From Streptomyces davaonensis JCM 4913 (GTDB lineage Bacteria; Actinomycetota; Actinomycetes; Streptomycetales; Streptomycetaceae): 64,000 bases of DNA. The stretch is from positions 1,054,001 through 1,118,000 of the forward strand of contig NC_020504.1 in the NCBI RefSeq assembly GCF_000349325.1, read 5' to 3'. Under the pieces are notes generated by a model. The model was given only the letters and a program-made list of their open reading frames with translations. It was not told the origin of the DNA and did no database searches. Position 1 is the first letter of the stretch. Every line of letters begins with the position of its first letter. Below, in pieces: positions 1 through 64,000 of the stretch. Made by a program: the position numbers and the translations under genes.

Positions 1-102
1 GGCGATCTCGGTGCGCGACAGCGGGCCGCCGACGAGCACCTCGATCGCCACGGAGCGCTCCCCCGCGCTCAGTGGAAGCCAGTCGGCGACGGCTGCGGTC
101 AT
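1..102 (-). CDS. ROK-family transcriptional regulator (5' end only)
   Basis: Only the first 34 codons lie in the window; the gene runs off the left edge. The peptide begins MTAAVADWLPLSAGERSVAI and continues VLVGGPLSRTEIA, which resembles the winged-helix N-terminus of Streptomyces ROK repressors, where 'PLSRTEIARRL' leads into the recognition helix. ROK repressors usually control sugar uptake operons. This one is divergent from a sugar ABC importer starting at 278, so it is probably that importer's local regulator. The sugar-binding ROK half is outside the window, so the family call rests on the N-terminus and context. Confidence 0.6.
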   Translation of the reverse strand, partial: MTAAVADWLPLSAGERSVAIEVLVGGPLSRTEIA

Positions 103-277
103 GAGACTCGACCCTCTCAGTTCGTTCGGTCTTTTTCTCGGCACGGAAACAACGAGGTCACTGTACGGTCGGATGCCCGGCGGGGAAAAGATGTCCGCAC
201 ACCTCTTGACGGCTCGATTCTTTCGCCTCAAAAGTAAATGCCCGAGGACGAGCCGCCGCGGACGAGGGAGTCTCCCG
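103..277. promoter_or_regulatory. Divergent promoter region between ROK regulator and sugar importer
   Basis: This 175-base stretch lies between two divergent starts. On the plus strand TTGACG at 206-211 could be a -35 element, with AAAAGT at 230-235 as a weak -10 after 18 bases. The segment around 215-240 is AT-richer than its surroundings. A ribosome binding site, GACGAGGGAG (261-270), precedes the permease ATG. I see no long clear palindrome that would mark the repressor site. Confidence 0.35.
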
Positions 278-1243
278 ATGACCATCGCCTCCAGCAGCCC
301 ACCGTCGCGTCTGCCCCTGGGCGGCGCCGAGGGGGCATGGACCAGGCCGAGGACGGGCCGGGCACAGGCCCGGGAGTCGGGCGGTGACGGCCGACTGGCC
401 GCCGTCTTCCTGGCGCCCGCCCTGCTGGGCTTCGTCCTCTTCCTGCTCTGGCCCACGCTGCGAGGCGTCTATCTCAGCTTCACCCGCTTCAACCTGCTCA
501 CCCCGGCCGAGTGGGTCGGCCTGGACAACTACGTACGCATGGTCAACGACCCCATCTTCTGGGACTCGTTGGCGGTCACCGTCGAGTACGTGGTCATCAA
601 CATCGGGGTCCAGACCGTCGCCGCGCTCGCCATCGCCGTACTGCTTCAGCGGCTGACGCAGTCGGCGGTGCTGCGCGGGATCGTACTGACGCCGTATCTG
701 ATGTCCAACGTCGTCGCCGGCATCGTCTGGCTGTGGCTGCTGGACACCCAGCTCGGCATCGGCAACGAGATCATCGCCGCGGTCGGCGCCGACCGGATCC
801 CCTTCCTCGCCGACGAGACCTGGGCCGTCCCGACGATCGCCCTGATCAATGTGTGGCGCCATGTCGGCTACACCGCACTGCTGCTGTTCGCGGGGCTCCA
901 GGCGATCCCGAACGACATGTACGAGGCGGCGAAGGTCGACGGCGCGAGCGAGTGGCGGATGTTCTGGCGGATCACCATGCCGCTGCTCCGGCCGGTCCTC
1001 GCGGTCGTCCTGATCATGACGGTGATCGGTTCCTTCCAGGTGTTCGACACGGTCGCCGTGACGACCGCGGGCGGGCCCGCCAACGCCACCAATGTCCTCC
1101 AGTACTACATCTACGGCGCCGCGTTCGGCCGTTTCCAGTTCGGCTACGCCTCCGCGATGTCCGTGGCCCTGCTCGTCGTGCTGAGCGCCATCACATTCCT
1201 CCAGTACCGGCTCACCCGGGCCGGCCAGAGCGACCTCGGCTGA
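278..1243 (+). CDS. Sugar ABC transporter permease (MalF/UgpA type)
   Basis: This 321-residue inner-membrane permease belongs to the carbohydrate-uptake (CUT1) ABC family. After a basic cytoplasmic N-terminus come hydrophobic helices beginning LAAVFLAPALLGFVLFLLWP. The EAA loop, which docks on the ATPase, is visible as YEAAKVDGASEWRMFWRITMP. I chose the ATG at 278 because GACGAGGGAG precedes it; upstream in-frame codons would run back through the divergent promoter. It leads an operon with a second permease 17 bases downstream and a binding lipoprotein. No ATPase gene is in the cluster, as is usual in Streptomyces, where a shared MsiK-type ATPase serves several importers. The transported sugar cannot be told from sequence. 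Confidence 0.9.
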   Translation: MTIASSSPPSRLPLGGAEGAWTRPRTGRAQARESGGDGRLAAVFLAPALLGFVLFLLWPTLRGVYLSFTRFNLLTPAEWVGLDNYVRMVNDPIFWDSLAVTVEYVVINIGVQTVAALAIAVLLQRLTQSAVLRGIVLTPYLMSNVVAGIVWLWLLDTQLGIGNEIIAAVGADRIPFLADETWAVPTIALINVWRHVGYTALLLFAGLQAIPNDMYEAAKVDGASEWRMFWRITMPLLRPVLAVVLIMTVIGSFQVFDTVAVTTAGGPANATNVLQYYIYGAAFGRFQFGYASAMSVALLVVLSAITFLQYRLTRAGQSDLG

Positions 1244-1260
1244 CGGAGGGAGCGACCGAC

Positions 1261-2184
1261 ATGGCTGCCGTGACGGCGACCACCACGAAGGTACGGCCCA
1301 CCGGGCGCCGCGGGCTCTCCCCGGGACGGATCGTGGCCTGGACGGCGATGGCCGCGATCGTACTGATCACCCTGCTGCCGTTCTACTGGATCCTGCGCAC
1401 CGCGCTCTCCTCCAACGCCGCGCTCGCCGCGCACCCCGGCGATCCGCTCCCCGTCGACCTGACCACCGGCGGCTTCGAACGCGCCCTCGGTCTTCAGTCG
1501 ACCGAGGAGGCCATCGCCCAGGGCGGTTCGGGCGGCGGGCTGAAGTTCTGGCGGTATCTGATCAATTCGGTCATCGTGTCCACACTGATCAGCGTGTGCC
1601 AGATCTTCTTCTCCGCGATGGCCGCCTACGCCTTCGCGCGGCTGCGCTGGCGAGGCCGGGACAAGGTGTTCGCCCTGTTCCTGGCCGGGCTGATGGTGCC
1701 GACCATCTTCACGCTGCTGCCGAACTTCGTGCTCATCAAGGAACTCGGCCTGGTCGACAACCTGTTGGGCATCGCCCTGCCGACGATGTTCATGACCCCG
1801 TTCGCCGTGTTCTTCCTGCGCCAGTTCTTCATGAACGTGCCCCGGGAGGTCGAGGAGGCGGCCCTGCTCGACGGCGCCGGGAAGATCCGGATCTTCTTCC
1901 GGGTCATGCTGCCGATGGCGTCCACCCCGATCCTCACCCTCGGCGTACTGACGTACATCACCGCCTGGAACGACTACTTCTGGCCGCTGATGGTGTCCTA
2001 CAGCGACAGTTCGCGGGTGCTCACCGTGGCACTGGCGATCTTCCGGGCGCAGACCCCGCAGTCCGGCTACGACTGGTCGGGACTGATGGCGGCCACGCTC
2101 ATCGCCGCGCTCCCGATGCTGCTGCTGTTCGGCTTCTTCGCCCGGCGCATCGTCAGCACGATCAGCTTCACCGGCGTCAAGTAA
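1261..2184 (+). CDS. Sugar ABC transporter permease (MalG type)
   Basis: This 307-residue protein is the second membrane subunit of the importer. It has the MalG-type layout: an N-terminal helix (IVAWTAMAAIVLITLLPFYW), a long periplasmic-side loop, then a core helix bundle with the EAA motif VEEAALLDGAGKIRIFFRVM. The ATG at 1261 is preceded by GGAGGGAGCGA. It follows the first permease closely and is followed after 10 bases by the binding-protein gene, so the three are almost certainly cotranscribed. The substrate is inferred only to be a carbohydrate. Confidence 0.9.
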   Translation: MAAVTATTTKVRPTGRRGLSPGRIVAWTAMAAIVLITLLPFYWILRTALSSNAALAAHPGDPLPVDLTTGGFERALGLQSTEEAIAQGGSGGGLKFWRYLINSVIVSTLISVCQIFFSAMAAYAFARLRWRGRDKVFALFLAGLMVPTIFTLLPNFVLIKELGLVDNLLGIALPTMFMTPFAVFFLRQFFMNVPREVEEAALLDGAGKIRIFFRVMLPMASTPILTLGVLTYITAWNDYFWPLMVSYSDSSRVLTVALAIFRAQTPQSGYDWSGLMAATLIAALPMLLLFGFFARRIVSTISFTGVK

Positions 2185-2194
2185 GGGGACCAGA

Positions 2195-3538
2195 ATGCGA
2201 ATTCGTACCGTCGCGGCGCTGACCGGAGCGCTGGCCCTGTCCCTGGTGTCCGGCTGCGGTCAGGGCGACACCACCGGGGCCGGCTCGAACACGGTGACGT
2301 ACTGGCTGTGGGACGCCAACCAGTTGCCCGCGTACCAGGCGTGCGCCAAGGGCTTCGAGCGGCAGAACCCGGGCCTGAAGGTGAAGATCACCCAGATGGG
2401 CTGGGCGGACTACTGGACCAAGCTCACCGCGAGCTTCATCGCGGGCACCGAGCCGGACGTGTTCACCGACCACATCCAGAAGTTCGGCCAGTTCGCCGAC
2501 CTGAAGGTGCTGGAACCGCTGGACGACCTGGGCATCGACGACTCCGCCTACCAGGAGGGCCTGGCCGCCAACTGGACCGGCCAGGACGGTCATCGCTACG
2601 GCGCCCCGAAGGACTGGGACACCGTCGCCCTGTTCTACAACCAGAAGATGGTCAAGGAGGCGGGCCTCACAGCCGAGGAGCTCAACACCCTGTCCTGGAA
2701 CCCCGAGGACGGCGGCAGCTTCGAGAAGGCCGTCGCCCGTCTCACCGTCGACAACAACGGCAAACGCGGCGACGAGCCGGGCTTCGACAGGAACGACGTC
2801 AAGGTGTACGGCCTGGCCACCGGCGGCGCCGGCGACAGCGACGGACAGACCACCTGGAGCCCGTTCGCCGCATCCGCGGGCTGGCACTACACGGACAAGG
2901 CGCGCTGGGGCACCGAGTACCAGTACGGCGACGAGACCTTCCAGTCGGTGATCGACTGGTACTTCGGCCTGGCGGACAAGGGCTATCTCGCGCCGTTCAC
3001 CGACTACACCGACGGCGCCAACCCGGCCAACGCCCAGCTCGCCTCCGGCAAGGCGGCGGCCTCCTTCGACGGCGCCTGGATGATCTCCACCTACTTCAGC
3101 ACCAAGGGCCTCGACGTCGGCACCGCCGTCACCCCCACCGGCCCGACCGGCAAACGCGCCACGATGATGAACGGCCTCGCCGACTCCATCACCAAGAACG
3201 CCGACAACAAGGCGGGCGCGAAGAAGTGGGTCACCTACCTGGCCTCCGACGAGTGCCAGAAGACCGTGGGCGGTTACGGCATCGTCTTCCCCGCCACCCC
3301 GGACGGCACCGAGGCCGCGGTGGCCGCCTACGAGAAGAAGGGCATCGACGTGTCCGCGTTCACCGAACCGGTCACCGACAGCGAGCACGCCACGACCTTC
3401 TCCTTCCCGATCACCGACTACGCGGCGGACGTGTACGCCCTGATGCGCCCGGCGATGCAGGACGTGTTCGCCAACGGCGCCCCGGCGAGCGGGCTGACCA
3501 AGACCAATGACCAGATCAACTTCATCCTCGGCCAGTGA
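2195..3538 (+). CDS. Extracellular sugar-binding lipoprotein of ABC importer
   Basis: This is a 447-residue solute-binding protein. Its signal peptide ends in a lipobox, LVSGC, around residue 20, so it should be lipid-anchored on the outer face of the membrane. The mature part has the family-1 extracellular solute-binding pattern: an early TYWLWDANQLPAYQACAKGF segment, aromatic residues typical of sugar stacking, and a glycine-rich central hinge. The ribosome binding site AAGGGGACC precedes the ATG. It delivers a sugar or oligosaccharide to the two permeases encoded just upstream. The large size suits an oligosaccharide, but that is inference. Confidence 0.92.
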   Translation: MRIRTVAALTGALALSLVSGCGQGDTTGAGSNTVTYWLWDANQLPAYQACAKGFERQNPGLKVKITQMGWADYWTKLTASFIAGTEPDVFTDHIQKFGQFADLKVLEPLDDLGIDDSAYQEGLAANWTGQDGHRYGAPKDWDTVALFYNQKMVKEAGLTAEELNTLSWNPEDGGSFEKAVARLTVDNNGKRGDEPGFDRNDVKVYGLATGGAGDSDGQTTWSPFAASAGWHYTDKARWGTEYQYGDETFQSVIDWYFGLADKGYLAPFTDYTDGANPANAQLASGKAAASFDGAWMISTYFSTKGLDVGTAVTPTGPTGKRATMMNGLADSITKNADNKAGAKKWVTYLASDECQKTVGGYGIVFPATPDGTEAAVAAYEKKGIDVSAFTEPVTDSEHATTFSFPITDYAADVYALMRPAMQDVFANGAPASGLTKTNDQINFILGQ

Positions 3539-3552
3539 AAGGCACACACTCC

Positions 3553-4755
3553 ATGACGTTCTCCCTCGGCATCGTCGGCGCCGGGCAGTTCTCCGGCAGC
3601 TTCGCCAAGCTGTTCCTGGCGCACCCCGGCGTCAGCGACGTCCACGTCACCGACCTGCTGCCGGAGCGTGCGGAGCAACTGGCGGCCGCGGAAGGGCTGT
3701 CGGGCACGTTCCCCTCGTACGAGGCGATGCTGGAGTCGAAGGCCGTCGACGCGGTCGCGATCTTCACCCAGCGCTGGACGCACGGCCCGCTGGTGCTCCA
3801 GGGGCTCCACGCGGGCAAGCATGTCTATTCGGCCGTCCCCATGGCCATCACGACCGAAGAGATCGCGGCGATCATCGAAGCGGTCAAAACGACCGGACTG
3901 ACCTACATGATGGGCGAGACCAGCCAGTACAACCCGGCAACGGTCCACGCCCGCAACCAGATCGCCGAGGGCGCCTTCGGGCGGATCTTCTACGCCGAGG
4001 GCGATTACGTCCACGACATGGATCTCGGGTTCTACGAGGCGTACCAGTACAGCGGCGGCGAGAACTGGAAGGCCACCGCCTCCTATCCCCCGCTGCTGTA
4101 CCCCACGCACGCGGTGGGCGGAGTGCTCGGCGCCTGGCAGACGCACGCGGTGAGCGTGTCGGCGATCGGGGTGGTGGACGAACGCGGCGACGGCGTTTTC
4201 GACCGGTCGGTCAGCCAGTTCGACAACGACGTCTCCAACGCGACCGCGCTGTTCGAGGTCGCGGGCGGCGGCTCGTTCCGTACGAACGAGTTCCGGCGGG
4301 TCGGCTACCCCTCGCACATCCGGGAGTCCCGTTTCCGCTTCTTCGGGACGGAGGCGAGCATGGAGCAGCTCGCCACGGTCGCGTTCTGGCAGGACAAGAA
4401 CGGGGTGAAGGACATCAGCGAACTGCTGGAGCCCAAGCCCACGTTGTCCCCCGACGACCCGTCACTCCAGCACATCGCGCCCGACCTGCGGGCCGCCTTC
4501 ACCTCGGGTTCGGCACCGGTGCACGAGCGCGCCCGGCTGCCCCGGGTGTTCGACAACCTCCCCAACGGCCATGAAGGCAGCCACCACTTCCTGGTGGACG
4601 ACTTCGTGACCGCGGTCAACACCCGCACCCTGCCGTCCGTCAACGCCTGGGTGGCGGCCCGCTACACCCTGCCGGGCATCATCGCGCACGAGTCGGCGCG
4701 GCAGGGCGGAGCGAGGCTGGAGATCCCGGACTTCGGAGACGCGCCGCAGGCGTGA
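3553..4755 (+). CDS. Gfo/Idh/MocA family oxidoreductase
   Basis: This 400-residue NAD(P)-dependent sugar oxidoreductase starts with a Rossmann motif, LGIVGAGQFSGSFAK. The family signature region, LHAGKHVYSAVPMA, lies near residue 95, where these enzymes usually show an EKP-like motif; here it reads YSAVP, a notable deviation. The ATG at 3553 is preferred because GAAAGG sits 10 bases upstream. A GTG at 3535 overlaps the preceding stop but has no ribosome binding site. It is the last gene of the sugar import operon, so it probably oxidises or isomerises the imported sugar. The exact reaction is unknown. Confidence 0.85.
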   Translation: MTFSLGIVGAGQFSGSFAKLFLAHPGVSDVHVTDLLPERAEQLAAAEGLSGTFPSYEAMLESKAVDAVAIFTQRWTHGPLVLQGLHAGKHVYSAVPMAITTEEIAAIIEAVKTTGLTYMMGETSQYNPATVHARNQIAEGAFGRIFYAEGDYVHDMDLGFYEAYQYSGGENWKATASYPPLLYPTHAVGGVLGAWQTHAVSVSAIGVVDERGDGVFDRSVSQFDNDVSNATALFEVAGGGSFRTNEFRRVGYPSHIRESRFRFFGTEASMEQLATVAFWQDKNGVKDISELLEPKPTLSPDDPSLQHIAPDLRAAFTSGSAPVHERARLPRVFDNLPNGHEGSHHFLVDDFVTAVNTRTLPSVNAWVAARYTLPGIIAHESARQGGARLEIPDFGDAPQA

Positions 4756-4758
4756 CGT

Positions 4759-4777
4759 CCGGGCTCCGCGAGCCGGG
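4759..4777. terminator. Short hairpin between convergent genes
   Basis: GGCTC (4762-4766) and GAGCC (4770-4774) form a stem around a 3-base loop, extended by two more pairs after one mismatch. It lies between the convergent stops of the oxidoreductase and the L,D-transpeptidase. There is no T-run, as is common in high-GC genomes. It could act as a bidirectional terminator. Confidence 0.35.
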
Positions 4778-4790
4778 TGCCTGGGTCGGC

Positions 4791-5486
4791 TCAGGTGCCC
4801 GGCTTGCGTCCGTACACGAAGACGTCGTCGCCCTTCTTCAGCAGTGACCAGTACTTCTTGGCGGTGGTCTTGGTCATGTTGACGCAGCCGTGGGAGCCGG
4901 GCGGGTTCCACATGCTGACGCCGACCGAGTGGAAGGCCTGGCCGCCGTCGAAGAACTGGGCGTAGGGCATCGGCACGTCGTAGATCGAGGAGACGTGGTC
5001 GATGTTGCGCCAGTAGATCTTCTTCAGGCCGGTGCGGGTCTCGTAGCCGTTGCGTCCGGTGCGCACCGGGACCGGGCCGTAGACGAGCCTCTCGCCGTCC
5101 TGGATCCAGCTCAGCTGAAGGGTCAGGTTCACACAGGCGATCCGGCCCTTGTTGACCGGGCACTTGCCGTCCTTGTTGGGCGTGTTGCCGACGGCCTTCT
5201 GCTTGTTCATGAGGTCCATCACGCCCCAGGTCACGGGACCGGCGTAACCCGCGTTCGGGCTGATCCCGTGCTTGGTCTGGAACGCCTGGATGGCCTTGCA
5301 GTCGGAGGCGGACTGCCTGCCGTCGACCGGCAGGCCGAGGAACTTCTCCACCTTCTTCTGATACGGCCCGGTCTGCGAGGTGCAGCTCGCGGCCTGCGCC
5401 GGCGCGGCCCCGAGCGCGACGACGAGCGGTGCCGTCAGCGCGGTGATCCCGAGGATGACGGCCCCTCGTCTGCGTATGTCCCCCAT
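4791..5486 (-). CDS. Secreted L,D-transpeptidase (YkuD domain)
   Basis: This is a 231-residue exported cell-wall enzyme. A Sec signal peptide ends near APAQA (about residue 32). It is followed by a peptidoglycan-binding-like segment (KKVEKFLGLPVDGRQSASDC to GPVTWGVMD, about 43-92) and a C-terminal YkuD catalytic domain with the active-site motif HSVGVSMWNPPGSHGCVNM; the cysteine in SHGC is the expected nucleophile. These enzymes make 3-3 cross-links or attach proteins to peptidoglycan. A ribosome binding site, GGAAGGGAACG, precedes the ATG. It stands alone, convergent with the sugar operon. Confidence 0.92.
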   Translation of the reverse strand: MGDIRRRGAVILGITALTAPLVVALGAAPAQAASCTSQTGPYQKKVEKFLGLPVDGRQSASDCKAIQAFQTKHGISPNAGYAGPVTWGVMDLMNKQKAVGNTPNKDGKCPVNKGRIACVNLTLQLSWIQDGERLVYGPVPVRTGRNGYETRTGLKKIYWRNIDHVSSIYDVPMPYAQFFDGGQAFHSVGVSMWNPPGSHGCVNMTKTTAKKYWSLLKKGDDVFVYGRKPGT

Positions 5487-5594
5487 GATCGGCGTTCCCT
5501 TCCACCGGTACGACGCGATGTCCCGCGTTTCTCTGCCAGCTAGACCGGCGCGCGGGGGTGGAAGTTGTAGGGCGGATCCGGCTGTGACGAAACG

Positions 5595-5624
5595 GTGAAC
5601 TTCGTGGCTGGATCAGGGGATAAT
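5595..5624 (+). promoter_or_regulatory. Candidate leaderless promoter of the CHAT gene
   Basis: GTGAAC (5595-5600) resembles a -35 box and GATAAT (5619-5624) is a good -10, 18 bases apart. Only six bases separate the -10 from the ATG at 5631, so transcription would begin at or next to the start codon, giving a leaderless mRNA. This argues that the in-frame GTG at 5595 is promoter sequence and not a start codon. Confidence 0.5.
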
Positions 5625-5630
5625 CCCGGC

Positions 5631-8600
5631 ATGTCGCCGCATGGCCCTCGGGGGAACGGACGCCGCATCGACATCGGGCCGCCGTTTGATGGTCTCTATC
5701 TCTTGGCTCGTCAGGTCGCGAACCGCAGCCTGTCGGAGCAGGAGGCTCTCAGGAGGGCGCGGGAAGGGGCCCGCGTCGCGATCACGCCGGGTGCGCTGGA
5801 CGACTGTTTCCTGGGGGCGCTCCAGCTTCTCCCCAGGAACCCGGAGATCGCCTACCACTGGTGGCAGTTGATTCTCGCCCTGGTCGAGTCCCGGTACGGG
5901 CCAGGCCGCCGTTCCGCTTGGTGGCCCGCGGCCGACAGGTTCGTGGAGATCACCCGCCTGACCCTCCTGGACCGGCCCTGGGGCGGCAGGCTCCGCGCGG
6001 CGCTGCGCACGGCCGACCTCCAGACGGAACTGCTCGAACGCGCACTGGCCGAGCAGAGCCGACCGGACCGCGCGATGCCGGCCCGCCGAAGTGTGGCAAC
6101 CGCGGCGGAGCGGGAGGAGCTCACCGAGTCCCGGGTCGCCGCGGCGTGGCTGCTGGCCGGGCCCTACTGCGGCAAACTCGACCCCGAGGACATCGCGGGC
6201 TCGTTCGTGCGGTGGTCCGATCCGTACAGCTTGAACGTCAAGAAGGTGCTGGCCGTCAGCTTCGCGGACTCGGCGAAGGCTGCGGACGCGGACTACGGAC
6301 GTTGGAGCCTCGACCCCGATCAGGCCATGCCCGAGCCGGGGTCCGCGCTCACGGACGCGCTGGCCCGGCTGGACGCGGCCCTGCGCGAGGCGCCCCCGTC
6401 CCTGCGCGGGTTCTGCCACCTCAAGCGCGCTCAGATCCTGCCCTTCCTGGCGCGCCTGGATCCCGGGCGGGAGGAGGAGTACTGGACGGCCGCGCGCGAC
6501 GCGGTCGAGCACATAGGGCTCACCACGAACCGACCCACTTCGGTCGGCGAGTACTACGAGACCGTCGCACCCGTCGTCCGCAGGTACGGAGCGTCCGCGC
6601 CGACGCGGCTGAAGTCGCTGCTGACGATGTCGTTGCCGCAGCTGCGGCGGCGCGTGCCCGGTCCGGAACTCCTTCGGACGCTGGCGGACGTGTCCGTGTT
6701 CGTCGAGGACCGCCGCGATCTGCGGGAGATCTGGGAGGCGGTCCACGCCCTTCTGGCGGAGCACGAGGTGCTGCCCGTCGCTCCGTGGGTATGGCGCGAC
6801 CTCGCCCATCGCTTCCCCGGCAACCGGCTGCGGTGCCCGTCCCGCCCTGCCGGTTTCGACCAGCTCAGGTCGATGGCGGAGGCACTGTGCCGCCGGGCTC
6901 CGTCCGGCGAGCGCGCCGCCACACTGGCGCATGCCGTGCTGCACGCCCCGGACGAGGACCTCGGGGAGGCGGTGGAGGTCCTCGACGGGATCGCCGAGGT
7001 GGACCGCGGGTTCCGGAGAACCCACGCCTGGCTGCTCGACTCCGTGGCGGCGGGCCTGCGTCAGCGGTACGCGGCGTGGCTGCGGGATCAGGGGAGGCAC
7101 CGGGAGGCGCTCCTCGCCGGTACGCTCGCCGCCCCCGATCTGGTCCGGCTGGCGATGCGCCACAGGTCGCCCGGTCTCGTGACCGGCCTCGTCAACGACG
7201 CCCTGGAGTCGGCCGAGCACACGGCCCACGAGCGCTCGGACCACGACGCGTTGTTGCTGCTGATGTCCGTCGAACCGGTCGTGGCCGGGCTGGTCGGCGC
7301 CGAGGACGAACGGAGCAGCTTCGTCCGCGAGTTGGGCCAGGAGGTCGTACGGCTCGTCCTGCTCGCGGAGTCGGCCTCGCTGTCCGCCGCGCACCAAGTG
7401 CTGTTCAAGGCCTACGCGTTCCGGCTGCTGATGCAGGCGCCGGGCCCACGGCCCGCGACACAGCGGGTGCGGGAGCTCAACCTGAGGATCGCGGAGCGGG
7501 AGAGCGACGAAGGACCCTATGTGCCGGACCGGCTGGGGCCCACGGGGGATTCGGGCACCGAACCCGACGGCCTGTCCGGTCTGTTCTTCCTCACTTCCAT
7601 GGAGAGCGCCCCGGATGCGGGCGCGGAGGCGAACTGCGGACATCTGCGCAGGGTCGCCGACGTGTTGCTGAGCGCGGACATGATCCACGGCCCACATGCC
7701 CCTAAGTACCAGGAGATGTATCGGCCCGATCTGCTGGAGATCGGCGAGCTATCGCGGGAGGGCTTGGGTGCGGAGACGGTCTTCATCTCGCTGTTCCTTG
7801 CAGACCGCGTCCAGAACCACGCCGGTGCGTACAGCTCCCGGACGGCTCTGGTGACGGCCGCCGTGTCGGGTCAGGATCTGGCGTTGGGCGCGGAGCTGCT
7901 GAACGTCGCCGGCGGTCTGATCAGGACCCACGACCCGGAGGAGAACATCAGTCACGCATGGACCTGGCCGGCATTCGACGTCGCGGAGTTGCGCGAGGAG
8001 ATCAACGCGGACCCCGGCGGAAAGCCGGTGACCCGGCACGGGGCGACGCTGCTGGAACAGCAGTTCAGGCTCAGCGGCGCAAGCGCCGATCTGCTCCGGC
8101 AATGGCGCGCCGAGGGCCGCACCCACCTCTGCTTCTGGCCGCACGGCCCCCTGCACTACCTGCCCTTCCACCTGCTCCACGCGGACGGCCGCCCCCTGGC
8201 CGACGACTGGACCGTCACCACGGTCGCGACCAGCGCCCAGTGCCTGCCCCGGCCCTCCGGCACCGCATCGCGCGGGCGCCGCCTCCTCATCGCCGGTTCC
8301 GCCGCCGGAGGCACCCGGTACGGGCTGCGGGAACAGCCAGAGATCGCAGCGCATGTACAGAAGCTGACCGCACAGGTCCGTGGCGCGCGAGCGCTGCGCT
8401 CGGGAGCGACCACACCGACCGCCCTCATGGCAGCCATGACCGGAGTGGACTTCGTGCACATCGCCGCCCACGGCTCCCAGGACGCCGAGGCGCCCTGGTA
8501 CCAGTGCCTCTACCTCGACGCCGACGACTCCGGGGAGGGACGGCTGTTCGCTCACCAGGTCCTCGGTCTGGATCTGCGCGGCGTGGATCTGGTGACGCTG

Positions 8601-8876
8601 AGCGCCTGCGAGTCGGCGCTGGGCCGCTACGACCTCAACGACAACCTGCGCGGACTGCCCGCCGCGTTCATGCTGGCGGGCGCGTCCACGGTGATCGGCG
8701 TGCTGTGGCCGGTGACCGCACCGGTCGCCACCCTGTTCTACGAGGACCTGTACCGGTGCCTGCTGGCCGAGGCCACGAAGCGCGACGCCTTCCGGCACGC
8801 CCAGCAGACCACTCGCGCCGCCTTCCCCGCCTACCGGGACTGGGGCGCGTTCACACTGATCGGCGACTGGCGGTGA
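5631..8876 (+). CDS. CHAT-domain protein (putative caspase-like protease)
   Basis: This is a 1081-residue protein. The C-terminal 300 residues are a CHAT domain: VDFVHIAAHGSQ carries the predicted catalytic histidine (H947) and TLSACESALGRYD the catalytic cysteine (C993), followed by the family's GLPAAFMLAGASTVIGVLWP and DWGAFTLIGDW segments. The N-terminal 750 residues are mainly alpha-helical and read like degenerate helical repeats, possibly TPR-like, which in this family sense a partner or trigger. CHAT proteases include separase relatives and the gasdermin- or Csx30-cleaving proteases of prokaryotic defence systems. No gasdermin-like partner is recognisable nearby. The only close neighbour is the unrecognised convergent gene at 8877-9527. 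Its substrate is unknown. Confidence 0.85.
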   Translation: MSPHGPRGNGRRIDIGPPFDGLYLLARQVANRSLSEQEALRRAREGARVAITPGALDDCFLGALQLLPRNPEIAYHWWQLILALVESRYGPGRRSAWWPAADRFVEITRLTLLDRPWGGRLRAALRTADLQTELLERALAEQSRPDRAMPARRSVATAAEREELTESRVAAAWLLAGPYCGKLDPEDIAGSFVRWSDPYSLNVKKVLAVSFADSAKAADADYGRWSLDPDQAMPEPGSALTDALARLDAALREAPPSLRGFCHLKRAQILPFLARLDPGREEEYWTAARDAVEHIGLTTNRPTSVGEYYETVAPVVRRYGASAPTRLKSLLTMSLPQLRRRVPGPELLRTLADVSVFVEDRRDLREIWEAVHALLAEHEVLPVAPWVWRDLAHRFPGNRLRCPSRPAGFDQLRSMAEALCRRAPSGERAATLAHAVLHAPDEDLGEAVEVLDGIAEVDRGFRRTHAWLLDSVAAGLRQRYAAWLRDQGRHREALLAGTLAAPDLVRLAMRHRSPGLVTGLVNDALESAEHTAHERSDHDALLLLMSVEPVVAGLVGAEDERSSFVRELGQEVVRLVLLAESASLSAAHQVLFKAYAFRLLMQAPGPRPATQRVRELNLRIAERESDEGPYVPDRLGPTGDSGTEPDGLSGLFFLTSMESAPDAGAEANCGHLRRVADVLLSADMIHGPHAPKYQEMYRPDLLEIGELSREGLGAETVFISLFLADRVQNHAGAYSSRTALVTAAVSGQDLALGAELLNVAGGLIRTHDPEENISHAWTWPAFDVAELREEINADPGGKPVTRHGATLLEQQFRLSGASADLLRQWRAEGRTHLCFWPHGPLHYLPFHLLHADGRPLADDWTVTTVATSAQCLPRPSGTASRGRRLLIAGSAAGGTRYGLREQPEIAAHVQKLTAQVRGARALRSGATTPTALMAAMTGVDFVHIAAHGSQDAEAPWYQCLYLDADDSGEGRLFAHQVLGLDLRGVDLVTLSACESALGRYDLNDNLRGLPAAFMLAGASTVIGVLWPVTAPVATLFYEDLYRCLLAEATKRDAFRHAQQTTRAAFPAYRDWGAFTLIGDWR

Positions 8877-9527
8877 TCAACGGCAGGGCACGTCTTCCCA
8901 GCCGCGCGGGAAGCGCGCGTTGTAGCCGATGACTCCGAGTCGCTTGCGGCGGATGGTCACCCCCGCCGACAGCCGGTAGCTGCCCGTCCCACCGACCGGC
9001 AGCTCCACGGTGACCTTCAGGCGCTGGGAACCCTCCAGGTCCTGGCTCTTCGTCTGCCGGAACTCCCACTGGGCCTCGGGAGTGTCGATGCCGTCGCCGA
9101 CGAGGTACGGGTCGTCCTTCTCGTACTGCGCGCCTCGCGCCCCCTCCGGGCCCACGCCGCCCAGCCCGCCTTTGAGGGTCATCGTGGACTGACGCTGGAC
9201 GGCCTTGCTGAGCTTGACCGGATCGAGGTCCCTGAGCAGCAGTTCCTCGGTGACGTCGGCGGGGACGGTGCGCACGGTCAGGACGACCCGGCGGATGGGC
9301 TCGCCCGGCTTCGGGCGCAGCGACACGTTCAGCACGAGCTGCCGGAACTCCACCTGCCCCCGCTTCTCCTCCGCGTAGGCGCGAAGGTGCTCGGGGGCGG
9401 TCGTCAGGTCGAGCGGGCAGGTGATCGGCCGCCGCCCGATGAAGAACACCTCCCGCTGGGGCTCGTCGTCCTGCACGCCGTGCAGCACCGGACGGGGCAC
9501 GAGATCGACGGGTACCAGGTCGTCCAT
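8877..9527 (-). CDS. Conserved-looking protein of unknown function, convergent with CHAT gene
   Basis: I do not recognise this 216-residue protein. It has no signal peptide or membrane segment and is rich in charged residues and predicted beta strands (for example VEFRQLVLNVSLRPKPGEP and LKVTVELPVGGTGSYRLSAG), which suggests a beta-sandwich. The ATG at 9527 is chosen because GGGAGGAAG lies just upstream; an earlier in-frame start lacks such a site. Its stop codon abuts the CHAT stop, forming TGATCA, so the two genes converge with no spacer. Co-function with the CHAT protein is possible but not shown. Confidence 0.65.
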   Translation of the reverse strand: MDDLVPVDLVPRPVLHGVQDDEPQREVFFIGRRPITCPLDLTTAPEHLRAYAEEKRGQVEFRQLVLNVSLRPKPGEPIRRVVLTVRTVPADVTEELLLRDLDPVKLSKAVQRQSTMTLKGGLGGVGPEGARGAQYEKDDPYLVGDGIDTPEAQWEFRQTKSQDLEGSQRLKVTVELPVGGTGSYRLSAGVTIRRKRLGVIGYNARFPRGWEDVPCR

Positions 9528-9595
9528 GCTTCTTCCTCCCCCACGACCGACCACGACACCCGGTAATCAACCACATACAGACCGGAGTTGAGAAG

Positions 9596-10393
9596 TCACT
9601 CCGCGTCGTCCACCGGAACGGTCGCGCGGAAGCCCGTGTTGACCGCTGTGAGCCCTCCGTCGACGACCAAGGTCGTGCCTGTGATCCAGGAGGCGTCGCG
9701 GGAGGCGAGGAAGGTGACCGCGGCGGCGATGTCGTCCGGCTCGCCGACCCGCCCCAGGGGGTACACGTGGCGGAACGCTTCGAGGTCGGCCTCGCGGCCC
9801 GCCCATGCCGTGGTGCGTACCGTGCCGGGGGCGACCAGGTTGACGCGGACCCCACGGGGCGCCGCGTGTGCGGCGAGGGTGCGGGTCAGGGAGCCGAGGC
9901 CCGCCTTGGCGGCGCTGTAGGCGTGGTTGCCGAAGCTCTGGATGCCGTTGACGGAGCCGATGCTGACGATCGCGCCGCGGCCGGAGGCCGCCAGGTGGGG
10001 CAGGGCGGCGCGGCAGCAGCGGTAGGCGCCGGTCAGGGTGAGGTCGAGGTCGCGGGCCCATACGTCGTCGGGTTCGTCCTCGAAGAGGGGCTCGTCGGGG
10101 GTGCAGCCGTAGGCGTTGTTCACCAGCACGTCGAGGGAGCCGAAGGCCGCCACGGCGTGGGCCACGGCCGACTCCACGGAGGCGCGGTCCCCCACGTCGC
10201 ACTTGTACGCCTCCGCCCGCAACCCCTCCTTCCGCAGCGCGGACGCCGTCCTCTCCGCTTCCTCCTCGTCCACGTCCGTCACCAGCGCCCGCGCGCCCTC
10301 AGCGGCGAACCGGCGGGCGATGGCCGCGCCGATGCCGCGGGCGGCGCCGGTGACGAGAACTCCGTACCCGTCGAAGCGTGTTGTGTCCGTCAT
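9596..10393 (-). CDS. Short-chain dehydrogenase/reductase (classical SDR)
   Basis: This is a 265-residue classical SDR. The NAD(P) site VLVTGAARGIGAAIARRF is near residues 10-28, NNAYG marks the central strand, the catalytic tyrosine and lysine are in YSAAKAG, and VAPGTVRTTA follows. The C-terminal ITGTTLVVDGGL is typical of FabG-like oxidoreductases. The ATG at 10393 leaves about 50 bases to the divergent gene at 10445. The substrate cannot be deduced. Confidence 0.9.
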   Translation of the reverse strand: MTDTTRFDGYGVLVTGAARGIGAAIARRFAAEGARALVTDVDEEEAERTASALRKEGLRAEAYKCDVGDRASVESAVAHAVAAFGSLDVLVNNAYGCTPDEPLFEDEPDDVWARDLDLTLTGAYRCCRAALPHLAASGRGAIVSIGSVNGIQSFGNHAYSAAKAGLGSLTRTLAAHAAPRGVRVNLVAPGTVRTTAWAGREADLEAFRHVYPLGRVGEPDDIAAAVTFLASRDASWITGTTLVVDGGLTAVNTGFRATVPVDDAE

Positions 10394-10444
10394 GGTCAAG
10401 CACCGTAGCGCCGCCGAGATCAACTCGGCAGATACCGTGCCGTC

Positions 10445-10993
10445 ATGGATCTGTTCCTCCAGCAACTCCCGGCCCTGCTGGGCGTCGTGATCGGCGCGCT
10501 CGGCTCGTATCTGGCGCTCGTCCGCAGCGATCAGGCCCGCTTCCGGCGGGAGGAGGCGGCGCGCTGGGAGGAGCGGCGGCTCGCGGTGTACTCCGACTAC
10601 GCGCGGTCGGTGAAGAAGACCGTCACGGTGACCTACCGGATCGCCGCCGAGCTGGGCTGCGGCACGCACCCGGACCCGCTCCCCCTGGAAGAGGCCAAGC
10701 CGCTGCTCGCCGAGGCGAACAACGGCCGGGACCCCTCGGGTGAGGCGCTGCTCATGCTGGGCAGCGTCGATGTGGTGGACCGGGCACGGGCCTGGGTCGT
10801 GACGGTGATGGAGATGGAGCGGTACGTGCGCGAGGGCCGGCGGGATCCCGAGGCCTGGCAGGCGCTGCTGGCGCGGCAGCGCGCCGGGCGTGAGGGCTAC
10901 TACACGGCGGTACGGGAGGACCTGGGCCTGCCGCCGGGCCACTCGGCGCGGTGGCGGCTGCCGGTGACGGAACCGGCGCCTGATCAGCGGTAA
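10445..10993 (+). CDS. Small membrane-anchored protein of unknown function
   Basis: This 182-residue protein has one N-terminal membrane helix (LLGVVIGALGSYLALV, about residues 10-25) followed by a highly charged, mostly helical cytoplasmic part starting RSDQARFRREEAARWEERR. This layout is common in uncharacterised Streptomyces proteins. TACCGT lies six bases before the ATG, so a leaderless transcript is possible. Its last 10 bases overlap the convergent SDR gene. Confidence 0.7.
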   Translation: MDLFLQQLPALLGVVIGALGSYLALVRSDQARFRREEAARWEERRLAVYSDYARSVKKTVTVTYRIAAELGCGTHPDPLPLEEAKPLLAEANNGRDPSGEALLMLGSVDVVDRARAWVVTVMEMERYVREGRRDPEAWQALLARQRAGREGYYTAVREDLGLPPGHSARWRLPVTEPAPDQR

Positions 10994-11898
10994 CCGGCTG
11001 TATCCGCCGGTTTGCCCGCGTCCTGGACCTCGACCAGGTAGCGCCAGGCGTCGGGGCGGCTGCCGTCGAGGTCGGTGAAGCCGTACTCCTGGGCCAGGCC
11101 GCCGCTGGACAGGGAGTCGCCGTTGAAGCGGGCGACGTCGGGGTCGGCGGCGAGCGCGGCGACGGCTCGGCCGACGTAGCGCGGGGTCTCCGAGATCGCG
11201 AAGTGCGGGACGTTGGCGAGGGCGTCGCGCCAGTTGTCCTCCCGCACTCCGAAGGCGTCGAGCATCATCTCCGAGCGCAGCCAGCCCGGGGTGAGCGCGA
11301 GGGCGGTGGCGCCGCGCGATCCGAGCTCATGGCCGAGGGAGAAGGCCATGCGCAGGACGGAGGACTTGGCGAGGTCGTAGAAGAAGGAGTTGCGGTAGTG
11401 GTCGCGGTTGTAGTCGGCCGTGCCGTCGGTCATCTCCACGACCAGGCCGCCGGGGTTGCGCAGCAGCAGCGGTAGGGCGTGGTGGCTGGTGATCGCGTGC
11501 GTCTCGACGGCGAGGTGGAGCAGTCGCAGGCCCTTGTCGAGGTCGTGCTCCCACACCGGGGTGTCCCAGCCGAAGAGCTTCTCGCCGCCCCAGACGTCGT
11601 TGACGAGGACGTCCAGCCGGCCCTGTTCGTCCGCGATCCGGTCCACCAGTGCCTTGACCTGCGCCGGTTCGAGGTGGTCGGTGGGCACGGCGACACCGTG
11701 GCCGCCCGCCTCGGTGACCAGGTCGGCGGTGTCCTCGATCGTCTCCGGCCGGTCGTACTCGGAGCGGCGCTCGCGGGTGGTGCGTCCGGTCACGTAGACG
11801 GTGGCCCCGGCCGCCCCGAGCTCCACGGCGATCCCGCGACCCGCGCCCCGGCTCGCTCCGGCGACGAGGGCGACCTTGTCCTTCAGTGGCTGTGACAT
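10984..11898 (-). CDS. SDR-family oxidoreductase
   Basis: This 304-residue short-chain dehydrogenase has the cofactor motif GASRGAGRGIAVELG near the N-terminus, NDVWGG at the usual NNAG position, and YDLAK as the catalytic Tyr-X3-Lys. The region after the catalytic site is long for a classical SDR and matches the atypical actinobacterial SDR group that ends in a DGSRPDAWRYL-type tail. It is divergent from the GntR-type regulator at 11985. Nothing points to a substrate. Confidence 0.87.
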   Translation of the reverse strand: MSQPLKDKVALVAGASRGAGRGIAVELGAAGATVYVTGRTTRERRSEYDRPETIEDTADLVTEAGGHGVAVPTDHLEPAQVKALVDRIADEQGRLDVLVNDVWGGEKLFGWDTPVWEHDLDKGLRLLHLAVETHAITSHHALPLLLRNPGGLVVEMTDGTADYNRDHYRNSFFYDLAKSSVLRMAFSLGHELGSRGATALALTPGWLRSEMMLDAFGVREDNWRDALANVPHFAISETPRYVGRAVAALAADPDVARFNGDSLSSGGLAQEYGFTDLDGSRPDAWRYLVEVQDAGKPADTAGYR

Positions 11899-11984
11899 GT
11901 CCGGCCTTCCGTGTGACGGCTTGTCCGGTACCCACGATTGCCGGTAAGCCGGACATCCTCTGTCACCTTTAACTCCGATGGGGG

Positions 11985-12842
11985 ATGCTGGGAGCTGTGG
12001 TCCGAGAGTCGCAACGCATTCTCGAGACGCTGTTGAGCCAGATAGCCGACGGCACTCTTGGCGTCGGTGATCGGCTTCCGTCGCAACGCGAACTCGCCCG
12101 GGAATTCGGGGTGTCTCGCGACACGGTGCAGCGCGCGCTCAGAGAGCTGGCAGATATGGGGCCCATCATGGCCCGGCAGGGCACTGGAAGCGTCGTCCGG
12201 TTACCGGCTGCCAAGAGAGCGTCGCCGGATGCGCGCCGACGCCCGACGGGTCTGGGCCCGCATATCGATATCGCCTTCACGCACCCCACCGTCACCATCG
12301 ACGCGTTCGCCTTGACGGGAGAGTCGCTCGACCCGCATCTGCGTCTGAGCGCCGAGAGAGTGCGAGAGGGGATCATCCGGCCCGAATCGATCAGCGTGCG
12401 CGTGTTGCTGCCCCGGATCGACGACGAGTTCAGACTGGCCACGCCGGTAGGCGACACCCGCGACCCGCGGCCACTGGACCGGCTCCGCGCGATCCGGGAG
12501 CGGCACACCACCTCCATCGGACACGTCCTCCGTGAGCTGCAAGCGGAGGGGCTGGTCCCGAGTGTCAGCTTCGCGTGCCGGGAGATTCCCGTCATTCCGA
12601 TGCAGAAGCTCTATCTGCTCAACGACTCCGAAGTCATCACGGGCTTCTACTCCGTTATCCGGCGCCCCGTGCTCCTCGACGATGACGAACAGATCGAGAT
12701 CTACGACGTGCTGGGACTGGCTGCCACGCTCCACCACCACTCCGCGGCCGGCGAGCACCCCGCCCCCGAGAGCGTCACAGCCGTGGCCCGAGCCAGGCGA
12801 TGGTTCGAGCACGTGTGGTCCAACGCCGCGCTATCGTCGTAG
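11985..12842 (+). CDS. GntR-type winged-helix regulator with unrecognised sensor domain
   Basis: This is a 285-residue regulator. Residues 8-70 form a GntR winged helix (ILETLLSQIADGTLGVGDRL, SQRELAREFGVSRDTVQRAL). The remainder is not a UTRA, FCD or aminotransferase domain. It carries HPTVTIDAFALTGESL, VREGIIRPESISVRVLLP, KLYLLNDSEVITGFY and a terminal ARRWFEHVW. The same module occurs, fused, at the end of the protein encoded at 14919-17207. The gene lies 40 bases upstream of the caspase-like gene on the same strand, so it is probably the first gene of that cassette and its sensor or regulator. The start is uncertain: ATG 11985 and GTG 11997 are both possible and neither has a strong ribosome binding site. 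Confidence 0.82.
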   Translation: MLGAVVRESQRILETLLSQIADGTLGVGDRLPSQRELAREFGVSRDTVQRALRELADMGPIMARQGTGSVVRLPAAKRASPDARRRPTGLGPHIDIAFTHPTVTIDAFALTGESLDPHLRLSAERVREGIIRPESISVRVLLPRIDDEFRLATPVGDTRDPRPLDRLRAIRERHTTSIGHVLRELQAEGLVPSVSFACREIPVIPMQKLYLLNDSEVITGFYSVIRRPVLLDDDEQIEIYDVLGLAATLHHHSAAGEHPAPESVTAVARARRWFEHVWSNAALSS

Positions 12843-12882
12843 CCTGCGAAGAGAAGGGCCAAGGGGGCGACAGGGATTGCGG

Positions 12883-14922
12883 GTGAGCCACCGGGCCGAC
12901 TCGCTCGCCGAGCGGACGTACGCCCTTGTGGTCGGGGTGGAGTCCTACGACGTCAGCAGTGACTGGCGACTGCCCGGCGCCGCCCATGACGCCGTCGGCT
13001 TCGCGCGCTGGCTCACCGGTTCGGGACAGGTGCCGCCCGTCAACCTGCGCCTGTTCCTCTCCCCGTTGGCGGGCGCCGACCTCCCGTACACGGACGGTCT
13101 GCCGGAGCACCAGCCGGCGACCGAGGCGAACATCAAGCGGGCCCTCCTGAGCGATCTCCCGTCGTGCGACGGCGACGTGCTGTGGATCTACTGGGCCGGT
13201 CATGGCTACGTGAACCGCATCGGAGACCCGCTGCTGCCCTACGCCGACGCCAGCGCCGCGAGCATCAGCAACCTCAACCTGGGCTCGGCCCTGCGCCGTT
13301 GGAGATCCGATTCGGTGAGCAGGCGTCGCTTCCGCAGCCAGGTCGCCCTCATCGACGCCTGCCGCGTGGACCAGCGGCTGGCCCCGAACCTGCAATTCGA
13401 GGAGACCAGTTACCGCGAAGGACCCAGGATCGACGGGCGCGAGCAGTTCGTCCTCTACGCCGCCCGGCCGGGCGAGGTGGCCCGGAACCGGGCGGCCCGG
13501 CAGTCGGGGCTGTTCACGCGCACACTGCTGGACAGGCTTGAGGGACTGAGCGTTGCGGAGAGCATCGGCCGTCTGACGGACATCGTCCAGGAGATCCAGT
13601 CCGACTTCGAGGAACTGCACCGCAACGGGCAATCCCGGCAGACTCCGAGCTTCGAGATCCGTCGCGGGTGGAAGGACTCGGCGACCTTCACCGAACCCGC
13701 CTCCGAGGACGGTGCCCCGCGGCTGGATCAGACGGCCTGGAACCAACTCGCCATCCTGGCACGGGAGCAGCGGCTTCCGTCCTGCGCCCAGGACGCGTAC
13801 CGCTGGGCGTTCGAGGCCTGTCGATGTGCGGCTCCGCTGGCCGGGGGCCTGCCCGAAGGCGGTCTCACGGAGATCGTCCGTGACCTCGACGACCGCCAGG
13901 GGCGGCCCGGTTCACCGCTCGCTCTGCTCTTCGTCCGCTATCTGGCCGCCCATGCCCAGGACAGGCAATGGGGAGTGCGGCTGGACCGCTGGGTGGAGGA
14001 CACCCGGCTGAGGCTCGGTGCGCTGCCGGTACCTCCCGCGCCGGAGCTGCCGAAGGAGCCTGCAGCACTGCACGTTCACCTCGCCAGGGCTCCTCTGGAG
14101 GGCACCGGGTACCTGGTGCGCATCTGGCGCTACCGGGGCGGCTTCACGTCGGAGTGGGAGTCCGGGACCTCCCTCCTGCTGTCGACCGCGCGCGGCGAGG
14201 TGAGCGAGCGGATCGCGGCCCTCGTCGAGAAGTACGCCGACGCCGACCCGGAGGGCAGCGAACCCGACATCGAGCGCATCGAGTTCCACATCCCCCGCGA
14301 GCTGATCGACGAGGAGTTCGAGAGCTGGGCGGTGCCCGCAGGGCCGGAGGACAGCAGCGAACTCATGGGCGTCCTCTTCGAGGTGGTGGTGCGCTGTCCC
14401 GACGAGCGGAGGGGCGTGGCGCGGCAGAAGTGGCGGGCGAAATGGCGGTCGTTCGAGGGCCAGGGCCGAGGAGGGTGGGGGGCGCCCGGGGTGGACGGCT
14501 CGCTGCCGGTATGGCTTCTCTCCGAGCAAGAGGTGCCGGACAATCTCGCCGGGCTTCTTCAGGCCACGGATTTTCCCGTGTGCGTTCTGGCCCCCGTCGA
14601 TCCCGCCCGGCTGAGCGACGTCTTGAAGGCGGTGCACACCTCCGGCGTACCTGTCGCCGTATGGCGGCGGGGTGGGCCGCCGGAGAGCGCCGCGGGTGAC
14701 CTGGCCACTGCCCTGGCAGCGTCCGGCGACCAGATTGACCTGCGGAATCTGCCGAACACGGTACGCAAACTGCGCATCGCGGCCGGTGGCACTCAGCCGT
14801 CGGACCGGAGCTGGGGCCACCCCTTGGCCCTCCTGTGGGACGATCCGAACCGAAGACCCGAACCCCGGCAGCTCAAGTCCACGCCGGACAGCGCCGTACC
14901 GGCGGATCGGCTGAGGCCGTGA
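12883..14922 (+). CDS. Caspase-family protease with VMAP-C-like C-terminus
   Basis: This is a 679-residue protein. Residues 1-260 are a caspase/metacaspase (C14) domain beginning ERTYALVVGVESYD. The catalytic dyad is H107 in WIYWAGHGYV and C160 in ALIDACRVDQ. The middle part (LDQTAWNQLAILAREQRLPS and following) resembles the helical middle domains of VMAP proteins, and the end (LPVWLLSEQEVPDN, then WGHPLALLWDDPNRRPEP) resembles the VMAP-C domain. VMAP proteins are the central component of vWA-MoxR-associated conflict systems, in which a protease effector is held inactive until a trigger is sensed. The GTG start at 12883 has AAGGGGGCG and CAGGGA upstream. The stop overlaps the next gene's GTG by 4 bases (GTGA). 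Confidence 0.85.
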   Translation: MSHRADSLAERTYALVVGVESYDVSSDWRLPGAAHDAVGFARWLTGSGQVPPVNLRLFLSPLAGADLPYTDGLPEHQPATEANIKRALLSDLPSCDGDVLWIYWAGHGYVNRIGDPLLPYADASAASISNLNLGSALRRWRSDSVSRRRFRSQVALIDACRVDQRLAPNLQFEETSYREGPRIDGREQFVLYAARPGEVARNRAARQSGLFTRTLLDRLEGLSVAESIGRLTDIVQEIQSDFEELHRNGQSRQTPSFEIRRGWKDSATFTEPASEDGAPRLDQTAWNQLAILAREQRLPSCAQDAYRWAFEACRCAAPLAGGLPEGGLTEIVRDLDDRQGRPGSPLALLFVRYLAAHAQDRQWGVRLDRWVEDTRLRLGALPVPPAPELPKEPAALHVHLARAPLEGTGYLVRIWRYRGGFTSEWESGTSLLLSTARGEVSERIAALVEKYADADPEGSEPDIERIEFHIPRELIDEEFESWAVPAGPEDSSELMGVLFEVVVRCPDERRGVARQKWRAKWRSFEGQGRGGWGAPGVDGSLPVWLLSEQEVPDNLAGLLQATDFPVCVLAPVDPARLSDVLKAVHTSGVPVAVWRRGGPPESAAGDLATALAASGDQIDLRNLPNTVRKLRIAAGGTQPSDRSWGHPLALLWDDPNRRPEPRQLKSTPDSAVPADRLRP

Positions 14923-17207
14923 TCGACAGACTGCGCCAGATCATCACGGACGCGGGAGCCGAGGCGGGGCCAGAGGAACTCGCCGACATCCTGTGGCTGG
15001 CCGGCGTCATGACCGCCAGGACCGGTACCGGGACCAGGACGGATCGGCCGGAGCGTGTCCATGAGCCGGAGCCCACCCCGCCGCCCACGACGCCCCCTCC
15101 ACCACCGCCTCCATCGACCCGTACGACCCGTACGGCCTCGGGCACGAGCAGCTCGCTCTTCACCGCCGAGCAGCCGCACGCGGCGCGCTCCGGAGCCCCA
15201 CGCCCGCCCCGACCGCGAAGCAGCCGACGCGGCACACCGGTATGCGTCAGCCGCGCCGCCTCCCTGGACGATCCCCTCGCCGTCCTGCGCGCCCTGCGCC
15301 CCCTGGGCCGCCGCCGTCTCGCCGACAACCGCATGGAACTGGACGAGGAGGCGACCGCGGAAGCCGGTATCGACCATCAGATGCTGATGCCGATAGTGCG
15401 CCCGGCCCGTGACCCCTGGCTCGATCTGACTCTGGTCGTGGACACCCACCGCTCGATGCTGCTGTGGCACGACCTCATCTCGGAACTTCGCACGCTCCTC
15501 ACCCACACCGGACTCTTCCGCTCCGTGCGGGTGTGGTTCCTGCGCGCCTCCGCCGAGGCGGGGATCACCGTGTCCCCCACACTCGGCGGGCCACCGCGCA
15601 GTCCAGGGGAGCTCGTCACAGGCCATCGGCACAGCCTGATCCTGCTCGTCAGCGACACGGTCTCCGAGGCATGGCAGCGGCCCGCCCTGCGTGCGGCGGT
15701 CGGCCAGTGGTGTCGGCACAGCGCGGTGGCGCTGCTGAATGTGCTGCCCGAGCGCCTGTGGGAGCGCGGTGGTGTGCGACCGGTCCCCTGCCAGGTGCGC
15801 GCGACCGGACCCGCCGCACCCAACGTCACTTGGAGCCTTGGCGTTTCGCCGCACGAGCTGGCGGTCCCGAGGGCCGCGCTTCCGGTGGTCGACGCCTCCC
15901 CCGCCGCCCTGTCCGCGCTCGCCTCGCTGGTCTCCGGCAGCGGGCGTCCGCACCGTCTGCCCTGTCTCCCGCTCGACGCCGCCTGGTCCAGCGGCGAGGC
16001 GCCCGGCGACCCCCGGCTCGGTCCGGAACCCGACACGGCCCCCGACGAGGCCGCCCTGCGCGCGGTCCGCTGGTTCGAGGAGAGCGCCTCCCCCGGCGCC
16101 CGCGAACTGGCCGGATTCCTGGCGGCCGTACCCCTCACCCTCCCCGTGATGAACCTGGTGCGCCGCGCCATGCTCCCCCAGTCGGACCATGGGCACCTCG
16201 CCGAAGTGGCCCTGGGCGGACTCCTCCAGCCCTGGGAGACGTACGACCGAGCGGATCCGACGTACCTGGAGTTCCGCTTCCTCCCCGGAGTCCGCGACGC
16301 GCTCCTCGGCGGCCGGCTCCGCCGGGAGATCACCGCGGTGCGGGAACTGGTCCGCGAGGAGGTCGCCGCCTACCTGGACGAGCACCGCGGCCCGGGCGAC
16401 TTTCCGGCGCTCCGGCACTCCGACACCGGGGTGGGTACGCACGAGATCGATCCCGAGGCACTTCCCTTCGCCCTCACGACACGTCCCGTGCCGACCGACG
16501 ACCCCCGGCGCAGGCCGACTTACCTGGCCATTGCCGAAACGCTGCGGGAGGAGATCGCCGCGGGAAACCCCCCGGTGGGGGAAAAGCTCCCCACACAAGT
16601 GCGGCTGGCTGTCCGGTTCGGCGTGTCGACGGGCACCGTCCAGCGCGCCCTGCGGGAGTTGGCGGCTGCGGGACTGGTGCGTTCGCGGCGCGGCAGCCCC
16701 GCCACCGTCATCGCCCGGCTTCCCCGGCCCGCGCCCTCGGTCGGCCCCGTAGGCGAATTGCCCCGCCGCGATTCCGGACTGGGCGATGCCGTTCACCGTG
16801 CGTTCCAGGACCCCGAGGTCACGATCGACGCGGTCGTCGGTGACGCCGCCCCCCTGCTGGTGGCGCTGCGGCCACAAGTCGCGCGGGTCCGCGATGGCGT
16901 GGTCCGCCCCACCTCGATCCGGGTACGGCTGCTCCTGATGGGCGGCGGGGGAACCCACGACATGGAAACCCTGCGGGAGCAACTCGCTGAGGCCCACCAA
17001 CTCCCCGGCGGGGTGGCGATCGACGTGAGAACGGCCGCCAACCAGCCCCCGACAGAGCTCTATCTGCTCAACAACCGGACCGTCCTCACGTCGTACGTCC
17101 ATCTCCCCGGCGAGACCCCGGAGCCACTCCTCGTACAGCCCGACGACCGTCTGGAGGAGACCCGGGCCTGGTTCGACTCCTGGTGGGAGCTGTACGGGGA
17201 GCGTTGA
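14919..17207 (+). CDS. SAV_2336/vWA-like protein fused to GntR-type winged-helix and sensor module
   Basis: This is a 762-residue fusion. Residues 1-30 (IDRLRQIITDAGAEAGPEEL, then ADILWLAG) and the block VLRALRPLGRRRL match SAV_2336-family N-termini. A proline-rich linker separates them. Residues about 165-290 form a vWA-like fold with a degenerate metal site, LVVDTHRSM in place of DxSxS. A winged helix follows (about 530-600, YLAIAETLREEIAAGNPPVG, TGTVQRALRELAAAGLV). The tail (about 625-762) is homologous to the sensor part of the regulator at 11985. The GTG at 14919 overlaps the caspase stop, so the two are translationally coupled. A role as sensor or signal relay for the caspase is inferred. 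Confidence 0.83.
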   Translation: MIDRLRQIITDAGAEAGPEELADILWLAGVMTARTGTGTRTDRPERVHEPEPTPPPTTPPPPPPPSTRTTRTASGTSSSLFTAEQPHAARSGAPRPPRPRSSRRGTPVCVSRAASLDDPLAVLRALRPLGRRRLADNRMELDEEATAEAGIDHQMLMPIVRPARDPWLDLTLVVDTHRSMLLWHDLISELRTLLTHTGLFRSVRVWFLRASAEAGITVSPTLGGPPRSPGELVTGHRHSLILLVSDTVSEAWQRPALRAAVGQWCRHSAVALLNVLPERLWERGGVRPVPCQVRATGPAAPNVTWSLGVSPHELAVPRAALPVVDASPAALSALASLVSGSGRPHRLPCLPLDAAWSSGEAPGDPRLGPEPDTAPDEAALRAVRWFEESASPGARELAGFLAAVPLTLPVMNLVRRAMLPQSDHGHLAEVALGGLLQPWETYDRADPTYLEFRFLPGVRDALLGGRLRREITAVRELVREEVAAYLDEHRGPGDFPALRHSDTGVGTHEIDPEALPFALTTRPVPTDDPRRRPTYLAIAETLREEIAAGNPPVGEKLPTQVRLAVRFGVSTGTVQRALRELAAAGLVRSRRGSPATVIARLPRPAPSVGPVGELPRRDSGLGDAVHRAFQDPEVTIDAVVGDAAPLLVALRPQVARVRDGVVRPTSIRVRLLLMGGGGTHDMETLREQLAEAHQLPGGVAIDVRTAANQPPTELYLLNNRTVLTSYVHLPGETPEPLLVQPDDRLEETRAWFDSWWELYGER

Positions 17208-17221
17208 GGCGCGCGGCCTCC

Positions 17222-17851
17222 TCAGTGGCCGCGGTCGATCCACTCCTGGAGGTGCGGGGCCTCGGCGCCGATCGTGGTGTCATCGCCGTGGCCGGTGAGG
17301 ACCTTCGTCCCGGGCGGGAGCGTGAGCAGGCGGTCGCGGATCGAGTCGACGATCGTCGGGAAGTGGGAGAAGGAGCGGCCGGTGGCGCCGGGGCCGCCCT
17401 TGAAGAGGGTGTCGCCGGTGAAGACGGCGCCGAGTCCGGGGTCGTAGAGGCAGACCGCGCCGGGCGCGTGCCCGGGGGTGTGCAGGACGCGGAGGTCGGC
17501 GCCGGCGGCCTCGATGACCTGGCCGTCGAGGAGGTGGGCGTCGGGGTCGCGGTCCGGGTGGGTCTGCTTCCACAGCGGCAGGTCGTCGGGGTGCAGCCAG
17601 ATCGTCGCGCCGGTGCGGTCGGCGAGCGCGGGCGCGGCGTCGATGTGGTCGTTGTGGGCGTGGGTGCACACGATGGCCGTCAGCCTGCGGTCGCCGACGG
17701 CCGCGGCGATGGCGTCGGCGTCATGGGCGGCGTCGATGACGACGACTTCGTGGTCGTCCCCGACGAGCCAGACGTTGTTGTCGACGTCCCAGGTGCCGCC
17801 GTCGAGGCTGAACTGCCCTGAGGTGACGAGGCGTTCGATGCGGGCGGCCAT
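17222..17851 (-). CDS. MBL-fold hydrolase linked to mycothiol formaldehyde pathway
   Basis: This 209-residue metallo-beta-lactamase-fold hydrolase has the metal motif THAHNDHIDAAP, then HAPGAVCLYDPG and TGDTLF. Its ATG overlaps the stop of the mycothiol-dependent dehydrogenase gene (TGATG). The same gene pair occurs in many actinobacteria (mscR and its neighbour), where the hydrolase is thought to act on S-formylmycothiol or a related thioester; that role is inference from context. A GTG one codon upstream is also possible. Confidence 0.9.
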   Translation of the reverse strand: MAARIERLVTSGQFSLDGGTWDVDNNVWLVGDDHEVVVIDAAHDADAIAAAVGDRRLTAIVCTHAHNDHIDAAPALADRTGATIWLHPDDLPLWKQTHPDRDPDAHLLDGQVIEAAGADLRVLHTPGHAPGAVCLYDPGLGAVFTGDTLFKGGPGATGRSFSHFPTIVDSIRDRLLTLPPGTKVLTGHGDDTTIGAEAPHLQEWIDRGH

Positions 17852-18936
17852 CACAGCACCACCACCGAGCGCAGGACGTCACCTTCGTGCATCCGCTCGA
17901 AAGCCTTCTCCACGTCGGTGAGTTCGATGGTCTCCGTCACGAACGCCTCCAGGTCCAGGCGGCCTTGCAGGTGAAGGTCGATCAGCATCGGGAAGTCGCG
18001 GGAGGGCAAACAGTCGCCGTACCAGGAGGACTTGAGGGCGCCGCCGCGGCCGAAGACGTCCAGCAGCGGCAGTTCGAGCTTCATCTCCGGGGTGGGGACA
18101 CCGACCAGGACGACGGTGCCGGCCAGGTCGCGGGCGTAGAAGGCCTGCTTGTACGTCTCGGGGCGGCCCACCGCCTCGATGACGACGTCGGCGCCGAAGC
18201 CGCCGGTGAGTTCGCGGATCGCCTCGACCGGGTCGGACTCGCGGGAGTTCACGGTGTGCGTGGCGCCCATGGTGCGGGCCATGGCGAGCTTGCGGTCGTC
18301 GATGTCGACGGCGATGATCTTCGCGGCGCCGGCCAGGTTCGCCCCGGCGACGGCGGCGTCCCCGACACCTCCGCAGCCGATGACGGCAACCGTGTCACCG
18401 CGGCCCACCTGCCCCGTGTTGATGGCGGCGCCGATGCCGGCCATCACTCCGCAGCCCAGCAGCCCGGCGACCTGCGGGGAGACCGCCGGGTCGACCTTGG
18501 TGCACTGTCCGGCCGCGACCAACGTCTTCTCCGCGAAGGCGCCGATGCCGAGCGCCGGGGAGAGTTCGGTGCCGTCGGTGAGGGTCATCCGCTGCTCGGC
18601 GTTGTGGGTGTCGAAGCAGTACCAGGGGCGCCCGCGCAGACAGGCCCGGCAACGCCCGCACACCGCACGCCAGTTGAGGACGACGAAGTCGCCGGGCGCG
18701 ACGTCGGTGACGCCGTCGCCGACCGACTCGACGACGCCCGCCGCCTCATGGCCGAGCAGGAAGGGGAACTCGTCGGAGATCCCGCCCTGTTTGTAGTGCA
18801 GATCGGTGTGGCAGACACCGCAGGCCTGGACGCGTACGACGGCCTCGCCCGGCCCCGGATCGGGGATGACGATCGTCTCCACCCTTACCGGTTCGTCCTT
18901 GCCCGGTGCGATCACGCCGCGTACCTGCTGCGCCAT
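17851..18936 (-). CDS. mscR: S-(hydroxymethyl)mycothiol dehydrogenase
   Basis: This 361-residue zinc alcohol dehydrogenase oxidises the formaldehyde-mycothiol adduct to S-formylmycothiol, as the actinobacterial counterpart of glutathione-dependent formaldehyde dehydrogenase. Visible motifs are the catalytic zinc site [24 protein letters not shown], the structural zinc cysteines in [15 protein letters not shown], and the Rossmann stretch [14 protein letters not shown]. The [10 protein letters not shown] region and overall length match MscR/AdhE2 proteins. It is cotranscribed with the MBL hydrolase. Both act in the cytosol in formaldehyde and possibly nitrosothiol detoxification. Confidence 0.9.
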
Positions 18937-19024
18937 GGTGCTGACCCCTTTTCGCTAGGCCGATGTGCTCTCCCCGACCCTACGCGTGACTGATCGGAAA
19001 CGGCACGTGGTGGGCGAAAGCAGG

Positions 19025-19861
19025 TCAGGCCCTGAGCACCTGCTCCAGTGGGGTGGCGGGATGCCCGGTCAGGTCCTCGATGGCGGTGGTCACCCCGGCC
19101 AGCGAGCCGTCGGCGATGGCGGTGTAGGTCGACACCCAGGCGTCGAGCTGCCAGTCGGGGGCGCCGTGGCCCTCGCGGGAGGCGTAGGCCTCCTCGACCG
19201 TCTCCGGCACGTACGAGACGGGGCGCGCGGTGACGGCGGCGATCGTGGCCGCGATGTCGGTGAGGCCGAGCGCCTCGGGGCCGGTCAGTTCGTACGTACG
19301 GCCGACATGCACGGCCGGATCGCGCAGGACCGCTACGGCGGCGTCGGCGATGTCGTCCTGGGCGACCACGGCGGCGCGTCCGGCGCCCGCGGGACCGCGG
19401 ATCACGCCGTCCTCACCGACCAGGGCGGGCATGAAGTCGGCGTACAGGTTGTCCCGCAGGAAGGTGAACGGCACCCCGCTGGCGCGCAGATGCTGCTCGG
19501 TGTGCCAGTGGTCGCGGGCCAGGGTGAAGGTCGCGTCGCGTGCGGCGCCGTAGAAGGAGATGTACACCAGGTGCGCGACCCCGGCCGCCGCTGCGGCGTC
19601 GATGAAGCTGCGGTGCTGCTGGACCCGGTCGGGGGTCTCGGAGGCGGAGACCATCAGGACGCGGTCGGTGGGGCGCAGGGCGCGGGCGACGGCGTCGTGG
19701 TCGTCGTAGGCGCCGGACACGGCGGTGGCGCCGGGCAGTTCGGGTGCGCGGGAGGGGGTGCGGACCAGGAGGGTCTGCGGCAGTCCGGCGGCGGCCAGCC
19801 GTCGGGCGATCCGCCCGCCGAGGCGGCCGGAGGCACCGGTGACGGCATACGTCGGGGCCAT
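19025..19861 (-). CDS. NmrA-like NAD(P)-binding protein
   Basis: This 278-residue protein is an atypical SDR with an N-terminal Rossmann motif, YAVTGASGRLGGRIARRLAA, and the NmrA/quinone-reductase-2-like arrangement (LVYISFYGA, then LRDNLYADF). The catalytic YxxxK is absent, as is usual in this subgroup. The ATG at 19861 has AAGGAGAACC upstream; a longer upstream frame lacks a start signal. It may be a redox sensor or an NAD(P)H:quinone oxidoreductase. It is a single gene between mscR and the glycosylase. Confidence 0.87.
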   Translation of the reverse strand: MAPTYAVTGASGRLGGRIARRLAAAGLPQTLLVRTPSRAPELPGATAVSGAYDDHDAVARALRPTDRVLMVSASETPDRVQQHRSFIDAAAAAGVAHLVYISFYGAARDATFTLARDHWHTEQHLRASGVPFTFLRDNLYADFMPALVGEDGVIRGPAGAGRAAVVAQDDIADAAVAVLRDPAVHVGRTYELTGPEALGLTDIAATIAAVTARPVSYVPETVEEAYASREGHGAPDWQLDAWVSTYTAIADGSLAGVTTAIEDLTGHPATPLEQVLRA

Positions 19862-19960
19862 GGGTTCTCCTTGCTCGGTGCGAGGGGGCAGAAGAAGATC
19901 CGTATCAGACGTTTGTGCGGTCCCCCGGCGGTGACACGCCATCGAGCGGCTGCCTCCGCC

Positions 19961-20875
19961 CTAGCGGAACGGACCCGCACGCGGTGCCCTTGGCCCCCGG
20001 CGCGGAGCCTCTCCGGGGCTGAGTTCGAGGAGCCGGACCACGCGGTAGCGGTGTGGCCGGAACGGCTCGTAGAAGGCCTCGACCTCGTCGTCCTCCAGCG
20101 GTCGGCCGAGGAGGGCCAGGCCCGTCATCGTGCCGAGGTGGTAGTCGCCCAGCGGCAGGGCGTCCGCGTCGCCCAGGGCGCGGTGGCCGACCTGGGCGGC
20201 GGTCCAGACTCCGACGCCGGGCAGTTTCGCCAGCAGGTCGTAGGCTCGGGCGGGATCGGAGGCGGACCGGTCGAGCCGTGCGGCGTGCCGCGCGGCCTCG
20301 ATGACGGTGGCCGAGCGGTGCAGGTCGACTCCCGCCGTGCGCCACTCCCAGCTGGGAATCGTGCGCCAGGTCTCGGGCGGCAGGGGCAGCCGCATGCCGG
20401 CGGGCGCGGGGCCGGGTGCCTGCTCGCCGTACCTGCGGATCAGGCGGGTGAAGGAGGCGGCGGCGTCCAGGCCGACGACGCGCTGCTCGAACACCGCGGG
20501 CACCAGGGCTTCGAAGAGGCGTCCCGTGCACGGCACCCGCAGGCCGGGCAGCCGGCGCACGGCACCGCGCAGCACCCCATGGCCGGGCCGGAACCGCTCG
20601 GGCCGGTCGTCCTCGCCCAGTTCGCGGCGCACGGAGTCGGCGAGTTCGGCGGCGCCGGGTCCCCAGGCGTCGATGCGGAGGTCGTCCAGGCGCTGCTGGC
20701 GGATGCGGTAGGTGACCGGCCCGGAGGCGGGGCGCGCGGTGCGCCACAGGGTGCCGTCGGGCTCGACCCGGTGCGTGGGGTCATGGGGGCCGCGGCGCAG
20801 GCTCGACAGCGTCAGCCGCGCGTCCACGGGGAACGGCGGCTGCCAGTGCACCGAACGGTCCGGCGGCTGCGGCAT
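19961..20875 (-). CDS. DNA-3-methyladenine glycosylase II family (AlkA-like)
   Basis: This 304-residue base-excision-repair enzyme has an N-terminal AlkA-like half and a helix-hairpin-helix-GPD fold: LLAKLPGVGVWTAAQVGHRA is the hairpin, and the aspartate in PLGDYHLG is the expected catalytic residue. It removes alkylated bases such as 3-methyladenine from DNA. It appears monocistronic, and a terminator-like hairpin lies beyond its start, at the end of the region upstream. Confidence 0.88.
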   Translation of the reverse strand: MPQPPDRSVHWQPPFPVDARLTLSSLRRGPHDPTHRVEPDGTLWRTARPASGPVTYRIRQQRLDDLRIDAWGPGAAELADSVRRELGEDDRPERFRPGHGVLRGAVRRLPGLRVPCTGRLFEALVPAVFEQRVVGLDAAASFTRLIRRYGEQAPGPAPAGMRLPLPPETWRTIPSWEWRTAGVDLHRSATVIEAARHAARLDRSASDPARAYDLLAKLPGVGVWTAAQVGHRALGDADALPLGDYHLGTMTGLALLGRPLEDDEVEAFYEPFRPHRYRVVRLLELSPGEAPRRGPRAPRAGPFR

Positions 20876-20900
20876 CGCTCACGCTCTCCCGGGGGACATG

Positions 20901-20933
20901 CCGAGGGCCGCCCGGTGTGCGGACGGCCCTCGG
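20901..20933 (-). terminator. Perfect 10-bp hairpin
   Basis: CCGAGGGCCG (20901-20910) and CGGCCCTCGG (20924-20933) are a perfect inverted repeat with a 13-base loop. It sits just beyond the stop of the small secreted-protein gene (minus strand) and before the glycosylase gene, which suits a factor-independent terminator of the high-GC type without a T-run. Confidence 0.65.
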
Positions 20934-20945
20934 GGGTGCGGCAGG

Positions 20946-21248
20946 TCAGTACTCGATGCCGGGGAGCAGGCCCGTCACCGGGGCGGCCAGGTCGGTGACC
21001 TGGTGCAACTGATGCAGCTGGTTCAGCTCGTGCACGCGGTTGAGCTGGTTCAGCTGCTCGGAGGGCCGCGGGAGCGCCGCCTTGTGCTCCTCGGGGATGT
21101 CGCTCACGGTGAGCGAGTCGAGCATGCGGATCGGGCTGAGGCCCCCGGCGTGGGCGTCCGCCTCGGCCGCGCTCGCCATGGGAGCGGCGAGGCCGGTGAC
21201 CGAGGCGGCCAGACCGACGGCGGCGACGATACGACGTGTTGAGATCAT
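20946..21248 (-). CDS. Small secreted protein with Leu/Gln/His-rich repeats
   Basis: This protein is about 100 residues long. A Sec signal peptide (RRIVAAVGLAASVTGLAAPM, cleavage after ASA) is followed by a mature segment of about 70 residues. Its second half repeats an LNQL/LHQL pattern: EQLNQLNRVHELNQLHQLHQ, ending LLPGIEY. I do not recognise the family. The pattern would form an amphipathic helix and could drive self-association. The ATG at 21248 is the first Met before the signal peptide; the ribosome binding site is weak, so the start is tentative. Confidence 0.65.
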   Translation of the reverse strand: MISTRRIVAAVGLAASVTGLAAPMASAAEADAHAGGLSPIRMLDSLTVSDIPEEHKAALPRPSEQLNQLNRVHELNQLHQLHQVTDLAAPVTGLLPGIEY

Positions 21249-21419
21249 GTTCGGAGCAACGCGCACGGGACCCCGCCGGACACGGCCGCGGTGCGCGCCT
21301 CACCCGTCAGGCGGACCGGCCCGGCTGGGCTTGCCGAGGCCGCCGGGGCGGAGGAGCCTCGTAGGAGAGGCCGTCGCGGCCCGCACTCCCGAGGACCGCC
21401 GGCCTGTGAGGAGGTCACC

Positions 21420-21785
21420 ATGGGCAGCGCGGCAAGCCCCCGCTTCGACACCGAAGCCCTGCGCCGGGGCATAGAAGGTCATACGGCGACGACGCTGCTG
21501 TCGCTCTACGCGGACGACGCCGAACTGCGCGTCGTGGACCGCAACACCCAGCCCAGCAGTCCCCGGGTCCTGCACGGCCGTGACGAGATCAGCGAGTTGC
21601 TGGAGGACGTCTACAGCCGCGACATGACCCACAAGATGGAGCGTTGTGTCGTCGACGGCGACACGATCGCCTTCACCGAGTCCTGCGAGTACTCGGACGG
21701 GGTGCGCGTGCTCGCCGAGTCGATGGCATCGCTGCGGGACGGCAAGATCGTCGAGCAGACGATGATCCAGGCCTGGGACGAGTGA
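21420..21785 (+). CDS. NTF2-like/SnoaL-like protein
   Basis: This 121-residue protein has the NTF2-like cone fold pattern: DTEALRRGIEGHTATTLLSL, then YADDAELRVVDRN, a loop with HGRDEI, and a C-terminal SMASLRDGKIVEQTMIQAWD. Such proteins are small enzymes or ligand-binding domains (SnoaL-type); no catalytic residues can be assigned. A strong ribosome binding site, GAGGAGG, precedes the ATG at 21420. The folD riboswitch promoter begins just after its stop. Confidence 0.82.
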   Translation: MGSAASPRFDTEALRRGIEGHTATTLLSLYADDAELRVVDRNTQPSSPRVLHGRDEISELLEDVYSRDMTHKMERCVVDGDTIAFTESCEYSDGVRVLAESMASLRDGKIVEQTMIQAWDE

Positions 21786-21807
21786 GCGAGGCTCGGTTAG
21801 GGTGAGG

Positions 21808-21884
21808 GAGGGCCGTGACTGGCGCTGAGGTGGAGCACCACCGGGGAGCGGCCCACGCAGAGTCGAATGCCGTGCGCCTGGGCG
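21808..21884 (+). ncRNA. ZTP (pfl) riboswitch upstream of folD
   Basis: The segment matches the conserved pfl/ZTP aptamer. A first stem is formed by GGGCC (21810-21814) and GGCCC (21850-21854). The internal conserved GTGACTGGCG (21815-21824) is followed by a second stem, GGTGG/CCACC (21829-21833 with 21838-21842), then GGGGAGCG. After a linker comes the 3' motif CCGTGCGCCTGGGC (21870-21883), whose GCCTGGGC part forms the pseudoknot subdomain. ZTP riboswitches turn on folate and purine genes when the alarmone ZTP/ZMP signals a shortage of 10-formyl-THF, and folD is a classic target. TAGGGT at 21798-21803 may be the -10 box. Confidence 0.88.
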
Positions 21885-21905
21885 AACAGGAACATCAGCC
21901 CAGGA

Positions 21906-22793
21906 GTGGATCATGTCTCAGGCACGGCTGGGGGTACCTCCCAGGCCCTTAAGGCACTGGGGGAGGACGGCACCTCCCTCGCCCGGAAGATCGTCGAGGA
22001 GACCGCTGAGCGGGCGGCACAGCTGACCGAGCGCACCGGCACGGCGCCCTGTCTGGCGACGGTGCTGGTCGGCGAGGACCCGGCCTCCGTCACCTACGTC
22101 CGGATGAAGCAGAACCGCTGCCGCAAGGCCGGCATCGAGTCACGTCACGTGGCGCTGCCCGCGGCCACCGGCACCGAGGAACTGGTCGCCACGCTGCGCA
22201 AGCTCTCGGACGACCCCGGGGTGCACGGCATCCTGCTCCAGCACCCGATGGGCGCGCACATCGACGAGCGGGCCGCGTTCGAGGCGATAGCGCCGGAGAA
22301 GGACGTCGACGGGGTCACCTTCGCCTCGTTCGCCACGATGAGCTTCGGGCTGCCGGGCTTCGTCTCCTGTACGCCCGGCGGGATCATGCGGCTGCTGGAC
22401 GCCTACGACGTCGACCCCTCCGGCAAGCGCGCGGTGGTCGTCGGCCGCAGCGCGATCCTCGGCAAGCCGGCCGGCATGCTGCTGCTCGCCCGGGACGCGA
22501 CGGTGACGTACTGCCACTCCCGTACGGCGGACCTGTCGGCGGCGCTCCGGGAGGCGGACATCGTGGTCGCCGCCGTGGGGCGGCCCCGGCTGATCCGGGG
22601 TCAGGACCTCAAGCCCGGCGCGGTCGTGGTCGATGCCGGGTACAACGCGGGGAACGTCGGCGACGTCGACTTCGACTCCGCCGCGGAGCGGGCCTCGCTG
22701 ATCACCCCGGTGCCGGGCGGAGTGGGTCCGATGACGATCGCCACGCTGCTGGAGCAGACGGTGACCGCCGCCGCCCGGCAGCTCGGGGTCTGA
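21906..22793 (+). CDS. folD: FolD: methylenetetrahydrofolate dehydrogenase/cyclohydrolase, 5' end disrupted
   Basis: The body from 21966 encodes a full FolD: DGTSLARKIVEETAERAAQL, LATVLVGEDPASVTYVRMKQ (catalytic lysine in YVRMKQNRC), HGILLQHPMG, EKDVDGV, VVVGRSAILGKPAGMLLL, and TPVPGGVGPMTIATLL. It interconverts methylene-, methenyl- and formyl-THF. The expected start, ATG 21913 with AGGAG seven bases upstream, is in a different frame and stops at 22026. Removing 21931-21965 (35 bases) would join MSQARL directly to DGTSLARK, the usual FolD N-terminus. In-frame alternatives are GTG 21906, which overlaps the ribosome binding site, or ATG 21867, which lies inside the riboswitch. The gene may be inactive or poorly translated. 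The coordinates given use GTG 21906. Confidence 0.75.
   Translation: MDHVSGTAGGTSQALKALGEDGTSLARKIVEETAERAAQLTERTGTAPCLATVLVGEDPASVTYVRMKQNRCRKAGIESRHVALPAATGTEELVATLRKLSDDPGVHGILLQHPMGAHIDERAAFEAIAPEKDVDGVTFASFATMSFGLPGFVSCTPGGIMRLLDAYDVDPSGKRAVVVGRSAILGKPAGMLLLARDATVTYCHSRTADLSAALREADIVVAAVGRPRLIRGQDLKPGAVVVDAGYNAGNVGDVDFDSAAERASLITPVPGGVGPMTIATLLEQTVTAAARQLGV
21931..21965. repeat. 35-base palindromic repeat inserted in folD
   Basis: The segment begins GGGGTACCTCCCAG and ends CTGGGGGAG. CTCCCAG (21938-21944) pairs with the CTGGGGGAG end, and GCCCTTAAGGC lies in the loop, so it can fold as a hairpin. It resembles the short GC-rich palindromes scattered through Streptomyces chromosomes; that resemblance is from memory, not a search. 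It has no coding capacity. Its length is not a multiple of three, so it shifts the folD frame. Confidence 0.7.
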
Positions 22794-23750
22794 TCAGCGC
22801 GTCCAGGCGCTGTACTCCATCACGTCATCGGCCTTGACGCCGTACTCGGGGTCCGCCTTGGTGAAGGTGGTCTCAAGGCCCAGTACGGCACCGGTGGCCG
22901 GGTCCATGATCAGCATCTGCCGGGTGCCGGACCGGTCGTGGACGTACGCCTGTCCGCGCCGCCCGAGCCGGTCCGTCACCTGCCCGGCGGGCCGGAGTCC
23001 GTCGGTGTCCGCCAGGAGCCGGACGAGCGCCGCGGACTCCCGGTCGCCGAGGGTCCAGGTGTCCAGCAACACCTGGACGGCGTAGAGGAGTTCACCGGTG
23101 TCCGGTTCGGCCGGGCTGTGCGTGGCCTCGCGCAGGTAGGCGCGCAGCCGCCCGGCGTCGTCCGGCGGCGGCGACTGCGGCGGGGCGTCGCTCCAACTGG
23201 GCGGGTAGGTACGACTGCTGAGGACATGGCCGTCGTCGACGAGCTCCCCGTCGCCGCTGAGGACCGGCCGCCCGGGGTGCCGTGGGTCGGTGGCCACGAC
23301 GAGTTCGGTGTGGCTGCCGTCGGCCCGCCATCGCACGACGCGTTCCTCGGGGAGCGTGATCGGGGGCTTGTCCTCGCTCATGCCAAGGCTCCACGACTGC
23401 GCATGCGTGCCTTTCCGGAGCGCCGGCGACCCGTCGACCGCCGCCTCGGCCCGTGCGGCCAGGGTCTGAAGGGTCACGGGGGTAACGTCGGCCCGCACCA
23501 CAAGCGGGCGGGGTGCGGCGACCGCGGGAGCGGTGGTGCGGTCGCTGAACAGCAGCGCCGACACCAGCGCGGCGACGACGGCCGTGGCCGCGAGCCCCCA
23601 CACGAGGCGGGGCCGCCGTCGGCCGGCCGGGGTTCGCGTCAGCCGGAGGAGTCGCTGCTCGGCTCGGTGGTCCAGGGGGCCGTCGCCGTAGTGGGGGCCG
23701 TCGGTGGGCACCGGGTTGGCGGCGCGCAGGAGTTCGAGTTCGTCAGCCAT
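22794..23750 (-). CDS. CU044_5270-family membrane protein (sigma-factor partner)
   Basis: This 318-residue protein has a cytoplasmic N-terminus of about 45 residues ([20 protein letters not shown]), one membrane helix (LVWGLAATAVVAALVSALLF) and a long extracytoplasmic part. The C-terminal part, GRRGQAYVHDRSGTRQMLIM, matches the CU044_5270 family, whose genes often follow ECF-type sigma-factor genes. It overlaps the sigma gene by 8 bases, so it is probably the cognate membrane regulator, perhaps an anti-sigma-like sensor. That role is inferred from context. Confidence 0.85.
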   Translation of the reverse strand: MADELELLRAANPVPTDGPHYGDGPLDHRAEQRLLRLTRTPAGRRRPRLVWGLAATAVVAALVSALLFSDRTTAPAVAAPRPLVVRADVTPVTLQTLAARAEAAVDGSPALRKGTHAQSWSLGMSEDKPPITLPEERVVRWRADGSHTELVVATDPRHPGRPVLSGDGELVDDGHVLSSRTYPPSWSDAPPQSPPPDDAGRLRAYLREATHSPAEPDTGELLYAVQVLLDTWTLGDRESAALVRLLADTDGLRPAGQVTDRLGRRGQAYVHDRSGTRQMLIMDPATGAVLGLETTFTKADPEYGVKADDVMEYSAWTR

Positions 23751-24276
23751 GGCCGTATTCCTTCGCGGGGGTCGTGGGGCACAGGCGGTCGATCTCGGCT
23801 CTCAGCCTGCGCCGGGCACGGTGCAGGCGCATCGACGCGGCGCGGGTGCCGCAGCCGAGGGCGACGGCCACCTCCTCGATGCCGAGTTCCTCCCAGGCCG
23901 TCAGCCGCAGGACCTCCCGGTCGGCCGGGGAGAGCCGGGCCAGCGCGTCGTGCACCCAGGCGCCGGGGGCGTCCGCTTCGGGGCCCGCCTCGATGTGCCG
24001 GCTGTGTGCCGCGTCGTCGTTGCCCAGCCTGCGCACCAGTCGCCGTCGGCGCCCCTGCCCGCGTACCGCGTTCGCCAGGCAGTTGCGTGCCACGCCGTAC
24101 AGCCAGGGCAGCGGGGCCGCCGGCAGATCCGCACGGCGCCGCCAGGCCACCGTGAACACCTCCGCCACCACTTCCTCGACCTCGTCCGTACGACCGTCGA
24201 GGCGGCGCGCCACATAGCGGCTGACCGCCCAGTAGTGCTCGCGATAGGCAGCGGCGAAAGTCTCGTCGTTGCTCAT
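23743..24276 (-). CDS. ECF-type RNA polymerase sigma factor
   Basis: This 177-residue sigma-70-family factor has region 2 ([20 protein letters not shown], then [20 protein letters not shown], with [20 protein letters not shown]) and region 4 ([40 protein letters not shown]). There is no region 3. The ATG at 24276 is chosen as the start of the conserved part; longer frames run into the divergent oxidase gene. It is cotranscribed with the CU044_5270-type partner and presumably directs an extracytoplasmic stress regulon. Confidence 0.9.
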
Positions 24277-24382
24277 GTCCCGTTCGTGTCCGGCACCCCC
24301 GGGATCGTCACACCCGGGTTCGGTGATTCTTGTCGCGTCCGTCGAGTGTGACGTCCGCTGCGGGCACGGACACAGGCGGGTC

Positions 24383-25993
24383 GTGAGAGACCAAATCAAG
24401 TGGCTGACCAGCACTGACCACAAGACGATCGGAACGCTCTACCTGATCACGTCGTTCGTGTTCTTCTGCATCGGTGGCGTCATGGCGCTTTTCATGCGCG
24501 CCGAACTCGCCCGCCCCGGGCTCCAGATCATGTCGAACGAGCAGTTCAACCAGGCGTTCACGATGCACGGCACGATCATGCTGCTGATGTTCGCGACGCC
24601 GCTGTTCGCCGGTTTCGCGAACTGGATCATGCCGCTCCAGATCGGTGCCCCCGATGTGGCGTTCCCGCGGCTGAACATGTTCGCCTACTGGCTGTACCTG
24701 TTCGGCTCGCTGATCGCGGTGGGCGGCTTCCTCACCCCGGACGGCGCCGCCGACTTCGGCTGGTTCGCCTACAGCCCGCTGTCGGACGCGGTCCGCAGCC
24801 CGGGCATCGGCGCCGACATGTGGATCATGGGTCTGGCCATGTCCGGCTTCGGCACCATCCTCGGCTCGGTCAACTTCATCACCACGATCATCTGCATGCG
24901 CGCTCCGGGCATGACGATGTTCCGCATGCCGATCTTCACCTGGAACGTGCTGCTGACCGGTGTCCTGGTCCTGCTCGCCTTCCCCGTGCTGGCGGCGGCG
25001 CTGTTCGCGCTGGAGGCGGACCGCAAGTTCGGCTCCCACATCTTCGACTCCGCCAACGGCGGCGCGCTGTTGTGGCAGCACCTCTTCTGGTTCTTCGGCC
25101 ATCCGGAGGTGTACATCATCGCCCTGCCGTTCTTCGGCATCATCTCCGAGGTCATCCCGGTCTTCTCCCGCAAGCCGATGTTCGGCTACATGGGCCTGAT
25201 CGCGGCGACCATCTCGATCGCGGGTCTGTCGATCACGGTGTGGGCGCACCACATGTACGTCACCGGCGGTGTACTGCTGCCGTTCTTCTCCTTCATGACC
25301 TTCCTGATCGCGGTCCCGACCGGTGTGAAGTTCTTCAACTGGATCGGCACCATGTGGAAGGGCAGTCTGTCCTTCGAGACACCGATGCTCTGGGCCACCG
25401 GCTTCCTCATCACCTTCGTCTTCGGCGGCCTCACGGGGGTGCTGCTCGCCTCCCCGCCCTTGGACTTCCATCTGTCGGACTCGTACTTCGTGGTGGCGCA
25501 CTTCCACTACGTCGTCTTCGGCACCGTGGTGTTCGCGATGTTCTCCGGCTTCCACTTCTGGTGGCCGAAGTTCACCGGCAAGATGCTCGACGAGCGCCTC
25601 GGCAAGATCACGTTCTGGACGCTGTTCATCGGCTTCCACGGCACCTTCCTGGTCCAGCACTGGCTGGGCGCGAACGGAATGCAGCGCCGGATTCCGGACT
25701 ATCTGGCGGTGGAGGGCCTGACCACGCTCAACACGGTGTCGACGATCTTCACCTTCGTCCTCGGCCTGTCGTTCCTGCCGTTCTTCTACAACGTCTGGAA
25801 GACCGCCAAGTACGGCAAGCCGGTCGAGGTCGACGACCCGTGGGGCTACGGCCGTTCGCTGGAGTGGGCGACGTCCTGCCCGCCGCCGCGCCACAACTTC
25901 GCCGGGCTCCCTCGCATCCGCAGTGAATCCCCGGCCTTCGATCTCCACCATCCGCAGGCCCCGGTCCCGGTACGGGAGTTGAGCGCGCGGTGA
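24383..25993 (+). CDS. ctaD: Cytochrome c oxidase subunit I (orphan ctaD paralogue)
   Basis: This 536-residue, twelve-helix haem-copper oxidase subunit has the low-spin haem ligand region MHGTIMLLM and the CuB/Tyr crosslink segment [10 protein letters not shown], with the glutamate of A-type D-channel enzymes. WAHHMYVTG holds two CuB ligands and [11 protein letters not shown] the remaining haem ligands. It reduces O2 to water at the end of the respiratory chain. Subunit II and III genes (ctaC, ctaE) are absent here, so this looks like a second copy that borrows other subunits. The GTG at 24383, preceded by AGGCGGG, is my preferred start. The end overlaps the next gene by 4 bases. Confidence 0.9.
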
Positions 25994-26328
25994 GCACGAG
26001 GGAGAGCCGCGGGATGGTCGACCGTATCGAGGGCTTTCTGCTCGTCGAGGCCACCCGCGAGGAGGGCCGCACCGCCGCCGAGCGCTTCTGTGCCCCGCTG
26101 GATCCCTGGCTGACGGAGGCTCAGCGGGCGGAGCTGGAGCGGCGGTTCGAGTCGGAGTATCTGGTCCTCGCCCGGCGGTCCTGGCAGCGTACGGCCGAGC
26201 GGGCGCAGGAGCTGCGGGCCGAGTACGAGGAGCGGTACCGGGTGCTGCGGTGCCGGATGGTCGCGGCGGGCCTGTTGGCCTGCGCCGGTCTCGTGGCCGT
26301 GGCGGGAATCGTCGCCGTGGTGTGCTGA
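25990..26328 (+). CDS. Small C-terminally anchored membrane protein coupled to ctaD
   Basis: This 112-residue protein starts with a GTG overlapping the ctaD stop (GTGA). Its first 85 residues are charged and helical ([20 protein letters not shown], then [20 protein letters not shown]). A single C-terminal membrane helix ([20 protein letters not shown]) ends the protein. I do not recognise a family. Translational coupling suggests an assembly or accessory role for the oxidase. Confidence 0.7.
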
Positions 26329-26346
26329 GGAGGCGGCTCCCGGGGC

Positions 26347-26360
26347 CATACTGACCGTCG
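26347..26360 (+). promoter_or_regulatory. Candidate leaderless -10 of glycosyltransferase gene
   Basis: CATACT at 26347-26352 fits the actinobacterial TANNNT-like -10 and lies 7 bases before the GTG start at 26360. There is no ribosome binding site near the start, which supports a leaderless mRNA. The -35 (CTGAGG, 26325-26330) is weak. Confidence 0.35.
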
Positions 26361-27583
26361 TGCGCGTAGCGATCATGACGGCGGGCTCCCGGGGCGATGT
26401 GGCCCCCTACACCGGTCTGGGTCAGGCCCTGGCCCGGGCCGGACACCAGGTCACCCTGGTCACCCACGCCCGCTTCGAGCCCCTCGTGGCGGGCACGGAA
26501 CTCCGCTTCCATCCCCTCCCCGTCGATCCACGGGCGGAGTTGCACTCCTCCCGCGGCCGGGGGCTGCACCGCAGCGCGACCGGCGTGGGCAAGCTGATGC
26601 GGGTGGCCGCGCTGGCACGGGCCGTGGTGGGGCGGATGACGGACGATCTGGTGGCCGCCGCCCGGGCCAGTGATGTCCTGCTGCTCTCCAGTTCACTGGG
26701 ACCGATCGGGCGGACCATCGCCGAGGGGCTGCGGTTGCCCTGCCTGGGCCTGTATCTCCAGCCCCTCGCTCCCACCCGCGAGTTCGCGCCGCCCGTGCTC
26801 GGCGCCGCCTCCTGGGGCGCTCTCGGCAACCGGTTCGCCGGGCACGGGGTGAATCTGCTGATGGAGCGGATCTTCGCCTCGACGGTGCCGTCGGTGCGGA
26901 CCCGGCTGGGGCTGCCCCGCGGCAACCGCGCCGGCCGCGCCTTGCCGGTGCTGCACGGGTTCAGCCCGCTGGTGGTGCCCCGCCCCCGGGACTGGCCGTC
27001 CGGACTGGACGTGACCGGGTACTGGTGGCCGTACGACCGGGATCAGCTGCTGCCCGCGAGGATCGAGGAGTTCCTCGACGCGGGTGAGCCGCCGGTGTTC
27101 GTGGGTCTTGGCAGTGCGACCGTGCCCGACCCGGCCGCGCTGAGCGCCGAGATCGTGCGGGCGCTGCGGCGGGCCGGGCTGCGCGGGGTGTTCCAGCGCG
27201 GTTGGGGCGGTCTGGCGGCCGACGGCGCGGACATGCTGACGGTCGACGAGGTGCCGCACTCCGCCCTGTTCCCGCGGATGGCCGCCGTCCTCCATCACGC
27301 GGGCGCCGGCACTACCGCGGCCGGGCTGCGGGCCGGGGTTCCGGCGGTGCCCGTGCCGATCCAGTTCGACGAGGGCTTCTGGGCGGAGCGGCTGGTCACC
27401 CTCGGTGTGGCGCCACGCCGGGTGCCGCTGCGCGCTCTGACGGCGCAGGTCCTGGCCCCGGCCCTCGACCGTGCCGTACGCGATCCCGCGCACCGGGAGC
27501 GGGCACAGGCCCTGGGCCTGCGGATCCGGCAGGAGGACGGCACGGCGCCGGTGCTGGCGGCGGTGGAGCGGCTCGCGGGGTAG
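26360..27583 (+). CDS. GT1-family glycosyltransferase (macrolide/flavonoid type)
   Basis: This 407-residue glycosyltransferase has a GT-B fold. The N-terminal acceptor domain starts MRVAIMTAGSRGDVAPYTGL, and the C-terminal nucleotide-sugar domain holds HHAGAGTTAAGLRAGVPAVP, the GT1/GT28 donor signature, with VFVGLGSATV before it. It transfers a sugar to a small molecule or lipid. A paralogue at 31226-32419 shares both ends. Antibiotic or toxin glycosylation is one plausible role for such orphan enzymes; glycolipid or sterol-glucoside synthesis is another. Confidence 0.88.
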   Translation: MRVAIMTAGSRGDVAPYTGLGQALARAGHQVTLVTHARFEPLVAGTELRFHPLPVDPRAELHSSRGRGLHRSATGVGKLMRVAALARAVVGRMTDDLVAAARASDVLLLSSSLGPIGRTIAEGLRLPCLGLYLQPLAPTREFAPPVLGAASWGALGNRFAGHGVNLLMERIFASTVPSVRTRLGLPRGNRAGRALPVLHGFSPLVVPRPRDWPSGLDVTGYWWPYDRDQLLPARIEEFLDAGEPPVFVGLGSATVPDPAALSAEIVRALRRAGLRGVFQRGWGGLAADGADMLTVDEVPHSALFPRMAAVLHHAGAGTTAAGLRAGVPAVPVPIQFDEGFWAERLVTLGVAPRRVPLRALTAQVLAPALDRAVRDPAHRERAQALGLRIRQEDGTAPVLAAVERLAG

Positions 27584-27613
27584 GGACGTCCGCCGCGCCG
27601 GTCGCGCGATCTC

Positions 27614-27640
27614 CGCCACATGGAGTTGATCTCTGTGGCG
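27614..27640. repeat. Inverted repeat upstream of lpd-like gene
   Basis: CGCCACA (27614-27620) and TGTGGCG (27634-27640) are perfect 7-base arms separated by 13 bases, in the 124-base gap before the dihydrolipoyl dehydrogenase gene. It could be an operator for a dimeric regulator or a terminator for the glycosyltransferase gene upstream. No T-run follows. Confidence 0.4.
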
Positions 27641-27707
27641 CCTCGCCCGACAGAGAGGAACAATCCCCCACGGAACGGGAACCGATCCGATGGAAGAGGG
27701 ACCTCGC

Positions 27708-29120
27708 ATGGACGAGCAGGACCAGCGATTCGACGTCGTCGTACTCGGCGCCGGGCCCGGCGGCTATGTCGCCGCCGTCCGCGCCGCGCAGCTGGGCAAA
27801 AGCGTCGCGGTCGTCGAGGAGAGGTACTGGGGCGGGGTGTGCCTGAACGTGGGCTGCATCCCCACCAAGGCCCTGCTGCGCAACGCCGAACTGGCGCACA
27901 TCTTCACCCACGAGGCGAAGACCTTCGGCATCAAGGTCGACGGACAGGTGTCCTTCGACTACGGCGAGGCGTTCCGCCGCAGCCGCAAGGTCGCCGACGG
28001 CCGGGTCAAGGGCGTCCACTACCTGATGAAGAAGAACAAGATCACCGAGTTGGACGGCCGCGGCACCTTCCTCGACCCGCACACGCTCCAGGTCACCGAC
28101 TACGACGGCAATGCCCGGACCATCGGCTTCGAGCACTGCATCATCGCCACCGGGGCCACGCCCAAGCTGCTGCCCGGCACCAAGCGCAGCTCGCGGGTGG
28201 TGACCTACGAGGAGCAGATCCTCGCCGAGGACCTGCCGCAGTCGATCGTCATCGCGGGCGCCGGTGCCATCGGCATCGAGTTCGCCTACGTCCTGCACCA
28301 CTACGGCGTGAAGGTCACCGTCGTCGAGTTCCTGGACCGCATGGCGCCCCTGGAGGACGTCGAGGTCTCCGCCGAACTCGCCCGCCAGTACCGCAAGCTG
28401 GGCATCGACGTCCTCACCTCCACGCGTGTGGACGCCATCGACGAGTCGGGTCCTCAGGTCCGGGTCACGGTCACGGGCAAGGACGGCGCGCAGCGGATCC
28501 TGGAGGCCGACAAGGTCCTCCAGGCCATCGGCTTCGCCCCGAACGTCACCGGCTACGGCCTGGAGAACACCGGCGTGACGGTCACCGAGCGGGGTGCCGT
28601 CGACGTCGACGGCCGCTGCCGCACCTCCGTCCCGCACATCTACGCCATCGGCGACGTGACCGCGAAGCTGATGCTCGCGCACAGCGCCGAGGCGATGGGC
28701 GTGATCGCCGCCGAGACGATCGCCGGTGCGGAGACCATGGAGCTGGACTACGCGATGATCCCGCGCGCCACCTACTGCCAGCCCCAGATCGCCAGCTTCG
28801 GCTACACCGAGGCCCAGGCCCGCGAGCTGGGCTACGACGTCAAGGTCGCCAAGTTCCCCTTCACCGCCAACGGCAAGTCCCACGGTCTCGGGGACACGAC
28901 CGGGTTCGTGAAGCTGATCAGCGATGCGAAGTACGGCGAGCTCATCGGCGGCCATCTGATCGGCCCGGACGTCACCGAGCTGCTGCCGGAACTCACCCTG
29001 GCCCAGCAGTGGGACCTCACGGTCCACGAGGTCGCGCGCAACGTCCACGCCCACCCGACGCTCGGCGAGGCCGTCAAGGAAGCCGTGCACGGACTTGCCG
29101 GCCACATGATCAACATGTGA
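27708..29120 (+). CDS. lpd: Dihydrolipoyl dehydrogenase (E3)
   Basis: This 470-residue flavoprotein disulfide reductase has the FAD site [19 protein letters not shown], the redox disulfide [13 protein letters not shown], the NAD site [20 protein letters not shown], the second FAD motif HIYAIGDVT, and the C-terminal His-Glu dyad region [15 protein letters not shown]. It reoxidises dihydrolipoyl groups of 2-oxoacid dehydrogenase complexes using NAD+. The ATG at 27708 has AGAGGGA upstream. The gene is alone, without E1/E2 partners nearby, so it may be the general E3 or a second copy. Confidence 0.92.
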
Positions 29121-29133
29121 CCCGCGGCGGCGG

Positions 29134-29790
29134 CTACGTCTCCTGCCACCCCACCGGGCGCAGAATCGCCAGCAGTTGGCGGACGAGTTCCTCCACGACC
29201 TGGTCCAGGGTGGCGTCGACCCAGCCCGCGCTCCAGTCGTGCAGCAGGCCGTTGACGCTGCCGATGAACGCGGCCGCGGCGAGGCGGTAGTCACGCTGGG
29301 CCGCCTCGCCGCGGGCGGCGGCGGCCCGCGCCTCGGCGCAGATGAGGTCGACCCAGCGGGAGCGGCGGGCCAGGCGCTGCTCCTCCAGGCGAGGGCTGAC
29401 GCCGATGATCTCGACGAAGGTGATGCGGACGCGGCGCGGATCGGCGGTCACATTGGCCGCGTAAGCCCGGAAGATCGCGGCGGCCCGCTCGTCGATCGGC
29501 GCGTCCCCCACGTCCGCCGCACCGGCCAGGACGGCCTGTTCCGCCCAGGCGTTGACCTGGAGGTGGAGGGCGGCGAGGACGTCCTCCAGGGTGCGGAACT
29601 CCTCGTAGAACTGGCGCGTCGACAGACCGGCCGCCTCGCTCAGCGCCGCGACCGTGGTGCCCCGGTAGCCCGGTGTGTCGCCGAAGAGCTGGAGCGCGGC
29701 GTCGAGGAAGCGGCTGCGGCGCTCGGCCTTGCGTTCTTCCGCCGACTTGCCGCCGTAACGGCCGGTCGGCGCCCTGAGCCTGCCCGCCAA
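29134..29790 (-). CDS. TetR-family transcriptional regulator
   Basis: This is a 218-residue repressor. The helix-turn-helix lies at residues about 20-70 (RRSRFLDAALQLFGDTPGYR, GTTVAALSEAAGLSTRQFYE), followed by a helical ligand-binding domain with no recognisable specificity. It is divergent from the beta-propeller gene at 29978. The intergenic region contains a perfect 16-base palindrome (29860-29875) that is a good candidate operator, so it probably controls itself and that neighbour. Confidence 0.9.
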   Translation of the reverse strand: MAGRLRAPTGRYGGKSAEERKAERRSRFLDAALQLFGDTPGYRGTTVAALSEAAGLSTRQFYEEFRTLEDVLAALHLQVNAWAEQAVLAGAADVGDAPIDERAAAIFRAYAANVTADPRRVRITFVEIIGVSPRLEEQRLARRSRWVDLICAEARAAAARGEAAQRDYRLAAAAFIGSVNGLLHDWSAGWVDATLDQVVEELVRQLLAILRPVGWQET

Positions 29791-29859
29791 CGCCCCTCCT
29801 CTCCTTCGCCGTCCACCATTTTGTCGTGTACGCAGTCTTGTGGAGAAGGCCCCCCGCTC

Positions 29860-29875
29860 CTTACTTTCCAGTAAG
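29860..29875. promoter_or_regulatory. Candidate TetR operator
   Basis: CTTACTTTCCAGTAAG is a perfect inverted repeat (6-base arms, 4-base centre), 70 bases from the TetR start and 102 bases from the propeller start. Its size and symmetry suit a TetR dimer site. The assignment to this particular regulator is by position. Confidence 0.55.
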
Positions 29876-29977
29876 TCAAACTCTGAACGACCTCGTATTC
29901 AGATTCCCCCTATTGGCATGCCCACGCCATTCAGCACCCGCCCCCGCACGCCACCCGCCGTCCAGAGGAGAGCACTC

Positions 29978-31225
29978 ATGCCTGCCTTCAGAACCAGGCA
30001 CCTTTGCGCCGTCGCCGCCGCCCTTGCCCTGACCGTCACCGCCCCCGCCACCGCCGCCTCGGCGGACTCCGACGCCGCCCTGCGGGAGGTGCTGTTCGTC
30101 GGCAACAACTGGGACGGCACCGCCGATGTCCTCCGCTCCAGCGGGGACTTCGCGAAGATCGGGCGGATCAATGTGATCCCCGACAAGGACCAGCGGATGG
30201 CGGAGATCAACTCCGACCCGATCAAGTGGATCTACTTCATGGCGATCCGCAACAGCGTCGGCGAGGGCCACGACCAGTTCGTGGACGACATGTACTCCAC
30301 CCCCGACGGCACCTCGGTGGTGGTCTCCCGGCCGAGCTTCGCCGACGTCGTCTCCCTCGACCTGGCCACCGGCGCGGTCAACTGGCGCTTCCCCGTGTCG
30401 GGTTACCGCTCCGACCACATGGCGGTCTCCCCCGACGGCAAGCGGGTCGCGGTGTCGGCCTCGACCTCCAACACCGTGCATGTGCTGGACATCGAGACCG
30501 GCAAGGAGCTCGGCAAGTTCGGCACCGGCGACAAGCCGCACGAGAACGTCTTCACGCGGGACGGCAAGTACATCTACAACATGGGGATCGGCGATGTGAA
30601 CACCCAGACCGACGCCCCCTGGCTGGACTGGACGAAGGGCAACCGCTACATCACGGTCGTCGACGCGACGACGTACCAGCGGGTCAAGGTCATCGACATG
30701 CGGCAGCGGCTGGACGCGATCGGGCTCAGCGACTACTCCGACGCGGTCCGGCCGGCCGTGTTCTCGCCGGACGAGACCAAGCTGTACTTCCAAGTGTCGT
30801 TCTTCAACGGCTTCTTCGAGTACGACCTCGCCACCGACAAGATCGTGCGCACCAAGACGCTCCCGAAGAACCCGGCGACCAGCGACGACCGCACCACCTT
30901 CGTCAACGACTCGCGCCACCACGGGATCTCCATGAGCCCGGACGGCCGCAAGCTGTGTGTCGCGGGCACGATGGACGACTACGCGACCGTCGTCGACCGC
31001 GCCACGCTCCAGGAGGGCCCGCTTGTCACCGCCTCCAAGCCCTACTGGGCGACGGTCAGTGGGGACGGCAAGTCGTGCGTGGTCTCCGAGAGCGGCACCG
31101 ACCAGGTCACCGCCATCGACTTCGCCACCGGCGCCAAGCAGGTGTCCGTCCCGGTCGGCGACCACCCCCAGCGCGTCCGGCTCGGCCACGTGGAGGCGAA
31201 CTGGACGTCCCCGTCGGCCGGTTGA
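29978..31225 (+). CDS. Secreted YncE-like beta-propeller protein
   Basis: This 415-residue exported protein has a signal peptide (MPAFRTRHLCAVAAALALTV, cleaved near ASA). The mature part is built of beta-propeller repeats of the YncE/PQQ-like type: VVSLDLATGAVNWRFPV, NTVHVLDIETGKELGKFGTG, YITVVDATTYQRVKVIDM and AIDFATGAKQVSVPVG are equivalent blades. GAGGAGAGC precedes the ATG at 29978. Such proteins may bind a surface ligand or act as lactonase-like enzymes; no catalytic site is evident. It is probably controlled by the divergent TetR protein. Confidence 0.85.
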   Translation: MPAFRTRHLCAVAAALALTVTAPATAASADSDAALREVLFVGNNWDGTADVLRSSGDFAKIGRINVIPDKDQRMAEINSDPIKWIYFMAIRNSVGEGHDQFVDDMYSTPDGTSVVVSRPSFADVVSLDLATGAVNWRFPVSGYRSDHMAVSPDGKRVAVSASTSNTVHVLDIETGKELGKFGTGDKPHENVFTRDGKYIYNMGIGDVNTQTDAPWLDWTKGNRYITVVDATTYQRVKVIDMRQRLDAIGLSDYSDAVRPAVFSPDETKLYFQVSFFNGFFEYDLATDKIVRTKTLPKNPATSDDRTTFVNDSRHHGISMSPDGRKLCVAGTMDDYATVVDRATLQEGPLVTASKPYWATVSGDGKSCVVSESGTDQVTAIDFATGAKQVSVPVGDHPQRVRLGHVEANWTSPSAG

Positions 31226-32419
31226 TCAACCCAGCGCCTTCAGGACCGCTCCCGTGCCGTCCTCCGTCGCCATCCGCCGGGCGGCGACGGCGGCGGCACG
31301 GGCGTAGGTCTGGCGGCGTACGACGTCGCGCAGCGCCTCGGCGAGCCGTTCCTCGGTGAGGGAGGCGAAGGGGATGGGCGCGGTGGCGGCGCCCAGGGCG
31401 GCGAGCCGCCCGGCCCAGAAGGGCTGGTCCGCCGCCACCGGGACGGGCACCGCGGGCACTCCGGCGCGCAGCGCCGCGGCCGTGGTGCCCGCTCCGCCGT
31501 GGTGCACCACGGCGGCCGTGCGGGGGAAGAGCAGGGCGTGCGGTACGTCGCCGACGGTCAGGATGTCGTCGTCCTTCAGGCCTTCAGGACCGAGCTGAAG
31601 CACCCCGCGCAGTCCTGCACGCCGCAGCGCCCGCACCGCGATCCCGCCGAGCCGCTCCGCGTCGGCGCCCGCCATGCTCCCGAACCCGACGAACACCGGC
31701 CGCGCCCCGACGGCCAGGAAGTCCTCCAGCTCCGTGGAAAGCGCCGCGTCGGGGGCGACATACGGCGACCAGGTGCCGACGACGTCCAGACCGGGCCGCC
31801 AGTCCGCCGGCCGCGGCACGAGGGCCGTGCTGAAGCCGTACAGGACAGGCCAGTCGGCCTCCTCCTGGCGTCGGCGCATCGCGGCGGGCGGCAGCGGTGG
31901 CAGGCCCAGCCGGTCGCGGAGGCCCGCCACGCCCTGCCGATAGACGCGGTCGGCCATGCGCAGGGCGAAGCGGCCGGTCGCACGGTTGCCGAGGCGGCCC
32001 AGGGAGCGTCTGCCCATGACGACGGGTGGGAAGTCGCCGGTCGGGTGGGCCGGTACGACATAGGCGCCGGCGGTCCGTACGCCGGTGGCCTCGGCGAGGT
32101 GCCAGCCGAGCGGTGCCGTGGTGGCCGAGAGCAGGAGCAGGTCCGTGTCCGGGTCCAGCGCCTCGACGAAGCCCTGGCCGAGTTCGGTGACGAAGGCGGC
32201 CGCGGCGCGCATCAGTTCGCGTCTGTCCGAGACGTCGCCGTGGGGCTCGGGGCGGCCGGGCAGGGCGCGGAAGTCGAGGCCCGCATCCTGGACAAGGGGG
32301 GCGAAGGCGTCGGTGGTGGCGATGGTGACGTGGTGTCCGGCCTGGTGGAGGGCGGAGCCCAGGCCGGTGTAGGGGGCGACGTCGCCACGTGATCCGGCGG
32401 CCGCGACGAGGATCCTCAT
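31226..32419 (-). CDS. GT1-family glycosyltransferase coupled to a TipA-like regulator
   Basis: This 397-residue GT-B glycosyltransferase is a paralogue of the one at 26360: MRILVAAAGSRGDVAPYTGL at the N-terminus and VVHHGGAGTTAAALRAGVPA at the donor site, with VFVGFGSMAG between. Its ATG overlaps the stop of the MerR-family gene (ATGA), so the two are cotranscribed and translationally coupled. With a TipA-like drug sensor in front, this enzyme could modify and inactivate an incoming antibiotic, or glycosylate an envelope lipid under drug stress; both are inference. Confidence 0.88.
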   Translation of the reverse strand: MRILVAAAGSRGDVAPYTGLGSALHQAGHHVTIATTDAFAPLVQDAGLDFRALPGRPEPHGDVSDRRELMRAAAAFVTELGQGFVEALDPDTDLLLLSATTAPLGWHLAEATGVRTAGAYVVPAHPTGDFPPVVMGRRSLGRLGNRATGRFALRMADRVYRQGVAGLRDRLGLPPLPPAAMRRRQEEADWPVLYGFSTALVPRPADWRPGLDVVGTWSPYVAPDAALSTELEDFLAVGARPVFVGFGSMAGADAERLGGIAVRALRRAGLRGVLQLGPEGLKDDDILTVGDVPHALLFPRTAAVVHHGGAGTTAAALRAGVPAVPVPVAADQPFWAGRLAALGAATAPIPFASLTEERLAEALRDVVRRQTYARAAAVAARRMATEDGTGAVLKALG

Positions 32420-33195
32420 TCGGTCACCGTCCGGCGGGCCGCGTTCGTGTGAACGGCCTTGCAGAGATAGGCCGCGAGACCGGGCCGCTGCTGGGACGGC
32501 GGTACGACGAGGGCGAAGGCGCGTGGGTCGGCGGCGAAGTCGTCGGCGATCCGGCAGTGCATGTCGGGCGGGCAGTGGGTGAACCAGCGGGCGATGTGCA
32601 GCCGGTGCTCCTCCGCGAGGTCCGTCGTCCGCTCGGAGTCCGCCGGTTCACCCTCGTCGAAGGCGGCGAGGAGTTCCCCGCGCCAGGCCGCGGCCTCCCC
32701 CATCAGCTGCTTCCAGTCCTCCTTGCTGTGCGCGGCGGCACGGGCCATCGACTCCCGTTGCCCCTCGGAGTCCTGCCACTTGATCTGTGCCTCGGTGGCA
32801 TAGCTGAGGTCGAAGCTGATCTCGCCGAAGGCCTCGAAGCGCTCCTCGGGGGTGAGGGACACCCCCGTCTGCTGGACCTCGATGGCCTGTTCGGCGACCT
32901 CGGTCAGGCGCTTGAGGCGGTCGATCTCCGCACTCAACCGCCCCAGCCGGGAGCGCAGGTACTCCAGTGCGTTGGCCTGTGGGTCCTTGAGGATCTCGGC
33001 GATCTCGTCGAGGGAGAAGCCGAGTTCACGGTAGAAGAGGATCTGTTGGAGCCGGGCCAGATCACCGTCGTCGTAGAGCCGGTAACCGGCGCCGCTGCGG
33101 CCACTGGGCGAGAGCAGTCCCGCCCGGTCGTAGTGGTGCAGCGTGCGCACGGTCACCCCGGCGAAGGACGCGACCTGGCCCACGGAGTAACTCAT
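32416..33195 (-). CDS. MerR-family regulator, TipA-like (TipAS antibiotic-recognition domain)
   Basis: This 259-residue protein is similar along its length to TipAL. Residues 1-70 form the MerR winged helix (SVGQVASFAGVTVRTLHHYD, LQQILFYRELGFSLDEIAEI). A coiled-coil dimer helix (about 75-108) and the TipAS-like domain follow (VSLTPEERFEAFGE, SKEDWKQLMGEAAAWRGELL, FTHCPPDMHC). Two cysteines, C208 and C214, fall where TipA has its thiopeptide-reactive cysteine, though the second appears shifted by one position. TipA binds thiopeptides covalently and activates its promoter. It likely controls itself and the downstream glycosyltransferase. Confidence 0.88.
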   Translation of the reverse strand: MSYSVGQVASFAGVTVRTLHHYDRAGLLSPSGRSGAGYRLYDDGDLARLQQILFYRELGFSLDEIAEILKDPQANALEYLRSRLGRLSAEIDRLKRLTEVAEQAIEVQQTGVSLTPEERFEAFGEISFDLSYATEAQIKWQDSEGQRESMARAAAHSKEDWKQLMGEAAAWRGELLAAFDEGEPADSERTTDLAEEHRLHIARWFTHCPPDMHCRIADDFAADPRAFALVVPPSQQRPGLAAYLCKAVHTNAARRTVTE

Positions 33196-33219
33196 TCACC
33201 TGCCCTTTCGTCGAGGTAC

Positions 33220-33250
33220 AGCGTGCAGCCTGACGTAAGGGGAGGGTCAA
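33220..33250 (-). promoter_or_regulatory. MerR-type promoter/operator of the TipA-like operon
   Basis: On the minus strand TTGACC (33250-33245) is followed by a long 19-base spacer and CACGCT (33225-33220), the overlong spacer typical of MerR-activated promoters. Inside the spacer CCTTACGTCAGG (33240-33229) is an imperfect palindrome centred on ACGT, with 10 of 12 positions symmetric, and is the expected binding site. The start codon is 25 bases further on. Confidence 0.55.
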
Positions 33251-33254
33251 CCGG

Positions 33255-35111
33255 TCACTGTGCGGCGGCCCAGGCGGTGAGTTCGGAACGGGCCGCGGCC
33301 AGCAGGTCCGCCGAGGGGTTCGTGGCGCCGTTCGTCACCAGCGCGTAGTGCGCGGTGCCGGAGTCGGTGTCGGTCAGCAGGAGTCGGCGGCTGCCGGTGC
33401 CGCCGGGTTCGGGGGTCACGGCGACGGGGGTCGTCGAGGTGTAGGCCGATGGGGCGTATGCCGTGCCCAGGTCGGAGACGACGGTGGTGGAGCCGGTCGG
33501 GAAGGACGCCGGGAGGTGGAGCTCGGTCGGCGCCGAGCCGCTGCCGGAGCGCCACTTCAGCAGGGCGTACTGGCCGGTGCCAACCAGGCGGGCGACGTTC
33601 GGCAGGGTGCTGGGCACCGGGTTCCAGGTCAGGGTCGTGGAGCCGTCGCGTGAGCGGTCCTCGTAGGTGAAGGCGACGGTGGTGCCGGAGGTGGCGCTCG
33701 GGTAGACGCGGTCCAGGAGGCGGGCGTCCTGGCGCAGGACGGGGTTGCCCGAGTCGTCGAGGCGGACGGCGGAGAGGTCCTCGTCGTTCCAGGCGTCCCC
33801 GGCGGTGCGGACCTTGTCGGGGTTGCCGTTCATCGGCTCGTGGTGGCGGCCGTGGTAGATGTCCCACTGCCACTGGCTGCCGGACAGCACCGGGCCCGAG
33901 GCGGCCGGGTCCGCCCACCAACTCGCCCCCTTCACCCGGGAGTCGAGCGCCTGGTACATCGCCTTCAGGACGGTCGGGGCCTTGTCCGAGACAGTGCCGG
34001 ACAGCGGGTGCCCGAACTCGCTGACGATCGCGGGGGTACCGGTCGCCGCGGCCCGGTCGCGGACCGTGCCGAAGTCACCCGTGTACTGCCCGTCCTGCGC
34101 CTTGCCCCACATGAAGATCCCGGAGATGGCCTTCTGGTCGTAGAAGTGGGTGTTGAAGACATAGCGCGGTCCGAGCTGTCCGGCGTCGAGCAGTCCGCCC
34201 TCCTGCTTCTGGAAGTCGAGGTTGGCGTTCCAGAAGAGGTTCGGCTCCACGAAGGCGGGCTTGTCCTGCCAGCCCGCCGCGTCCATCCGCGCCCGGAACC
34301 GCTCGTAGAACGGCCACAGCACGTCCCGTTCCCAACTGCGGCTGGTCTGGCCCGAGTCGAGGACGCCCGGGTGCGGTTCGTTGTACGGGTCGAAGCCGAC
34401 GACGCCGGTGAACCGGTCGGCGGTGAGGTTCTGCTTGAGGTACGCCATCACCTTCTGGGCCGTGGCGAGGAAGGAGTCCTGGAGCCCGTGGGCGTTGTGC
34501 CAGAAGTCGTACGTCGCCTCGGTCACGGCCGCGTTCGAGGTGATGTTCTGGCCCCAGAACGGGCAGATCCCGCAGTACTCGTCCGGGTAGTCACCGAGGT
34601 CCACCGCCCATTTGGGGGCGCCGTCGCCGGTGTACCAGCTGTCCGCGTCGAAGAGCCAGCGGGAGTAGAGGTCCTGGTGGAAGTCGGGGTAGACGCGGAT
34701 GCCCGCGTCGAGGAAGGCGCCGATCTGGGCGGTGGCGGCGGACAGATAGGCGGTGTCCACCTGGCCGCGCACCGGTTCGGCATAGGCCCAGGAGAGCAGG
34801 AAGCGGACCGTGTTGCCGCCGCCGAGGGCGCGCAGCGCGGCGGCGGACTTCCGTGCGTCGGCGACCGAGGCGAAGGGCAGTCCGCCGTTCTCGGCGAGCT
34901 TGGTCTCGCCGGAGACGTTGTAGCCGCGCAGCACGACCTCACGGCCGTGGCCGTCGGTGAAACGGCCGTTCCGCACGGTCAGTGCCGTCTCGTCGAACCA
35001 CAGGGAGTCGGGGAGGGTGGGGGCGGCGGTGGCCGGGCGGGGTCCGGCCACCGTCAGGAGTCCGAGAAGGAGAACCAGCACAACGAGCACACGCGCACGT
35101 GTAGTTGGCAT
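33255..35111 (-). CDS. Secreted glycoside hydrolase family 5, endoglycosylceramidase-like
   Basis: This 618-residue exported hydrolase has a signal peptide (VLVVLVLLLGLLTVAGPRPA, cleaved near ATAA). Its (beta/alpha)8 catalytic domain begins GREVVLRGYNVSGETKLAEN; the acid/base glutamate is in GFDPYNEPHPG and the nucleophile in PAIVSEFGHPL. The C-terminal 110 residues are a beta-sandwich. Rhodococcal relatives (EGCase) release oligosaccharide from glycosphingolipids. The actual substrate here could be another glycolipid. The ATG at 35111 has AGGGA upstream. Confidence 0.87.
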   Translation of the reverse strand: MPTTRARVLVVLVLLLGLLTVAGPRPATAAPTLPDSLWFDETALTVRNGRFTDGHGREVVLRGYNVSGETKLAENGGLPFASVADARKSAAALRALGGGNTVRFLLSWAYAEPVRGQVDTAYLSAATAQIGAFLDAGIRVYPDFHQDLYSRWLFDADSWYTGDGAPKWAVDLGDYPDEYCGICPFWGQNITSNAAVTEATYDFWHNAHGLQDSFLATAQKVMAYLKQNLTADRFTGVVGFDPYNEPHPGVLDSGQTSRSWERDVLWPFYERFRARMDAAGWQDKPAFVEPNLFWNANLDFQKQEGGLLDAGQLGPRYVFNTHFYDQKAISGIFMWGKAQDGQYTGDFGTVRDRAAATGTPAIVSEFGHPLSGTVSDKAPTVLKAMYQALDSRVKGASWWADPAASGPVLSGSQWQWDIYHGRHHEPMNGNPDKVRTAGDAWNDEDLSAVRLDDSGNPVLRQDARLLDRVYPSATSGTTVAFTYEDRSRDGSTTLTWNPVPSTLPNVARLVGTGQYALLKWRSGSGSAPTELHLPASFPTGSTTVVSDLGTAYAPSAYTSTTPVAVTPEPGGTGSRRLLLTDTDSGTAHYALVTNGATNPSADLLAAARSELTAWAAAQ

Positions 35112-35155
35112 GTTCCCTACAGTCCGGCGACTCCCGGACTCCGTCAACACTTCTG

Positions 35156-35165
35156 ACTCGCGAGT
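35156..35165. promoter_or_regulatory. Perfect 10-bp palindrome upstream of the GH5 gene
   Basis: ACTCGCGAGT at 35156-35165 is a perfect palindrome about 45 bases upstream of the GH5 start, in the gap before the ribosomal protection gene. TetR- or GntR-class regulators often bind such sites. No regulator gene is adjacent. Confidence 0.4.
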
Positions 35166-35208
35166 AAGTTGATTCTCAGTCAGCTCGACATAGGGTTCGA
35201 CGGTCGGC

Positions 35209-37179
35209 TCAACTTCCCACCCGGCGCGACACGTTCAGCAGGTACTCCTTCCGGTTCAGCGGGTTGTGGTCGGTGCGCGCCCGCTCCGGGACCGTGCCGC
35301 GGGTGACCGGCGCGTAGTGGTCGAAGGCGCTCTCCAGCTCGCCCTCGCCGCGGGTGAGCCCGGGCAGGCGCTGCTCCAGCTCGTGCACCCGCGCCGCGGG
35401 CACCGCGCCCTCCAGTACGCAGCTCTCCCCGCGGGTCTCGGTGGCCCCCGGGACCGCGCCGAGCCCGGCCAGTACCGGGAGGAGGGCGCCGAGGGTGTCG
35501 GCCGGGGCCTCGACGCGGAAGCGGTGCATCGGCTCGTACACCTGCGTGCCCGCCCGGCGCAGCGCCTCGATCAGAACGAGCGGGGTCAGTCCGCGGAAGT
35601 CGTAGCCGGTGCTGGACATGCTCTTGTCGAAGCCCTGGTGCGCGTGGCTCTGCCGCGGCGAGTAGCCGGAATGGGTCATGGTGACCGCGCAGTCGGGGAT
35701 CCGCCAGCCGTGCAGACCCTGCCCGAGGGTCTCGCGGACCGTGTCCTCGACGGCCTTGAAGAAGGCGTACGGCATGGAGCCGAGCTCCACCTCCAGCGCG
35801 AAGGAGACACCGGTGCCGACCGGGGCGGGGGCGACGCGCAGGCCGACCGTCGCGAGGAAGGGGTTCGGGTCCTTCCCGTTGAACTCGACGGCGAGGCCGG
35901 TGCCGACCGGCCGTTCGACGCACAGCGGGGTCGTCTCCCGGAAGGTGACGTCGAGGCCGTACTCGTCGGCGAGCGTGGACTGCACGACCTCCTTCTGCAC
36001 CTCGCCGTAGAGCGAGACGGAGATCTCCCGGCGGATCTCGTCGTGGCGCAGGCCGATCAGCGGGTCCTGTTCGGCGAGCTGGGTGAGGGCACCGTGCAGC
36101 GCCCGGGGGGCCATGCCGGGCCCGGGGACGACGACCGTCTCCAGGGTGGGCGGGGCGAAGAAGTGGCTCTCCGCCTTGCGGGGGCGGCCGAGCGCGTCGC
36201 CGATCCTGATGTCGGGCAGGCCCCACAGCTTGGCGATCCGGCCCGCCGGGACGGCGTCGCGGCGGAGGTCGGTGCCGTGCTCGAAGACGCTGACGGCGGT
36301 GACCTTGCCCTCTCGGCGGCCGTCGCCGAACGCCACGGGGACGCGGACGCCGAGCGTTCCGGAGAAGATCCGGGCGTAGGCGATCTTCTCCCCCGCCGGG
36401 CCCCGCTCGACCTTGAAGACGGTGCCCGAGAGCGGCCCCTCGGGGTCGCCGTCGGCGGCGGGGAGCAGCTCCCTGATGCCGCCGGTGAGCGCGTCCACGC
36501 CCGCGCCGGTGACGGCCGAGCCGAAGTACACCGGATGGACCAAGCCCTGCCGGGTCTGCTCAATCAGGGCGGTGCGCAGCCGGTCCGGGGAGACGGTGTT
36601 CTCGACGTAGGCCGTGAGCAGGGCGTCGTCATGGTCGGCGAGCGCGTCGAGGGCGGCCGGTCCGAGTCCCGGGGTGAAGGCGGCCTCGCGGGTGCCCAGG
36701 GCGGAGGTGCGGCCCATCGGGACGACCGGGGCGCCCAGGCGCCGGGCGATGGCGCGCAGGACCTCCTCCTCACGTGCCCCGCGCCGGTCGATCTTGTTGA
36801 CGAAGACCAGGGTGGGGATGGCCAGGCGGCGCAGGGTCCGCATCAGGACCCTGGTCTGCGCCTGCACCCCCTCGACGGCGGAGACGACGAGCACGGCGCC
36901 GTCCAGCACGCCGAGCACCCGCTCCACCTCGGCGATGAAGTCCGGGTGACCGGGGGTGTCGATGAGGTTGACCGTCACGTCGTCGACCGGGAAGGACACG
37001 ACGGCGGACTTGATGGTGATCCCGCGCCGGCGCTCCAGCGCGAGGGTGTCGGTCCGGGTGGTCCCGGCGTCGACGCTGCCGATCTCGTCGATGACCCCGA
37101 CCGAGTGCAGCAGCCGCTCGGTCAGGCTGGTCTTACCGGCGTCGACGTGGGCGAGAATTCCGAGGTTGAGCAACGGCAC
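35209..37179 (-). CDS. Ribosomal protection protein, TetM/OtrA family
   Basis: This 656-residue translational GTPase is related to EF-G. Its G-domain motifs are LGILAHVDAGKTSLTERLL (P-loop), RRGITIKSA (switch I), DTPGHPDF and NKID. Domain IV ends with the YSPRQSHAHQGFDKSMSSTG segment, typical of tetracycline-resistance RPPs such as TetM and OtrA. It would bind the ribosome and release tetracyclines. No tetracycline biosynthesis genes are near, so it acts in resistance or housekeeping. The start is a GTG at 37179 with GAAGGA about 11 bases upstream. A short ORF (37133-37243) overlaps its start. Confidence 0.9.
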   Translation of the reverse strand: MPLLNLGILAHVDAGKTSLTERLLHSVGVIDEIGSVDAGTTRTDTLALERRRGITIKSAVVSFPVDDVTVNLIDTPGHPDFIAEVERVLGVLDGAVLVVSAVEGVQAQTRVLMRTLRRLAIPTLVFVNKIDRRGAREEEVLRAIARRLGAPVVPMGRTSALGTREAAFTPGLGPAALDALADHDDALLTAYVENTVSPDRLRTALIEQTRQGLVHPVYFGSAVTGAGVDALTGGIRELLPAADGDPEGPLSGTVFKVERGPAGEKIAYARIFSGTLGVRVPVAFGDGRREGKVTAVSVFEHGTDLRRDAVPAGRIAKLWGLPDIRIGDALGRPRKAESHFFAPPTLETVVVPGPGMAPRALHGALTQLAEQDPLIGLRHDEIRREISVSLYGEVQKEVVQSTLADEYGLDVTFRETTPLCVERPVGTGLAVEFNGKDPNPFLATVGLRVAPAPVGTGVSFALEVELGSMPYAFFKAVEDTVRETLGQGLHGWRIPDCAVTMTHSGYSPRQSHAHQGFDKSMSSTGYDFRGLTPLVLIEALRRAGTQVYEPMHRFRVEAPADTLGALLPVLAGLGAVPGATETRGESCVLEGAVPAARVHELEQRLPGLTRGEGELESAFDHYAPVTRGTVPERARTDHNPLNRKEYLLNVSRRVGS

Positions 37180-37243
37180 GAAGCGTCATGTCCTTCGATG
37201 AGGGGGTCGTTCCTTCCTGGGGGGACATGAACGCAGTGCGCAT
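37133..37243 (-). CDS. Candidate 36-residue leader peptide overlapping the RPP start
   Basis: A small ORF with a strong ribosome binding site (GAGGAG, 6 bases before the ATG at 37243) encodes a peptide starting MRTAFMSPQEGTTPSSKDM and ending NSRPRRRR before TAA. It spans the RPP ribosome binding site and GTG start in another frame and ends 44 bases inside the RPP gene. Resistance genes in actinobacteria are often controlled by such upstream ORFs, where a drug-stalled ribosome changes access to the downstream start. Whether this one is translated is not known. Confidence 0.45.
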   Translation of the reverse strand: MRTAFMSPQEGTTPSSKDMTLRAVAQPRNSRPRRRR

Positions 37244-37452
37244 GGAAGCTCCTCGGTGCGTGACGGCTCGGATCCTGTGCGGCGCAGCGGAAGCGGCGCA
37301 GCGGAACCCGTGCAGTGCAGCAGGGCCGGGCCCACACCGGCAATCGATTAACGCTCAACAAAGCCGTGCCGCAGCACTCGCCGCCCCCACCGCGCCGCCA
37401 TAGAGTGACGTACATCACCTCCGGCCCGACGATCTCCCTCTCTGGAGGGCCC

Positions 37453-37923
37453 ATGACCCACATCAAGGTGAAGGTGGACGGCACGACGTACGAGGACGAA
37501 GTTGAGCCCCGTCTCCTTCTGATCCACTACCTGCGCGACCGCCTCGGCCTGACCGGCACCCCGGTCGGCTGCGACACCTCCAACTGCGGGGCCTGCACGG
37601 TCGACCTCGACGGCGAGAGCGTCAAGAGCTGCTCGGTGCTGGCCGTCCAGACGGACGGCGGCGAGGTCACCACGGTGCAGGGGCTCGCCCAGGACGGGGA
37701 GTGGACCGGCCTCCAGCGCGCCTTCCACGAGCGGCACGCCCTCCAGTGCGGCTACTGCACCCCGGGCATGCTCATGGCGGCTCGGGACCTGCTGCGGGAG
37801 AACCCGCATCCCAGCGCCGACGAGGTACGCCAGGGCCTTGAGGGCAACCTCTGCCGCTGCACCGGCTACCAGAACATCGTGCGCGCCGTCCTGGCCGCCT
37901 CCGAGCAGGAGGTCACGACATGA
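37453..37923 (+). CDS. coxS: Molybdenum hydroxylase small subunit, 2x[2Fe-2S] (CoxS-like)
   Basis: This 156-residue iron-sulfur subunit has an N-terminal plant-ferredoxin-type cluster (GCDTSNCGACTVDLDG plus a fourth cysteine in KSCSV) and a C-terminal four-helix cluster domain (CGYCTPGMLMAARDLL, NLCRCTGYQNIVRAV). It passes electrons from the molybdenum site to the FAD subunit. The ATG at 37453 has TGGAGGG upstream. It overlaps coxL by 4 bases (ATGA) and leads the operon. Confidence 0.93.
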   Translation: MTHIKVKVDGTTYEDEVEPRLLLIHYLRDRLGLTGTPVGCDTSNCGACTVDLDGESVKSCSVLAVQTDGGEVTTVQGLAQDGEWTGLQRAFHERHALQCGYCTPGMLMAARDLLRENPHPSADEVRQGLEGNLCRCTGYQNIVRAVLAASEQEVTT

Positions 37924-40280
37924 CCGAGACGGTCGAGCGCGAGGTCGGCCGGGCCCGGCCCCGCAAGGAGGACGCCCACCTGATCACCGGGCAGACCACC
38001 TGGACCGACAACATCACGGTCAGCGGTCTGCTCCACTTCGCCCTGCTGCGCAGCCCCATGGCGCACGCCCGCCTCACCCGGGTCGACGTCTCCCCCGCCC
38101 TCGAACGCCCCGGTGTCGTCGCGGCGTTCAGCGGCGCCGACCTCGCCGACGGGCTCGCCTCGATGCCCTGCGTGTGGCCGGTCACCGAGGACATCGTGAT
38201 GCCCGACCACCCGCCGATCGCCGTGGACGAGGTGCGCCACGCGGGCGATCCGATCGCCGTCGTCGTGGCCCGTGACCGGTACGCGGCCGCCGACGCCCTG
38301 GAGGCCATCGAGGTCGACTACGACCCCCTGCCCCCGGTCCTCGACCTGGAGGCCGCCCTCGCCGAGGGCGCCCCGCTGGTCCACTCCGACAAGGGCACCA
38401 ACCACTGCTACACCTGGCCCCTGAAGACCGGCGAGGACTTCGACGCCGTACGGCAGCGCGCCGAGGTGACCCTCAAGCGCCGCTACCACCAGCAGCGGCT
38501 CATCCCCAACGCCATGGAGCCGAGGGCGGTCGTGGTGACCCCGGTCGCCGCGTCCGGCGAGTACACGCTGTACTCCTCCACGCAGGTCCCGCACATCCTG
38601 CGCGTCCTGATGGCCATGGTCACCGGCATCCCCGAGCAGAAGCTCCGAGTGATCGCCCCGGACGTGGGCGGCGGCTTCGGCTCCAAGCTCCAGGTGTACG
38701 GCGAGGAGGCCATCGCCCTCGCGGTCGCCCGGCGCCTGGGCCGCCCGGTGAAGTGGACGGAGTCCCGCTCCGAGGGCTACCTCGCCACCCACCACGGGCG
38801 CGGCATGATCCAGGACATCGAGATCGCCGCGATGCGTGACGGCACGCTCCTCGGCCTGAAGGTCGACCTGCTCGTCGACATGGGCGCCTACCTGATGCTG
38901 ATCACCCCGGGCACCCCGCTCCTCGGCGCCTTCATGTACCCGGGCATCTACAAGATGGACGCCTATGATTTCACCTGCACGGGCGTCTTCACCACCCGCA
39001 CCCCGACCGACGCCTACCGCGGCGCCGGACGCCCCGAGGCGACCTTCGCCATCGAGCGGACCATGGACGAACTGGCGGCCGAACTCGGCCTGGACCCGGT
39101 GGAGTTGCGGCGCCGCAACTGGATCCGGCACGAGGAGTTCCCGTACACCGCCATCGCCGGGCTGACCTACGACAGCGGCAACTACGAGGCGGCCACCGCG
39201 AAGGCGCTGGAGCTGTTCGACTACGACAAGCTCCGCGCCGAGCAGGCCGACCGCAACGAACGCGCCGACACCGTACGGCTCGGCATCGGGGTGTCGACCT
39301 ACACCGAGATGTGCGGTCTGGCGCCCAGCCGGATCCTGAAGGATCTGCGCTACGCGGCCGGTGGCTGGGAGGCGGCCACGGTCCGGGTGCTGCCCACCGG
39401 CAAGGTCGAGGTGGTCACCGGCACCAGCCCGCACGGCCAGGGCCATGTGACCTGCTGGAGCCAGATCGCCGCCGATGTGCTGGGCGTGCCCTTCGACGAC
39501 GTCGAGGTGGTGCACGGCGACACCCTGGCGGCCCCGCAGGGCATGGACACCTACGGCTCCCGGTCGCTGGTCGTCGGCGGCCTCGCTGTCCATCACGCGG
39601 CGACGAAGGTGGTGGACAAGGCCCGCAAGGTCGCCGCCCATCTGCTGGAGGCGAGCGAGCAGGACCTGGACTTCGCGGGCGGGGTGTTCTCCGTGAAGGG
39701 CTCCCCGGAGGCCCGCAAGAGCATCCAGGAGGTCGCCTTCGAGACCTTCTCCTCGCACGACCTGCCCGACGGCATGGAACCCACCATCAACGCCGAGCAC
39801 CTGCTCGACCCGGACACCTTCTCCTACCCGCACGGCACGCACTTGTGCGCGGTCGAGGTCGACACCGAGACCGGAGCGACCCGGATCAGGTCGTACGTCT
39901 GCGTCGACGACGTCGGCAAGGTGATCAACCCGGTGATCGTCGAGGGCCAGGTGCACGGCGGACTCGCCCAGGGCATCGCGCAGGCCCTGTACGAGGAGGC
40001 CGTCTACGACGAGGAGGGCAACCTGGTCTCCGGCACCATGGCCGACTATCTCGTCCCGTCGGCCGCGGACCTGCCCGACTTCGTCACCGACCGGACCGAG
40101 ACCCCCGCCACCTCCAACGCCCTCGGCGTGAAGGGTGTCGGCGAGGCGGGCACCATCGCCTCGACCCCGGCCGTGGTGAACGCGGTCGTCGACGCGCTAC
40201 GGCCGCTGGGCGTCAAGGACGTTCGCATGCCCTGCACCCCCGAGCGGGTCTGGAAGGCCATCGAGGAGGCCCGGTCATGA
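37920..40280 (+). CDS. Molybdenum hydroxylase large subunit, form II CoxL-like
   Basis: This 786-residue catalytic subunit of the xanthine oxidase/aerobic CO dehydrogenase family binds molybdenum-MCD cofactor. GGGFGSKL and the motif AYRGAGR (about residues 365-371) are visible, and the base-catalyst glutamate lies in KGVGEAGT. True (form I) CO dehydrogenases carry AYRCSFR with a copper-binding cysteine, which is missing here. This is therefore a form II protein, whose physiological substrate is often unknown. The S-L-M gene order fits form II too. It forms a heterohexamer with the products of the genes at 37453 and 40277. Confidence 0.9.
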   Translation: MTETVEREVGRARPRKEDAHLITGQTTWTDNITVSGLLHFALLRSPMAHARLTRVDVSPALERPGVVAAFSGADLADGLASMPCVWPVTEDIVMPDHPPIAVDEVRHAGDPIAVVVARDRYAAADALEAIEVDYDPLPPVLDLEAALAEGAPLVHSDKGTNHCYTWPLKTGEDFDAVRQRAEVTLKRRYHQQRLIPNAMEPRAVVVTPVAASGEYTLYSSTQVPHILRVLMAMVTGIPEQKLRVIAPDVGGGFGSKLQVYGEEAIALAVARRLGRPVKWTESRSEGYLATHHGRGMIQDIEIAAMRDGTLLGLKVDLLVDMGAYLMLITPGTPLLGAFMYPGIYKMDAYDFTCTGVFTTRTPTDAYRGAGRPEATFAIERTMDELAAELGLDPVELRRRNWIRHEEFPYTAIAGLTYDSGNYEAATAKALELFDYDKLRAEQADRNERADTVRLGIGVSTYTEMCGLAPSRILKDLRYAAGGWEAATVRVLPTGKVEVVTGTSPHGQGHVTCWSQIAADVLGVPFDDVEVVHGDTLAAPQGMDTYGSRSLVVGGLAVHHAATKVVDKARKVAAHLLEASEQDLDFAGGVFSVKGSPEARKSIQEVAFETFSSHDLPDGMEPTINAEHLLDPDTFSYPHGTHLCAVEVDTETGATRIRSYVCVDDVGKVINPVIVEGQVHGGLAQGIAQALYEEAVYDEEGNLVSGTMADYLVPSAADLPDFVTDRTETPATSNALGVKGVGEAGTIASTPAVVNAVVDALRPLGVKDVRMPCTPERVWKAIEEARS

Positions 40281-41131
40281 TTCCTCCGGCATTCGAATAC
40301 GCCCGCCCCACGAGCGTCGCCGAGGCGGTGCGCGCGCTCGCCGACGGCGGCGAGGACGCCAAGGTACTGGCCGGCGGGCAGAGCCTGCTGCCGCTGCTCA
40401 GGATGCGGCTGGCCTTTCCCGAACTGGTCGTGGACGTCGGCCGGGTGCCCGGTCTGAGCGGGGTGCGCGAGGACGGCGACGCCCTGGTGATCGGCGCCAT
40501 GACCACCCATCACGACGTCATCCGGGACCCGCTGGTGCGCCGGCACGCCGGTCTGCTGGCCGCCGCCACGGCGACCGTCGCGGATCCCGCCGTACGGCAC
40601 CGGGGCACCCTCGGCGGCTCGCTCGCGCACGCCGACCCGGCCGGGGACCTGCCCGCGGTGGTGCTGGCGATGGACGGCGAGCTGGTGGCCGAGGGGCCGC
40701 GCGGGCGGCGCGCCATCCCGGCGCGGGAGTTCTTCGTCGACTACCTCCAGTCCACGCTCGCCGCCGACGAGTTGCTCACCGAGGTGCGGGTGCCGAAGGC
40801 GGACGGCTGGGGCTTCCACTACGAGAAGTTCCACCGGGTCGCCCAGGCCTGGGCGATCGTCGGCGTGGCCGCGCTCGTGCGACGGGACGACGGGCGCATC
40901 GCCGAGGCGCGGATCGGGCTGACGAACATGGGCAGCACTCCCCTGCGCGCCCACTCGTCCGAGGAGGCCCTGGCGGGCGCCGCCGACGCCGAGGCGGTGG
41001 CGCGGGCGGCGCAGGAGGCCGCCGACGGCACCCGGCCCGCCCAGGACACCTCCGCCTCGCCCGAGTACCGGGCCCATCTGGCCCGGGTGCTCACCCGGCG
41101 GGCGGTGCTGACCGCGGCCGGAATGGGGTGA
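40277..41131 (+). CDS. coxM: Molybdenum hydroxylase FAD subunit (CoxM-like)
   Basis: This 284-residue medium subunit is of the vanillyl-alcohol-oxidase fold. The FAD pyrophosphate motif KVLAGGQSLLPLLRMRL is near residues 33-49, and VRHRGTLGGSLAHADPAGDL gives the second FAD motif. The ATG overlaps the coxL stop (ATGA). It carries electrons from the iron-sulfur subunit to an acceptor, NAD+ or quinone. Confidence 0.92.
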   Translation: MIPPAFEYARPTSVAEAVRALADGGEDAKVLAGGQSLLPLLRMRLAFPELVVDVGRVPGLSGVREDGDALVIGAMTTHHDVIRDPLVRRHAGLLAAATATVADPAVRHRGTLGGSLAHADPAGDLPAVVLAMDGELVAEGPRGRRAIPAREFFVDYLQSTLAADELLTEVRVPKADGWGFHYEKFHRVAQAWAIVGVAALVRRDDGRIAEARIGLTNMGSTPLRAHSSEEALAGAADAEAVARAAQEAADGTRPAQDTSASPEYRAHLARVLTRRAVLTAAGMG

Positions 41132-41185
41132 GACGCGATCACCGGCATCGACGGTGGGCTCACCGGCAGTGACGGCCCGGAACAG

Positions 41186-42043
41186 GTGCGGGCCCGTCTG
41201 GAGGCGACGGGGTACCTCGTCGACGACGGGCTCGCCATCGCCTGCTTCCTGGCGCTGAGGCTGCACCGGCCGCTGTTCTGCGAGGGCGACGCGGGCGTCG
41301 GCAAGACCGCGCTCGCGTCCGCCTTCGCCGAGGCCCTCGACGCGCCGCTGATCCGGCTCCAGTGCCATGAGGGCATCGACGCCTCGCAGGCCCTGTACGA
41401 CTGGGACTTCCCGCGCCAGCTGCTGCACCTGCGGGCCGCCGAGGCGGCCGGGGTCACCGACGCGGAGCGTCTGGAGGGCGAGCTGTACGACCGGCGTTTC
41501 CTGGTCGCGCGGCCGCTGCTCCAGGCGCTCCAGACGCAGCCGTCGGTGCTGCTGGTCGACGAGATCGACCGGGCCGACGACGAGTTCGAGGCGTTCCTGC
41601 TGGAACTGCTCTCGGAGTTCTCGGTGACCATCCCGGAGCTGGGCACCCTCACCGCCGAGGTGCCGCCGGTGGTGGTGCTGACCTCCAACCGCACCCGTGA
41701 GGTGCACGACGCGCTCAAGCGGCGCTGCCTCTACCACTGGTTCGGCCATCCGGACTTCGCCCGTGAACTGGCCATCGTACGGCGGCGGTTGCCCGGTGTG
41801 TCGGCGCGCCTCGCGGAGCAGGTGACCGCGCTGACGCAGGCCCTGCGCGGGCACGACCTACTGAAACCGCCGGGTGTCGCCGAGACGATCGACTGGGCCG
41901 AGGCCCTGGACGCGCTCGGTGCGAGCGAGGTGGACGCCGGTCTGGCCATGACCACGCTGGGGTCGGTACTGAAGTACCGGGAGGACGCGGAGCGGGCGCG
42001 GGAGCTGGACTTCGCGGCGGTGCTCGCGGCGCGAGGGGCGTGA
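41186..42043 (+). CDS. coxD: MoxR-family AAA+ ATPase (CoxD-like)
   Basis: This 285-residue AAA+ protein has Walker A EGDAGVGKTALA, Walker B LLVDEIDRADDEFEAF, a sensor in VVVLTSNRTREVHDALKRR and an arginine-rich lid. In cox operons this ATPase works with the CoxE vWA protein to mature the molybdenum active site. GTG 41186 is the first plausible start. The family N-terminus may begin earlier, in frame at an ATC near 41138, so the start is uncertain. It overlaps the next gene by 4 bases. Confidence 0.88.
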   Translation: MRARLEATGYLVDDGLAIACFLALRLHRPLFCEGDAGVGKTALASAFAEALDAPLIRLQCHEGIDASQALYDWDFPRQLLHLRAAEAAGVTDAERLEGELYDRRFLVARPLLQALQTQPSVLLVDEIDRADDEFEAFLLELLSEFSVTIPELGTLTAEVPPVVVLTSNRTREVHDALKRRCLYHWFGHPDFARELAIVRRRLPGVSARLAEQVTALTQALRGHDLLKPPGVAETIDWAEALDALGASEVDAGLAMTTLGSVLKYREDAERARELDFAAVLAARGA

Positions 42044-43167
42044 GCGGCATGAACGGCCTGCTCCCCGCCGACGCGGCCCTCCTCGGCTTCGCCCGCGCCC
42101 TGCGCGCCGCGGGAGCCGACGCGAGCACCGAGCGCGTGCACGCCTTCCTCTCCGCGGTGGACGTCCTGCGGCCGGGTGTGCGGGCGGACGTGTACTGGGC
42201 GGGACGGCTGACGCTGTGCGGGGAACGGGACGATCTGGAGCGCTACGACCGGGTGTTCGAGGCATTCTTCAGCGGCACCGGTGCGCAGACACGGCGCCCG
42301 GTGGCCGTCCCCCGAGCGGCCCGGCTGCGCCTCGTCGCCCGGGACGCCGAAGGGACGGCCCGTACCGGGAACACGCCGGACGCGCCCCCCGTCGCCGCCC
42401 TCGCCAGCTCCTCCGAGGTGCTGCGCCACCGCGACTTCGCCGAGCTGACCGGCGCCGAGCGGGCGGAGGTACGGCGACTGCTGGCCGCGCTGGCCCTGCG
42501 GGGTGCGACCCGGCGCTCCGCACGGCGACGGCCGGCCCGGCGCGGGGACCTGGACCCGCACCGCACGGTCCGCGAGCTGCTGCGGCACGGCGGGGAGCCC
42601 GCCCGGCCGCGCAGACACGCGCGCACCGAACGACCGCGCCGAGTGGTCCTGCTGGTGGACGTCAGCGGCTCGATGGCGCCGTACGCGGACGCGCTGCTCC
42701 GCTTCGCGCACGCCGCCGTACGCGGGGCCCGCACCGAGGTGTTCACGATCGGCACACGGCTGACCCGGGTCACCCGCGAGTTGTCGCACCGGGACCCGGA
42801 TCTCGCGCTCGCCGCGGTCGCCTCCGCGGTGCCGGACTGGCGCGGCGGCACCCGGTTGGGCGAGCTGCTCAAGGCGTTCCTGGACCGCTGGGGGCAGCGG
42901 GGCATGGCGCGCGGTGCGATCGTGGTGGTGCTGTCCGACGGCTGGGAGCGCGGCGACCCGGAGCTGCTCGCCGCCGGGATGCGCCGCCTGCACCGGCTGG
43001 CACACCGGGTGATCTGGGCCAACCCCCTCAAGGCGCGTCCCGGGTACGCCCCGCTGGCGGCCGGAATGGCGGCGGCGCTGCCCAGCGTGGACACGTTCGT
43101 CGAGGGCCACAGCCTCGCGGCCCTGGAACACCTGGCGACGGTGGTGAGAGGGGTCGAGGATGCGTGA
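42040..43167 (+). CDS. coxE: CoxE-like von Willebrand factor A protein
   Basis: This is a 375-residue protein. The N-terminal half is helical (CoxE domain). The vWA domain from about residue 200 has an intact MIDAS site, LLVDVSGSMAPYADALLRFA, followed by FTIGTRLTRVTREL and VVVLSDGWERGDPELL. It partners the preceding MoxR ATPase in metallo-centre maturation. The GTG start overlaps the ATPase stop. The intact MIDAS contrasts with the degenerate vWA-like domain of the protein at 14919-17207. Confidence 0.9.
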   Translation: MSGMNGLLPADAALLGFARALRAAGADASTERVHAFLSAVDVLRPGVRADVYWAGRLTLCGERDDLERYDRVFEAFFSGTGAQTRRPVAVPRAARLRLVARDAEGTARTGNTPDAPPVAALASSSEVLRHRDFAELTGAERAEVRRLLAALALRGATRRSARRRPARRGDLDPHRTVRELLRHGGEPARPRRHARTERPRRVVLLVDVSGSMAPYADALLRFAHAAVRGARTEVFTIGTRLTRVTRELSHRDPDLALAAVASAVPDWRGGTRLGELLKAFLDRWGQRGMARGAIVVVLSDGWERGDPELLAAGMRRLHRLAHRVIWANPLKARPGYAPLAAGMAAALPSVDTFVEGHSLAALEHLATVVRGVEDA

Positions 43168-44260
43168 GGTTCTCCCGGTGCTCAACCGCTGGTACACGGC
43201 TGGAGCCCCCTTCGGCCTGGCCACCGTCGTGGCGACCAGCCGCAGCGCGCCGCGCGATCCGGGGGCGGCGATGGCTGTGGGGCCGGAGGACGAGGTCGTG
43301 GGGAGTGTGTCGGGCGGGTGTGTCGAGGGGGCCGTGTTCGAGCTGGCGCAGGAAGTCGTCGCGAGCGGCGAGGCTCGGCTGGAGACCTTCGGGTACAGCG
43401 ACGAGGACGCCTTCGCGGTGGGGCTCACCTGTGGCGGCGAGATCACCCTGCTCGTACGTCCGGTGACGGAGGCCTTCGACCCGTCGTTCGGTGCCGTGGC
43501 GGAGTCCGTCGCCGCCGGTGAGCCCGTCACCGTGGCGTCGGTGACCGACGGGCCCGCGCCGCGCGGGGCCACGCTCGCGGTCTGGCCCGACCGGGTCCTC
43601 GGAACCCTGGGCACCGAGGGCCTCGACGCGGCGGTCACCGCCGACGCGCGTGGGGAACTCGCCCTCGGGGTCACGCAGTTGCGCCACTACGGGCCGCACG
43701 GCGAGCGCCGGGAGGACGCGGTCGCCGTCTTCCTGCACTCCTTCGCCCCGCCACCGCGGATGCTGGTCTTCGGCGCGATCGACTACGCCGCCGCCGTCGC
43801 CCGGATCGGGGACTTCCTCGGCTACCGGGTCACCGTGTGCGACGCCCGCCCCGTCTTTGCCACGCCCAAGCGCTTCCCGGACGGCGTGGAGGTCGTCGTG
43901 GACTGGCCGCACCGCTATCTGAACGGCACCGACACCGACGGGCGCACGGTGATCTGCGTGCTCACCCACGACCCGAAGTTCGACGTGCCCCTGCTGGAGG
44001 AGGCGCTGCGCAGACCCGCCGCGTACATCGGGGCGATGGGCAGCCGCCGTACCCACGACGACCGGATGCGGCGCCTGGCCGCTGCCGGGCTGACCGGGGC
44101 CGAACTGTCCCGCCTGCGCTCGCCGGTGGGCCTGGACCTGGGCGCCCGTACACCCGAGGAGGTCGCCGTGTCGGTGGCCGCCGAGATCGTCGCCCTGCGC
44201 TGGGGCGGCACCGGCACCCCACTGACCGTGACGGAGGGGGCGATCCACCCCTCGCCCTGA
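43160..44260 (+). CDS. xdhC: XdhC/CoxI-family molybdenum cofactor insertion protein
   Basis: This 366-residue protein has the XdhC N-terminal domain (FGLATVVATSRSAPRDPGAA, VGSVSGGCVEGAVFELAQEV) and a C-terminal Rossmann domain (MLVFGAIDYAAAVARIGDFL, then AYIGAMGSRRTHDDR). XdhC binds the molybdenum cofactor, promotes its sulfuration and delivers it to the enzyme. It overlaps the vWA gene by 8 bases, in the same operon. Confidence 0.9.
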   Translation: MREVLPVLNRWYTAGAPFGLATVVATSRSAPRDPGAAMAVGPEDEVVGSVSGGCVEGAVFELAQEVVASGEARLETFGYSDEDAFAVGLTCGGEITLLVRPVTEAFDPSFGAVAESVAAGEPVTVASVTDGPAPRGATLAVWPDRVLGTLGTEGLDAAVTADARGELALGVTQLRHYGPHGERREDAVAVFLHSFAPPPRMLVFGAIDYAAAVARIGDFLGYRVTVCDARPVFATPKRFPDGVEVVVDWPHRYLNGTDTDGRTVICVLTHDPKFDVPLLEEALRRPAAYIGAMGSRRTHDDRMRRLAAAGLTGAELSRLRSPVGLDLGARTPEEVAVSVAAEIVALRWGGTGTPLTVTEGAIHPSP

Positions 44261-44287
44261 CAACGCCACCGCTTCGAGGAGGAAGTG

Positions 44288-44890
44288 ATGGAACTTCAGC
44301 ACGAGTTCACCGTGCCCGTCCCGGTCGACGACGCCTGGCGGGCACTCCTCGACATCGAGCGGATCGCGCCCTGTCTGCCCGGGGCGAGCGTGACCGACTA
44401 CGACGGCAAGACCGTCACCGGTTCGGTCCGGGTCAAGGTCGGTCCGGTCACCCTGACGTACCAGGGCACCGCGGTCTTCGAGGAACGGGACGACCAGGAG
44501 CACCGGATGGTGCTGCTCGCGAGCGGCCGGGAGACCCGTGGCCAGGGCACCGCAAGAGCCACGGTCACCGGCACGCTCACCGCACACGAGGACGGCACCG
44601 CGGTGACGGTGCGCACCGATCTGTCGGTGACCGGCCGTCCGGCCCAGTTCGGCCGCGGCCTGCTCTCGGACGTGGGCGGCCGCCTGGTGTCCCAGTTCGC
44701 GGACTGCCTGGCGGAACGCCTCACCGAACCAGAACAGGAACAAGAGCAAGAGCCTGAGCCTCCCGCACCGATAGACCTCACCCGAACGGCCGCACTTCCC
44801 GTGGCTCGTCGCATCGGCCCACCCCTGGCGGCAGCCGCCTTGGTAATACTGGCCTGGCGCTGGAAAAGGGCAGCACGAAGGCGCCGCTGA
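44288..44890 (+). CDS. coxG: CoxG-like SRPBCC protein with C-terminal membrane anchor
   Basis: This is a 200-residue protein. Residues 1-145 are a START/SRPBCC domain of the CoxG family (HEFTVPVPVDDAWRALLDIE, RIAPCLPGASV). After a Glu/Gln/Pro linker (EPEQEQEQEPEPPAP) there is a membrane helix, PPLAAAALVILAWRW, and a basic tail. CoxG is thought to recruit the mature enzyme to the membrane, and the anchor fits that. ATG 44288 with GAGGAGGAA is preferred over GTG 44285. Confidence 0.88.
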   Translation: MELQHEFTVPVPVDDAWRALLDIERIAPCLPGASVTDYDGKTVTGSVRVKVGPVTLTYQGTAVFEERDDQEHRMVLLASGRETRGQGTARATVTGTLTAHEDGTAVTVRTDLSVTGRPAQFGRGLLSDVGGRLVSQFADCLAERLTEPEQEQEQEPEPPAPIDLTRTAALPVARRIGPPLAAAALVILAWRWKRAARRRR

Positions 44891-44946
44891 GGGGCGCGGG
44901 GCTGTATCCATCAGCGGCTCCGCCGCGGGGCGCGACCAGCCACAAC
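44891..44946. repeat. Streptomyces-type intergenic repeat after coxG
   Basis: Directly after the coxG stop comes GGGGCGCGGGGCTGTATC, then an inverted repeat GCGGCTCCGCCGC, then GGGGCGCGACCAGCCACAAC. From memory, near-identical strings recur in many Streptomyces intergenic regions. The function is unknown; it may act as a transcript end. The rest of the gap to 45080 holds nothing clear. Confidence 0.55.
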
Positions 44947-45080
44947 AGCGCCGCACACACCCACGAACAGGACCCGGCACCCCCTTGAACGCGGCCGACC
45001 AAGCGGAGCGCGTTAGCATCGGAGACGCACCGTGCCGCACCCAACCAGGCAGTCGACGACCCGAGGGGACTTCGAGCGCG

Positions 45081-47006
45081 ATGCCGATCAAGGTCAGCGT
45101 CATCGTTCCCGTGTACAACCCGGGGGCGTACATCGAGGACTGCGTCTCCTCGCTGCTGCGGCAGTCCCTGCCCGCGGACGAGTACGAGCTGATCTTCGTC
45201 GACGACGGCTCCACCGACGACACCCCCGCCCGGCTCGACGAACTCGCCGCCGAGGACCCCCGGGTGACCGTGGTGCACCAGGAGAACTCGGGCTGGTCGG
45301 GCAAGCCCCGCAACGTCGGGATCACCGCCGCCCGCGGCGAGTACGTGATGTTCGTGGACAACGACGACCACCTCGGCGACGAGGCCCTTGAACGGATGTA
45401 CGACTACGGCGTGGCGCACGACGCCGATGTGGTGGTCGGCAAGATGGCCGGTCAGGGCCGCGGGGTGCCGGTGGAGCTGTTCCGCCGCAACCACCCGCGG
45501 GCCACCGTCGAGAGCGCCCCGCTGATCGACAGCCTGACCCCGCACAAGATGTTCCGCCGCGCCTTCCTCGACCGCATCGGCCTGCGCTTCCCCGAGGGCA
45601 GGCGGCGCCTCGAGGACCATGTCTTCGTCACCGAGGCGTTCCTGCGCGCCGAGAACGTGTCGGTGCTCAGCGACTACGTCTGCTACTACCACGTCCGCCG
45701 GGACGACGCCGCCAATGCGGGGTTCCAGCGCTTCGACCCGGTCGGCTACTTCAAGAACCTGCGCGAGGCCCTGGACGTCGTGGAGCGGTACACCGAGCCG
45801 GGACCGCTGCGGGACCGGTTGTTCCGCCGCTGGCTGCGGGTGGAAATGGTCGAGCGGATGCGTGGCAAGCGGCTGTTGGCCATGCCCGCCGACTACCGCA
45901 AGGAGATGTTCCGGGAGATCCACGCCGTGGTCGTCGAGCGGTTCGGGCCCGGGGTGGCGAGCGGGCTCCAGCCCACCCAGCAGGTCGTGGCCGCGCTGAT
46001 CGCCGCCGACCGGTACGCCGATGTGGAGGCGTTCGCCGAGTGGGAGGCGGGCGTGGTGCTGAAGGCCGTACCCGAGGGGCTCGAGTGGCAGGACGGCGCG
46101 CTGCGGGTCTCCTTCGCCGCGGAGGTCCACTCGGGCGGGGCGCCGCTCACCTTCAGCGCCACGGGCGGCGGTGATCCGCTGAAGGCCCCGCCGAAGGACG
46201 TCACCGAGGCCATCTCCTGGGTGGGCGCCGACACCGTCTCCCGGTTCGGCTCCGCCAGGGCGGACCTGCTGCTGCGTCAACGCGCCAGCGCAGCCCAGTA
46301 CTTCCAGCCCGTGCAGTTCACCCGGGAGACCGTGCCGACCGAGGAGCGGGGCAAGTTCCGGCTGGTGCTGCGGGCGACGGCCACCATCGACCCCGCGCAC
46401 GCGGCCGGGGACGCCGTACTGGCCGGCGGACTGTGGGACACCGTGGTCCGGGTCAAGCTGGGCGGCTGGACCAAGGAGTGCCGGCTCACCCCGGCGCCGC
46501 GCACCGAGCGCCCCACGGCGCCCGCCGGCGTCGTCGCGGGCCGAGTGGTGCTGCCGTACTGGACCGCCCGGCACGCCTCGCTCGCGCTGGACGTGGACCG
46601 GGCGAGCCGGAGTCTCGGGCTCGGCCGGGTCGCGCTGGAGGAGGTCACCGTCACGCACGACCGGCTCAGCGCACCGGTGCCGTTGTACGTGCCGGACGAC
46701 ACCGAGGTGCTGTTGCGGCTGACCGCGCGGGGCAAGTCGCTGGACACGGCCGCCACCCTGTCCCCGGCGCCCGGTGGGTCCGGGGCCCTGCTTTCGGCCG
46801 CTCTGCCCGCCCTGGTGATGGGCGGCACGACCTGGCGGGCGGCGCTCGGCCCGGTCCCCGAGGCGTCCGAACCGCGGTTGCTGGCGCTGCCGTTCGCGCT
46901 GCGCTCTCGGGCGCATGCCGTCGAGGTGCGGCGCACGCCCCGGCCGGGGGTGCTGCGGCGGCTGGCCCGCAAGGTGAAGTCCCTGTTCGGAACGGCACGG
47001 AGGTGA
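45081..47006 (+). CDS. Family 2 glycosyltransferase with long C-terminal domain
   Basis: This is a 641-residue protein. Residues 1-230 are a GT-A domain: VSVIVPVYNPGAYIEDCVSS, LIFVDDGSTDDTPA, the metal site FVDNDDHLG, and RRLEDHVFVTEAF. The remaining 400 residues include a helical connector and beta-rich domains, an arrangement seen in wall teichoic acid glycosyltransferases such as TarS-type enzymes. That comparison is inference. The ATG at 45081 has GAGGGGAC upstream. Its stop overlaps the rfbC start, linking it to dTDP-rhamnose synthesis, so rhamnose may be the transferred sugar. Confidence 0.87.
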   Translation: MPIKVSVIVPVYNPGAYIEDCVSSLLRQSLPADEYELIFVDDGSTDDTPARLDELAAEDPRVTVVHQENSGWSGKPRNVGITAARGEYVMFVDNDDHLGDEALERMYDYGVAHDADVVVGKMAGQGRGVPVELFRRNHPRATVESAPLIDSLTPHKMFRRAFLDRIGLRFPEGRRRLEDHVFVTEAFLRAENVSVLSDYVCYYHVRRDDAANAGFQRFDPVGYFKNLREALDVVERYTEPGPLRDRLFRRWLRVEMVERMRGKRLLAMPADYRKEMFREIHAVVVERFGPGVASGLQPTQQVVAALIAADRYADVEAFAEWEAGVVLKAVPEGLEWQDGALRVSFAAEVHSGGAPLTFSATGGGDPLKAPPKDVTEAISWVGADTVSRFGSARADLLLRQRASAAQYFQPVQFTRETVPTEERGKFRLVLRATATIDPAHAAGDAVLAGGLWDTVVRVKLGGWTKECRLTPAPRTERPTAPAGVVAGRVVLPYWTARHASLALDVDRASRSLGLGRVALEEVTVTHDRLSAPVPLYVPDDTEVLLRLTARGKSLDTAATLSPAPGGSGALLSAALPALVMGGTTWRAALGPVPEASEPRLLALPFALRSRAHAVEVRRTPRPGVLRRLARKVKSLFGTARR

Positions 47007-47659
47007 CGGGGTTGCGCGCACTGGGAATCGACGGAGCCTGGGTGCTGGAGCCCAAGGTGTTCCCGGACGACCGGGGCAGCTTCCACGAGTGGTACCGCAG
47101 CGAGGAGTTCCGCGAGGCCACCGGCTACGACCTCACGCTCGCGCAGGCCAACTGCTCCGTCTCCCGGCGGGGCGTGGTGCGCGGGGTGCACTTCTCCGAT
47201 GTGCCGCCCGGCCAGGCCAAGTACGTCACCTGTGTGCGCGGCACCGTGCTGGACGTGGTGGTCGATCTGCGCACCGGCTCCCCGGCGTTCGGCCAGTGGG
47301 AGGCGGTGCGCCTGGACGACGACACCCGGCACGCGGTCTTCCTGGCGGAGGGCCTGGGCCACGCCTTCATGGCGCTCACCGACGACGCGACCGTCGTCTA
47401 TCTGTGCTCCACCGGCTATGCCCCGGACCGGGAGCACGGCGTGCACCCGCTCGACCCGGACCTCGCCCTGCCCTGGCCCGAGAGCGTGGCGCCGGTGCTC
47501 TCCCCGAAGGACGCCGAGGCCCCGACCCTGGCCGAGGCCCTGCGCACCGGCCTCCTGCCGTCGTACGAGGACTGCGCCGCCCGCTACCGGTCGCTGCGGG
47601 ACGGCCAGGGCCTGGAACCACCCGAGAGGCCGATCGACCCGCCCTCGGCCGGGGCTTGA
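47003..47659 (+). CDS. rfbC: dTDP-4-dehydrorhamnose 3,5-epimerase
   Basis: This 218-residue cupin-fold epimerase makes dTDP-4-keto-L-rhamnose. The family motifs PKVFPDDRGSFHEWYRSEEF, VSRRGVVRGVHFSD (active-site His) and YVTCVRGTVLDVVVDLRTGS are present. The GTG at 47003 overlaps the glycosyltransferase stop (GTGA). The other three rhamnose genes form a separate operon on the opposite strand at 50859-53775. Confidence 0.9.
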   Translation: MTGLRALGIDGAWVLEPKVFPDDRGSFHEWYRSEEFREATGYDLTLAQANCSVSRRGVVRGVHFSDVPPGQAKYVTCVRGTVLDVVVDLRTGSPAFGQWEAVRLDDDTRHAVFLAEGLGHAFMALTDDATVVYLCSTGYAPDREHGVHPLDPDLALPWPESVAPVLSPKDAEAPTLAEALRTGLLPSYEDCAARYRSLRDGQGLEPPERPIDPPSAGA

Positions 47660-47731
47660 GCCCCGCACGAGGGGCGCCCGCCATCGTCGGCGTCGACGTG
47701 ATGGCCCTTTCTCGGTGAGGAGACGGGCGCG

Positions 47732-48955
47732 ATGACCCGCTCGATCGGTGAGTCGTACGACCCACTCGGCACGCATCTCCAGGACCCGTACCCCTTCTTC
47801 GCGCTCGCCAGGGAGACTGAACCGGTCTTCTACTCCGAGGTCCTGCGGGCCTGGGTGGTGACCCGGTTCGACGATGTGCGCACGGTTCTCCAGCAGCACG
47901 AGACGTTCTCCACGGCGAACGCCCTGCGCTCCCCGCTCCCGTTGCATCCGGACGCCCTCGCCGTACTGGAACGCGGCTTCCCGCCCTCCTCCGCGATCAT
48001 CAACGTCAACGGCGACCGGCACCTGAAGGTCCGGGCCCCGCTGGCCAAGCGGCTCGGCACGGATGCCGTCGCCGCGATGGAGCCGGAGATCCGCAAGCGT
48101 GCGACCGCGCTCGTCGACGCCCTGGCCGCGGACGGCTCGGCCGAGTTGATGAGCCAGTACGCGCGCGTGCTGCCCGTCGACACCATCAGTGACATGTGCG
48201 GCATCGCGGCGGAGGACCGGGCGATCATCCGGGACGGCGCCTATGCCTGTGTTGCGGTGATCACCGGCGGCGCGTCCCGCGAGGAAGAGGTCGAAGCGGC
48301 CGAGCTGTTCCTGGAGTTCCAGCAGGTGATGGCCCGCTACGTGCGGGAGTGCAGGACGCGGCCGGGTCCGGACGCGTTCAGTGAGATCGCCGGTGTGCTC
48401 GCGCCCGCGGGGCCGCTCGACGACGAGCAACTCGCCGAACTGGTGTGGACGTTCATCGGGCTGATCACCGCCGGGCACTCGACCACCACCGCTCTGCTGG
48501 GCAACGGCCTGTGGCATCTGCTCTCCCGCCCCGATCAGTGGCAACTGCTGTGCCGGCGCCCGGAGCTGATCCCGGGCGCGGTGGAGGAGATCGCCCGCTA
48601 CGACACCCCCGTGCACGCCTTCTTCCGGGTGACCACACGCGAAGTGACCCTGGGCGGGCGGACCCTGGAGGCGGGGGCCGACGTGGTCGCTCTGTACAGC
48701 GCGGCCAACCGGGACCCCGAGGAGTTCGACCAGCCGGAGACCTTCGACATCACCCGGCAGATAACCCGGCACCTGACCTTCGGGCATGGCGTGCACGCCT
48801 GCGTGGGCGCCCGGCTGGCCAGGCTCCAGCTCGCGGTGACGCTGGAGGCCCTGACCACACGGCTCCCGGGACTGCGCTTGGTCCCGGACAGCCCGGTCCG
48901 GATGGCCCGGCAGTTCGTCGACCACGCCCCCGTCGCCCTGCACGTCGCCTGGTGA
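47732..48955 (+). CDS. Cytochrome P450
   Basis: This 407-residue soluble bacterial P450 (class I type) has the I-helix oxygen-activation motif LITAGHSTTT, the ExxR motif in EEIARYDTP, and the haem ligand loop LTFGHGVHACVGARLARLQL. It hydroxylates an unknown substrate. It is followed 29 bases later by an O-methyltransferase gene, so the two may act in sequence on a small molecule. Redox partner genes are not adjacent. Confidence 0.92.
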   Translation: MTRSIGESYDPLGTHLQDPYPFFALARETEPVFYSEVLRAWVVTRFDDVRTVLQQHETFSTANALRSPLPLHPDALAVLERGFPPSSAIINVNGDRHLKVRAPLAKRLGTDAVAAMEPEIRKRATALVDALAADGSAELMSQYARVLPVDTISDMCGIAAEDRAIIRDGAYACVAVITGGASREEEVEAAELFLEFQQVMARYVRECRTRPGPDAFSEIAGVLAPAGPLDDEQLAELVWTFIGLITAGHSTTTALLGNGLWHLLSRPDQWQLLCRRPELIPGAVEEIARYDTPVHAFFRVTTREVTLGGRTLEAGADVVALYSAANRDPEEFDQPETFDITRQITRHLTFGHGVHACVGARLARLQLAVTLEALTTRLPGLRLVPDSPVRMARQFVDHAPVALHVAW

Positions 48956-48984
48956 CGACGAGCGGCCCGAAGGGAAGGACGGCA

Positions 48985-50061
48985 GTGACCGACAGTGAAC
49001 CGCACCTGACGGAGCACCGGCGGACGGCCGCACCGGCCGGTGCCGAGGACCAGGCCCGCGCCCTGCGCCTGGTGCACGGCTACATGGCCTCCCAGGCACT
49101 CGGCGCCGCCGTCCGACTGAACATCGCCGACGCGCTGGCCGAGAGCCCGAAGAGCTGCGCCGACTTGGCTGCGGCCACCGACACCGACCCGGACGCGCTG
49201 CGCCGGCTGCTGCGCGCCCTGGAAACCCTGGGTCTCGTGGAACGCCCCAGCCGCACCGACCTGTTCACGCTCACCTCCTTCGGTGATGTTCTGCGCTCCG
49301 ACGCCGATGCCCCGGCCCACGCGCTCGCCAACCTGTTCACCTCTCCCGCGGTGTGGCGGCCCTGGGGTGAGCTGCACCAGAGCGTGCGCACCGGCGCGAC
49401 GGCGTTCGAGACGGTCTTCGGCATGCCGGCCTTCGCCTACATCGGCCGACAGGCGGAGCTGTCCGCCCTGTTCAACGCGGCGATGGCGGAGACGGCGCAG
49501 GGCGCGGCCGATGTGGTGGCGGCCGGCTGCGACTTCTCCCGCTTCCCCACGGTCGTGGATGTCGGCGGCGGCAACGGCACCCTGCTCGCCGCCCTGCTGA
49601 CGGCACACCCCGGCAGCCGGGGTGTGCTCCTCGACACTCCGACCGGTGTGCGGGAGGCCCCCAAGGTGCTCGCGGACGCGGGCGTCGCCGACCGTTGCAC
49701 GATCACCACGGGCGACTTCTTCACCGCCGTACCGGCCGGGGGCGACGCGTACGTCCTCAAGAGCGTCATTCACGACTGGGACGACGAGCCGGCGCGGACC
49801 GTCCTGCGGCGCTGCCGCGAGGCCATGCCCGACCATGCGAAGCTGCTCCTCGTCGAGCCCGTCCTGCCGGGCGAGAACGGTCCCGCGGCCGAACTCAGCG
49901 TCGTCCTGAGCGATCTGAACATGCTGGTCATGGCCGGCGGCCGGGAGCGCACCGAGGCCGAGTACGCCACGCTGCTCGATTCCGCCGGCCTCGAACTGGT
50001 GGGTGTGGGCGGTCCGCTGGCACCTACGCACTTCCAGATACTGGAGGCCGTGCCCCGCTGA
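48985..50061 (+). CDS. SAM-dependent O-methyltransferase (Methyltransf_2 type)
   Basis: This 358-residue enzyme has an N-terminal winged-helix dimerisation domain (VRLNIADALAESPKSCADLA, then LRRLLRALETLGLVER) and a SAM-binding domain with TVVDVGGGNGTLLAALL, LKSVIHDWDDEPA and LLVEPVLPG. This is the architecture of polyketide and phenolic O-methyltransferases such as those acting on anthracyclines. The GTG at 48985 has AGGGAAGGA upstream. It probably works with the P450. The substrate is unknown. Confidence 0.9.
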   Translation: MTDSEPHLTEHRRTAAPAGAEDQARALRLVHGYMASQALGAAVRLNIADALAESPKSCADLAAATDTDPDALRRLLRALETLGLVERPSRTDLFTLTSFGDVLRSDADAPAHALANLFTSPAVWRPWGELHQSVRTGATAFETVFGMPAFAYIGRQAELSALFNAAMAETAQGAADVVAAGCDFSRFPTVVDVGGGNGTLLAALLTAHPGSRGVLLDTPTGVREAPKVLADAGVADRCTITTGDFFTAVPAGGDAYVLKSVIHDWDDEPARTVLRRCREAMPDHAKLLLVEPVLPGENGPAAELSVVLSDLNMLVMAGGRERTEAEYATLLDSAGLELVGVGGPLAPTHFQILEAVPR

Positions 50062-50862
50062 TCAGCCGCTGGTGAGCTGCTCCAGCGCGTGCCGCAGCGG
50101 GTCCCAGCCCTTGGAGCGGCGCAAGCCAAGGTTGCGGGCGCGGGTCAGGGGGCGCCAGAAGCTCGCGTTCAGGAATGCCTCGGGGCGTACCGCCTCGGTG
50201 CGTTCCAGGATCGTCTCGGGGACCTTCTGCGGGTCGGGCAGGTCGTACTCGGTGACGATGTCGTCGTAGCGGTCGCTCAGGACGGTGTTGCGGGGGTCGG
50301 CGCCGAAGACGACGAGCTGGCCGGTGGGCTGGGTGTCGACCAGGACGGTGACCAGGTCGGGGCGGTAGCGGGTGAGGATCTCGACGAGTTTGTAGACGTC
50401 GCCGGTCCAGGCGCCGGTGTGCCGGTCGCGGGCCGCCTCGTCGATGTTGCGCGGCAGCATGTCGTCGAAGACGATCACGCTGGCCCAGTCGGAGTGCTTC
50501 TCGATGTTGATGAAGTCCCGCAGGGCGTACTCGAACAGGTGCATGCCGTCGATGAACGACAGGTCCAGGGTGGTGCGCCGCCAGTGGCCGATCGGGCTGC
50601 GGCCCCGGCGCAGGTTCCGCACCGGGTGGCGGCCGCCCTTGAGGTGGGCGAGGGGGTTGTCGCGGGCGAAGAAGTCGTCGCTGGTGGCCTTCACCAGGTG
50701 GACGTCGCAGCGGATCTCCGTGACCACCTTGAACGCGGGGTCGATCGCGATGCTGGGCACGCGGGACAGTCTCAGGCTGCGACCGTCGTTGACGCCGATC
50801 TCCAGGTAGTTGCGGTTGGCGCTGGCCTTGTGCAGTTCCTTGAGGAACTCATGGCGTTTCAC
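50062..50862 (-). CDS. Class I SAM-dependent methyltransferase (Methyltransf_24 type)
   Basis: This 266-residue protein has RNYLEIGVNDGRSLRL as the SAM motif, SFIDGMHLFEYALRDFIN as the catalytic-domain signature, and VIVFDDMLPRN. It is the last gene of the rhamnose operon and its GTG overlaps the rfbD stop (GTGA), so it may methylate the rhamnose or a rhamnose-containing glycan. AAGGAG lies 8 bases upstream of the start. It converges on the O-methyltransferase gene with no gap. Confidence 0.85.
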   Translation of the reverse strand: MKRHEFLKELHKASANRNYLEIGVNDGRSLRLSRVPSIAIDPAFKVVTEIRCDVHLVKATSDDFFARDNPLAHLKGGRHPVRNLRRGRSPIGHWRRTTLDLSFIDGMHLFEYALRDFINIEKHSDWASVIVFDDMLPRNIDEAARDRHTGAWTGDVYKLVEILTRYRPDLVTVLVDTQPTGQLVVFGADPRNTVLSDRYDDIVTEYDLPDPQKVPETILERTEAVRPEAFLNASFWRPLTRARNLGLRRSKGWDPLRHALEQLTSG

Positions 50863-51734
50863 GAAGGGGACTCCTTGCGGATGCGGGGCAGTGCCTCGTG
50901 CAGGGCGGCACGCCAGTCGCGCAGGGGCGGCAGGCCGAGGGTCTGCCAGCGGCCGTGCGCGAGGGCGCTGTACTCGGGGCGGGGGGCGGGGCGGGGCCAG
51001 GGCGTGGTGTCGGTGGGGCGCACGCGTTCGGGGTCGGCGCCGAGCAGCCGGAACACCTCCCGGGCCAGTTCGAACCAGGTGGCCTCGCCTGAGCTGGTGG
51101 CGTGGAAGACGCCCCCCACGTCGGGGCCGAGGCGCGGGCCGAGGTCGGCGATGTGGGCGGCGACGTCGGCGCTCCAGGTGGGCTGTCCGCACTGGTTGTC
51201 GACGACCTCGACGGTGGGGCGGCTCGCCTCGATGCCGATCATCGTGCGGACGAAGTTCTTGCCGTGGACGCCATAGAGCCAGGCGGTGCGCACCACCGCG
51301 CTCGCGTCCGGGAGTTCCTCCAGTACGGCCCGCTCGCCGGCGAGTTTGGTGCGGCCGTAGGCGGTGCGCGGGGCCGGTGGGTGGTCCTCGGGGTAGGGGG
51401 TGGTGCGGCCCTTGCCGGAGAAGACGTAGTCGGTGGAGACGTGGATCAGGCGGGCGCCGTGCGCGGCGCAGGCGCGGGCGAGCAGGCGCGGGCCGTCGCC
51501 GTTGACGCGCAGCGCCTCGGCCTCGTGCGATTCGGCGTCGTCCACGGCCGCGTAGGCGGCGCAGTTGACGACGATCTCGGGGCGGTGCGCGGCGAACGCC
51601 CGCTCCAGGGAGGCGGGTTCGGTGATGTCCAGGGCCGTGTGGCCGAGGCCGGTGACGTCGGCGCCGCGGCCGCGCAGTTCGTCGACGACGTCGTGGCCAA
51701 GCATTCCGCCCGCTCCGGTGACCAGCCACCTCAT
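50859..51734 (-). CDS. rfbD: dTDP-4-dehydrorhamnose reductase
   Basis: This 291-residue extended SDR does the last step of dTDP-L-rhamnose synthesis. The cofactor site WLVTGAGGMLGHDVV, NCAAYAAVDDAE, HVSTDYVFSGKG and the catalytic YGRTKLAGE are present. It overlaps rfbB upstream and the methyltransferase gene downstream by 4 bases each. Confidence 0.93.
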   Translation of the reverse strand: MRWLVTGAGGMLGHDVVDELRGRGADVTGLGHTALDITEPASLERAFAAHRPEIVVNCAAYAAVDDAESHEAEALRVNGDGPRLLARACAAHGARLIHVSTDYVFSGKGRTTPYPEDHPPAPRTAYGRTKLAGERAVLEELPDASAVVRTAWLYGVHGKNFVRTMIGIEASRPTVEVVDNQCGQPTWSADVAAHIADLGPRLGPDVGGVFHATSSGEATWFELAREVFRLLGADPERVRPTDTTPWPRPAPRPEYSALAHGRWQTLGLPPLRDWRAALHEALPRIRKESPS

Positions 51735-52711
51735 GCGTGCTCCTCGCCCATGCGTCGCTTCAGCGGCTCCCACCAGGAGCGGTTGTCCCGGTACCAGTCG
51801 ACGGTCTCGGCGAGCCCGGCGCGGAAGTCGTGCCGGGGCCGGTAGCCCAGTTCGGTGCGGGCCTTGCTCCAGTCGACGGAGTAGCGCAGATCGTGTCCTT
51901 TGCGGTCCTCGACGTGTGTCACCCGGTCCCAGTCCGCGCCGCAGGACTCCAGGAGCAGCCCGGTGAGTTCCCGGTTGCTCAGTTCGGTGCCGCCGCCGAT
52001 GTTGTAGACCTCGCCGGGGCGGCCCTTGGTGCGGACGAGTTCGACGCCCTGGATGTGGTCGTCGACGTGCAGCCAGTCGCGGACGTTGGCGCCCTCGCCG
52101 TACAGCGGGACCTGATGGCCGTCGAGGAGGTTGGTGACGAAGAGCGGGATGACCTTCTCGGGGAACTGGTGCGGGCCGTAGTTGTTGGAGCAGCGGGTGA
52201 CCCGGACGTCGAGTCCGTGGGTGCGGTGGTAGGCCAGGGCGAGCAGGTCGGAGGAGGCCTTGGAGGCGGAGTACGGCGAACTGGGCCGCAGCAGGTGGTC
52301 CTCCGTGGAGGAGCCGGAGTCGACGGAGCCGTACACCTCATCGGTGGAGATGTGCACGAAGGTCGACACGCCGCCCCTGAGGGCGCCCTCCAGCAGGGTC
52401 TGGGTGCCCACGACATTGGTGAGCACGAAGTCGGACGCCCCGGTGATGGAGCGGTCCACATGGGACTCGGCGGCGAAGTGCACGACCTGGTCGGCCTGGC
52501 CGGTGAGTTTGCCGACGAGTTCGGTGTCGCGGATGTCGCCCTGGACGAACTCAAGCCGGGGATGGTCGAGTGGGAGGTTGTCGAGGCTGCCGGCGTAGGT
52601 CAGCTTGTCCAGCACGGTGATGTCCGGCGCGTCGGGTGCGTCGGAGGCGAGCAGTGTGCGGACGTAGGCCGAGCCGATGAATCCGGCGGCGCCGGTGACG
52701 AGGAGATTCAT
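51731..52711 (-). CDS. rfbB: dTDP-glucose 4,6-dehydratase
   Basis: This 326-residue extended SDR has the NAD site LVTGAAGFIGSAYVRTLL, HFAAESHVDRSI, the STDEVYGSV motif carrying the dehydration residues, and the catalytic YSASKASSD. It converts dTDP-glucose to dTDP-4-keto-6-deoxyglucose. It overlaps rfbA and rfbD by 4 bases at either end (ATGA). Confidence 0.94.
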   Translation of the reverse strand: MNLLVTGAAGFIGSAYVRTLLASDAPDAPDITVLDKLTYAGSLDNLPLDHPRLEFVQGDIRDTELVGKLTGQADQVVHFAAESHVDRSITGASDFVLTNVVGTQTLLEGALRGGVSTFVHISTDEVYGSVDSGSSTEDHLLRPSSPYSASKASSDLLALAYHRTHGLDVRVTRCSNNYGPHQFPEKVIPLFVTNLLDGHQVPLYGEGANVRDWLHVDDHIQGVELVRTKGRPGEVYNIGGGTELSNRELTGLLLESCGADWDRVTHVEDRKGHDLRYSVDWSKARTELGYRPRHDFRAGLAETVDWYRDNRSWWEPLKRRMGEEHA

Positions 52712-53775
52712 GGATGGATCTGCACCTTGCTGTGGTCGCCGAGGACGAATCGGTGGGCACTGGGGACATGCTGCGCGGGGGTCACCTCGGCGTGCCGCCC
52801 GATCAGGGAGGACTCGATGCGGCCGACACCGGCGATCGAGGAGTCCCGCAGCACGATGGAGAACTCCACCTCGCTGTCGGTGATGCGGCAGTTCTCGGCG
52901 ACGGAGGTGAACGGTCCGACGTAGGAGTTGTTCACGACCGTCCCCGCGCCGATGACGGCGGGTCCGACGATGCGGGAGTTGATGATCCGGGCGCCCTCCT
53001 CGACGACCACCCGGCCGACGGTCTCGGACAGTTCGTCGACCTCGCCGTCGATCCGGCGGTCGAGTGCCTCCAGGACCGTGCGGTTGACCTCCAGCATGTC
53101 GTCGACGTTGCCGGTGTCCTTCCAGTAGCCCTGGATGACGGTGCACCGGACGTCGGCGCGGGCGTCGATGAGGTGCTGGATGGCGTGGGTGATCTCCAGC
53201 TCGCCGCGCCAGGACGGCGCGATGGCGCGTACCGCGGCATGGATGGCGGGGGTGAAGAGGTAGACGCCGACCAGCGCGAGGTCGCTCTTGGGATGCTCGG
53301 GTTTCTCCTCCAGGCCCACGACCTGGCCGGCGCCGTCGAGTTCGGCGACGCCGAAGGCGCGCGGGTCGGGGACGTGGGTGAGCAGGATCTGGGCGTCGGG
53401 GCGATTGCGGCCGAACTCCTCCACGAGGGCGCTGATGCCGCCCACGATGAAGTTGTCGCCGAGGTACATCACGAAGTCGTCGTCGCCGAGCCAGTCCCGC
53501 GCGATCAGCACCGCGTGGGCCAGGCCCAGGGGACGGTCCTGGGGGATGTAGGTGATCTGGAGACCGAACTTGGAGCCGTCGCCCACCGCGTCCTGGATCT
53601 CCTCGGCGGTGTCACCGACGATGACACCGACCTCGGTGATGCCCGCTTCGGCGATCGATTCCAGCCCGTAGAAAAGCACAGCCTTGTTGGCGACCGGGAC
53701 CAGCTGTTTGGCCGATGTGTGAGTGATCGGCCGCAGCCGCGTGCCGGCTCCGCCGGACAGCACGAGAGCCTTCAT
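52708..53775 (-). CDS. rfbA: Glucose-1-phosphate thymidylyltransferase (long form)
   Basis: This 355-residue nucleotidyltransferase has LVLSGGAGTRLRPITHTSAK at the N-terminus, MYLGDNF, and a left-handed beta-helix C-terminus (GARIINSRIVGPAVIGAGTV) characteristic of the long RmlA/StrD type common in Streptomyces sugar clusters. It makes dTDP-glucose, the first step to dTDP-rhamnose. ATG 53775 is preceded by AAGGTG. It is the first gene of a four-gene overlapping operon. Confidence 0.93.
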   Translation of the reverse strand: MKALVLSGGAGTRLRPITHTSAKQLVPVANKAVLFYGLESIAEAGITEVGVIVGDTAEEIQDAVGDGSKFGLQITYIPQDRPLGLAHAVLIARDWLGDDDFVMYLGDNFIVGGISALVEEFGRNRPDAQILLTHVPDPRAFGVAELDGAGQVVGLEEKPEHPKSDLALVGVYLFTPAIHAAVRAIAPSWRGELEITHAIQHLIDARADVRCTVIQGYWKDTGNVDDMLEVNRTVLEALDRRIDGEVDELSETVGRVVVEEGARIINSRIVGPAVIGAGTVVNNSYVGPFTSVAENCRITDSEVEFSIVLRDSSIAGVGRIESSLIGRHAEVTPAQHVPSAHRFVLGDHSKVQIHP

Positions 53776-53842
53776 CTGGTTCACCTTAGCGTCGTTTGTC
53801 CGTTACCGACTGGTCAAGCTCGCGGCTTCGGGTACCCCGGAC

Positions 53843-56296
53843 TCAGCGGTCCAGCTGGATTTCGCTCCAGACCTGCTTGCCGCCGCTGACCGGAACCGTG
53901 CCCCAAGTCGCCGACATGGCCTCGACCAGAAGGATGCCGCGGCCGCCGGTGGCCTCCCAGCCGATGCTGGTGGGCTTGACGGGGCTGCGCGGCGAGGTGT
54001 CGGCGACCGCGACCCGCAGCCGGCTGTTGATCATCGTGAGGTAGAGGCGAACCGGTCCTTCGGTGTGCACGAGGGCGTTGGTGACGAGTTCGGACACGAC
54101 CAGCAGAACCGTGTCGACCTCACTGGCCAGGCCCCAGGAGCGCAGGGTGCGCCGGGTGAAGCGGCGGGCGTGGCCGACCGCCTCGGGCACCCGCCACACC
54201 GTCCAGCTCTCCCGCCGCGGGCGCATCTCCATGCCGTCGTAGCGCATCAGCAGCAGGGCCACGTCGTCGCTGCGGCGGGCGTTGCCGAGCAGGGCGTCGG
54301 CGACCTGGCCGAGGTGGGTGGGGTCGGCGGCGGCCAGCTCATGGGCGAAGCGGTCCATGCCGGCGTCGATGTCGGCCTCGACGGACTCCACCAGTCCGTC
54401 CGTGGTCAGGGCGATGAGGGTGCCGGGCTGGAGCCGCAGGGGGGTCATCGGGAACTCGGCCTGGGTCATCACGCCGAGCGGGGGGCCGCCCTCGGCCTCG
54501 GCGATGTCCGTTGCGCCGCCCGGGTGACGCAGTACCGGGGGCAGGTGTCCGGCGCGGACGCACCAGGCGGTGCCCTCCTCCAGGTCGACGTCGACGTAGG
54601 CGCAGGTGGCGAAGAGGTCGGTCTCCAACTCCATCAGCAGCCGGTTGGCGTGGCTGACGACCACGTCGGGCGGGTGGCCCTCGGCGGCGTAGGCGCGCAG
54701 GGCGGTGCGCATCTGGCCCATCAGGGTGGCGGCGGCCGCGCTGTGGCCCTGGACGTCGCCGATGACGAGGGCGACATGGTTGTCGGGCAGCGGGATCACG
54801 TCGTACCAGTCGCCGCCCAGTTCCAGTCCGGCGGTGCTCGGCAGGTAGCGGGCGACGGCCATCGCGCCGGGCAGCCGGGGCAGTCGGCGGGGCAGCAGCT
54901 GGCGCTGGAGCATGCCGACGAGTTCGTGCTCGGCGTCGAAGGCGTGGGCGCGCATCAGGGCCTGTCCGGCGAGTCCGGCGGAGGCGGTGAGCAGGGCGCG
55001 TTCGTCGGGTCCGAAGTGGTGCGGGCTGTCCCAGCCGATCAGGCAGGCGCCCGCCATCCGGCCGCCGGCGGGCAGCGGCAGCACGGCGAGGCCGCCGGGG
55101 CCGACATCGGCGAGGGCGGGCTCCAGCGGGGTGCCCGCGGGCCAGATCTGGGCGCGGCCCTCGCGCAGGGCGGCGGCGAGCGTCGGCATGGCGCGCACCG
55201 GTGCGTCGGGCCACTCGGAGCGCCACTCCGAACGCCACAGCTCGGGCCAGGACTCCGGCTGGGGCGGGTCGAGGACGGTGACGACGAGCCGGTCGTTCTC
55301 CAGCTCGGCGAGCGCGATCCGGTCGGCGCGCAGGGGGGTGCGCAGCGCGGCGACGACGGCCTGGCTGACGTCCCGGACGGTGCCGGCGGTGGCGAGGGAG
55401 GCGGCGAGGCGCTGGACGCGGGCCACGTCGGTGACGTCGGAGCGCAGCTTGGAGGCGTCGGCGACGGTGCCGTAGAGCCGGGCGGGGCGGCCTTCGCCGC
55501 CGGGCAGCAGCCGCCCGCGCAGTCTGAGCCACTTGGGTGGGCCGGTGGGCTGGAGCACCCGGAACTCCAGCTCGCGGTCGCCGATGGACATGTGGTCGGC
55601 CTCGACGACGCTCATCAGTGAAGGCAGATCCTCCGGCACGGTCAGTCCCAGCAGGGTCTCCACCTTGCCGTCGAACTCCTCCGACGTGATCTGGAACAGG
55701 TCCAGGATGTCGTCGCCGACCTCCACGTGGCCGGTGTCCATGGCGAGGTTGAAGGCGTTGGAGGGCAGCGCGCCGCCCTCGGTGCGCGGTACGGGCGCGG
55801 GGTAGGCGAGGGTGCGGGCGATCAGGTCCAGACAGTCCCGGTCCTCGGCGTCGAATCCGTCGGGGTGCTCGCTGACGGCGATCAGACAGCCGTCGCCGCC
55901 CTGTCCGCGCGCGGGCAGGACCGCCAGATGGAAGTCGCCCGCCGACGCCCGCCGGGACTGGGCGCGGTCGGCGAGTTCCTTGGGCCCGAGCCAGGCGGGC
56001 CGTCCCGAGTGGTGGGCGTCGGCGACCGCGGAGCCGCCGAGGGCGGCATAGCTGTCCCGCAGTCCGTACTGGGTGCGCGGCACACCGGCCCACTCGACCA
56101 GGCACAGCAGTTCGCCGTCGTCGGTCAGCGTGTACACGGCCGCGAGGGCCGCATGGGCGAAGACGAGTGTCTGTTCGAGGATGCGGCGGAGCCGGTCGGG
56201 GGCGTCGGGGGCGTCGCCGACCGCAGTGAGGGCATCCTCGGCGCGCTGCCTTCTCGATCTGCGTCCCGCAGCGTCCTCACCGCCCACGTTGGCCAT
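53843..56296 (-). CDS. GAF/PAS-SpoIIE protein phosphatase with C-terminal ATPase domain
   Basis: This is an 817-residue multidomain regulator. An N-terminal GAF-like domain (about 30-170), a PAS-like segment (about 180-290) and a second GAF domain (about 305-475) precede a PP2C/SpoIIE domain (about 490-690; GGDWYDVIPLPDNHVALVIG, VQGHSAAAATLMGQMRTALR, SDDVALLLMRYD). A histidine-kinase-like anti-sigma ATPase domain ends the protein (VSELVTNALVHTEGPVRLYL, GRGILLVEAMS). Such proteins regulate anti-anti-sigma factors by dephosphorylation and phosphorylation in one chain. It is divergent from the lanthipeptide operon. The start at ATG 56296 lacks a strong ribosome binding site. Confidence 0.88.
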   Translation of the reverse strand: MANVGGEDAAGRRSRRQRAEDALTAVGDAPDAPDRLRRILEQTLVFAHAALAAVYTLTDDGELLCLVEWAGVPRTQYGLRDSYAALGGSAVADAHHSGRPAWLGPKELADRAQSRRASAGDFHLAVLPARGQGGDGCLIAVSEHPDGFDAEDRDCLDLIARTLAYPAPVPRTEGGALPSNAFNLAMDTGHVEVGDDILDLFQITSEEFDGKVETLLGLTVPEDLPSLMSVVEADHMSIGDRELEFRVLQPTGPPKWLRLRGRLLPGGEGRPARLYGTVADASKLRSDVTDVARVQRLAASLATAGTVRDVSQAVVAALRTPLRADRIALAELENDRLVVTVLDPPQPESWPELWRSEWRSEWPDAPVRAMPTLAAALREGRAQIWPAGTPLEPALADVGPGGLAVLPLPAGGRMAGACLIGWDSPHHFGPDERALLTASAGLAGQALMRAHAFDAEHELVGMLQRQLLPRRLPRLPGAMAVARYLPSTAGLELGGDWYDVIPLPDNHVALVIGDVQGHSAAAATLMGQMRTALRAYAAEGHPPDVVVSHANRLLMELETDLFATCAYVDVDLEEGTAWCVRAGHLPPVLRHPGGATDIAEAEGGPPLGVMTQAEFPMTPLRLQPGTLIALTTDGLVESVEADIDAGMDRFAHELAAADPTHLGQVADALLGNARRSDDVALLLMRYDGMEMRPRRESWTVWRVPEAVGHARRFTRRTLRSWGLASEVDTVLLVVSELVTNALVHTEGPVRLYLTMINSRLRVAVADTSPRSPVKPTSIGWEATGGRGILLVEAMSATWGTVPVSGGKQVWSEIQLDR

Positions 56297-56415
56297 TACA
56301 GCGCTTATGAGACACCGGCGCAGCCCCTGTGCGCGTTCGATGGAGTCTGTGTGCAGGCCGCGCTCGAAACTCACCGAACAGATCTTGACGCATGCGTTCC
56401 GCACGCTCGTCTCGT

Positions 56416-56431
56416 GACAGCGACGACTGTC
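56416..56431. promoter_or_regulatory. Inverted repeat in the lanthipeptide promoter region
   Basis: GACAG (56416-56420) and CTGTC (56427-56431) flank a 6-base centre. TTGACG at 56385-56390 upstream could be a -35 element. The site lies in the 187-base gap between the phosphatase and LanKC genes and is a candidate binding site for the response regulator encoded at 62757-63365. The assignment is by position only. Confidence 0.35.
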
Positions 56432-56483
56432 CGCGCCCCGCCGGACCGCTGGAAGCTCGTACCCGGGCCACGAAGGGGGAGGC

Positions 56484-59093
56484 ATGGACCAGCGGTACGA
56501 GGTGTACGCGCTCGCCGACCGGCACTTCTACGAGACGCCGGAGCGGCTGTCCGCCGGTGCGCGCCGGGCGGCGCCCCTGTACGAGGCGGCACGGCGTGCG
56601 GTGCCGACGGGCTGGGACGCGGCGCGGATCGGCGACTGGCTGAACCTGACGCCGCTCGGCCCCGACGGCGCCCCCGTGCCGGGGCCGACGCAGGGCTGGA
56701 AGATCCATGCCTCGGCCACCCGGGCGAACGCGGAGCGGATCGCGGGGATCGTGTGGGACTACTGCGTGCCGCGCCGCATCCCGTTCAAGTTCGTGCCGGG
56801 CCCGCATCTGCTGCATTTGCGCAACACCAAGTACGCGGCCCGCGACAGCAGCGGCAAGTTCGTCACCCTCTACCCGGCCGACGAGGAGCAGCTGCACTGC
56901 GTGCTGCGCGAGCTCGGCAAGCTCCTGGAGGGCTTCGAGGGGCCGTACATCCTGACCGATCTGCGCTGGGGGGAGGGTCCGCTGTATGTGCGCTACGGCG
57001 CGTTCGCGCGCACGTTCGTCGTCGACGATCGGGGCTCGCTGGTGCCGGCGGTGCGGGACGGCGAGGGGCGGCTGGTGCCGGACCGGCGGGCACCGTCCTT
57101 CCAGGTCCCGGAGTGGGTGACGCTGCCGTCGTTCCTCGCCCCGCAGCTGGCGGCACGCAACACCACGACGGTGGGCGAACTGCCGTACCGCATCGAGAAG
57201 GCGCTGCACTTCTCCAACGGCGGCGGGGTGTACGCGGGCACCGACACCCGGGACGGCAGCCGGGTCGTGCTGAAGGAGGGGCGGCCGCACGCGGGGCTCG
57301 CCTCCGACGGGGCGGACGCCACAGCGCGCCTGGAACGGGAGAAGCAGGCCCTGGAGCAGGTGGCCGGGACCGGGGTGGTGCCCGAGGTGCGGGACTGGTT
57401 CACGCTCGCCGACCACCGGTTCCTGGTGATGGACTTCCTGGACGGGCGGCCGCTCAACTCCTGCCTGGCCGAACGGCATCCGCTGCTCACGCCCGACCCC
57501 GATCCGAAGGACGTGGCCGACTTCACGGCATGGGCGCTGAAGATCTACGGTGCCGTGGAGCGGGCCGTGCACGCGGTGCACGCGCGCGGCATCGTCTTCA
57601 ACGATCTGCATGTCTTCAACATCATGGTGGCGCCCGACGAGGAGTCGGTGTCGCTGCTCGACTTCGAGGCCGCCGCCCCGGTCACCGAGCAGGGCCGCCA
57701 AGTGGTCGCCCACCCCGGGTTCTTCGCTCCGCCGGACCGCACGGGCATCGACGTCGACCGCTACGCGCTGGCCTGTCTGCGGATCGCCCTGTTCCTTCCG
57801 GTGACGACGCTGTTCGTGGTGGACCGGGGCAAGGCGGCCCATCTGGCGGAGGTGATCGCCGGTCAGTTCCCGGACGTGCCACGGGAGTTCCTGGAGGAGG
57901 CGGTCGCGGAGATCGCCCGGGACACCGCCGGGACACCGGCCGCGGCGCCCCGCTCCTTCGTCGAACCCGCCGACTGGCCGTTCAGCCGCGACTCCATGGT
58001 CAAGGCGATCCTCGCCTCGGCCACCCCGGACCGCGACGACCGGCTCTTCCCCGGCGACATCACCCAGTTCTCCGACGGCGGGGGCCTCGGGCTCGCGCAC
58101 GGCGCGGCCGGAGTGCTGTACGCGCTGGACTCGGTCGGCGCCGAACGGTACGAGGAGGGCGAGCGCTGGCTCCTCGCCCGCACCGCACCGCCACCGCTGG
58201 GCACCCCGTTCGGGCTGTACGACGGACTCGCGGGCGTCGCCCACGTCCTGGACCTTCTCGGCCACCGGCAACGCGCCCTGGACCTGGTCGAGTCGATCCT
58301 CGCCGAGCGATGGCAGAACCTCTCCTCCGACCTGCACGGCGGACTGGCCGGCCTTGGCCTGGTCCTCGGCGCCCTCGCGGACACCACCGGCGAGCCGGAC
58401 CTGCGGAACCGGGCCGCCGACGTGGCCGACATCCTCGTACAGCGTCTCGCGGAGCCCCTGCCGGACAGCCCGCGGCGGCGTCGGGCCGGGCTGCTGCGCG
58501 GGGCGAGCGGGCCCGCGCTGTTCCTGCTGCGGCAGTACGAACGCACCGGTGACGCACGGCTGTTGGAGGCGGCCGGGGTGGCGCTGCGGCGGGATCTGGA
58601 TTGCTGCGCGCGACGCGAGAACGGCTCGCTGGAGGTCGACGAAGGGTGGCGGACGCTGCCCTACCTCGGCGAGGGGAGCGCGGGCATCGGCATGGTCCTG
58701 GACGACCACGTCGCCCATCTCGCCGACGCCGACGAGGAGTTGGAGCGCGCGCGGACCGGCATCCGCACCGCCGCGACCTGCCGCTTCTATGTGCAGCCGG
58801 GCCTCCTCCAGGGCCGGGCCGGATTGATCCTGCACCTCGCCCGCACCACCACGCCCGGCGCGAGCCGGGAGCGGCTCGCCGACCAGATCGCCGGGCTCGG
58901 CTGGCTCGCCATGTCCTACCAGGGCCAACTGGCCTTCCCCGGGCACCAGATGATGCGGCTGTCGATGGACCTGGGCACCGGAACGGCAGGGTGCCTGCTC
59001 GCGCTCGGCGCGGCCCTCGACAGCGGGGCAGGTGCCCATCTGCCGTTCCTGGCGCCGCTCGGGCGGCCCCCACAGCGCGGTTCCGCGAACTGA
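56484..59093 (+). CDS. Class III lanthionine synthetase (LanKC, RamC/AmfT type)
   Basis: This 869-residue trifunctional enzyme modifies the 38-residue precursor encoded downstream. The N-terminal phospho-Ser/Thr lyase domain runs to about residue 230. The Ser/Thr kinase domain has VLKEGRPHAG (near 262), the catalytic loop GIVFNDLHVFNIMV (near 372) and LLDFEAA (near 390). The C-terminal cyclase-like domain (about 530-869) has the glycine-rich repeats of LanC (HGAAGVLYALD, YDGLAGVAHVL, LHGGLAGLGLVLG) but no CHG/Cys zinc ligands, which marks class III rather than class IV. AAGGGGAGGC precedes the ATG. The product is predicted to be a SapB/AmfS-like morphogenetic peptide. Confidence 0.92.
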   Translation: MDQRYEVYALADRHFYETPERLSAGARRAAPLYEAARRAVPTGWDAARIGDWLNLTPLGPDGAPVPGPTQGWKIHASATRANAERIAGIVWDYCVPRRIPFKFVPGPHLLHLRNTKYAARDSSGKFVTLYPADEEQLHCVLRELGKLLEGFEGPYILTDLRWGEGPLYVRYGAFARTFVVDDRGSLVPAVRDGEGRLVPDRRAPSFQVPEWVTLPSFLAPQLAARNTTTVGELPYRIEKALHFSNGGGVYAGTDTRDGSRVVLKEGRPHAGLASDGADATARLEREKQALEQVAGTGVVPEVRDWFTLADHRFLVMDFLDGRPLNSCLAERHPLLTPDPDPKDVADFTAWALKIYGAVERAVHAVHARGIVFNDLHVFNIMVAPDEESVSLLDFEAAAPVTEQGRQVVAHPGFFAPPDRTGIDVDRYALACLRIALFLPVTTLFVVDRGKAAHLAEVIAGQFPDVPREFLEEAVAEIARDTAGTPAAAPRSFVEPADWPFSRDSMVKAILASATPDRDDRLFPGDITQFSDGGGLGLAHGAAGVLYALDSVGAERYEEGERWLLARTAPPPLGTPFGLYDGLAGVAHVLDLLGHRQRALDLVESILAERWQNLSSDLHGGLAGLGLVLGALADTTGEPDLRNRAADVADILVQRLAEPLPDSPRRRRAGLLRGASGPALFLLRQYERTGDARLLEAAGVALRRDLDCCARRENGSLEVDEGWRTLPYLGEGSAGIGMVLDDHVAHLADADEELERARTGIRTAATCRFYVQPGLLQGRAGLILHLARTTTPGASRERLADQIAGLGWLAMSYQGQLAFPGHQMMRLSMDLGTGTAGCLLALGAALDSGAGAHLPFLAPLGRPPQRGSAN

Positions 59094-59153
59094 CGGAACC
59101 GTGATCCCACCCCGTCCCCACGGGTGACGAACCACTACGGAAGGAAAGACGAC

Positions 59154-59270
59154 ATGGCACTTCTCGACCTTCAGACGTTGGAGTCCGACGAGCAGAGCAG
59201 CACCGGCGGCGTGAGCACCCTGAGCCTGCTGTCGTGCGTGAGCGCGGCGAGCATCACGCTCTGTCTCTGA
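59154..59270 (+). CDS. Class III lanthipeptide precursor (AmfS/RamS-like)
   Basis: This 38-residue precursor has a strong ribosome binding site, GGAAGGAAAG. The leader starts MALLDLQTLE; the LLDLQ box is the recognition element for LanKC and matches AmfS and RamS. The core near the C-terminus contains two S-X2-S-X3-C motifs, STLSLLSC and SAASITLC, separated by one valine; each can form a lanthionine or labionin ring. The mature product is probably a hydrophobic surfactant-like peptide that helps aerial hyphae form. It lies between the LanKC and transporter genes, as in ram/amf loci. Confidence 0.9.
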   Translation: MALLDLQTLESDEQSSTGGVSTLSLLSCVSAASITLCL

Positions 59271-59289
59271 CAGCACCGTGCGTCCACGG

Positions 59290-59329
59290 CCCCGGGCGGT
59301 CCGCTCCCACGCGGGAGGGCCGCCCGGGG
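59290..59329 (+). terminator. Strong hairpin between precursor and transporter genes
   Basis: CCCCGGGCGG (59290-59299) pairs with CCGCCCGGGG (59320-59329), and the inner CTCCC/GGGAG extends the stem across small bulges. It is placed 19 bases after the precursor stop. In lanthipeptide operons such a hairpin often lets most transcripts end after the precursor, so that the peptide is made in excess over the transporter. Confidence 0.65.
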
Positions 59330-59352
59330 TCCCGCATACCGAAAGGGCGCCC

Positions 59353-61074
59353 ATGAGCACGCGCACAACCGGCCCAGGCCCGGACCCCGCCCGCTGGCTC
59401 GCCCTGTGCGCGGCGAGTACGGCCGCCACCGGCGCCGGTCTGCTGCTCCCCGCCGCGCTGGGCCGCGCCCTGGACCTGCTGCTGGCCGACGCCCCGGCGA
59501 CCCGCTGGGTGCTGTACTGCGCCGCGCTGGTACTGCTCCTCGCCCTGCTCGACGCGGCCGAGACCGTGCTCGGCGGCACGGTGGACGCCCGCACCACAGG
59601 TTGGCTGCGCAGGCGGCTGCACCGTCATGTCCTGGCCGTGGGCCCGCGCGCCGCCGAACGCTTCGGCTCCGGCGACCTGGTCGCCCGGCTCGTCGGCAAC
59701 GCCGCACAGGCCGGTACGGCACCGGCCGCCCGCGCGGCCCTGCTCGCCGCGCACGCCGGACCCGTCGGCGGCTGTGTCGCCCTTGCCCTGATCGACCCGT
59801 GGCTCACGGCCGTGCTGCTGGCCGGAGCACCGGTGCTCGCGCTGCTGCTGCGCGCCTTCACCCGCGACACCCGCGACTGCGTGACCCGCTACCAGGAGGT
59901 GCAGGGGCGGATCGCGGGGGCGCTCGCGGAAGCCGTCGACGGCCACCGCACGATTCGGGCGGCGGGTACGGCACAGCGGGAGACGGCGCGGATCCTCGGG
60001 CCGCTGCCCGAACTGTCCGCGACGGGCCGTCGTATGTGGCGGGTGCAGGGGCGGGCCGCCGGGCAGTCGGCCGCAGTGGCCCCGCTGCTCCAGCTCACGG
60101 TCGTCGCCGTCGCGGGGTTCCTGCTCACCCGGGACCGGCTGACGGTGGGTGAGCTGCTCGCCGCGTCGCGGTACGCGGTGCTGGCCACGGGGGTCGGCGT
60201 GCTGGTGGGACACCTCGCGAGCCTCGCCCGCGCGCGGGCCGCCACCGGACGGCTCGGCGAAGTGCTCGGCGAATCGCCCCCCGCCCACGGGGAGCGCCGA
60301 CTGCCGCCCGGTCCGGGCCGGCTGGAGCTACGAGGGGTGACCGCCCGGCGCGGCGGGCGGGCCGTCCTCGACGGCGTCGATCTCGTCGTGCCCGGCGGCA
60401 CCACGCTCGCCGTGGTCGGCCGCTCCGGCGCCGGGAAGTCCCTCCTCGCCGCGGTCGCCGGGCGACTCGCCGACCCGGACGACGGGGAGATCCTGCTCGA
60501 CGGGGTACCGCTGCGCGAGCTGTCCCACGACGAGCTGCGCGGTGCGATCGGGCACGCCTTCGAACGCCCCGCCCTGCTGGGCGGCACGCTGGAGGAGGAG
60601 ATCGGCCTCGGCCCCGTCCCCGCCTCCCCCGCCGCGGTCCGGGACGCGGCCCGCACCGCCCATGCGGACGAGTTCGTGCGTCGGCTGCCCGCCGGGTACG
60701 CCACCCTGTGCGCCGACGCACCGCTGTCCGGCGGGGAGTCCCAACGTCTGGGCCTCGCCCGCGCGTTCGCCCACGGCGGCAGACTGCTCGTCCTCGACGA
60801 CGCCCTGTCCAGCCTCGACACGGTGACCGAGGCACGGATCACCGCGTCCCTGGTGGGCACGGGCCGCGGCGGCACCCGGCTGCTCATCGCCCACCGGCCC
60901 GCCACGGCGGCCCGTGCGGACGCGGTGGCCTGGCTGGACGACGGGCGGATCCGCGCGGTCGGGCCGCATGAGCGGCTGTGGGAACTGGCCGGGTACCGGG
61001 CGGTGTTCGCGGACGGCGCGGACTTCGCGAATGACGCAGACCACGCCGACTTCGCGGACGAGGAGCGGCCATGA
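59353..61074 (+). CDS. ABC half-transporter of lanthipeptide locus (RamA/AmfB-like)
   Basis: This 573-residue exporter half has an N-terminal membrane domain of about six helices (ATGAGLLLPAALGRALDLLL, VLYCAALVLLLALLDAAE and others) and a C-terminal nucleotide-binding domain with Walker A VVGRSGAGKS, signature LSGGESQRLG and Walker B LLVLDDALSSLD. It is probably paired with the product of the next gene, overlapping by 4 bases, to export the modified peptide. The ATG at 59353 has AAAGGGCG upstream. Confidence 0.9.
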   Translation: MSTRTTGPGPDPARWLALCAASTAATGAGLLLPAALGRALDLLLADAPATRWVLYCAALVLLLALLDAAETVLGGTVDARTTGWLRRRLHRHVLAVGPRAAERFGSGDLVARLVGNAAQAGTAPAARAALLAAHAGPVGGCVALALIDPWLTAVLLAGAPVLALLLRAFTRDTRDCVTRYQEVQGRIAGALAEAVDGHRTIRAAGTAQRETARILGPLPELSATGRRMWRVQGRAAGQSAAVAPLLQLTVVAVAGFLLTRDRLTVGELLAASRYAVLATGVGVLVGHLASLARARAATGRLGEVLGESPPAHGERRLPPGPGRLELRGVTARRGGRAVLDGVDLVVPGGTTLAVVGRSGAGKSLLAAVAGRLADPDDGEILLDGVPLRELSHDELRGAIGHAFERPALLGGTLEEEIGLGPVPASPAAVRDAARTAHADEFVRRLPAGYATLCADAPLSGGESQRLGLARAFAHGGRLLVLDDALSSLDTVTEARITASLVGTGRGGTRLLIAHRPATAARADAVAWLDDGRIRAVGPHERLWELAGYRAVFADGADFANDADHADFADEERP

Positions 61075-62918
61075 CGGAAGGGCTCCCGCGCCGGGGCGTG
61101 CGCTTCCTGCGGGCCCGGTGGCGGGTCGTGGCGCGGCTTGCCGCCTGGTCCGTGCTGGAGACCGGGCAGACCTTCCTCACCGGGTACGCGCCCGCGCGCG
61201 CCCTGGACGAGGGGTTCCTTGCGGGGCGGACCGGTGCGGGTCTGGCCTGGCTGGGCGTGGCCGGGCTCGGGGTGCTGGTCGGGGCGTTCGGGACGGTGCG
61301 GGTGTACACCGCGGTGGCCGAGCTGGTCGAACCGCTCCGGGACGGGCTGGTGGCTCGGGTCGTGGCCCGCGGGGTCCGGCAGGGTGACTCCGCGGCGCTG
61401 TCGGGGCTCACCCAGCAGGCCGAGATCGCGCGGGACACCTTCGCCGGTCTGGTGCTGGTGTCGCGTTCGTTCGTGTTCACCGCGGTCGGCGCCCTGGCCG
61501 GCTTGTTCTCGCTGGCCCCGCCGCTGCTGCTGGTCGTCGGGGTGCCGCTGCTCGCCGGGGTGGCGCTGTTCGGGCTGACGCTACGGCCGCTGGCCCGTCG
61601 CCAGGAGGCGTTCCTCGTCGCCGACGAGGCGCTCGCCGAACGGTTCGGCGCCGTCTGCCCCGGGCTGCGGGACATCACGGCGGCCGGGGCCGAGGAGCCG
61701 GTCGCCGCCGGCACCGAGCTGCGGATCGACGCCGAACAGCGCGCCGCGTGCTCCCTGGCCCGGTGGGGGGTCCTGCGCGTGGTCTCCCTGACGATCGGCG
61801 GCGAGCTGCCCATCGTGCTGCTGCTCGCCACCGCGCCCTGGCTGCTGGGCCACGGCGTCACCCCGGGCGCCCTGGTCGGCGCGCTCGCCTACACCACCCA
61901 GTCCCTGCTGCCCGCCCTGCGCAACCTCGTGCACGGCGTGGGCACCAGCGGCTCCCGGCTGGCGGTGGTGCTGCGGCGCCTCCTGCGCGAGCCCGAACCG
62001 CAGCCCCCCGAACCGCAGCCCGCCGAACCCTTCACGGAAGCACCTGCTCCCGCGCTCTCCCTCGCCTCCGTCACCTTCGCCTACGGCCCCGGCGCCGCCC
62101 CCGTCGTCGAGCGCCTCGACCTCGTCCTCTCCCCGGGCGCCCACCTGGCCGTCGTAGGTCCGAGCGGCATCGGCAAGTCCACGCTCACCGCACTGGTCGC
62201 CGGGCTGCTGGAGCCGGACCGGGGCCGGATCCACGTGTGCGGGCACCCGGTGCCGGGGCGCCGGGCCGCGGCACGCCGGGTCCTCATCCCGCAGCAGGCG
62301 TACGTCCACACCGGCACCCTCGCCGAGAACCTCGGGATGTTGCGGCCGGACCCGGTGCCCGAGGCGGAACTGCTCGCCGCGGCCGGGGCGGTGGGGCTGC
62401 TGCCCCTCCTGGAGGCGCTGGGCGGGCCCGGCGCCAGGGTCGATCCGGCGGCGCTGTCCGCCGGGGAGCGGCAGCTCGTCGCGCTGACCCGGGCCTATCT
62501 GTCGTACGCCCCGCTCGCTCTGCTCGACGAGGCGACCTGTCATCTGGATCCACGGGCCGAGGAGCGCGCGGAGCGGGCCTTCGCCGAGCGGCCCGGCGGC
62601 ACCCTGGTGGTGGTCGCACACCGCATCAGCTCGGCCCGCCGCGCCGAGAAGGTGCTGGCCATGGACGGCCGCTCGACGGCGTACGGCACGCACGAGGAGC
62701 TGATGCGGCGCTCGGCGCTCTACCGGGATCTGGTGGGCGGCTGGACGCCCGTACGCTCACAGCCAGCCCTCGCCCTGGGAGATCCGGATCGCGTCGATGC
62801 GGTTGCGGGCACCGGTCTTGCGGGTGATGGCCGCCATGTAGTTGCGCACCGTCCCGTTGGACAGGTGCAGGCTGCCGGCGATCTCCGCGACGGAGGCCCC
62901 CTCGGCGGCGAGGACTAA
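61071..62918 (+). CDS. ABC half-transporter of lanthipeptide locus (RamB/AmfA-like), long antisense tail
   Basis: This 615-residue second half-transporter has membrane helices (TGAGLAWLGVAGLGVLVGAF, LLLVVGVPLLAGVALFGL), a proline-rich linker (REPEPQPPEPQPAEP) and a nucleotide-binding domain: Walker A VVGPSGIGKST, signature LSAGERQLVA, Walker B ALLDEATCHLD and switch VVVAHRISSARR. The family usually ends just after YRDLVGGW. Here the frame continues about 54 residues past 62756, running antisense to the DNA-binding domain of the response-regulator gene. That tail looks non-functional. The ATG overlaps the preceding stop. Confidence 0.88.
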   Translation: MTEGLPRRGVRFLRARWRVVARLAAWSVLETGQTFLTGYAPARALDEGFLAGRTGAGLAWLGVAGLGVLVGAFGTVRVYTAVAELVEPLRDGLVARVVARGVRQGDSAALSGLTQQAEIARDTFAGLVLVSRSFVFTAVGALAGLFSLAPPLLLVVGVPLLAGVALFGLTLRPLARRQEAFLVADEALAERFGAVCPGLRDITAAGAEEPVAAGTELRIDAEQRAACSLARWGVLRVVSLTIGGELPIVLLLATAPWLLGHGVTPGALVGALAYTTQSLLPALRNLVHGVGTSGSRLAVVLRRLLREPEPQPPEPQPAEPFTEAPAPALSLASVTFAYGPGAAPVVERLDLVLSPGAHLAVVGPSGIGKSTLTALVAGLLEPDRGRIHVCGHPVPGRRAAARRVLIPQQAYVHTGTLAENLGMLRPDPVPEAELLAAAGAVGLLPLLEALGGPGARVDPAALSAGERQLVALTRAYLSYAPLALLDEATCHLDPRAEERAERAFAERPGGTLVVVAHRISSARRAEKVLAMDGRSTAYGTHEELMRRSALYRDLVGGWTPVRSQPALALGDPDRVDAVAGTGLAGDGRHVVAHRPVGQVQAAGDLRDGGPLGGED

Positions 62919-63365
62919 CACGCTCAGCTCCCGCCGGGTCAGCGGCATCTCGGCGGCCCTCAGGAAGCCGAAGCCCAGCGAGTCGTCGACGAACCGCTTC
63001 CCCTCGGCGACCAGCCGGATCCCCTCCACCAGGCGCTCGGGCGCGCCCTCCTTGTCCACGTAGCCGAGCGCCCCCGCCTCCACCGCTCCCTTCAGCAGCC
63101 CCGGCCGGTTCGCGCTGGCCAGCACGAGGAGCCGGGGCGGCGGCACTCCGGGAACCCGGGCGCCGAGCTCACCGAGCGGGGGTATGCCGTAGCTGTCGGC
63201 GCACTCCAGGTCGGCCGCGCAGACGTCGGGTCGCACCGTGCTCACCCGCCGCGAGGCGCCGCGCCACGGGGCATGGAACACCCCGAGGTCCGGTTCCCGG
63301 CGCAACCAGTCCGCCAGGACCGATCGGACCAGACACTCGTCGTGCACCAGAAGAACCCGGATCAC
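62757..63365 (-). CDS. LuxR/NarL-type response regulator (RamR/AmfR-like)
   Basis: This is a 202-residue regulator. The receiver domain (VIRVLLVHDECLVRSVLADW) keeps the probable phosphorylation pocket: D9/E10, D52 in VCAADLEC and K105 in GYVDKEG. The C-terminal LuxR helix-turn-helix is LTRRELSVLVLAAEGASVAE, IAGSLHLSNGTVRNYMAAI. No histidine kinase is adjacent, as for the orphan regulator RamR. It converges on the transporter gene and probably activates the lanthipeptide operon. The GTG at 63365 has GAGGGGAC upstream. Confidence 0.88.
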   Translation of the reverse strand: MIRVLLVHDECLVRSVLADWLRREPDLGVFHAPWRGASRRVSTVRPDVCAADLECADSYGIPPLGELGARVPGVPPPRLLVLASANRPGLLKGAVEAGALGYVDKEGAPERLVEGIRLVAEGKRFVDDSLGFGFLRAAEMPLTRRELSVLVLAAEGASVAEIAGSLHLSNGTVRNYMAAITRKTGARNRIDAIRISQGEGWL

Positions 63366-63679
63366 TGATCGTCCCCTCGCGTCGCCGACAGCCGGTTTCC
63401 GTAGGTGAAGAGCGCGTGCCCCATTTTTCGCGTCGCCCTCCCTTCCCGCGCCCGGAGAACCGGCCATCACGGGGCACGGGGGCGCACAGGCGGCTCCCGT
63501 ACCCCGGTCGGCGCTTCCAACGCCGGGAATGGCCCGGTGACGAGGGGGTACGGCCCGAACGCTCTCCGCCGGTCCTCCACGGGTCCTCCACCGGTCCCGC
63601 TCGCCGTGCGCGCCGGGCCGCCAAGAGGGAGATTTGTTCCCTGGGACCCGTCGCCCGGCCGGAGGAGGAGGTGGTCGGT
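63366..63679. other. Intergenic region between divergent response regulator and GAF-protein genes
   Basis: These 314 bases separate two divergent starts. AGGGA (63626-63630) and TCCCT (63638-63642) form a short inverted repeat around an AT-rich centre, and a CATTTTTCG segment lies at about 63422-63430. Near the right end GGAGGAGGAGG (63661-63671) is the ribosome binding site of the next gene. I see no convincing -35/-10 pair and no coding region. Confidence 0.4.
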
Positions 63680-64000
63680 GTGCCCGACGGGCAGGAGACC
63701 GACCAGGCGCCGGCGACCGCAAGGACGCGGGTCGGCCGGCCGCTGCTGTCGCTCGCGCTGGCCTCGATGATGGACGAGGTCCACGCGCACTCCGGCGCGG
63801 TCTATCTGCTGGCCGCCGACGAGCCGGTACTGGAGATGGCGGTGATGGCCGGGCTGCCCAGGGCGTTCTCCGCGCCCTGGGAGCGGGTCGGTCTTGGCGC
63901 GCCGGTGCCGGTGGCCGACGCGGTGCGCGAGCGGCGGCTGGTGTGGGTGGGCGGCGAGGCGGAGATGGCCCGGCTGTACCCGCGGATCTCGGTGGTGCTG
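63680..64000 (+). CDS. GAF-domain protein, probably SpoIIE-type phosphatase (5' part)
   Basis: The first 107 codons are in the window, open to the right edge. After a short N-terminus (VPDGQETDQAPATARTRVGR) comes a GAF-like segment: LLSLALASMMDEVHAHSGAV, YLLAADEPVLEMAVMAGLPR, VPVADAVRERRLVWVGGEAE. This pattern is typical of Streptomyces GAF-SpoIIE phosphatases, but the catalytic part is outside the window. The GTG at 63680 follows GGAGGAGGAGG at a good distance. Confidence 0.7.
   Translation, partial: MPDGQETDQAPATARTRVGRPLLSLALASMMDEVHAHSGAVYLLAADEPVLEMAVMAGLPRAFSAPWERVGLGAPVPVADAVRERRLVWVGGEAEMARLYPRISVVL

Follow-up and report, generated by a model that had tools for sequence, protein, structure and literature searches.

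The window analyzed here, a stretch of 64,000 nucleotides, corresponds to C1:1054001-1118000 of the 9.56-Mb genome of Streptomyces davaonensis JCM 4913 (G000) and carries a folD gene, folD2, with a 36-base interspersed palindromic element, here termed E, in its start region (Table 1). A ZMP/ZTP aptamer lies upstream from folD2, the arrangement of a ZTP riboswitch-controlled folD, in agreement with the first-pass annotation, which had placed a riboswitch beside this start. The same annotation had read six codons from the ATG preceded by AGGAG, followed by a palindrome and a stop; this was confirmed, with MSQARL running into the repeat and the frame terminating at TGA 22024-22026, and the translation from ATG 21913 starts MSQARLGVPPRPLRHWG. 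A comparable CAGGAG-spacer-ATG layout is present in close orthologues. The FolD body gave a near full-length match to the NCBIfam FolD models, with scores below their curated equivalog cutoffs. Its frame is free of stops from 21819, and a frame scan of the region 5' of the body found ATG, GTG, or TTG codons only at ATG 21867, which falls within the aptamer, and at GTG 21906, whose G is the final base of the AGGAG motif. The scan thereby upheld the earlier view that an intact FolD body is left without a conventional in-frame start.

Table 1. Features of the folD2 start region (positions in the window)
Feature	Position	Strand	Basis or remark
ZMP/ZTP riboswitch aptamer 5' of folD2	21805..21890	+	Rfam RF01750, 61.3 bits (gathering threshold, 39)
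AGGAG ribosome-binding motif	21902..21906	+	Sequence; 6 bases 5' of ATG 21913
GTG in FolD frame, weak alternative start	21906..21908	+	Frame scan; overlaps AGGAG motif
Native start and six codons, MSQARL	21913..21930	+	Last base is the first base of E; TGA at 22024-22026
Element E, 36-base interspersed palindrome	21930..21965	+	Occupies the place of the nearest orthologue's CATG; preceded by T 21929
Hairpin of E	21938..21963	+	Arms 21938-21947 and 21953-21963, one bulged base; fold and pair counts
FolD body, 275 codons and stop, intact	21966..22793	+	NCBIfam FolD models; never reached by the ATG 21913 frame

The claim that a 35-base repeat shifts the folD frame stood with regard to the frameshift by a palindromic repeat, but the length had to be corrected, as 36 bases (21930-21965) replace 4. 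In the closest relative found (G183; 92.9% DNA identity over folD and a very similar leader), the junction lacking E reads ATGTCTCAGGCACGGCTCATG-GACGGC, while that of the window reads CGGCT, 36 bases, and GACGGC; the 36 bases stand for CATG, a net gain of 32. CATG is also found at this site in most close orthologues, a few having GATG, TATG, or CATC. Alignment of orthologues, proposed earlier as a check, thus did recover a junction without the repeat in close Streptomyces relatives, but not the ancestral junction predicted from a 35-base deletion. The CATG-bearing junction encodes MSQARL-M-DGT, and most close Streptomyces orthologues lacking E have the N terminus M-x-Q-A-R-(L/I)-M-(D/E)-G, the exceptions being L093 (Ile at the second Met) and L095 and L101 (other residues at Leu); more distant folD2 orthologues have N termini of other kinds. 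Within the window, the stretch 21940-21965 occurs once, with 0.00 occurrences expected from shuffling.

The check for a second folD in the genome, also proposed earlier, showed two further folD genes, with 44-45% identity, making folD2 the third copy. An orthologue of folD2 (at least 74% identity over most of its length) was found in 15 of 37 same-genus genomes, including its own, by a search that is imperfect, given that one genome of 98% completeness (G028) yielded no folD whatever. The body shares 74-91% protein identity with the 14 other same-genus orthologues, and G009 retains a 73-residue piece. folD2 is an accessory paralogue.

The element belongs to a family. Allowing up to 3 mismatches in 36 bases, 106 of 392 Streptomyces genomes contained the element, with 501 copies and up to 48 per genome, and a reversed-pattern control gave 0 throughout. 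A separate scan of named genomes returned at least 120 stretches, of which all 120 listed were read; among the matches listed, 79 of the 80 named-genome rows with the repeat are Streptomyces and 1 is Actinacidiphila. S. davaonensis itself has two exact copies and one diverged match (model search; 150 of 14,234 first-look candidates scored). The consensus consists of TGGGGGYAC followed by the hairpin CTCCCAxGCC-nTTnA-GGCnx'TGGGGGAG, in which x and x', left free in the search pattern, are complementary in all 120 copies listed (62 G-C, 44 C-G, and 14 T-A) and pair in 65 of 67 distinct rows that include looser matches. Across these 67 rows the G runs vary little or not at all, and 99.1% of 670 arm cells pair, versus 31.5-59.7% when the arms are slid. 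The covariation score of the hairpin (0.123 versus 0.029 in shuffles) exceeded all 500 shuffles; two of the five pair measures (both-side changes and further pair types) were not above the shuffles, because only one pair covaries. As to the hairpin noted earlier at the initiation region, in RNA folding isolated E folds into it, with unremarkable energy (z values of -0.7 and -0.8), whereas a different pairing is predicted in the 79-base folD context (z = 0.29).

A 56-base query with E had no match in phages and matched six Streptomyces plasmid records, and a phage or plasmid element was rejected on these results. No description of E was found in open-licence PMC literature by string or by topic, in a search that strings broken by spaces would escape.

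Copies of E occupy recurrent sites. A T immediately precedes E in 106 of the 120 copies listed, and 30 of the copies listed fall in one site cluster, GTGCCGCCCT^E^GCACGACTGC, followed by clusters of 16, 9, 7, 7 (a near variant of the first), and 5. At the site of the largest cluster (intergenic site B), the nine empty forms measure 7 bases (CCCAGCG in most), against 37-42 bases, mostly 39, in the 26 filled forms, for a net gain of 32; candidate empty forms at two other sites give +33, with short flanks that may not be homologous. The cluster of 5 unites a dioxygenase gene with a site A and with folD of Streptomyces cyaneus. At site A, which reads CGATCCGGCT^E^GACGGCACCGCC and is similar to the folD site (CGGCT^E^GACGGCACC), the loci of several species are orthologous, the flanks aligning by BLAST over up to ~950 bases (L046, L062, L070, L072, L123, L186, and L206; L061 is alike in its flanks and lies outside the BLAST set), so that the E copies at this site may be inherited. 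One copy (L218, 3506-3541) lies within a match to the cobalamin riboswitch (Rfam RF00174, 3466-3573); such a riboswitch was also suspected at E in L055 and L059, judging by the sequence, and rejected, as L218 alone has an Rfam match.

Judged by codon usage around 142 copies, coding signal was seen on neither side of E in 103, on one side in 28, and on both sides and the same strand in 11; this heuristic depends on a threshold and overlooks some cases (L147), and two loci, L034 and L130, represent the same gene and site. Five of the 11 in-gene copies preserve the frame, where about 1 in 3 is expected by chance; some frame-preserving copies add 12 codons. Pfam families at E sites were arginase, endonuclease/exonuclease/phosphatase, L-PSP, dioxygenase, and HAD-hydrolase, in a scan that left out pieces of L051, L067, L105, L130, L147, L168, and folD; frameshifting copies also occur in arginase-family and endonuclease/phosphatase-family genes. 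Both exact copies of S. davaonensis are within genes. The second (L034, C1:6498129-6498164, minus strand) splits a gene assigned by Pfam to MFS transporters with a net gain of 34; the two parts are one base out of frame, and translation in the original frame terminates within E. In Streptomyces malachitofuscus (L130), the same MFS codon holds E, with differing neighboring bases. In relatives, this site reads TCGATG or TCCATG in all 23 readable loci (6 of the 29 fetched were unread), and among the matches listed for the region, which matched in 199 of 199 genomes, for the most part with poorer matches toward the end of the list, no form of E length (+34) other than that of S. davaonensis was found.

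E recurs at the folD site itself. S. cyaneus CGMCC 4.1671 (G276) and G397, a draft assembly of 91% completeness and 8% contamination, have the E junction at the identical folD base, and they were the only zero-mismatch cases in a folD-specific search of 348 genomes, among which G000 was not drawn and some of which lack the gene. Among the best 120 of 4,439 FolD relatives, one protein, P0001, contains the peptide encoded by E, in the form MAGGTSQALKALGEDGT; the database is clustered at 90%, which may hide further carriers. This protein suggests a fourth E-bearing folD.

Of 36 orthologues taken for a folD tree (G017 and more distant ones were left out), 35 were retained, including L078, a long-branched sequence whose ungapped identity is low. 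The one dropped, L102 from G303, lacks E and has a stop after 194 body codons, possibly an independent inactivation. The three E-bearing genes fall in three places in the tree, each beside E-less genes: G000 with G183, G276 with L084 and L089, and G397 beside L090 and L091 (support, 78). On both sides of E, the three junctions diverge from one another within 6 bases, which makes one short transferred tract unlikely, and transfer from another E-bearing folD was rejected on this ground. We infer that the three junctions represent separate gains, which would mean that E prefers the folD site; the tree cannot formally exclude a single old insertion followed by repeated loss.

No coding decay of the FolD body was detected in any of the three carriers. 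The median omega between carriers and other orthologues was 0.181 (94 pairs), within the background of E-less genes compared among themselves (0.164; 486 pairs; dS of 0.1-0.8), and the nearest pair of G276 gave 0.275 from few changes. In three-way counts, the changes private to S. davaonensis were synonymous in 15-16 cases and nonsynonymous in 1-4, the corresponding values for G183 being 10.5-17.5 and 3.5-5.5. These counts speak against long-standing pseudogenes, yet they give no date for the insertion; either the insertions are recent or synthesis of a product persists.

Our preferred reading, to which we give a probability of roughly two-thirds, is a recent insertion of E with the FolD2 product lost or strongly reduced, and we place it ahead of an alternative start and of recoding. 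One member of a family of ~36-base interspersed palindromes would have inserted at codon 7 of the riboswitch-controlled folD2 and swapped out CATG, shifting the frame. E would move as a small mobile palindrome with a strong site preference, and the FolD2 product would be lost or much reduced, a loss that the genome may tolerate by virtue of its two further folD genes. Finding E at the same place in folD of other Streptomyces lineages suggests an undescribed mobile element that is selective in its sites. The intact FolD body in all carriers and the small number of E copies in S. davaonensis, two exact and one diverged, weigh against this reading. More tentatively, and with more doubt than belief on our part, E might be a minimal sequence-specific homing element, a hairpin written into chosen targets that replaces a few bases, leaves no duplication, and repeatedly hits one and the same folD nucleotide and MFS codon in different species.

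The first alternative, which we consider unlikely but worth keeping in view, is that FolD2 is still made from GTG 21906 or ATG 21867 and carries an extra N-terminal segment, part of which is the E-encoded GGTSQALKALGE. The FolD frame is indeed open through E and upstream, all three carriers have the same-frame GTG 7 bases before the ATG in our reading of the alignment, one database FolD is annotated with the N terminus MAGGTSQALKALGE in the E frame, and the lack of coding decay would also fit continued synthesis. However, GTG 21906 overlaps the AGGAG motif and is therefore without a separate ribosome-binding site at normal spacing, and orthologues lacking E have the same GTG within their spacer.

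A much less probable alternative is recoding, in which ribosomes starting at ATG 21913 would either slip by -1 on the GGGGG run that precedes the hairpin or jump between the first GGG and the one that closes E, and would then read on into FolD. GGG can re-pair one base back, a hairpin could fold a few bases downstream, both the G runs and the pairing arms are strongly conserved in the family as described above, and the quality of the coding sequence is preserved. Against this, the fold predicted in the 79-base context is not the E hairpin, the MFS transporter frame stops inside E, and the six frameshifting sites show, in our reading, no bias, requiring -1 in folD, L159, and L168 and +1 in the MFS gene, L164, and L211, for which reason recoding as a general rule was rejected. 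In L159, moreover, E falls in what we take to be the arginase metal-binding motif, so that a recoded product would probably be dead. The first-pass annotation had considered tolerance through an unusual mechanism; no result demands one.

Slightly less credible still is the idea that E adds regulation, the extra post-start hairpin modifying riboswitch control and the site being kept for that purpose. In all three carriers, the RF01750 aptamer passes the gathering threshold (matches lie at 21805-21890 and in L231, L232, and L233), and E sits at the same site in three places in the tree. The frame is shifted in all three, however, so the normal product is not what would be regulated, and E also occurs at unrelated intergenic sites and in other genes. 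An assembly or sequencing artifact can practically be dismissed: short palindromes can be misassembled, but three assemblies, that of S. cyaneus CGMCC 4.1671 among them, have the same junction, and both the flanks and the variant of E differ among them.

E shares features with several known systems. Miniature inverted-repeat transposable elements (MITEs) are small, non-coding, dispersed elements, as is E, but no target-site duplication was seen with E at folD (net +32), at intergenic site B, or in the MFS gene (net +34), and target bases are lost instead. The Rickettsia palindromic elements, of ~100-150 bases, are interspersed and found also within protein-coding genes; E is likewise a short interspersed palindrome with copies in coding genes, some in frame, but it has 36-37 bases, swaps out a few target bases, and frameshifts folD and other genes. 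The mobile bypassing elements (byps) of yeast mitochondria are small hairpins inserted into coding sequences and bounded by matching triplets, a description that applies to E as well; the genes bearing E, however, vary in their frame need. REP sequences are repeated palindromes of 21-65 bases and extragenic by definition (PMC1525189). On that description, E resembles REP/RAYT systems as a short repeated palindrome of 36 bases found in 106 of 392 genomes, with a hairpin, a covarying pair, and frequent location in intergenic repeats, but differs in also entering genes.

PF01797 (Y1 transposase) was matched in 139 of 392 genomes and in 59 of the 106 with E (odds ratio, 3.2; Fisher P = 8e-7, with relatedness ignored). 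There was no PF01797 match in G358 or G330, which have 48 copies of E (the most of any genome) and 32 copies, respectively, or in the E genomes G142, G307, G160, G239, and G414; a RAYT as the only mover was therefore rejected. No transposase was recognized by eye among the predicted proteins between three pairs of E copies, and a transposon between E pairs was likewise set aside for the three pairs inspected; seven other loci also have two E-like copies.

If E is mobile as proposed, a single-gene oddity becomes a traceable mobile palindrome with recurrent base-exact targets and pairs of empty and filled sites, and the spread of transposase-less short palindromes becomes directly testable in Streptomyces. 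A riboswitch-controlled accessory folD is interrupted in several lineages, and the E-bearing folD2 genes offer natural alleles for testing ribosome passage of such a hairpin.

Further E-like sequences were noted. S. davaonensis has a diverged 39-base match (L301, C1:3603289-3603327, minus strand) whose opposite-strand flanks resemble an ABC-transporter ATPase motif by eye. G397 contains a related shorter repeat of ~31 bases, scoring ~22 bits, with tens of equal-scoring copies in many places. In G321 (L256 and other places), 34 matches to the folD pattern were found; those listed mostly read CAGCCACGACTGGGGGCACCTCCCACGCC, apparently an amplified unit containing E.
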